NCBI RefSeq assembly: GCF_027595985.1
Contig: NC_073305.1
Span: 85,345,626 to 85,409,625, forward strand
Reading direction: 5' to 3'
Length of the DNA: 64,000 nt
Source of the DNA: Sorex araneus
Lineage: Eukaryota; Chordata; Mammalia; Eulipotyphla; Soricidae
The notes beneath the pieces are model-generated. The model worked only from the letters and a program-made list of their open reading frames with translations. It was not told where the DNA came from and searched no databases. The translations under genes were made by a program, and so were the position numbers. Below, in pieces: positions 1 through 64,000 of the stretch. How positions within the stretch are numbered: position 1 is the first letter of the stretch; each line of letters opens with the position of its first letter.

Positions 1-55
1 CCAAGAATGCTTCGTGCAAGGCAAATGCCCTACCCAATGTACTATTGCTCGCCCC
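1..55 (-). repeat. SOR-type SINE, head fragment cut by window edge
   Basis: The reverse complement reads as the tRNA-like head of the SINE (A-box region, GGGTAGG-like, then TTTGCCTTGCA). The body lies outside the window. Confidence 0.7.
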
Positions 56-165
56 TGCCCCCACTTGATAAGCTTTTCAATCAAAGCTAAGGACATTCAC
101 TCAAGGTTAGATTTGATAAGATAAAGTCAACAGCAGCAGACAGTTTCTCCTTTGAACAAATGAAC

Positions 166-300
166 AGGGACTGAACAGATAGTACAATGGGTAGGACACT
201 TGCCTTGCATATGGCCAGTTCAGGTTCTATCCTCAGCATGACATGTGGTTCCCTGAGCACAGAACCAGGAGTAAGCCTTCATCACCAAAACAAAACAAAA
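166..300 (+). repeat. SOR-type SINE, internally shortened
   Basis: It has the head (ACAGATAGTACAATGGGTAGG), then CTTGCCTTGCAT, a body with CCCTGAGCACAG and AACCAGGAGTAAGCC, and an A-rich tail from about 285. The middle of the body is missing relative to full copies such as the one at 54559. Confidence 0.75.
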
Positions 301-303
301 AAT

Positions 304-900
304 AGAAACAAGCAAAGAAAGAAAAGAAACAAACAGAGCAGGATCTTGGACTCTGCTATGAAACACAGACTGCATGCCCGCCCCTTCACACACACATATG
401 CATTTATTAACTAATCACTAGTCATGATTTATATTTAAAATAAAATAAAACTTCTAGGTAAAAATAAATTATTAGAACTAGTGCATCTAAACACTACATA
501 GATTGTGTTAAGTTAGTAATGGTTCTAACTTAGAAAAGATAAATTTTATTTTAATTTCATAGTGACCGTCACAATTTATTCTCACCTTATAATGTTTTAT
601 TTCCTTTAGCAAGGTATTCTTTTGCTCTTGTTTATCTTTGTATTTGTATAATGCCTTAGAAAAGAGGCAGTTAACTATTTATAGAATGAAAGGACCCCAC
701 AAAAGCATCAAGATATCATCAGAAGCTGCAAATATAACAAAATTGAAGTTTTCATTTCAATTTCCTGTATGGTCTCAGATAATTCTTTATTCTGGAAATC
801 CCATACTTTTAATCTAGTGATCAAAAAAATCTAAATGAAAGTGATGAGAGAGGGAAAGAGTTGAAAATTGAGGATTTAAAAGAAATACACCGTAAACTTA
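304..900. other. AT-rich unique sequence
   Basis: I see no gene, RNA or recognisable repeat here. Short open frames are chance. Confidence 0.5.
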
Positions 901-1072
901 AGGGCTGGAGTGATAGCATAGAGTATAGGGCACTTCCTTGCATGAAGCTGACCTGGGTTCAACACTCAGCACCCCACATGGTGCCCTCATTCACCAGGAG
1001 TGACCCCTGAGCCCTGAGGACAGAACCTGGAGTAAGCCCTAAATACTGCCAGGTGTAGCACCAAAACAATAA
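901..1072 (+). repeat. SOR-type SINE
   Basis: The head GGGCTGGAGTGATAGCATAG, a degenerate B box (GGTTCAACAC) and the body (CACCAGGAGTGACCCCTGAG) are all present. It ends in a CAAAACAATAAC tail. It is moderately diverged, so not recent. Confidence 0.8.
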
Positions 1073-1374
1073 CAAACCCAGGTTAGTTGGATCTCAAATA
1101 TTTTTCACTTTTTTTTCACTTCCTAATGGTAGAGTGCATGAAGATACTTTACATCAGAGTAAAAGAATACTTCATCATTTCTTAAGTAATAGAAACAGTT
1201 TTATAATAAATCTTGACACACTCCAGACATTAAAGAAAGATTTGGGAAATGTTTCTATTCATTGTATTCGTATTGTTACCTAAAATGTTTATTGTTTTAC
1301 TTTTGTTTAATATATTTTTTGGTGAATTAAGAAGATACACTGTTATTGTGGAATAGAGAGAAAAATAATTCTTT

Positions 1375-1525
1375 TGGTGGGGGTGTGTCTGAGACAGTCC
1401 TCCTGGCAATTCTCAAAACAGCCTGAGTGGTGCCAGGAATTACCCTGGACTCCTGAGGGCCCTTCTTCAGGGATACCCCTGGCAGTATTCTGGGGACCAT
1501 GTGGTGTCTGGGACTGAAACATGAT
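1375..1525 (-). repeat. Degenerate SOR-type SINE body
   Basis: Antisense body landmarks remain (CCTGGCAATTCTCA, GGTGCCAGGAATTACCC, GGGGACCATGTGGTGTCTGG), but the tRNA-like head is lost and the spacing is disturbed. An old copy. Confidence 0.5.
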
Positions 1526-1529
1526 TTTT

Positions 1530-1665
1530 TAAAAATTTTTTATTAGTGAATCACCATGAGGTACAGTTACAAACTTATGAGCTTTCGTGTTTGCATTTCA
1601 GTCATACAGTGATCATTTACCATCCCTCCACCAGTGCTCATTCTCCACCAATGTTCAGGTAGATG
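1530..1665 (-). mobile_element. L1 3'-end fragment (antisense)
   Basis: A T-rich start (complement of the poly(A)) is followed by AATCACCATGAGGTACAGTT, TTTCAGTCATACAGTGATCA and CCCTCCACCAGTGC. The same wording recurs at 53480, 57135 and 59693, so this is a dispersed family. Position and sense match mammalian L1 3' UTRs. Confidence 0.65.
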
Positions 1666-3050
1666 AAGGCATGTGCATGTATTCTATCTGTCCAACCCCA
1701 GAAAAACACTTTATGCAAAACACCTCAGCAATAAATGTTACTGTTCATTGTTTAGAGCAACAAACATAATAGTGCAAAGAGTTTTGAAACTTGTTAATAA
1801 GGAGTCTGCCTATGAATGCAATTATTGAATAAATCCTCAGGAAATAATTATTATCTTTTAGCTATCAACATATATTCCTTAAAAAGTGTAAATAAAAGTC
1901 CCAAAAGGCCCCTTATTCATACCCTAAAATATTAATTTATATTTTTATTCCCAGAAGCCACCCATAGAAATTCTATTTAACATGAAAGAAAAAGTGATAA
2001 TGACATAAGCAACATTATCAGTTTGACAAACTAATGAGGCTATCAAGTATAATTATGGTGATGTTATTTCTGCTAATAGAAATAAGATAACACGTGCTGT
2101 ACATGGAAACATGTGCTCAGTAACATGTACAATTCCCCAATCAGATCATACTCAGACAGATACAGAAATAATGGGATCTTGCACATATCTCTCTCAATGC
2201 CAGAACTTTGCAATTACTAATTGGTTAAATTCATGATGCAATGGCAAAACATCACAGTAGAACCACAATATCCTGACATTGTAAGGGACTTTCCTGTTCA
2301 GAATGATATAAGCAACCACCTATATGACTTAGCATTGTAAGGGACCCATCCTCAATAGGTAACAGGTCTTGTTTGTATCCTACAGGAACTAAAGAGCTCA
2401 CCATAATCAAAGTTGTCTTGTCCGGTGTTTAAAATATTTAGAAAAAAGTTCTCTCACACTGAATTTAACTGGCCTCCTGGTAACAACTGTCTGTTGAATC
2501 TAATTCTATATCTTTTAACAAAAAGTTAGTATTTTCACTTAAATGTTTTGTGCCCATTTGGACCAACCATTTTGCTAGCTGCTAGCAAAATATCAGCAAA
2601 CAAGAAAAATGCTATGCCTTTTTCCAACTTCTTTTTCCCTAGAAAGACCCAAAAAGGCTGGTCATCAGAGTTCACATCCCTAAGTTTTTTTTCTGTTTTA
2701 GGATAATTTTGTCAACGTGTCTCCAATGAAGTGGTTTATGGGATTTTTTTCATCTAGTTCCTTTGTATTGTAATATTTTTTGGTTTATTGGTGGTAATCT
2801 TAAAGCAATCCACCCCAATTGAGCACTGTATTTGAAATACAGTTTGACTAGCACGTAGAGGACCATAGAATTGCGGCTCCTCTGAACCTAAAAACATAGT
2901 CTTTATTAAGACAACCTGAGATTGCACACACTATCTGTGTTTATCACAGAAATTCTTGGGCATGATGTTGACAAGGGTATGATGTGGTTATTTTGTTTCA
3001 GACACCATAGGACCTTGAACAATGGGAACTGGAACCAGTGGGTCTCTTTT
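1666..3050. other. Unassigned intergenic sequence
   Basis: AT-rich sequence without convincing genes or repeats. A 16-bp self-complementary stretch around 2572-2592 (TTTTGCTAGC/GCTAGCAAAA) is the only structure noted. Confidence 0.4.
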
Positions 3051-3054
3051 TGTT

Positions 3055-3214
3055 TATTTTTGTTTGGGGACCACACCCGGTGATACTCAGGGTTTCTTCC
3101 TACTTCTGTACTAGGGATATTCCTGGAGGAGTTCGGGGGACCAAATTAGTGCCAGTGATCAAACGGGGTCAACAGAGTGCAAAGCTAGTGCTCTGCCCAC
3201 TGTACTAGCCCCAA
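3055..3214 (-). repeat. SOR-type SINE, diverged
   Basis: Reads TTTGGGGACCACACCCGGTG at the A-tail end and CTGCCCACTGTACTAGCCCC at the head end. Several indels in the body mark it as old. Confidence 0.7.
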
Positions 3215-3218
3215 GCAT

Positions 3219-3304
3219 TGAGTCTTTTTTTAAATTAATTATTTTTAATTTTTTTATTTGTATAAGGTTGTTCACAATAATTTATTACATTCAATATTTA
3301 ATAG
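3219..3304 (-). mobile_element. Possible L1 3'-end scrap
   Basis: An AT-rich stretch with GGTTGTTCACAATAATTTAT resembles the L1 3'-end wording at 57180 (GCTGTTCACAATTGGA). It directly abuts the RTE copy that follows. Confidence 0.35.
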
Positions 3305-3772
3305 TGGGCCCTATGAAAACAAGATGAGAACGCTATTCGGGTATCCCAAAGAGGAATCGAAAGAGCTATGTTTGAAGTATCACGTTTCACTCAAGTGAGA
3401 GAAGGAATCTGGAGTTCCGACCTCCATCAACAATCAAGAATTAGGGACACTGTCTCGTTTGCCAAGGCATCAAAAATCAGATGGGCTGGACACATAATGT
3501 GATTTAGATATGACTGCTGGACTAGAGCTGTTACCGACTGGATTCCATGGGACGTCAAAAGATTGAGTGGCTGCCCACCTACGAGATGGTCAGGATTCTT
3601 CATTAAAACCCTGAACGAACGGTTTGAGGCTCTTCCTGTTCCTGGAGTAAGCAGATACCATTGGGCTACACTAGCACAGGACAGGGATGAATAGAGACGT
3701 TACTGGCTCCCACTCTAGCAAATCAAAAATCAAAGGGATGACAAAGTGAGTGATACAAGTGATAATAACACA
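3305..3772 (+). mobile_element. RTE-type LINE, 5'-truncated 3' end (RTE1_Sar-like)
   Basis: One reading frame from 3326 gives about 147 codons of the C-terminus of an RTE-type retrotransposon protein. Visible blocks are VSQRGIERAMFEVSRFTQVR, KASKIRWAGHIM, WTRAVTDWIPWDVKR, GCPPTRWSGFF, HWATLARDRDE and RRYWLPL. The frame is broken only by three nonsense codons (TGA 3500, TAG 3692, TAG 3716) and has no frameshift, so the copy is dead but fairly young. It ends in a GTGATACA-like tail rather than poly(A), typical of RTE. The wording matches nematode RTE elements, and a shrew family of this kind (RTE1_Sar) is known. It lacks the endonuclease and most of the reverse transcriptase. The family assignment is from memory. 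Confidence 0.85.
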
Positions 3773-4070
3773 AGTTGTTGGTTTTTTCATGTCTCCTTCT
3801 TTCAGTCATCCTCCCCTTCACACTTATGCTTTTGTTCCTTCTATTTTTGCTAAGCTATTGCTTTGGGGATTTTTCCCAAAGTTTCTATTTTGTTCCACTT
3901 GTTGTTTAATTTTCTTCTTATAATGCAACATACTGACTAATCTCCCCAATGTTTGGTATCTAAAAACCAATGAACTCATATTCTAATTCTTCTTCTGAAA
4001 CACCATACTTTAAGAATGTATTAGAATGAATAAATATGCAATAACAAAGGCCCAAGGGAGATTAATGAAG
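3773..4070. other. Unassigned sequence
   Basis: A short AT-rich interval between the RTE copy and the next SINE. Nothing recognised. Confidence 0.4.
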
Positions 4071-4216
4071 TAGGTCAGAGATAGCTCAATGGATTGAGTG
4101 CATGCATTGCCTGCAGGAGGCCCAGATTCGAACCTTCGAACCAACACCTATGTGATATGCCCTTCTCTACCTCTGGGACTAGTCACCAGGTGGGGCACCG
4201 CCCCCCAAAAAAAATA
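4071..4216 (+). repeat. Older tRNA-derived SINE, variant of SOR
   Basis: Head AGAGATAGCTCAATGGATTG and B-box-like AGATTCGAACC, then a diverged body ending CACCAGGTGGGGCACC and an A-rich tail at 4201. The body differs from standard SOR copies, so this may be a different or older subfamily. Confidence 0.55.
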
Positions 4217-4309
4217 AAGAAAACTATTGAAGCAATAGTTTTAATCCAATTTTCATTAATCAACCACCTCCGAAGACAAATATTCAAAATGTGTAAATTT
4301 GTGATGGTA

Positions 4310-4595
4310 ACAGTAACTAAACTATACTAAGTGTTTTCCTTATGCTGGAGGCCCAAAAAATAATTCTACGTGTATTATCTCATTTATTCATCTTTCCCAA
4401 CACCATGCAACAGTTACTGCTATATGGACGTGTTTCATGCGATAAGTGTCTCATATGAAAATATGCTTGAAATGTTTCAGATGAAGAACACTGGGGTTCA
4501 GAAAGGTCCAGAACTGATCCTAAGTGTCCAGGGAGGAAGTGAAAGATCTGTATTCACACCCAATGTCTTTTATTCCAAAGCTCAAGTCCTTAGTT
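4310..4595 (+). repeat. MIR element, degenerate
   Basis: MIR landmarks in order: TAAGTGTTTTCCTTATG, GTGTATTATCTCATTTATTC, CAACACCATGCAAC, then CAGATGAAGAACACTGGGGT and CAGAAAGGTC. This is an ancient mammalian SINE. The open frame over it is chance. Confidence 0.6.
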
Positions 4596-5384
4596 AAAAG
4601 TCACATTGTCTCCAAATACCATGGCATCAGCGAACCCAGACAGGAAATCCAAGGAGAAATACTTGAAATATCTCCGTGACCTCTAGGTACGTCATGTTCC
4701 CAGTACAGAATTTAGTAAATCTATAACAAAAGGAAAAGAGAACATCTGAAGTGACCTGCTCTTTCTGAATCTGGACTGTGTGCTAGAACTCTCCTCTGCC
4801 AACCTAGAGGGCATGACCATTGCACCTTGACAAATTACACTACCACTTTTTAGAAGGAAATAGGGGCTTGATTCCACATCTTTGACTTCTAGTTCCCATC
4901 TTTTATTCTCTTTCTGAAAAAAGAAGGGCTGGTGGGGGGGGGTAGTATCTTCCAGTCTTTGCTTTTCTCGAAATTGCTTCCCTTTTACATATTTTATCAA
5001 AGGTTACTTATCATAATTTCAAGATCAAAACCACAAACTCTTTTAGTACATTAGGGTGTGATTCTTTTAGATTTAGAAGCTTGAACTCTTTCAAAGTGCC
5101 TATTAGGTACTATTAAAATGATATCCTCTTCCCTTAAGCTGTATTCTTATCCTTTTTTTGTTTGCTATTTTCTTAGATGATATTCCTAAAAACTGTGTGC
5201 ATGCGTGATTATCATTTAATCAAAAGATTAGGGTCAGTTCTCTTAAACTCTTCCCCCAGAGGGTCTCAGAGAGTTGAGATTTTGCTGAAACATGTTCAGA
5301 AAAGAATACTTTGATTAAAAAAATTTCTTTAATAGCTACTTGATGCTTTCAAAAATTTCATAAAGTTCATTTCTCTGAAAGAAA

Positions 5385-5520
5385 TTTGGGTGTCTCCCAG
5401 TAAATTCTCCTCATTTTATAGATTTTTCTCGATAGTTTTGAGGAAAAAAAGTGAGATCTGGAAAGGTCAACAGACTTACCCAAGGTGACATAACTGGTAA
5501 GTGAAAGAGTCATCTTATTA
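5385..5520 (+). repeat. MIR element fragment
   Basis: CTCATTTTATAGAT, then TGAGGAAA, ACTTACCCAAGGTGACATAA and CTGGTAAGTGAAAGAG match the core of MIR in order. Confidence 0.6.
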
Positions 5521-6275
5521 AAGAACCAAAAAGTCATAAAATGAATGACTCTTGTCCATTTTTGTAAAAAAAAAACAATAAAGTGAATTTTAGGAAGTTG
5601 TTCCAATGCAATGTTAATTTCTTTCAAATGTCCCTTAGACTTAAGAGACACTTCAGTTCTGAGGTTATATATTGTATGTGTTTATTCATGCTTTAAAGGT
5701 TATATTTCTGCTCTACATCTTTCCATGTCTTTATTTGCAAATTTTTCCTCACAGATATGTATTGGTCTATTGGTTGCATTTTGACACCAAATTGTTTAGT
5801 GTTCTCATTTTTTGAGATTGCTCCTTCTTAAGGCAATAATATGGAACATGTCCACAATGATGGAAATACCTGTCTTCCCGCATTAGTCACACCAGGAAAG
5901 GCACCTCTCACATTGTGTATGGGGAAATATCCATTGGTTTAGGAAACGAGTGTTCTGTAGCTGTTTGCATCATTTACTTCACCACCACCCCCATCTCCCA
6001 CTTATTTAATCTCTTTGTCTTCAGGAGATAGAAATGTGAAAACTGTTGCCTTGGCAACTTCATACCCTCACAATTAAATGGAAAAGCCAAAGGAGTTCAG
6101 AACAGCTAAAATACATAATAAAATTACTACGGCTTCTCAAAAGTTTGAAAGAAAGGAGTTTCCATGGTCATCATTTTCCCCCAAAATGATTTCAATAAAT
6201 ATCACTCTACCAATTCACAAACACACATTTGACTATTTATTATGGTTAAAGTAAGAAATCCTTCCCCCCTCCCCC
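5521..6275. other. Unassigned intergenic sequence
   Basis: No gene, RNA or clear repeat recognised. Confidence 0.4.
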
Positions 6276-6465
6276 ATAGGTCAGAATGATAATAGTGTGG
6301 CTAAGGCACTTGTCTTGCAAGTGGCCAATCCCTGTTTGATCTCCAGCGAACATGGTCCCTAGCGCCCTCTGTAGCCCCTCGAGCTCACCAGGAATCATCC
6401 CTGAGTGCTGAGTCAGCAGCAAAACCTGAGCACAAGCAGGTTTGTCCCCCAAACAAACAAACAAC
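6276..6465 (+). repeat. SOR-type SINE, diverged
   Basis: Head-like AGAATGATAATAGTGTGGCT, CACTTGTCTTGCAAGTGGCC, GTTTGATCTCC, then CACCAGGAATCATCCCTGAG and a CAAACAAACAAAC tail. Confidence 0.65.
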
Positions 6466-7152
6466 ATCCTATTCTTCCAATGTTTTCCCCAATCTCTACA
6501 ATCATGAGATAATTTCACCCTCAAAAGAAAAAAAAAGTGAGTTTTTGGTGGCAGGAGGGGGCGGGGAAGGACACCGGGCATTGCTGAAGGAATCATATGA
6601 CATACCAGGCTGCAAACACATGAAATGCTTTAACCTCTGTATTATCTCTCGAGCCCTCCTCATTACATTCTTAAAACATTTTTAATAACACGTATGCAAA
6701 TATTAGTCTCTCCTGCTTTGTTTCTTCAAACTCAGTCACATAAACGATTGGTATTAGAGCCACCACATAAATCCCAGGGCAGGAGCTAAAACTATAGTTT
6801 CGCCTATTTGACAATAATTCTTAACAAATTCTTGTGAAAATACATAAACAAGATTCAAAGACAATTATGATCATGAGAAAGTTTCAGAGCATAATCGTGG
6901 TTGAAACATACTGTAACAATAGAAAGAGCAGCTGTCAAGTCTTACTAATCAAGTAGGTGAACAACAATGCTTCTGAGAGGAAGGGGCAGGGAAGCATGGG
7001 ACAGGCCAGAGCTAGTCAACAGTGGCTTCTCTCTCTTCTTTGCCCAGGAAAACAAGAAAAACCTCTGGAAAAACATAATTCAAAAATACGATTTTCCTAA
7101 TTTGAGAAAGAAGGAAGAAAGGAAAGCTGAAGACTGCTTCTTTTTAATTTAA
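6466..7152. other. Unassigned intergenic sequence
   Basis: No recognisable feature. A purine-rich open frame around 6967-7152 has no family resemblance and I treat it as chance. Confidence 0.4.
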
Positions 7153-7313
7153 TTTTATTTTTATTTTGGGGTCAAACCCGGTGATGCTCCAGGTTTACTC
7201 CTGGCTCTGCACTCAGGAATCACTCCTGGGGACCATATGGGATGCTGGGATTCGAACCCAGGTCCTCCCGTGCAAGGCAAATGTCCTACCCGCTGTGCTA
7301 TCGCTCCAGCCCC
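7153..7313 (-). repeat. SOR-type SINE
   Basis: Well-preserved antisense copy: GGTCAAACCCGGTGATGCTC, CTCTGCACTCAGGAATCACT, CCATATGGGATGCTGGGATT, and the head as GCTGTGCTATCGCTCCAGCC. Confidence 0.85.
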
Positions 7314-7339
7314 TGTTTGTATGTCTTAGGGGGATGATG

Positions 7340-7770
7340 TTACCACACCTCAACCACCATCAAAGTGCCAATATCCCTTCAACACCATCCACAGGATTCT
7401 TTCAGTCAACCCCCTCCCCTCCAAACACTAACATGCCCACATCGTGATAACCTCAATTCCATGGCAGTTTAAACCCTTCGTTTTTCTTGATTATTGTCTG
7501 TTTCCTTGCTTTCTTTTGTATTTATTTTGTATTTTTTCTTGCCTCTCTAGATTATTTTGCTAAGCATGACCCTGTAAATTTCATTCATGTTGTGGCAAAA
7601 GGAAAGATCTCATCTTTCTTATTGCTGACTAACAGTCTATTGTGTTTTTATATCACACCTCCTTAGTTCACGCAACTGTAATTTGTTACTTGGGTGGTTT
7701 CCAGCTCACAGGATTTATTTTGATGAATTTTACAATCCCATTTCATTGTGAAGTATGCCAAAGTGCAGAC
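7340..7770 (-). mobile_element. L1 3' UTR fragment (antisense)
   Basis: The sequence follows the usual antisense L1 3' UTR order: a C-rich stretch, then CATTCATGTTGTGGC, a degenerate tract corresponding to the familiar AGTATTCCATTGTGTA wording (here AACAGTCTATTGTGTTTT), then GGGTGGTTTCCAGC. It is clearly older than the copy at 59693. Confidence 0.5.
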
Positions 7771-8140
7771 TATTTTATAATTTGCCCAACAAGCCAGAAT
7801 GAGAAGAGACAATTTTGATAAAATTATTCTAACTCTAATACTTTGCTTTTCCCTCATACTATTATTTTTATGTTTGGGGAAGGTGAACAAGAAAAACTGA
7901 GGCAGGCCATATCACATGTAAAATCTATCCCCTTCCCCCAGGGTGTATAATTTGCACTAAGTTAGGTGCCAAGACGAGGAATAGGAAAGCCTGAGAAATT
8001 CAGAAAAATTATTATTTTAATTTTAAAGGAGAGAAGAAATGAGGTGGCTAGCAATTGACTTTGACCGAAGGTAATTAAAAGAAAAAACAGTATTTGTTAT
8101 TAAAAAAAAAAAAAAAGTTTTAAGTCAACTTCGAAAATCG

Positions 8141-8156
8141 CCAGCAGAGGGCTCCA
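8141..8156 (+). promoter_or_regulatory. CTCF-like motif
   Basis: CCAGCAGAGGGCTC fits the CTCF core CCASYAGRKGGCRS with one mismatch. It points toward TFAP2B in the same orientation as the weaker motif at 8767. Confidence 0.4.
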
Positions 8157-8766
8157 ACTTGGGTACGTTCGTTTTGGACTAGCGGCTCCTCAGCCTAAGG
8201 AAAACACTTTCTCCAACAAGAGATTCAGAAAAGGAGATTACTCACCCGACTCTCGCTCTCCCTCCTCCCCCTGCTGTTGTCAACGGAAATAAATATAAGT
8301 GAACGGGTGGGAAATAAATATAACGAGCTGGGATGTCTGCAGCGCGCTGCCTTGGCGATTCTGTGCCCAGATGAAGAAATATGGGCGCAGGGCAAGAAGA
8401 AATACAAAACGAAACGATGATGAAAATGCATTTTCACTTGCTAAGCTTCCCTTCGCAGTCGGTTGGTTTTGCTTTCGCGTGCGTTGACTGAGACCTTGCG
8501 GGAAGCTTTTTCTGCATCACGAGATGAACATGCAAAGTCACAGAACGTGAAGAGCAAAAGGAAGCCTCACTAGAGACTGAACTTTTTACTTGTACATTTT
8601 CTGACTGTTAGAATGCTTTGACTTCTGGAACAGTTTGGAAAGTTAGTAGATGTAGAAAATAACTAAACTTTTAGAAAGCTCTCAAAGTTAACAGGTTCCC
8701 CAGAACCCAAAGAAATCGCTGGAAAAGAAATCGAGCAACTGTTCTGGATTTGCTTATACAAAAGCT

Positions 8767-8782
8767 CGACAGAGGGCGCTGT
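8767..8782 (+). promoter_or_regulatory. Weaker CTCF-like motif
   Basis: TCGACAGAGGGCGCTG keeps the CAGAGGGCGCTG half of the CTCF core but mismatches at the 5' part. Confidence 0.3.
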
Positions 8783-11170
8783 TGCCCGCTCAATGACTTA
8801 GGGACGGTTTCCCTAGGAAAATTCCCCTTACAATTTCTAGGATTTGTTGAATAACGCCCACATTGAAAAATTGACTCGGGTTTTAATTGTCGCTGTGTAT
8901 TTCTATAGGTATCTCTTTACCTAGCTGTATGTGTGTTTTTAAATTTATGTTTTGTCAGTTTTCCTAAAGAATTTATACTAATGATCACCATTTAAAGATG
9001 TTTATGATTTTTTAAATTCCTAATACTCGCTTCAAATAAAAATTGAAAAATGAAGTCTATGTATAAAAGACTATAATGTAGCTACATTAACAAAGTAATA
9101 CATATATATATATTTAAGTTTTCTACAGAAAAATATTCCTCTATCAGTTTTTTGTTCTGTCAAGCTTTAGAATTTCTTTGAGACTAATCAATGATATATT
9201 TTTAAAAGAGGCTTTAAAAGGTGTTCAAAGCGTTTGGAGAAAAAAAGCTTACAATTTTTCCAAATTGTTTTTTATTTGGATTGAAATGCCCCATATATTT
9301 TTAAAAAGATAATGAGGTTATTGATTTGAAAGGGGAAAGACAATTATTCCCACTAATAAATCTGTGTCAACAGAACCTCAATTTTTGAAATCTTTAATAC
9401 TTATGTTGTAAAGTTTTGTGGGACTGATTTTAGTTCTGAAAGTGGTGGAATGGAGGATGAAACCTATTTCCAATTCCACCTCACATTAAAATTAGGGCTA
9501 ATGTTTTCTGATATCCAAAGCCAAATCTGGAGACAGAAAGATCTTTGCTCATTCTCCTGACAGGAAAATCTAACATAGGTTTTTTTTGTGATTTAGGGGG
9601 TTAGTATTTGGGGGGAAAGTCGAGAAAAAGAAAGAAGGAAGGAAAGAAGGAAGAGGGAAGGACGGAGTGAAGAAAGGAGAGTGGGAGAAAGGGGAAGGTA
9701 AAACCCAAAATGAACCTAGAAATTAAAGAGATTTATTTCTGAAGTTCTTCTGAAGCAGCTTCTGTGTGATTCTTTGAGTTACCATTTTCAAATGAAATCA
9801 AAAGTCGGCATGATTATTCATTCTGCAAGATATGAAACTTGTCGGTTTGGTTTTGATCCAGTCGATATGTGCTGTGATTGTCCGGAGCCCTCTGTTCCAA
9901 GTGCTGGGTCCCTGACCGCGCTCTCGCCGGCGCTCTTGCAGCGGTGAGAGTTAAAGACAATCGCCCTTTGCAGATTCACTCTTATCAGGTTTAATAACTT
10001 CCACCCAAATTGCCCCGGTTCCTCCTCATTCCCTCTTGTCATTTATTTTCTGCCCCTGGGGCAAAGATCTTCCGCTGGACTTTTCCTTCTGGCTGTGGGG
10101 ATCCTTCCACACCCTCCAAGGGACTAGAAAATGCGAAGGGGTGGGGAAAGGGGGAAGCATGAGGTGACTGACTGTGCGCTTGGTGGTGAAATTCAGAAAC
10201 GCTCTGCCTTTAATGAGTGCCCATTTTCCAGGTTTGGTTAACTTCGCTCTGGTCTTGTACCGTTTTTCGTAAGAAAAGAAAGATGCACATAGTCTTGCTA
10301 AGGAAAAAAATCCCCTGGAAACACCCCACTAGTCTCACCACCACCAAATCCCCACAGTTCTAAAATACTTTTCCCCATTTCTGGAAAGAATTCTGCTTAA
10401 ATCTTCCAGCGGGTTCAGGGGACTAATTGTTGATTAAAGCCACCTAAAAGTTATAAATAAAGATGCAAATGTAAAATGGTCAGTGCCTTTGTTTAAAAAA
10501 AAAATAGCTCAAAAAACTAACATTGGGTAAATGTGTGCATATGTTGTTCCCTGCATAAGAGAAAAAAGGTTAAAAAAAAAACTTCTTGAAATGGAGACTC
10601 TAGCCAAAATAATGGCACAGGGAAATCCGTTGAAAATACACACACACACAGTTCCTTTAAATGACAAGTACTACAAACTAAAGTGTGCAGATGAACATTT
10701 AAGTTTCCAAATGTGTTGAGCAAAATGACTAAAAAGTGTTAGAAAAGGTCTAGAAGTGATGGGCTGGATATTTTTTGTTCAAGAGTGACAGAGGTACGGT
10801 TAAAAGAGAGAGGGAGAAAAAAAAGTTGATAGTCAACAACGCTGAGAGATAATCCTCAAATGTCCTCAAATCCAGCTTTCAAAATACCTTGCTGCTGAAC
10901 ACGTAAGAATAGGAGCTTTTGTGTTAAAAGAAAAAAAAATCTCCGTATAATGGTCTCCCTTTTAAAATATACATAGAAAATAGGGGACTCTTGGCCCCCA
11001 GGTTTCTCATTATGGATTGTAAAGACTCTTGTCAGTGGCCACAATGATTCATCATTTTCAATACAGAGGCATTAAAATGTGTATATTTCTATTAATCCCA
11101 CAGAACAAGTCTCTCTCTCGTTTAAATGCCTGTTTAGAGTCCGGTAGACTGTGCCGGACCCAAGGGTGCT

Positions 11171-11178
11171 TATATAAG
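11171..11178 (+). promoter_or_regulatory. TFAP2B: Candidate TATA box of the upstream TFAP2B promoter
   Basis: TATATAAG lies 270 bp before the first coding ATG, which would place transcription start near 11200 and give a 5' UTR of about 240 nt. AT-rich TATA-like strings also occur at 11221-11231, so the exact start is uncertain. Confidence 0.4.
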
Positions 11179-11199
11179 TGAATGTGGGAGTCTGGGTGT

Positions 11200-11440
11200 A
11201 AATACGTATTTATGATTTTTTATAATATATATGTGTGTGGGTTGCATCTAACTCCTGTGTGTGTAATAATGTTTTCCTCTCTGCTGAGGCTCACTTCTCC
11301 AGCCTATTGTTTGAGACAACAGATATAAGTTGCGATGGGAGAGGAGCGTCGGATTTGGTGTGTATCCCCCATTTCCAATTATAGATGGATCATTACAGAC
11401 AGCGGAGTCCTGAGAAGCCAGACATCTGCTCCTCACATGA
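11200..11440 (+). other. TFAP2B: Probable 5' UTR of TFAP2B exon 1
   Basis: The interval between the candidate TATA box and the coding start has no splice signal that would separate it from exon 1. An upstream ATG at 11437 opens a six-codon frame that ends at TAG 11455-11457 and overlaps the main start, which may favour initiation at the second in-frame ATG. The 5' boundary is inferred. Confidence 0.45.
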
Positions 11441-37350
<25,910 letters not shown>

Positions 37351-39470
37351 AACATTTTTTTAAAAAAAGGAAAGATGTTTTAAATACAAATGGAAAACAG
37401 AAAAAAAATTTTAATTTTAGCTTTAAAATATTGGATTGGCTTTGGAAGAATTATATTAGGTACTAGAATACACATACAATCAGAAAATTTTAAAAAAAGG
37501 CTAAATAACTTAAAAAAAACAAAAAAGAGAAACAAAACAAAACTGAGGCGTACAACGGAGCAGCAATACCGGTTCTCAGTGTCTATTTCAAGATACACTT
37601 GGAGACAACCATCCGGATTTTCCACTTCCGTTCTTTCGAGCTTAGTAACACTGATAATAAAAAAGAAACCATGATTCCCCCCCCCCCTTGGAAAATAAAC
37701 ATAAGACTAAACATGAGAAAACGCTAACTTATTGGAAGAAAATCGGAGAAACGTTGGTGTCAGTGCTTTTGAGAGCTGGTTGACTGAGACGCACGAACTT
37801 TTTAATTTTTAATATTTTTTTAGGAAACTCGCACTCCCGCCCTTCCACTTCACCCCTCTCCCAAGCACCCTTTTCTACGTGGCCCTCCTTTCCTCCAGCT
37901 GTCACGGGAGTCATCCGGGATGGAAATGAGTGTGGTTAGACCTTTTGCGTTGTGTTTCAGCCCCCGCGCCCCACCCCCCTCCCGCCCCTGCCCTGCTTTC
38001 TGAACTCGCCAGCGCCCGACTCCCGGGCCGGTTGCGTAATTAGGGAGGGTGAGGGCGGGCGGGGCCGCGAGTCCGACCGAGGTGCAGGCCGGGGCTGCTG
38101 CCTTTGGTGCGGGCCCGCCTAGCAGAGACTGAGACTGAGGCAAATCCGGACCAATAAGTTGATCATACTCATCATCAGTTCCTTTCAGAAATGTTACTAG
38201 TTACTTGCGAGCATCTGCATACAGAAAACCTTGCGTTTGTTATAATATGTGTGTCATCTACTAATTTTAAGAACTATAGTAAAAAGAAAAAAAACAATAT
38301 AAATACGTTGATTAGTATGTAATTCCTTCGGAGGGGTATGTAGCATTTCATTCTCTTCTGTTTTCCAAAGCTTTGCCCGCATGGTTTATGAGCTTCTTCA
38401 AAGAGGACTTGGGCTTCCTACACAATCTATAAGGTACAGAGAAAAAAAAAATCCGATCCCTTTTAAATCAAAGCCTGTGTGTCAGACTTCTGCAGGTGCA
38501 CTTCTTTAAAGAAGCTCAAAGGGAATAATTTAGAAAGTGGCCAATAAGAGACAGAAGCAACTCTGAAACTAGTTGCTAACAGATACCTCAGTGTGGAATT
38601 CAGGGGGAGGAAAGGTCTCAAAAAAAGAATTTCAGGGGAGAAAGGAAAGCCTACTGGAGCCCAATATTTTAACTATTGTCCTGTCTCTAAACTGGATTGC
38701 CTTTCCTTGGGCTTTTAGATAATTGCTTTAACGGTGAAAGACGAGGCTTTTCGAGTGGACGAGGGTAGGAGGATGGTACCTGCTTCCATGTTTCTGCAAT
38801 GATCGCTTTCTCACAAGATGCTCTATGAATGAGGTGCTCCCCCTCCCCCCCACTTGCAGTTGTTTTGGCAAATTATGGTAAAATCCTGTAAAGTGAAAGG
38901 AGGTGCATTTTGGCTTTGAAATTTACCGTCAGCATGCACTGGGACTATTCCCAGTGGATAAAGTTTCATGCATTTAACATCTCTGACTTCTGAGAGCGCA
39001 GCCCCTTTGGTGGGCTCCATCTGAGCATTATCATGAAATAAGATCGGGAACCCACTGTCCCCGCCCTCTCAAACACAGTGGGGAAACCCCCTCCCCCGGG
39101 GTAGAGGTGGGTAAGCTAGGTCTCCAAATTTAGTGTCGGCACGCACGCACCTCTTGGCAGTAGACATTAGCACTTTTGCAACGTCTCTTGAAGACAAGGA
39201 CTCAGATTCCCCCCCCCCCCCACCCGCCGGCAGTGTTTACAGTGAGGGTCCGCGGAGAATCAGTTCTGCAGCCCCCACTGGTGTTGGCCTTCCGGGAGGA
39301 GAGGGGTGTTGGTGGAGGAGGGGCCTTAAGAATCAGCCAAGGGCTTTGGGGGGACGTGTTTATGCGGAGAAGGGAGTTTAGGGATCAATTGCAGATGACC
39401 AGAGTGGCCCACAGACAGGCGAACTAAGATGACAACCTCTGCCCATCTCCTACCGCCAGCTTTTTTAGAG

Positions 39471-39489
39471 GGGTGTGTGTGTGTGTGTA

Positions 39490-39528
<39 letters not shown>
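39471..39528. repeat. (GT)n microsatellite in the 3' UTR
   Basis: GT repeats with TATGTGTATA interruptions. Transcribed as part of the probable TFAP2B 3' UTR. Confidence 0.9.
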
Positions 39529-41682
39529 AGGGTGGGGAACTGTGTGTGCAGGGCTCAAGCCCAGAGAAGCTGAGAAGAGCTAGAAGTTACGGTGAGTGTA
39601 GTCACTCCACCTCTCCCCAGCCCAGGAGCCTGCGCCTTCGTCCGAGGGCCTGGCCCGATCGCATTAGGTGTATTCTGCTTGCACAAGGCCGGGAGAAATC
39701 ACACTGAAAACCATCGTCTCCTTTCCTTGCAGGGCAACGCGCCCCACGCGTGTGACGTGCGAGAGACGCGATGGACGCGCCTCGCTCTTACTGTGCAGGT
39801 CCTGAGAGCGTGTGGGCCACTCGCGCCCAGTCGTGTTGAGGACATAGAATCAGCCGCTGGAAGGGCCGCGGGCCGGGGGGGCCCTTCCGGCTCTCGGTCT
39901 CACCCTACAGGGCTCAGGCTACCGAGAAAGCCCCGGTTCTCCAGTAGGTAATGGGGCGGCGCCCCCGGGCTGCAGGCGGGACGAGATCTCAGGCCCTTTT
40001 AAACCAGCGGCCACCCCACCCGCCCATTCCCAGAGAGCGAAAGACCTTAAGGAAAAAAAAAAATTGCCCAGGGAATCGGAAGCTTCCCCGTTTTTTCCAG
40101 AACAAGAACTCCCTCCGCCCACTTCACGCCCCTGGAGGCCGGGGGTGGGACAGGAATGGTCTGATTTGGCTCTGCGGGCTGCCCGGGTTGCCCCCGCGCC
40201 CGCATCCGTGCGTCCCTCCCCGGCCCCAGCTCCCTGGGGCTCCCGAAGCGCCTCCTCCCCCCGCAACCCCACCACTCTCGTGGGGGTGAGCCACTGTCCC
40301 CTCTTCCTTCCTCGTTTCTCCTTTCATGTACAATTCCCACCCCCCTAACCCCCCACCCCCGCTTTCGTTAGCCGGGCCCGCTACGTTTGTCTGATAATTG
40401 AGTTATTAAAAGATTTGGTTTCCTTGGGCCCATAAATCAATAAACAGTAGGATTAACGCAAGAGTTTGCCTTTTAAGTCAAGGGAAACGTTTAGAGCAAA
40501 CCCTTTTGAGCTTTGTTTTCACACCAAACAGGTGAGTTGCAGTTCTCCTTCCACCCCTGCACTCTTTGGACATTTTATCCACGCCTCATGCCCTCTCCTA
40601 AACGCTCGGTCCCAAACCAAAATAGCGAAAAGACAGAACGGAGTCAGGATGTGGCAGGCTGTCTTCACACTTTCCACTTTGTAAGTTCCTTTGGAGGTTC
40701 CAAAAGTCTCAGACCATTCCGACCTCGGCTTATTGTATACTGTGGATCTCCAGGGAGCAAGGGGAAAAGGAAGGCTGTCCTGTGCAAGGATACCATTATG
40801 GAAATGATTTTGAATTTTGCCACCAAACTGAGATGGTGACCTTCTCTCTCCCACCCTCCACCCTAATTATCTTGCATTTCTTTCCTTCGCTCTGGCTCCA
40901 TTTCCTTAGCTTCCTCCATCCCCATTTAAAGAACCAGAGAAACTTTCAAAGACCTGGCTATTTTATTTTCTTTGGCCAAGGAAACTACTTTCTCTCAAGC
41001 AGTTATTTCACATCCTATGAAAAGTTTGGTCAAATGGAAAACCCGAAACCCCGAACTTATCTACACACTCTTCTTCCCGTCCAAAACTTAACTTACAAGG
41101 GCAACTCACTTCTACTTAGAGCTTTTATAGAGGATTTGTCATCACATCTGATATACTGTGTATAATACATTATGTCAAAGGATAATAATAACCTTAAACC
41201 ATCGGATGTTGCCTCAAGAACCCAAACAGTGTTCTCCCTCCTGTGCTGATGTATGTTTAATTATCTATCGGGGTTAAAAAAATCAAAATTCGTTTTGTTT
41301 CCTTTCAAAAAGCAGAATGAATACTGTTCTTTAAATACCCAAAGCAACACTTTTTTTTTTTGAGTTGGTCTCTAATTCACTAATATTGTTTTGCCACACA
41401 ATTGAGAAATATTGTCTCTTCAGGAGAAGAGCTCTGGAGGGTGTCCATGTTAAGTTTGTATATATTTATTTATGCTTAATTTAATGGGAATGTGTAAATA
41501 TGGCGAGCAAGTAGTTTGGGATTATTTATCTGTGAATCTATACCTCTGTGAATGGGTGGTTAAAAAAAAAAACGCTTGACCCTAGGTAGAATTCTATCTG
41601 AATTTTTCTGTTCTTTATAGACAAACTGTTATGGTAATGGGTAGAAATTGGTTTATTGTCCAGTGTTGATCTGATTTACATA

Positions 41683-41688
41683 AATAAA
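41683..41688 (+). terminator. TFAP2B: Polyadenylation signal of TFAP2B
   Basis: AATAAA is followed 6-30 nt later by a GT-rich element (GTTGTGTTTTTGTTGTG), the canonical arrangement for cleavage near 41700. Confidence 0.75.
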
Positions 41689-41709
41689 AAGATTGTTGTG
41701 TTTTTGTTG

Positions 41710-43730
41710 TGTTTTCATCTTTAGTTTCTTGAATGTGGATACTGTTTAATTTTACAGACAGTAAAAATAATTATAGCCAAGACTTTTTTTTTGTTCCCCG
41801 CCACCCCCATCATCAAAACACAGGCAGTGTCTTCATTACAGCATAAATACAAAATAATCTTTGCTTCTCGGAAATACAGACACTTGTTTTCACTAGGTGT
41901 TTTAATTTAACTTTTAAAATTTCAAACCGACTTCTATTTCTAACCAGATTTGCAATAAAAATGTTAATTGCATCTTTTGGCTTATTTTACCTTAAAAAAA
42001 AAAACCCAAGACGTGAGATATACTTCCCAGGTAACTAAAAGAATTCTGTGTCAGAGTAACTAAAGGGCTCTGGATTCCAAGTCAAAGATTACAATTCCCT
42101 TTCCTGAGTTGGGATAGGGGTTTGGCGGGGCATTCCTTGAAGGAGATGGATCAGGAGGGATGCCTGCAGGGCCAAGTAAGGTTCCAGCATGCCGAACCTT
42201 GGAATGTGGGAATTAAAGGGCTCATTTCAGGATGGAACCCAACTCTGACCTCACTCCTAGAGCCAGGCCCTCCATAAACAAATGTGGAAAAGCTTCCTTG
42301 ACCCAGTGGAGGAAAGAGGCGGCTCTTACCTTAGGCTCAAAGGCTTGTCTAGAGAAGCAGAGCTATTCTTATTTGGGTTAATGGGCTGCAGCCCAGCCCT
42401 AATGGGTTGCGGTGATCACACATCTTCTCAATCTGTATTTCATCCCAAAGCTTGGTGTCTTCCCCGAGGCAAGTAAAGTCATCCAAGATGTTACACAGTT
42501 TGAAAAAGTCACTTTCTTTTGGACCTCAAGGTCTTTATAGGTCTAATTTGCCCTCCGAAGGTCCTTTCCAACAACTACATTACCTATAAAAAGCAGAAAC
42601 AGCAATAGTTGTATACAATTAAGGAAAATTGGCCAGGTTAAGTCTTAGTGACTCCAAATTGTGGGTGCTTAGCATATAGTTGGTGCTCAGTTAATAATGC
42701 ACGTTCTTATCAATTTTCTGTTTTTCAGGTGAATCATTCCCAGTTGGACTCCCTATAGGGAAAGACTAGAGGGACAATGGAATCTGCTTTATGTGAGAGT
42801 TCCCACTTCTTGGCTTCCTTAAGAAAAAGGTGGGGGGGAAGATTAGAACTATAGAAAAAAACTGAATGTAAAAGTCCCCACCTAAGAAAGAGAAGTAGAA
42901 GGAATGAAAACCAATGTGTGTTTGAGATATGCCACCCATTTACCTAGAGGTATATGTGTCTTTATCTGGCTCAGTGGTATTACAGTGTTTTCTGTTCATT
43001 TGCTTTTGGGAGAGTGAGTGACTGGTGACCACTGGAACTGTAGGTAGGTAGTAATTTTCATAACCTATGAAAGATTTTCCTACAAAGGGTTCGCTACAGC
43101 TATGGAGAATCATCTAATAATTCCTTAGGTAAATTCCAGACCTTTCTCTCTTTTCCCCATCATTGACAAGGAGGGGATGTGAGAAAATCGCTTTACTAGG
43201 TAAAGAAAAAAAAAAAAAAGGTTCAGAGGGACCTTATTGGGAAAGAATTGGAGAAAAGACCTGGAAGAAAAAACTGGAAAGGTGTAGACAGTGTTGCCTA
43301 ACCAAATCGCCCGGGGCTGCTCGTCACAGCTCTTCAGTCTCATTGTTACTGTCTCACCAGGGCTGTGAAGTAAGGGTCTCAGCCCGACCACGGGTTCAGT
43401 GAGGGGGTAATCCTACAGGAAGTCCTCACAGGAGGCGTCCAGCCCGGTGCTGGGGGGCGGGATGGGGGTTGGAGTGTGTGTGCGCATGTGAGGAGGGTGG
43501 TTACAGTGAACCAAACCACTCGCACTCCCTCTCGTGTTAACGGTTTAAGGACCCTGAACAAAAATTAAAAATAACGCTAGGCAGAAGAACAAGTCCTTTC
43601 CCGAAGCCACTCCCGACTCTCCGACATCAAGTGCCTTCCACGCCGGGACTCGGAGGGCGATTGTCTATTCTATAGAGGCTCAGAAATTAAACGTGCAGCC
43701 TACAAGTCCATTAATTTTAGCTTCCCATTA
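41710..43730. other. Intergenic sequence after TFAP2B
   Basis: Unique sequence apart from a likely antisense MIR tail at 42662-42705 (GTGCTTAGCATATAGTTGGT, TGCTCAGTTAATAATG). No gene recognised. Confidence 0.45.
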
Positions 43731-43857
43731 ATCTATTTATAAGTGAGCCAGAGCTGGCTCTATAAATACAGTCCTATAAAATTGAACTCCTTCCCCATAA
43801 ATCTTCCAAGTTGTTTATTTACGTGGCTTCCCTCGCCTTCCAAGGAGCCGCCTTTAA
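43731..43857 (+). repeat. 127-bp element, copy 1 of a local duplication
   Basis: From ATCTATTTATAAG to AGCCGCCTTTAAA. It contains a 7-bp inverted repeat around AG (GAGCCAG/CTGGCTC), a MEF2-like CTATAAATAC, and CCATAAATCTTCCAAGTTGT. Copy 2 lies at 44858-44983 in the same orientation. Confidence 0.85.
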
Positions 43858-44740
43858 ACCGGGAGAGCGGAGCCCGAGCGCGGCCGGGACGGGGGAGCCC
43901 CGCTCCCATCGCCCGCTCCCGGGGAAAAGGAGGACGCGCGCGGAGGAGCGGGAAAGGGGTGCAGAAAGCGGCGAGGGAAACTCATTCTTCCTTCCTGACT
44001 TGGTTTCCTTCTTTGCGCTCCCCGACTCAGGCCCGCCCTATTTCCCATCAGAAGCTTCACGGTGATTTATATGGTCATAAACAGCATTCTGGAGCCGAGA
44101 GCCTCTCTCATAGCTTGGGGTAAACTCCTTTTTCACTTCTCTGGCAGCCACTCTTTGGAACTCGGGCCTCATAAATAATCCCTTCGCTTCCTTAGGATGG
44201 GGTCAGGCAAACGGCTCCCGGGCTCCACATTCTTGACTTGGTCCCTCCCCCAGCGCACAGGTTGGTGCAATCCCGCCGCCTTTCGCCCACGTTGCCAGGA
44301 CTCCGGCGCGCACAGCTGCGCGGAGAGCGAACGCGCGCGCCCCGACACTCCCGGCCCAGCGCCGCATGTGTGTGTGTGTCTGTGTGTCTGTGTCTGTGTG
44401 TGCGCGCGCACGTCCCGCCCGCGCCCCGCCCCGCCCGCACCCAGCGCACGCTCCGGCCGCCGCAACACCGCTCCGGGCACGCTCGCGGCGGGGGCCGGGC
44501 CCGGGCCGCAGCGCGCACGCACGCACGCGCACGCACGCACTCTCGCACGCACGCACGCGCCGCGCGCCCCGGGCGGGATTCGGGCGGCCTGCGCCCCGGC
44601 GCGGCCTCTCGGCGAGGATTTCCGCTGCGTGCTTGTGGGGCGGGCGCGACCTGGGCGCCAAGTTTGCACCTCGCCCAACCTCGGCAACTCTTTCCCCCGC
44701 TTCCCCAAGCTGTTTGTTCGTAGATTAAGGCAGCAGGTTT
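43858..44740. promoter_or_regulatory. CpG island downstream of TFAP2B
   Basis: Dense CG dinucleotides with (GT)n and (CACG)n inserts (44366-44410 and 44510-44560). It lies about 2.2 kb past the TFAP2B poly(A) signal and is bracketed by the two copies of the 127-bp element. It may mark an unrecognised promoter. The long open frames on both strands are compositional. Confidence 0.65.
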
Positions 44741-44857
44741 GTCACATAAATTCAATACACGTACCACGCTGGTCACAGGCTAGCAAGGTCAGGGAGCGAG
44801 ATACATACACATACATTACATTATGCATGTATATTATATATACATACATATGTATAT

Positions 44858-44983
44858 ATCTATGTTTATAAGTGAGCCAGAGCTGGCTCTATAAATACAA
44901 TTTTATAAAATTGAACTTCCCATAAATCTTCCAAGTTGTTTATTTACGTGACTATCCTTGCCTTCTAATGAGCCGCATTTAGA
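44858..44983 (+). repeat. 127-bp element, copy 2 of a local duplication
   Basis: It repeats copy 1 with scattered substitutions and a 4-bp deletion in the ACTCCTTCCCC stretch. The inverted repeat GAGCCAG/CTGGCTC, CTATAAATAC and AAATCTTCCAAGTTGTTTAT are unchanged. Confidence 0.85.
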
Positions 44984-45000
44984 ATATGTATTCTATATAT

Positions 45001-45240
45001 GGGCTGGAGCAATAGCACAGCGGGTAGGTTGTTTGCCTTGCAAGCGGCGGACGGGTTTGATTCTCCGCCCCTTGCGGAGAGCCAGGCAAGCTACCCAGAG
45101 TATCTCACCCACATGGCAGAGCCTGGCAAGCTACCCATGGCGTATTGGATATGCAGAAAACAGTAACAAGTCTCACAATGGAGACATTACTGGTGCCCAC
45201 TGGAGCAAATTGTTGACCAACAGGATGACAGTAACAGTGA
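45001..45240 (+). repeat. Chimeric SINE: SOR-like head with RTE-derived 3' tail
   Basis: The head GGGCTGGAGCAATAGCACAG has an A box (TAGCACAGCGG, 45013-45023) and a degenerate B box. A middle section with two GGCAAGCTACC words follows, then from about 45180 GAGACATTACTGGTGCCCAC, TGGAGCAAATTG and CAGGATGACAGTAAC, aligned to the RTE copy at 3694-3750. It has no poly(A) tail. Flanks TATTCTATATAT (44989-45000) and TATTTTATATAT (45241-45252) look like a 12-nt target site duplication with one mismatch. Confidence 0.85.
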
Positions 45241-45252
45241 TATTTTATATAT

Positions 45253-46137
45253 ATATGTATATATATAATATTGCCCCACTCGCGTTTGAATTCTATTGGC
45301 TCCTCTCCCTTACCCCCCTACCCCCCGACCCCCTTCACACACATACACTCACGTTTTCTCTCCAAAGGGACTGTAGACTCCTGGAACTGATGTAGGCGGG
45401 GTGTCCAGACCTAAAGGAGGTTCACACCTTCCTTTGGGAGAGCCCTCCCCGTAAACATGCTCTTTCAAGTTTGTTTGTTTTTAAAGCAGCATAATACTCA
45501 GTGGACTTAGCAGAGCATGACATGCCCAGGCCTCACGGAGGGCAGTTCGGGCAGTCATCTGTGACTCGACCACCAGTTAACGTCCTGATCGTCCCTGTTC
45601 CCGGAGATATTATTAGCAAACGTTTCAAGGATGTGGCTGTCAGGTGTCATTAGCCAATGCATTTAACAGGGCGGAGGCCAGTGGCAGGGGTGTATAGGTG
45701 GAGAGTAACTTCTTTGGGAGGTCAGAGTCTCAACTCTATAATAGCCAGAGGCTCAGAGCTGCACTGACATTTATCAAACATCTGGAGAAAAGAGGCTGGC
45801 ACACGAATTGTAGGGTATAGAGACTTCTCTGGCATGGGTAATGAGTATACAAGCTTCACTGGGTGAAGACTCCAATGCAAATATAGTCTACCATATACAG
45901 AAACTGGAGGCAAAGAGGGAGCTAACCCAGTGGGTTCTAGCCATCACTGTAAGAATCCTTTGGTCCCCAGCACTAAAACCTGACATCCAAATGCACCGTT
46001 AGAACCCTGGCAGCTGGGAAGTACCTGGTTAGGAGGAAGTGGACAAAAGCACAATAGTAATAAAGTTTCCAAGGAAAATATTTTTTATTTTTTCCAAACA
46101 GTGGTGAGTTTTACTGCTAAAGTCATTCATTTGAGGG
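45253..46137. other. Unassigned intergenic sequence
   Basis: It begins with TA-rich simple sequence and a CACACACATACAC tract. Nothing else recognised. Confidence 0.4.
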
Positions 46138-46305
46138 ACTGGAGAGATAGTACAGCAGGCAGGGCACTTGCCTTACACACAGTGGATGAGGACTGGATCC
46201 CTGGCATCCCTATGTGGACCCCTGAGCACCACCAGGACTAATTCCTGAATGCAGAGCCAGGTATAACTCCCTGAGAATCACTGAGTGTGGTCCAAAAAAC
46301 AATAC
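46138..46305 (+). repeat. SOR-type SINE, diverged
   Basis: GACTGGAGAGATAGTACAGC, CACTTGCCTTACACACAGTG, GAGCACCACCAGGACTAATT and a GTGTGGTCCAAAAAAC end. Confidence 0.75.
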
Positions 46306-46384
46306 ATAAATTCATTTGTTTGAGGTTTGCAAAGCGGTGGTGGGGAGTTATATAAGATCACTGGTAAAACCCCAATTAATACAT

Positions 46385-46619
46385 GTAGCACTATTGTCCC
46401 GTTGTTCATCGATTTGCTTGAGTGGGCACCAGTAATGTCACCATTGTGAGACTTGTTACTGTTTTTGGCATAGTGAATATGCCATGGGGAGCTTGCCAGG
46501 CTGCCGTGTGGGCGGAATACTCTCGGTAGCTTGCCGGCTCTCCTAGAGGGACGGAGGAATTGAACCCAGATCAGCCGCATGCAAGGGAAACACCCTACCC
46601 ACTGTGCTATTGCTCCAGT
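46385..46619 (-). repeat. Chimeric SINE with RTE-derived tail and perfect TSD
   Basis: Antisense: the RTE-like end comes first (CCCGTTGTTCATCGATTTGC, GTGGGCACCAGTAATGTCAC), then the middle section, then the head GTGCTATTGCTCCAGTC. It is flanked by a perfect 14-bp duplication CCCAATTAATACAT (46371-46384 and 46620-46633). It has no A-tail, and the duplication does not begin with an A-run, unlike the L1-type duplications around SOR copies nearby. Confidence 0.92.
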
Positions 46620-46717
46620 CCCAATTAATACATAGAAAACAAATATAAAACCAAGTCATGCATGCACGCAAACACATGTATGTGTGAGGACATCTTTGAG
46701 ACCATGCTATTAATCTT

Positions 46718-46888
46718 TTTTTTTCTTTTTGGGTCACACCCGGTGATGCACAGGGGTTACTCCTGGCTTTGCACTCAGGAATTACTCCTGGCGGTGCTCA
46801 GGGGACCATATGGGATGCTGGGATTCGAATCCGGGTTGGCCACATGCAAGGCAAATGCCGTACCCGCTATGCTATCGCTCCAGCCCCT
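46718..46888 (-). repeat. SOR-type SINE with perfect TSD
   Basis: A full-length, low-divergence antisense copy. ATGCTATTAATCTT flanks it at 46704-46717 and 46889-46902. The duplication begins at the A-tail with an AAGA run in the SINE sense, as expected for L1-driven insertion. Confidence 0.95.
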
Positions 46889-47049
46889 ATGCTATTAATC
46901 TTGAACCAGGAAAATAGGTGAGAAGCCTTTGTGGGGCTATGTGGGACTACCCATTTAGGATATTTTTACACACATGGGCAAGCAGTACCATGATGTGAAA
47001 ATTACCCAATATCTGAACTAAACCCAAACAACTCCCCAAGAAAGCAGCT

Positions 47050-47225
47050 TTTTTTTTTTGGCTTTTTGGGTCACGCCTGGCTATGCACAGGGGTTACTCC
47101 TCGCTCTGCACTCAGGAATTACTCCTGGTGGTGTTCCGGGGACCATATGGGATGCTGGGAATTGAACCAGGGCCGGCCGCGTGCAAGGCAAACGCCCTAC
47201 CCGCTGTGCTATCACTCCAGCCCCC
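47050..47225 (-). repeat. SOR-type SINE
   Basis: A full-length antisense copy. Flanks AAAGCAGCTTT and AAAGCAACTTT suggest an 11-nt duplication with one mismatch. Confidence 0.93.
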
Positions 47226-48233
47226 ATAAAGCAACTTTAACAAACGTGATTCCCCCCCCACATTGTCCTGAGTCCCCATATATGTTAAGGAATAAAGAAA
47301 AAACATTTAATCTTATTTCTTAGGTTTGAAGGCACTTGCTTTCAGAGACAGACTTCGACTTCTTTTCTCCCGAGATTCCCTATATTGGAAACTCCAAGGA
47401 TTTGAGGCAGTAGCACAGTTTTTAATCTTTTTATGGGTTGTTTCACATACTTTCTCTCTTGCTCTTTATAGAGTGGGGTGGGGGATCACTCAGGCATGTG
47501 CCCCACTGAGTAATTCATTCACTCTTATGTTCAATGTAAATATTCTTTTCTTCTTCAAAGATAAGGGCCATTCAAAACAATGGAACCAAATAATCCAAAG
47601 AAGGATCAAGCTGATCTCAGTGCCTCTGACCTCTTACCCTTCTTTAAATTCTCAGTACTGAACATCTGTGTGGATAGCCACAGTCTGAAAGTAATAGAGA
47701 CAAATAGAGCATTTTAGTTTTTCTTTGGTGAGAGGGGTTTGGGCACAAGGAAGCAAAAACTTTACGGCACAGCTTTGCAGGTTGAAACCAGAAGAATAAT
47801 GACCTCTAGAACTTGCTGCTTTGTTGGTCTGAGGGAATTGAACATAGTAATCATCCTGTAATCAGTAATCACACTGAAGTTCTCACTGAAGCTATAATGG
47901 TGCTATAAGCCATATTTCTCCTTTATTAAGTCTGTGGACATCACACCCCCTCCACAATTCTATTAGTTTTTGTTTCTTAACCAGAAAAGTCATCTCCCTG
48001 TCTCTAGCCTTACCTGTGAGTACTAATAAATTTGGCTCTAAAATGCATTCTCAGTCTCCTACCCCTTTGGAGAAGATTTTTCTTGTAATTCTACTTAAGA
48101 ACAAACTAAAGTCAACTTTGACAACTCGACAAAACATACATCTACCACGTGTTAATCAATTTATTGAAAACTGTTTCAAGTACCAGTGTTAAAAAGTTGT
48201 GAAAACAGTTTTGAGGGAATTTGCAAGAGTTCA
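47226..48233. other. Unassigned intergenic sequence
   Basis: No gene or repeat recognised. Confidence 0.4.
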
Positions 48234-48408
48234 GGGGCTAGCCGGATTGATAGTAGAGTGAATAGGGTATTTGCCTTGTATGGGGCCGACCCGAGTTAAA
48301 TCCCCTGAATCCCATGTGGTCCCCCGAGCACCGCCAGGAGTGACTCCTGAGTGCAGAGCGAGGAGTAACCCCTGAGCATCAACAGGTGTGACCCAAAAAG
48401 AAAAAAAA
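48234..48408 (+). repeat. SOR-type SINE
   Basis: Head GGGGCTAGCCGGATTGATAG, body GAGCACCGCCAGGAGTGACT, end GTGTGACCCAAAAAG and poly(A). Confidence 0.9.
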
Positions 48409-48530
48409 TGCAGTCATTAGTAGAGTAAGGTAGGCTAGGATAATCCATTAGAGAACTGACCTCCCAAAAGGCCAAGACTGGAGTCATAAGTTTTCTCAAT
48501 ATATGTTCTATTGGCAGTCTTGGATTTTTT

Positions 48531-48699
48531 TTTTCTTTTTGGGTCACACCCGGCAATGCACAGGGATTATTCCTGGCTCTGCACTCAGGAATTACCCCTG
48601 GCGGTGCTCGGGGGACCATATGGGATGCTGGAAATCGAACCCGGGTGGGCCATGTGCAAGGCAAACTCCCTACCCGCTGTGCTATTGCTCCAGCCCTAA
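48531..48699 (-). repeat. SOR-type SINE with perfect 16-bp TSD
   Basis: CAGTCTTGGATTTTTT flanks it on both sides (48515-48530 and 48700-48715). Low divergence, so a young insertion. Confidence 0.95.
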
Positions 48700-48776
48700 C
48701 AGTCTTGGATTTTTTGATAATTCCCTCAAACTCCCCTCACCTCTCCTTCCCCCCTTCCTTTCTTCACCTCTTCTTC

Positions 48777-48930
48777 ATGGGGTTACCATACCCAATCAGG
48801 GCTTAATTCTGCCTCTGCACTCAGGGAACCTTCCTGGTGGGTGGGGGAAACCATATGGGGTACAGGGACTGGATGGAGTGTGATTGGGCTGCATGCAAGG
48901 CCTTACCTGCTGCACTATCTCTCCAGCCCC
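48777..48930 (-). repeat. SOR-type SINE, old
   Basis: Antisense landmarks CCTCTGCACTCAGGGAACCT, CATATGGGGTACAGGGACTG and CACTATCTCTCCAGCCCC, with indels. Confidence 0.75.
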
Positions 48931-48960
48931 AACAGTATGTTTCTTTTTACTTTCTTAAAA

Positions 48961-49123
48961 TTTGGGGGCCATACAAGGATACTCAGGGACTATTTATGGC
49001 TCTTCTCAGAAGTGAACCCTGGCAGTATTTGGGGGTCCATATGTGGTGCCAAGGATTCAAACCAGGATCAGGGGAATGCAAGACAAAAGCCTTGTTAATC
49101 CTTATGCTATCTCTCTGGTCTCC
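48961..49123 (-). repeat. SOR-type SINE, old
   Basis: TTTGGGGGCCATACAAGGAT, GGTCCATATGTGGTGCCAAG and TATGCTATCTCTCTGGTC in antisense. Confidence 0.7.
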
Positions 49124-49265
49124 AAGTTGAATTTTTAAAAATATAAATAACATGTCTTATCTTAAATGAGCAAATCTATTATATATGCACATTACTCAAT
49201 TAAAAATTCTTGGGTGAAATTAAAGCTGAAAAGTTTTTAGATCTTCAGAGACTTATACATGCATG

Positions 49266-49308
49266 ATATCTATCTATCTATCTATCTATCTATCTAATCT
49301 ATCTATAT
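49266..49308. repeat. (TATC)n tetranucleotide microsatellite
   Basis: Ten or so TATC units with one interruption (TAATC). Confidence 0.95.
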
Positions 49309-49769
49309 TGGTATATAAACTAAAATCTTGGTTGTAGTAAAAGTTAACCTGAAAAGTCACGTTTTCGGCAGGAAAAGCCTACCCTGTTTTACTGCTCTCA
49401 AATTTGTAGAGGGGAGTGTATCTTACATGAAACCTTAAAGGGAAGGAAGAAGTTTCCTGTCAGCTGGATGTTGGTGACTTCTCTACATGTCATCAGTCTA
49501 ATGTGCACACAGAAACACAAGTTTACACTGAACCTACATTTAATCATGTATGAGCACAGGCACACACTGAGGACTGTTTTCATTCATTTCTCCTTGATGT
49601 TAAACATGTGTTGGAAATTTGGGAACTCTAACTTCTCCAGATCATATTTGTGACTTTGTTCTTACACATGCCGTTTAGAAACCTACAAGGTGATAACTAG
49701 GTTATTCTTCCTCTTTCACTCTCCCTCCCTTTTTGTGCTGTTAATAACTCTGTCCTTCTTCCTTTCCTC

Positions 49770-50110
49770 TCCCCTACTGGTTCCCCCCTCGCCAGCATTC
49801 TGTCAAGCAATAGGCTGTAAAATAGTTATCCAAACCAGCAGCCAGGCAAGTGCCGTTTGAAAGTAATTTCTGCCCCAAGCATTTAGCCTAGGGCAAAGCA
49901 AGCGTGCTCTCTAACTGATCAACCTGGATATTTCATTATTCATTAATTTACTGTTTAACCAAATCCCACTCATTATCAGAGGCAACGCTTGGCAGAGCCC
50001 AGCGAACAGTAGCAGTTGGTGTCAGGCGTGGAGAATTGGCCCATTTGATCCTGGGCTGTTTTATTATTCAACACCACTGACTGAGAAAAAGGTCCATGAA
50101 TAATAAAGAG
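49770..50110. promoter_or_regulatory. Candidate distal enhancer of TFAP2B
   Basis: About 340 bp of repeat-free sequence in an otherwise SINE-dense region. It includes CAAGCAATAGGCTGTAAAAT, TTTCATTATTCATTAATTTA, CTGTTTAACCAAATCCC, TTTTATTATTCAACACC and ATGAATAATAAAGAGCC. Its repeat-free state and homeobox/SOX-like words suggest constraint. Conservation was not tested. Confidence 0.45.
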
Positions 50111-50826
50111 CCAAAGCGTGTTTGAACTGAGAAGCATGACACAGCCTTACAAAACAGCAGTTAGAAAATTAAAGGCAAGGTGGCCCAGACTTTGCATTTT
50201 TTATCTTGGCTGTGGGCACAGACATTTATATCCCTACATTGTTTTCAATGATTTTTTTTTTAAAGTCCTTAAGACAGAGGCATTTGTTTCAGTTAGTCTT
50301 GCTCTTTCAAAACAGACCATTGAAGAACTCAGGTGCAAACTTACACAGCAAGAAACAAACATGCCTCCAGATGGGAACTTGAAAATGTGCGTTCTAACCT
50401 TATAATCAGTTAGGTCCTTTGTGGCCATTCTTAGCTATGGGGAATGTTTCAGTGATTTTAATTCTACTATGGACCTGCCATCATTTATGCTTTGGGTTGG
50501 TTTAATAATATAATTCATGATGCTGATCAAATGAAATTTCCATTTCTTATTATTCTAACTGGTTCCTTGACAAGTCTTTGGGTTCACAGTAACTGGCTAC
50601 CAAGGAATCCTGTACAGAATATCTAACATATGAGAGTTGGGCCTCTGAATTATGGGGATAATGGAGACAAAGAAGTTTACATTCCCCCCAAAACACTTTT
50701 TAAAAAAAATTACATAGCAACAGTGGCCATGAATTCTTTTGGACTGTGTTTGATCAGTTTGGTCTGTAGTACAAAATTAAATACACTTGCTGGATTCATT
50801 GGCGATGTGTTTAAAAGTGTGACCAT

Positions 50827-50989
50827 GGGCCAGAGATATAATACAAGCCAATATATATTGGCCACCTTGCATGTGGCCAATCTGTATTCAATCTTTGGCA
50901 ACACATATCATCCAAGCACCACCAGGAGTGATTCCTGAGCACATAGCTAGGAGTAAACCCCTAATGCAGCCAGGTGTGACATAAAAATC
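50827..50989 (+). repeat. SOR-type SINE, diverged
   Basis: GGCCACCTTGCATGTGGCCA, GAGTGATTCCTGAGCACATA and CAGCCAGGTGTGACATAAA in order. Confidence 0.7.
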
Positions 50990-51500
50990 TAACACCAGTC
51001 CCCCAAAAGTATGGCCATCTTTAAAAATAACTGTATTTCTCCTTTTGAATGTCTTTCACTCATTGGCTTATAGTCCTTGAATAAGTATGAGGACTAAAAT
51101 AATAATGGTATCAGTATTCTTTGTATGATACCTTTTACTCCTCTTCATTTTATTCATTCAAGACTTTTTCATAAATGGGAGCCAAGGACAAGGTCAAGGG
51201 ACCAAGTGGTAAGACAAGGAGGCCACAAGCAGGAAAGAAGGTCAGAGGGAGTCGAAGTTAGAAAAAGGATGAGAAACGTTAATGATTTAGATAAATGATA
51301 GTCATGTAGAATAAAGATTCTAGGCATCATTATAGACTGCCTGTGATTCTTGGAAGTAAATATGCACATATATGTATAATTACATAAATAAAATATTCTA
51401 TGATCCTTAAAACTTGTTCAGAATAGAACTTCCAGGTGCTAAGATAATTAGAGTGGCACATAAAAGGCCCTATTTAAGTCCATTGACTTTTAATTGATTT
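50990..51500. other. Unassigned intergenic sequence
   Basis: Nothing recognised. Confidence 0.4.
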
Positions 51501-51661
51501 GTTTTTTTGCCATACCCAGTGGTGCACAGGGCTTACTCTTGGCTCTGTGCTCAGGGATCATTTCTGGAGGTGTTTCGGGGACCATATGTGGTTCTGGGGA
51601 TCAAACCCATGTTGGTTTTCTCAAGTCAAGTGCCTTACCAGCTGTACTATCTTTCCACCCC
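51501..51661 (-). repeat. SOR-type SINE, diverged
   Basis: TTGCCATACCCAGTGGTGCA, CTCTGTGCTCAGGGATCATT and GTACTATCTTTCCACCCC in antisense. Confidence 0.8.
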
Positions 51662-51837
51662 TTTAACTGATTCTTAATGCTACACTCTGTAAATAAAGGT
51701 TAAAAGTACTAGGAGAAGGTTTGGCTTTTTAGTACTTCAGAATATTTTCTTGCCTGCCCTGGAGGCATTTGTAAATGCTTCTGATAGGCTGAGTTTAAAT
51801 GAGAAAAGTGTGCTAATAGGGAAAAGTTTCTTCTGAG

Positions 51838-52004
51838 GGGGTTTGGGCCATAACCAAGAGTGTTCAGGGGCTATATTCCTGGCTCTGTGCTCATGAATGA
51901 CCCCCACCAGTGCTTGAGGGAATTTATGTGATGTCAGTGATTAGAACCAGAGTTGGCACGATGCAGGACAAGAACCTTAACCCCTATTATAACTCTATGA
52001 CCCT
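51838..52004 (-). repeat. SOR-type SINE, old
   Basis: TTTGGGCCATAACCAAGAGT, CTCTGTGCTCATGAATGACC and AACTCTATGACCC in antisense. Confidence 0.7.
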
Positions 52005-52130
52005 GGGAAAGCTGCTTTTAACGTTGTTATCCTAACCACTTCATTTTACAGTGCTTGCATACTACTTCAGCCTCATGCAGGCAAATCCTGATAGAATTGA
52101 AATTTGATATTTAGTTTTAAAGTACTCTTT

Positions 52131-52303
52131 TTTTTTCTTTTTCTTTTTGGGTCACACCTGGCGATATGCAGGGTTACTCCTGGCTCCACACTCAGGAATT
52201 ACCCCTGGTGGTGCTCAGGGGACCATATGGGATGCTGGGATTCGAACTCAGGTTGGCTGCGTGCAAGGCAAACGCCCTACCCGCTGTGCTATTGCTCCAG
52301 CCC
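52131..52303 (-). repeat. SOR-type SINE, young
   Basis: A full-length antisense copy with near-identical flanks AAAGTACTCTTT and AAAGAACTCTTT. Confidence 0.93.
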
Positions 52304-52317
52304 TTCAAAGAACTCTT

Positions 52318-52480
52318 TATAGCCACAGAGATAGGACAGGGGTAGACTGCACTTAACTGACCCAGGTTTGATCCCTGGCACATAAGGACCCCTCAGCCCC
52401 TCAGCCCCAGCAAGAGGAGTGATCCTTGAGTTCAGAGCCAGGAGTAAGCCCGGAACACAGCTGGGTGTGGCCCATTACTT
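52318..52480 (+). repeat. SOR-type SINE, diverged
   Basis: GACCCAGGTTTGATCCCTGG, GAGTGATCCTTGAGTTCAGA and CAGCTGGGTGTGGCCC in order. It lies directly after the preceding SINE in the opposite orientation. Confidence 0.8.
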
Positions 52481-53430
52481 CCCCCTCCCCCATTCAAGTG
52501 CTCTTTCCTCTGTAGAACATCTTTTGACTTTGTTTTCTATTCTAGGTATTAATGTTGATTTTTTTTTCCCTACACACTTTTCAGCTTCTTTAAAGAAGGG
52601 GTCTTGAGATATTCTGATCCCTAGAATTGAGGTATAGTATTTTAAAAACAGGCTGCTTACAACAAATAGCCTTTGACCACCTCAATTTTTGGCATTAGTT
52701 ACAAAAAAAAAGATGAAAATTATTCTTTCAAGTTTAAATGGGATTAGAAGGGTAGGATAATGGCATAAAGAGCTCCATTGTTTTTCTTTGTAATACGGTA
52801 GAGCAGATGGTTCTCTTCTAAATACAAGTGCATATATCTATACCTGTGCACATAGTTGACACATATGATTACTAGGTGCCTTGACTTTTCAGATCATGCC
52901 AGCCTGATTATACACACTCTTGAGCATGGCCACATGTACAAAACTAAAACAAACAAACAAACAAACAAACAAAAACTAGACAAGTCAAGGCAGTTTTATC
53001 TACCAAAAAATCAGATGGCTTCCTATTTCCTTGTAGCCTAGTATTAGATTAAAATATTGCATCTTGCTCTCCAGGGAAGTGGGCTTTAGGACTCTTGAAG
53101 ATTCTGACACCTCTGTAAATCCTTGGTATTTAGAACTTCAAAGTTCTGGAAGAGCAATTTAAGGGAAGAGTTTGTCTTTATAGTCTCTGGAGAGGAGTCA
53201 CTGATGAATATTTGGAAAGGGAAGAAATAGCAGAATTTCCTTTGGCTTGATGAATCATAAGGACCAGCTGCTCAATTACAGGTATCACCTCATCTGAGAA
53301 AAATTTTATTCCTAATTTCTAGTTTTGTTTCAGTATTTTTAATTTCTGGTGAGTTTGACATTTGAGCTGGTCATGATCATCAGGTTTGGCGACACATTTA
53401 ATTCACTCAGATTAAGTTATAAAAATTATT
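52481..53430. other. Unassigned intergenic sequence
   Basis: Contains a short (CAAA)n run at 52946-52975. Otherwise nothing recognised. Confidence 0.4.
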
Positions 53431-53436
53431 GACATT

Positions 53437-54080
53437 TATTTATTTTATTTTATTTTATTTTATTTTTTATTTTTAAAGAAATATTTTATTGAACCACCGT
53501 GAAAAAAAGAAGAAAAAATACAAAGCTTTCAGGTTTAAGTCACAGTCAAATACTGATTAAACCCCCATCCCTTCACCAGTGCACCCGTTCCACCACCAAG
53601 AACCCCAATACACCACCCTCCCACCCCACCCCCCATCTAAGTAGCTAATGATATTCCCATTATTCTCTATATATATTGAGTACATTCCATATTTCCATAC
53701 AGAACTCACTATTATTGATTGGAAATTTTCCCCAACAATCAGGCCTGCCGAATAGGCATCATCTAATAATTTTTCTTCATTGCTAAGAGTGAAGACTTTG
53801 AGTCCGCGCGGCTGCGATAGCGGCCACGCGGTTTTGGGTTTCTAATATTTTAGCTCAGTTCACAGTCAAAATGGATGGCTGCAAGAATCCGCTCTGGTGC
53901 CAAAATGGGTTAGGAGACCTCAGGATCACAGTCAATAGGCGCGGAGGGTCTGCTTCTCGTGCCGCGGCTCCGGTTCATCTCCTTACTGACATTTAGACCA
54001 TCCTCTGACTTGATCTGAGACATTAGTATTGCTTCCAGAGATTCCCTTTTGCACGTCCCAAGGTGATTCTAATGTATAGC
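53437..54080 (-). mobile_element. L1-like 3' end (antisense), family uncertain
   Basis: (TTTTA)n then TTTATTGAACCACCGTG, GCTTTCAGGTTTAAGTCACA and CCCTTCACCAGTGCACCC match the L1 3'-end wording seen at 59693. The sequence then departs into an unusual part with a CpG-rich core (GTCCGCGCGGCTGCGATAGC, 53802-53821). It may be a distinct L1 subfamily or another element. Confidence 0.5.
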
Positions 54081-54185
54081 TGAAGTAGCAAAGTCAGGAC
54101 TCTATGTTCTCAGACAAGTTCATAACATGACACACCACTCATGTGCTGCCTATTGTCCACTTAAAATGATAAGATTTAATATCTT

Positions 54186-54305
54186 TTTATGGGGGGCACA
54201 CCTGGTGGTCATCAGGACCTATCAGTCAGTAAGGGGAATGGAGCCCTGGGCTCCTGCATGCAAAACATACATGCTTGCCATGTCTGTGCCAGCTCCAACG
54301 ACCCC
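54186..54305 (-). repeat. SOR-type SINE, truncated and old
   Basis: GGGGGGCACACCTGGTGGTC and a head-like GCCAGCTCCAACGACCCC in antisense, with most of the middle lost. Confidence 0.5.
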
Positions 54306-54558
54306 GGTTTTAATAGCTCAACCTACATAAATGTGGCATAAAGGAATTGTTCATCTGTTCAATTTAAAAGATTAGTTTCTTTTGAGCAGTTACTAAAATA
54401 TGAACTTAGAATACCTTAGTAACAAGACAGACCTGGTGCTTTACCTTGTGAAACTTACATTCCTTCTTCTTTGGAGACAGATGTGTTGTCTTTGTATTTC
54501 TGAATGTCTTGGTTAGCTGAAAGCTGACCAAGAGACATCTTACTAAAACAGGTATAAC

Positions 54559-54736
54559 TGGGGCCGGAGCAATAGTCCAGATGGGTGGGCGTTTTCCTTG
54601 CATGTAGCCGACCTGAGTTCTATTCCTGGCATCCCATAGAGTCTCCTGAGCACCACCAGGAGTAATTCCTAAGTGCAGAGCCAGGAGTAACCTCTGAGCA
54701 TCACCAGGTGTGATCCAAAAAGACAAAAAACTAAAC
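54559..54736 (+). repeat. SOR-type SINE
   Basis: A complete copy: GGGGCCGGAGCAATAGTCCA, GGCATCCCATAGAGTCTCCT, GAGCACCACCAGGAGTAATT and GTGTGATCCAAAAAG. Flanks AAACAGGTATAA and AAACCAGGTATAA suggest a target site duplication. Confidence 0.93.
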
Positions 54737-56508
54737 CAGGTATAAGTGTTGAATGTTTTCTCTGTGCTAACGTTCGTGCTAAGTGCTTGCTATATTAGTA
54801 CAGATGAGAAGGGCAGTTGGCTTGTTGGTTTGGCCATACTGTTTTATTTGCCTCTTGGATTGCTTATTTCTGTTTCTGAAAGCCTGTATATTTGTGAGAT
54901 TTTCTTCTTGAAACTCCGCTTGTTTCTGCATCCTGCAGTTCTGATCAAATGCTGAAAATTTCTTACACGACAGGTCCAACTCCATGTCTGCATGGGCAAT
55001 TTACCTTGCAACCAGTATGTCTTGATTACTATTAGCGGTTAGGTTGCTATTTTCTTCCTTAAACAAAGAATCGAATGTACTGCTTGTGCTTTATACTGCT
55101 TAATGCCACTATTGGGACAGAGGGTGGGGCCAGGTCTTGCTCAGCAAGCTAGAGGAATAACTTGTGAATAAAGAATCAAAGAGACAGCAGTTTCTAAATG
55201 TAATCTCTAAAAGGCAAGGTTGTCTCAGTACCCTGCATGGGATGGAATAAAAATGTGTTTTGTCCAAAATTAAAAAGCCTGACCTGAGGGTCTTTAAAAG
55301 AGAAAAAGATTTCCTATGACGACGACATCTGGAATCTCTCTTTGCTTCTGCTACGACTGCTGCTTTTAGCACCACTTTCTATATTTCCAGGTCAATGTGG
55401 CAACTGTCAAAATTTAGGTTTGAAAATATTTTATTCTGTCCTCTTGCACTAAATAACTGGGGTGATGGGTGGAGAGCTTATGATTTCTCATGTGGATATA
55501 TTTTTAAAAGGGCTTAGAGGCCTTACTATTTCTTCCAGAAATTTTAATAAGCATATAGAAATAGCCAGCTGGCTAATCCTGGGAATATCCCCCCTCCCTC
55601 CTCATTTTATAGAAAGATCCTGTGGTCAGGAAATATAAAGCTTTCAACACATTGACCACAGCTCGGATTATAGCCTCATATGGTAGAGCTTTTTCCCACT
55701 GTCTTTTCTGAGTGTTAGTAATATCCAGCCATCCTCTCACGGCTGTTGAAGTCACCTTCACCCTTCACTCACCGGGGAGAACTTTGAGATTGACTGCACT
55801 AATGAGGGAGTCTGGAATTGAGACATTACATGTAAATCCATCAGTGTGATTAAACGTAGCATGCACACTATGTGTGCTTGGTACTTTCAAAGAGTCTGGC
55901 TATTAAATGGCTTCATATTTTTATGCCTTTTGGCACTCTCATAAAAGGACTTAAGGAAACAGAAATTTTCCTCCAGTGCTACAGATGGACCGAGGCAAAT
56001 CTGTATTAAGAAGCTCTGAAATAATTTGAAAATGTTTTAGATTCATTGATAAACCAGTAGTTCTGCAGAATACTTTTAAATGTTGGGAACATATTTCTAA
56101 GGTTATATATGTATGTAAAATCATATAGTATAAAACTTCTTAAGTTGCAAAGTAGAGCCTCATTAACTTAGACTCGCTTAAATCATAATTTCTAATCTAA
56201 CAAAGGTCTGATTAAGCAGAAGTTTTCCTTTAGCATATCAATGGAGAAAAGACTTACTGAACAAATTACTAGTGTAAATAAAGATTACAGGAATGTATGT
56301 AAACTGTTTAAGGGAGACACTGTTTTTTTAATATCCTCTAGCACTTGAAGAGCATGCATTTACATATAAATAATGGGGACTATAATTAGAAAGCAATAGC
56401 AATCTTATTTATTAATCAAATTAGGCATTATAAGAACTTCTAAAAGAATCTTAAGTTATCACAGTTCACTTCCACATACTTGAAAGCAATAAATCTGCAT
56501 CCTTTTTA
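54737..56508. other. Unassigned intergenic sequence
   Basis: AT-rich unique sequence. The first 60 bp have weak MIR-like wording. No gene recognised. Confidence 0.4.
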
Positions 56509-56790
56509 ATTTATTTTTTGGCACCAGAGATCAAACACAGGAACCCATATACCTGTGAAATATGTGCTTTTTTTTTTTTTTTTTTTTGCTTATTGGGTCA
56601 CACCCGGTGATACACAGGAGTCACTCCTGGCTCTGCACTCAGAAATTCCTCCTGGCAGTGCTCGGGCGACCATATGGGATGCTGGGAACCCAACCCGGGT
56701 CAGCTGCATGCAAGGCAACAGCCCTACCCACTGTGCTATCGCTCCAGCCTGGAAACATGTGCTCTTTCACTGAACTACACTCCCAACCTA
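56509..56790 (-). repeat. Old tRNA-like SINE split by a SOR insertion
   Basis: The two outer parts (56509-56568 and 56751-56790) join into one antisense repeat: TTTTGGCACCAGAGATCAAA, then TGTGCTCTTTCACTGAACTA and CACTCCCAACC. This resembles antisense SINEs of the tRNA-Ala type. The SOR copy at 56569 interrupts it. Confidence 0.5.
56569..56750 (-). repeat. SOR-type SINE, nested
   Basis: A full-length antisense copy with a long poly(T). The flanks GAAATATGTGCT and GAAACATGTGCT differ at one base and are the duplicated target within the older repeat. Confidence 0.92.
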
Positions 56791-57129
56791 GCTATATCCT
56801 TTTAAAATACATAATTCAAACATCTCAAAAATGCTTGCATATCTTTGCCCAACTGATGTAAATTATTAAGCTATTAAAATATATATCATGCTCTAATGCA
56901 TTGATATGCTGAACAAATTGCCTTTCTGTTTTGAACCTCAGGTACTAAAATAAAATAATATTTGCAGTGTTTTGTGGTCTCATGGATACATACATTTAAA
57001 ATGTAAGTATGGCAGTGTGAAATGATAGACAGAGCATAGAACTTATTGTTCTACCATCTTCCCGGGAAGTGAGCTTGGGACTGAATGTGAGCCTTGTTTG
57101 CTTTACTGGTAAAATCAAGAGAGATATTT

Positions 57130-57330
57130 TTATTTATTAATTAATTTATTTTAATTGGATCATGGTGAGATAAAGCATTACAAAGCTGTTCACAATTGGA
57201 TTTTAGTCATACAACGTTCCAATACCCATTCCTCCACCAGTATAATTTCCCAGCACCAATGCCCCCAGTTTCCCTCCCACCCCTTCTCACCCCAGCCTGC
57301 CTCTGTGGCAGGCACCTTTCTTCTTTCATT
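57130..57330 (-). mobile_element. L1 3'-end fragment (antisense)
   Basis: ATCATGGTGAGATAAAGCAT, GCTGTTCACAATTGGATTTT, CATTCCTCCACCAGTATAAT and a C-rich stretch repeat the dispersed L1 3'-end pattern. Confidence 0.65.
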
Positions 57331-57477
57331 AAAAGAGGTATTTTTAACTCTCATCCTCTAACCACAGAATTAAAGATACCCAGGGTTAGGAGAGTGAGCA
57401 CAAAGAGTTCAATGGACTGTGATGGAGCGACAGTGGATGTGGTGTGTAACATTGTACTGCTAAAATATAATATTCCA

Positions 57478-57648
57478 GGCTGAAGAGATGGTACAGTTGG
57501 TAGGGCACTTGTCTTGCATGCGGCTGACCCAGGTTTGATCCCCAGCACTGTATATGGTCTCCTGAGCACTTTGAGAAATAATCCCTGGGTGCAGAGCCAG
57601 GAGTAAGTCCCAAACACCATCAAGTGTTGCCTCAGACCAACGAAAAAA
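57478..57648 (+). repeat. SOR-type SINE
   Basis: GGCTGAAGAGATGGTACAGT, TTGTCTTGCATGCGGCTGAC, GTGCAGAGCCAGGAGTAAGT and a poly(A) end. Confidence 0.85.
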
Positions 57649-58102
57649 AACCCAAACCGTAAGAATTTGTACTCTTAGAAATCAATATATTTCAATAAAA
57701 AACGTTTTTTAAAAAGAGGCACCTTTATGCTCACTTTCACTTCAATATTGTTGTAAGGATCAAATTAAACTCGGTCATTTATGTTAAAGTACTTCATAAA
57801 GTTAAATGCAAGTTATCTATATAAATGGATACTTACCTTTGTTTTAGAAGAAAACGTTAGAGAAAACCATATTAAAATATAAGTATAAATTTTATTTTAC
57901 CTGAAAAAATATATTATGTAAGATTGGGGTAAAATTAGAACAAAGAACATTAAAGCAATTTATACATGCTATTCATTCTACTTACCATATAAAGTGCAGC
58001 ATTAGGCATTTAAATCATAAGGTATTTTTATAAATTATAGAAAGTTTAAAATTTTCAAAATGTTTAAATTTTGTTGAATGATTAGTGGAAAAATTAATAC
58101 TT
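57649..58102. other. AT-rich sequence with a possible MIR tail
   Basis: 57745-57815 (TTGTTGTAAGGATCAAATTA, AAAGTACTTCATAAAG) resembles antisense MIR. The rest is unassigned. Confidence 0.4.
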
Positions 58103-58276
58103 TTTTGGGGGTTTATTTTTGGGCCACACCCAGTGTTGTTCAGATTACTCCTAGTTCTGCACTCAGAAATCACTCCTGGCAGACTCAGGAAACAGTATGG
58201 GATATTGGGGATTAAACCCAGATCGGCTGAAAGCAAGGCAAGTGCCTCATCCATTGTACTATGTCTCTGGTCCTGT
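58103..58276 (-). repeat. SOR-type SINE, diverged
   Basis: TTTTGGGCCACACCCAGTGT, CTGCACTCAGAAATCACTCC and GTACTATGTCTCTGGTCC in antisense. Confidence 0.8.
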
Positions 58277-59099
58277 TTATTTTTTAAAGGATACTTAATA
58301 AATAAGACCAGGATATATACTTTGTCTACGTGTCTAGATAGAATTATATAGAATGTGCTTTATTATTTCCTTCTTGACCTAAATAAACCTTAATTTTTGT
58401 TGTAGAGCTCTCAAGATTAGATAGATGATGCCTTATGTACTTTCAGTATCTTGAATCTTTTTTTTAATTCCAATAGTCTTTCTGTTTAATTGGTTTTTGT
58501 TTAGTTAGATAATTATTTAACTAGCCCTTTAGCAAACTCAAAGGAGGAACATCTTTGGTTGAAAGTATACTGAAATAATAGTTTATATTTATTATGATTT
58601 TAGAAATTATAATGTGTTTCAGTATATTTTGTTTTATTCAATTCCTTGCAATGTTGGAAATTCTCTAGGTATTATAACCATATATAATTGCTTGAGTGAG
58701 GAGAGATGGGAAAAGTTAATAAGTTTATCTAGTGGCAATCATTGAAGAGAGTGTCAGTTGATTTATTTGAAATTTTAATTGTCAGTGGACACCTTGCCAT
58801 GCCAGATTTCTCTAATTTATAATATGAAAATGAATATTATCTAATATATGATATCAATGATTGGTGAATAATGAAAAAAATTTGGTGTGTGTATGTGTAG
58901 GAGGAGTTTCTAATCATATAGTAGGAGGTGCTGTATGCCTGATGTTGATATAGAGGAAAGAGGAGGCACTGTTATTTTTTGCAATGTATCAATATGTTGA
59001 TCAAATTTTTGTGATTTGGATTGTAGAAGACAAAGAATAGTTTGAAAGATTGTCCAAAGAAGAAAGGAATGAAAGTAATTAGAGATAGAGAGGAAAGCA
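58277..59099. other. AT-rich unassigned sequence
   Basis: Nothing recognised. Confidence 0.4.
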
Positions 59100-59255
59100 T
59101 GAAGCTGGAGCAGTAGTATAGTGGGTAGGGCAGTGCCTTGCTCATGGCTAATCAAGGTTTGATTGCTGAAACCCATATGGTCCCCTGATCCCTCTCAGAA
59201 GTGATTCCTGAGTGCAGAATCAGGAGTAAATCCTGGTCACAGAATGAAGAAATAA
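59100..59255 (+). repeat. SOR-type SINE, diverged
   Basis: AAGCTGGAGCAGTAGTATAG, CCCATATGGTCCCCTGATCC and AAGTGATTCCTGAGTGCAGA in order. Confidence 0.75.
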
Positions 59256-59692
59256 AGGAGAAAATGAAGTAAGGTGTGGGCATGAATGAAATTTTCGTAT
59301 ACCACTTTGTTTTCTCACTGAAAGCCTAATATACAGGACTCTAAAACATGTTTCAAATAGAGTCAGGAAGATGTGTAATAAGACTTTGAGACAAGAGAAA
59401 CTTCCTTTTCCCTTTAATATCTCATAAAATTGATTTTATGCCAGAAATATTCTTGATATCAGGCCAAATTTTTCAGTTCTGTAATATTGGTGAAAGGTTT
59501 ACCACAGATATGGAGCTTAAACAGTCTGCATAAAATTGTTTTTAGTCAAGTGATAAAGGATAGCTTTAGTTTAGTTTACTTTTATTTAGATATGGTGAAA
59601 GTATAATAAAATAATTATTGGGCATTATGCAATGAGACTAACTTGCTATTTAACTGAAAATGAGAGACAAAAACCACAGAAGCATTTTTTTA
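59256..59692. other. AT-rich unassigned sequence
   Basis: Nothing recognised. Confidence 0.4.
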
Positions 59693-60600
59693 AAATTGAA
59701 TCACCATGAGATACAATTATAAAGCTTTCATGTTTGAGTTTCAGTCATATAATGATCAAACACCCATCCTTCCACCAGTGCACATTCTCCACCATCAATG
59801 TCCCCAGAATTACCTCCCCCTTTCCAACCCCCCCCCCGTCTCCATGGCAGACAGTTTACCCCATACTCTGTCTCTACTTTTGGGCATTATGATTTGTAAT
59901 ATAGATACTGAGAGGTTATCACATTTGGTCCTTTATCTACTTTCAGCACACATCTTCCATCCCCAGCAATTCCTCCAACCATCATTGTTTTAGTGATCTC
60001 TTCTCTATTCCAGCTGCCTTCTCCCCCCAGCTCATGAGACAGGCTTCCAACTATGGAGCAATATTCCTGGCCCTTGTGTCTACTGTCCTTGGGTGTCAGT
60101 CTTATATTATCTTATTTAATATTCCACAAATGAGTGCAGTCATTCTATGTCTATCCCTCTCTTTCTGACCCATTTCATTTAGCATGATACTCTCTCCATG
60201 TTCATCCACTTATAAGCAAGCTTCATGACTTCATCTTCCTTAACAACTGCGTAGTATTCCATTGTGTAGATGTACCAAAGTTTCTTTTTTTTTTCTTTTG
60301 GGTTACATCTGGTGATTCTCAGGGGTAACCTCTGCACTCAGGAATTACTCCTGGCAGTTCTCAGGGGACCATGTAGGATGCTGGGAATGTCACCAGGGTT
60401 GGTCAAGTGCAAGGCAAACGCCCTATCTGCTGTGCTGTCATTCCAGCCCCTGCAAATTTCTTTAACAGTCGTCTGTCCCCAGGGTTGTTTCAGATTCTGG
60501 CTATTGTGAACAGTGCTGCAGTGAACACAGAGGTGCAGAAGTAATTTCTACTGTGCTTTTTTTGCACCCTCGGGATATATTCCCAGAAGAGACCACAGAA
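59693..60600 (-). mobile_element. L1 3' UTR fragment (antisense), interrupted by a SINE
   Basis: The most complete L1 3' end in the window. In order it has AATCACCATGAGATACAATT, TCCACCAGTGCACATTCTCC, TTCATTTAGCATGATACTCT, GTAGTATTCCATTGTGTAGA and, after the SINE, TTCTGGCTATTGTGAACAGT and CCTCGGGATATATTCCCAGA. No open reading frame of the element is retained. The SINE at 60282-60450 split it. Confidence 0.8.
60282..60450 (-). repeat. SOR-type SINE nested in the L1
   Basis: An antisense copy with GGGTTACATCTGGTGATTCT, CTCTGCACTCAGGAATTACT and TGTGCTGTCATTCCAGCCCC. The flanking CAAAGTTTCTTT and CAAATTTCTTT are the duplicated L1 target. Confidence 0.9.
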
Positions 60601-60947
60601 ACTATTAGTCTATCAGTAGAAGCACTTGGCTACTTAACTTAACCACTGCTATGTGCATCTAGATGTCCTTGACCCTAAGAAGAAGAAACTATTACTTGTA
60701 TTATCGCTATAAACTTTGAGATCTACAAAAATACAAAGGTGAATTTGGTCATAGAGAAACATCATATAAAAAGAAATATGGTGATATTATATAAAGTCAG
60801 TGGTCTATGCTCTTAAAAGATTATCAATGTCATGAAGGCTAGTAGCCAAAGCACTATTCAGGTTAAAATAGACTAAAAGATACATCAATATGATGTGATT
60901 TATGATATTACTTTAGAAGCAAAACCTAAAAAAATATTGTTATAAGA
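60601..60947. other. AT-rich unassigned sequence
   Basis: Nothing recognised. Confidence 0.4.
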
Positions 60948-61113
60948 AATTTTTTGTATTTTTATTTGGACTATGCCCTATGATACTCCTGACTCTGTGC
61001 TCAAAGATCACTTCTGGCAATGCTCAGGAAAACACATATGGTGTTGGGCATTGAACAAGGGTCAGGCATGCACAAGGCGAGTAAGAGCTTAACCTCAGTA
61101 CCATCCCTACAAC
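60948..61113 (-). repeat. SOR-type SINE, old
   Basis: TTTGGACTATGCCCTATGAT, CTCTGTGCTCAAAGATCACT and GTACCATCCCTACAACCC in antisense. Confidence 0.7.
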
Positions 61114-61304
61114 CCAAGATTTGAAATATCTGTAACTGCTGTATGATAAAGGGGCATGCAACTTATTTTCCAGTAGCTTCAGTGGGAAGAAGAAAGAGGA
61201 GAAAAAGAAGTTGATGTGAAAAATTATGACTCTTGGTAAATATGGAAGCTCTGTGCTATTCTTGCAATAATTATGTAAACTTTATAATAATTATGATAAA
61301 AAGT

Positions 61305-61558
61305 AAACTGTATCACTGTATCACTGTCATCTTATTGCTCATTGATTTGCTCGAGCGGGCACCAGTAATATCTCCATTGTGAGACTTGTTGTTACTGTTT
61401 TTGGCATATCAAATATGCCACGGGGAGCTTGCCAGGCTCTGCCGTGTGGGCGAGATACTCTTGGTAGCTTGCCGGGCTCTCCAAGAGGGGTCGAGGAATT
61501 GAACCCGGGTCGGCCTTGTGCAAGGCAAACGCCCTACCCACTGTGCTATCGCTCCAGC
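61305..61558 (-). repeat. Chimeric SINE with RTE-derived tail
   Basis: In antisense it opens with the tail repeat (TGTATCACTGTATCACTGTC, complement of GTGATACA units), then CTCATTGATTTGCTCGAGCG, GGCACCAGTAATATCTCC, the middle section with paired GCTTGCCAGG and GCTTGCCGGG words, and the SOR-like head GTGCTATCGCTCCAGCAGCC. It preserves the tail best of the three copies. A C-run and A-run at 61560-61579 follow the head end. Confidence 0.9.
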
Positions 61559-61579
61559 AGCCCCCCCCCCAAAAAAAAA

Positions 61580-64000
61580 CCTAAAATGGTAGATAAAACT
61601 TTTCTTAGAGAGAATTTCTTCCTGCTTAGGAAAGTAAATTGAACTATACACATACATTTAGGCCATGTTTCTCTAACTAATAACTTAGACTCTCCCAGAT
61701 GATGCCATATGTCTTTACATATAAAAATGCTAGTCATTTTTGAAGGTTCAGTTTCATTAGATAACATAACTTACACACTTGTAATATATAAGATGGTATT
61801 ATGTCCTTAGCAAAAGGCATATTAAGAATAACTTTATTTCTTTGATATATCTTATAAATTATTTATAAGGATAAAATTAAAAACAATTAAATGCTCATAA
61901 TAGAATAAAACAGGCATGCTTCCTAAGTCATGAAATTAGGCATAGCTATAGATAAAACAAATTCCAAGTAATATTTGGAAATGGTAATTTGTAGAAAATT
62001 TATCTGTAAATTTCTTCTAAGTTGATTTAATGGAAGCATTTCCAGACATGGCATGGAAATATCCATCATGGTTCTGATTGTCGACTTGTTTTTTTCTATT
62101 ATTACCTGTGCCTTGTTGATACATGTCTCTTACCAATGTATGTCATCTTAAGAGTGGTCAGTTACCTGTGTCAGAGCTCATACAAAATTATGGGAAGTCT
62201 TAGTCTTCTGTCAATTACAACAAATTTTAACATTTAAAGTAAAAACTCATGTGCTAAGTGCTAGTTTTCATGGTTTAACTATTTGTTTTCTTTATCCTAT
62301 TATATACATTTATGTTAATGATAAAATATGATTAGCTTCCTATTTGGCACTTGTTTCTTGTTCCATTGTAGGCAAGAAATAAATTTCTCTTTTACAGTTT
62401 TAATGGAGAGGTTTTGAAGGTTTTCTTGACATTTAGAAGAGGGAAATAGAACACGTTTCAGGCTGAGCACTAGTTAAAAAAAGTCACCCTCACTATTCAG
62501 AAGTCATTTACTTTATTGTTACTTCCTGTGTTTTGCTATCAACAACCCCCCATGACATCAGCAGCCCTTGGTTAAAAGTTGTTCACTGGCTGCCTTGACA
62601 GACCTTTGCTGTTTAACTGTTTCATGCCCAGTTAAATATGTCATAGATAGATGCCAGCCTGTGATTTCAGTGGAATTTCCCATGACACAGGCACTAGATT
62701 AAAAACTACAAGCTTTAAAGCTGCAATACCTTTTTTAAAAACTAGTAAGTATAGAAGTGAGCTAGAGGAAACACGTGGTAAATGCATAGAGTTGGAGGGG
62801 GCTCTCGAAATTCTATGCAAATTTTCAACACAGCTGTATAGTACAGTGGCAGTGGGAATTTGGGGGTCGTGGAGGGGGGATGTAGGTTTAATTTCTGTCT
62901 CAGTGCTATGTAAACATTCTGATCCCCGCCTTGTTCCCAGGGAGTGGAAGTTTGCACCATTATCCAAGCCTCCACCCAAGAGCGGTTTCTGTCCTTTCGG
63001 AATTAGCTGTGCTCGAGCACCAGCCAGAACACAGCCATCAGCAGGAGCCGTCTCAAATGTGGGGGCAACAGCATGGTAAGAGCTTTTTCTCCCTTTCGCA
63101 GCAGCAGTTCCTTGGGGTCTCTATAAACATAGCCTCCTATCAGGTTGATTTACAGATTGCCATAGTGTTTACAGATTGTCCTGAAAATGAGATGTCATGT
63201 GAAGGGATCCCGGGATGCAGCTCTTGAAATGAATTCATATGAAAAATTAAAGTCATGTGGGATCTTAGTACAAGGCAAAACCTATGCAGAATTGTAGATG
63301 AAAGTTCATACTGTAAATGATGTTATAATGGATGGGGAACGTTTATATCAATCATTAGGGCTGGAGGATGAATTTATATGGAGGTAATTGATGAGTCACA
63401 TTTAAAGAAAGCTAATGTAAGATAACATTTGAGTATAGAATAATATTCCTGATGTTTGGGCCTGAAGATGTCCTCTGAGTCACAGTGGCTACCAGTCAGG
63501 AAATTACTTTTAACAGTGTGTATAAGAAAATGCTGAGTACCTTTGCTTTTAGACATCCCTGAACATCTTAAGTCATTACAGGTGCTAAAGCCATGGAACG
63601 ATTTTAAAGCATTACTTATAGATTCCAGAAGAGAAGGCCTGTGTGGTCTGTTTTACTGCAAGCACAGTAAAAATTAGTGGGTCCTATTTATTCATTAGTA
63701 ATCTGGTGGCCACGATGAATCCTAATTCCTCATGTGCTTGAAGTGCTGCTGCTATTATTTGTTGAGAAAATTCCCCACCCCTTTTTTTCTATTAAATCTT
63801 CCTTCCAGGAGTTGTGTTTATTTGGCACTAAGTTAAAAGGAGAGGATGTTGTTAAAAGAAGGGACCACTTTACAGTGACCATTAACTAAACATCTTGGTA
63901 CCTACTACTACTAAAATCCAATTGATTTAGTCACTGAAGTATGTAATCGAAGGGTAATTTGGTAACTTTTAGAATTCACAGATATATATTTTATTTGTAA
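61580..64000. other. Unassigned sequence at the window end
   Basis: No SINE, L1 or gene recognised. The first part (61600-62630) is AT-rich. The part 62640-63240 is more balanced, holds an octamer ATGCAAAT at 62815 and could be regulatory, but I cannot support a call. Confidence 0.4.

Follow-up and report, generated by a model that had tools for sequence, protein, structure and literature searches.

The window analyzed here, a stretch of 64,000 nucleotides of DNA of the shrew Sorex araneus, holds three copies of a SINE that combines a tRNA-type head with two separate segments of an RTE LINE. Copy A (45001..45240, forward strand; 210/235 aligned bases identical to the SINE consensus described below) carries a Sor-type tRNA head, a segment of RTE 5' UTR, an RTE 3' end and a short AGTGA-type tail. 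Its head (45003..45063, forward strand) is homologous to the head of Sor SINEs and reads GGTTTGATTCT in the B-box region, where the consensus has GGTTCGATTCC. The RTE 5' UTR-derived segment (45064..45175, forward strand) matches sequence at the 5' part of the RTE copies in loci L031, L048, L050 and L058, and the RTE frame of the 3'-terminal segment and tail (45176..45240, forward strand) codes for WRHYWCPLEQI..DQQDDS. The copy lies between target-site duplications, TATTCTATATAT at 44989..45000 and TATTTTATATAT at 45241..45252 (both forward strand), which agree at 11 of 12 positions; being AT-rich, they are weaker than those of copy B. The latter (46385..46620, reverse strand; 209/237 identical to the consensus) ends in the tail AGTGCTAC and is flanked on the same strand by exact duplications of 13 nt, ATGTATTAATTGG, at 46621..46633 on the 5' side and at 46372..46384 on the 3' side, although the last GG of the 5' duplication may belong to the element. 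Copy C (61305..61558, reverse strand; 224/243 identical to the consensus) has a tail of the form (ACAGTGAT)n and no clear target-site duplication in its flanks.

The family of the partner LINE is represented in the window by a 5'-truncated RTE copy at 3310..3775 (forward strand, ends approximate), which is interrupted by internal stops, retains the C-terminal part of the reverse transcriptase (RT) protein and the 3' end, closes with a ACAAGTGAT-type tail and is homologous to strongylid proteins (best E 5.8e-46). An example of the head-donor family, a Sor-type SINE copy with an A-rich tail, lies at 46716..46887 on the reverse strand. ARAGORN called tRNA-Ala at window positions 906-977, 7237-7308, 47147-47219 and 56674-56746, all four of which are Sor-type SINE heads, and made no tRNA call in the chimeric copies A, B and C. 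Consequently, tRNA counts in the shrew genome need a SINE filter. Rfam at gathering scores returned no matches.

Sources of the three parts

The SINE consensus, 243 nt long, was derived from 17 copies that span the head and the 3' block (hits starting after position 60 or ending before position 195 were excluded) and were found in 264 kb of sequence. Fourteen of these copies came from a 200-kb sample, made up of twenty 10-kb pieces taken at fixed positions from contigs C1-C3, and three from the window, which was not randomly chosen. Judged by sequence similarity, the consensus has three parts: a tRNA-type head (1-64), a stretch of the 5' UTR of RTE1_Sar (~65-179), and the last ~60 nt of that LINE followed by a tandem-repeat tail. 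RTE sequence accounts for about three quarters of the whole (65-243). The initial annotation had set the captured part at 60-75 nt; a shared 3' end was indeed recovered, and the extent had been underestimated by a further ~110 nt of RTE 5' UTR (45064-45175 in copy A). The SINE is predicted to fold as a long hairpin across its internal junction. Within the head we located by eye, against the general box consensus, motifs that we take to be the A and B boxes of a pol III promoter. With this tRNA-type head and its putative boxes, a high copy number and target-site duplications, the element can be classified as a tRNA-derived SINE; the initial annotation had proposed a SINE.

The consensus head is identical at 64/64 positions to the consensus of 61 Sor copies, or at 63/64 when a plain majority consensus is taken without the CpG-restoring rule. 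Homology to the Sor-type consensus ends at position 64, and the chimeric SINE is therefore not a Sor copy; it has a Sor-type head without the Sor body or the A-rich tail. The Sor SINE described from shrews, a T- SINE (PMC8466645, PMC11240701), likewise has another body and an A-rich tail, whereas the chimeric SINE contains RTE segments and no A tail. Note that the A-tailed family that donated the head is taken to be Sor from its host and type, rather than from the published Sor sequence. At the joint of head and middle segment the dinucleotide CC is present in both sources, the Sor head and the RTE 5' UTR.

Within the window, the 3' block of copy A matches the RTE copy (45177-45230 against 3690-3743) at 74% over 54 nt, with an E value of 2.8e-4 for the 64-kb window as the sequence searched; the match is weak because both copies have decayed. 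When the consensus of 17 SINE copies is aligned with that of 16 RTE 3' ends, positions 181-242 of the former show 93.7% identity across 63 columns (E 5e-24 for this single pair), which upholds the initial assignment of the SINE 3' end to the window's RTE family; the blocks of sequence quoted in its support are present. The tail had also been described as still readable in frame as the RTE C-terminus, and this too is what we find: translation of the SINE consensus in the RTE frame gives WRRYWCPLEQIDEQRDDS, and strongylid RTE proteins have similar ends (e.g., P0005 with WRRYWRPLEEIDDQRDDR). Since the 3' block codes for a C-terminus common to strongylid RTE proteins, it came from the RTE, given that a shrew SINE cannot supply the end of a nematode protein. 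The same coding relationship favors capture when it is asked, as the initial annotation had suggested, whether the shared block predates the RTE. This argument is confined to the 3' block, and for the 5' UTR segment the nematode comparison does not bear on direction. A 25-nt pattern of the 3' block had no match in viral contigs, and the SINE-frame peptide matched four short unnamed ENA proteins in the protein collection, which are uninformative on other shrews.

The middle segment matches the RTE 5' UTR. Positions 70-173 of the consensus and L031:2417-2520 are identical at 97 of 104 bases, with all seven differences being C-to-T or G-to-A at CpG, and the L031 sequence continues from the SINE-like segment into the RTE 5' part. 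A captured sequence unrelated to the RTE had been a candidate for the middle, and was ruled out once L031 was seen to run into the LINE. Comparisons of RTE 5' ends covered 20 copies, each represented by 751 bases where its 5' end was expected; the copies were chosen among 150 listed matches mostly for their long frames. In three of these 20 regions (L048, L050 and L058), the SINE segment (63-173) is present in one piece with the RTE, with 88-93% identity, and leads without a break into the RTE sequence that lies ahead of the endonuclease in L042; farther downstream in L058, a Sor-type head interrupts the RTE region. L051, a fourth region, has the segment with its start inverted, and the segment was not seen in the remaining 16 of the 20 5' regions. 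Upstream of the SINE segment, L048 and L050 share a further ~100 nt at 93%, part of which is shared by L031 and L058. The RTE 5' UTR homology thus extends upstream of the SINE part, and the SINE holds an internal fragment of the 5' UTR. For the RTE copy beginning in L050, the 3' end lies in L065, as assigned by position with the intervening part unread, and it shows the SINE's diagnostic bases (TGGTGCCCGCTC..GATGAACAACGGGATGACA).

Two further observations concern the RTE 5' end. At L051:155-405, the 5' UTR of an RTE copy begins in opposite orientation to the remainder, the arrangement that twin priming, a process known from L1, would produce. An RTE start at GCATATTCG, first suggested by L042, was discarded, as longer copies show L042 to be 5'-truncated.

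The LINE that provided both RTE segments is taken to be RTE1_Sar on account of its host, its clade and its strongylid protein relatives, and not by comparison with the Repbase sequence. A 431-aa shrew RTE frame has 721 relatives, and among the 120 listed all those named by organism are strongylid nematodes, the best of them with 74% identity. No mammal other than Sorex araneus is named for the 114 matches of the RTE C-terminus; in Pfam, the C-terminus had no match. The strongylid relatives mark the LINE as of nematode type. As to the earlier claim that it was horizontally acquired, RTE1_Sar has been published as horizontally transferred between nematodes and Sorex araneus (PMC6542046). The same source did not find it in reads of hedgehog, solenodon or mole, which were the other eulipotyphlans available at the time, in passages that name no other shrew, and its main text gives no hits for SINE, tRNA or non-autonomous (PMC6542046). 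As a side observation, a long part of the RTE C-terminus is included in the Sorex araneus protein P0042 (F-box only protein 36 isoform X3), so that an RTE copy has been placed inside a host gene product, possibly through an artefact of gene annotation.

Copy number, tails and insertion sites

The genome searched comprised 2.41 Gb in 65 contigs. Genome-wide there are 20,234 exact matches to the 30 nt that span the internal junction between 5' UTR and 3' end, and none to the reversed pattern; the B-box pattern followed after 98-112 nt by the junction occurs 15,569 times (control 0). The 27-nt 3' junction of the coding RTE has 3,772 exact matches (control 0). All of these counts require exact matches and so undercount old or variant copies. 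The 14 SINE copies of the 200-kb sample extrapolate, with wide error, to ~168,000 per genome, and the copy number is perhaps of the order of 10^5. In that sample, the 14 SINE copies compare with three stretches that code for the RTE C-terminus (L014, L019 and L020). A protein search for the RT region yielded 32,977 first-look candidates, so that the junction counts do not fix how many SINEs there are per RTE. The 200 kb also include two places (L009:1705-2159 and L027:3636-4087) where chimeric SINE copies stand as inverted neighbors, separated by 5 and 13 bases; possibly one copy was inserted near the tail of the other.

The mean non-CpG distance of copies to their own consensus is 0.055 for the SINE (17 copies, 0.015-0.091) and 0.071 for RTE 3' ends (16 copies, 0.009-0.156), the RTE set being made up mostly of best hits from mixed subfamilies (L029 was left out, as it holds the same copy as L020). 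These distances give no sign that the SINE is the older of the two. The comparison of copy ages that the initial annotation had called for could therefore be computed, and it does not order the two elements, because the RTE set consists mostly of best hits.

Tails and duplications were scored in 23 copies, three from the window, 11 from the sample and nine from loci fetched as hits; this set excludes hits starting after position 12 or ending before position 228, and L001 was dropped as it contains the same copies as the window. An AGTG-type repeat tail closes 22 of the 23 copies, and a run of A8 lies near the end of one. The tail unit is ACAAGTGAT in most RTE copies versus ACAGTGAT in the SINE. 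With this difference of one base, few copies are informative on the exact partner subfamily (L065, and the tRNA-less L036 and L015/L067). The chimeric element shares its 3' end with an RTE, includes a LINE 5' segment in its body and ends in a tandem repeat rather than poly(A), all of which are features of RTE-dependent SINEs. We infer that the RTE protein copies the SINE by recognizing the shared 3' end.

Target-site duplications with a score of at least 8 flank 12 of the 23 copies, against 1.3 for mispaired flanks, and no duplication reaches that score in the other 11. Under a stricter score, duplications are found in 10/23 chimeric copies (none in 13/23) and in 51/78 Sor copies, with controls of 0.5 and 3.7, respectively. 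Adenine makes up 14/40 of the first four duplicated bases in the chimeric SINE versus 146/204 in Sor, a comparison of 10 with 51 duplications that is partly confounded, since Sor duplications can be extended by bases of the A tail. By a rough count, A-rich sequence follows only 32/61 Sor bodies. An A-rich start of the duplication is what the L1 endonuclease leaves. The chimeric duplications, without such a start, point to an endonuclease other than that of L1.

Origin of the chimera

Copies that combine the RTE 5' part with the RTE 3' end and have no tRNA head exist in the shrew genome (L036, L024 and L067). The derivative at L036:2622-2880 has the tail ACAGTGATA, and that at L024:9305-9640 ends in (GAT)n and carries an additional 5' leader without clear match to the RTE 5' UTRs read. 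A leader of ~80 nt characterizes a second tRNA-less derivative, observed at L024:9305-9640, L025:2148-2495, L014:882-1218 and 7191-6854, and in L017 and L010. Its tails are (GAT)n or of CGTGAT type, and about a dozen copies, some of them partial, are present in the 200-kb sample. At L036:2552-2880, a tRNA-less derivative begins exactly where the tail of a different RTE copy stops, the two being contiguous.

The explanation that we favor, with a probability of roughly 0.88, is that a Sor head was joined to an internally deleted RTE1_Sar and that the RTE copies the product, so that a head formerly dependent on L1 would have taken a nematode-derived LINE as its new partner. At the start, a large internal deletion would give an RTE RNA in which the 5' UTR is joined to the 3' end; we propose such an RNA because tRNA-less copies of matching plan exist. 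A Sor RNA head would then be fused to the deleted RTE, probably by template switching during reverse transcription, with the CC overlap at the joint. Pol III would transcribe the chimera from the putative A and B boxes of the head, and the RTE protein, upon recognition of the shared 3' end, would insert the SINE by target-primed reverse transcription. RNA pairing between the RTE 5' UTR and 3' end was considered as a cause of the deletion and rejected, as the L050 5' UTR pairs with the RTE 3' consensus no better than shuffles do (185/500 were as good).

A single template switch may instead have joined Sor head, RTE 5' UTR and RTE 3' end in one step, with the tRNA-less copies being independent deletions. 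We hold this path to be possible, if doubtful. In the tRNA-less L036, L010, L024 and L067, more of the 5' sequence precedes the switch to the 3' end than in the SINE, whose exact internal junction is GTCTCACAATGG, and consequently none of them is the direct parent of the SINE; against this, 5'-to-3' deletion derivatives arise repeatedly and spread alone, as the dozen or so copies in 200 kb illustrate, which makes a path in two steps cheap. The mode of copying could also be questioned, in that the RTE sequence might reflect the history of the SINE only and the element, like Sor, might actually be copied by L1. L1 is the usual partner of mammalian SINEs, the head is common to the chimeric SINE and the A-tailed Sor, and 11 of the 23 copies have no duplication with a score of at least 8. 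However, the tails are of AGTG type in 22 of 23 copies and poly(A) is absent (one A8 run in 23), and the duplications do not have the A-rich start of those of Sor (14/40 versus 146/204), which renders copying by L1 very unlikely.

The direction of transfer could in principle be reversed, the RTE having acquired its 5' UTR, or the 3' block, from a host SINE. LINE 5' UTRs are often replaced, and for the middle segment alone such an exchange is possible. We nevertheless consider it highly improbable, as the 3' block codes for the C-terminus of strongylid RTE proteins, which a shrew SINE could not have supplied, and as the homology among RTE 5' UTRs runs ~100 nt beyond the SINE part in the upstream direction, leaving the SINE as the fragment. 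Chance similarity or an assembly artefact might be suspected from the window pair, at only 74% over 54 nt, but is negligible in the face of 20,234 exact junctions against a control of 0, the consensus match (E 5e-24) and duplications that flank whole copies.

Other SINE/RTE pairs and evolutionary significance

The initial annotation compared the shrew element with Bov-tA and its partner BovB, and the parallel is a good one, given the same plan of tRNA head and RTE tail; Bov-tA also contains a 5' part of BovB. In the ruminant system, Bov-tA has a tRNA head on a BovB tail, and in Bov-A2 the LINE 5' end replaces the tRNA head (PMC3747384); the tRNA-less shrew derivatives correspond to Bov-A2. The ruminant elements are built from a tRNA-Glu head and BovB sequence (PMC3747384, PMC8620236), whereas the shrew SINE is built from a Sor-type head and RTE1_Sar sequence. 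A horizontally acquired partner had been thought to set the shrew apart from ruminants, a distinction that does not hold, since BovB itself is held to be horizontally acquired (PMC13295347). Other mammalian pairs in which SINE and LINE have a common tail, as in the shrew pair, are Afro SINEs/RTE1 (LA, Pca) and Ped-1/Ped-2/BovB_Pca, described in a source whose main text gives no hits for shrew or for Sorex (PMC3747384).

AviRTE, which was transferred between birds and nematodes, has SINEs composed of a head, part of the 5' UTR and the 3' UTR (PMC4844689). These elements (ManaSINE1, GymnSINE and others) resemble the shrew SINE in having a promoter head and a bipartite tail from a nematode-shared RTE, and ManaSINE1 likewise has a tRNA head (PMC4844689). 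The two systems differ in the RTE family, with AviRTE belonging to another family found in birds and filarial nematodes while the relatives of the shrew RTE are strongylid, and in the head, which is a resident Sor-type SINE in the shrew and tRNA-Glu in the AviRTE SINE (PMC4844689). The claim that the chimera was undescribed consequently needs to be divided. In searches of the open-licence literature, the papers listed yielded no account of a shrew SINE ending in RTE sequence, and the element may be catalogued in Repbase/Dfam or in subscription papers; the novelty of its plan was overstated, because AviRTE SINEs, as described, have the same plan (PMC4844689).

On balance, we incline to the view that the head of a mammalian SINE that depended on the vertically inherited L1 switched to a worm-derived LINE and that the chimera then came to outnumber its foreign partner. 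The pair would be the first of its kind described in a mammal, and the SINE a dated record of the activity of worm-derived machinery in shrews. A transposon shared with worms would then have done more than insert, as it would have given rise to a native shrew SINE. After BovB in ruminants and AviRTE in birds, shrews would add a third vertebrate group to those in which a newly arrived RTE drops its central part, is left with its 5' part joined to its 3' end and receives a local promoter at the front. With the same outcome in ruminants, birds and the shrew, the birth of a SINE looks like a regular consequence of RTE transfer. Since head, middle and tail can each be sourced in one genome, the junctions of the SINE could date the RTE invasion within Soricidae, and they could also test which signals the RTE protein needs.
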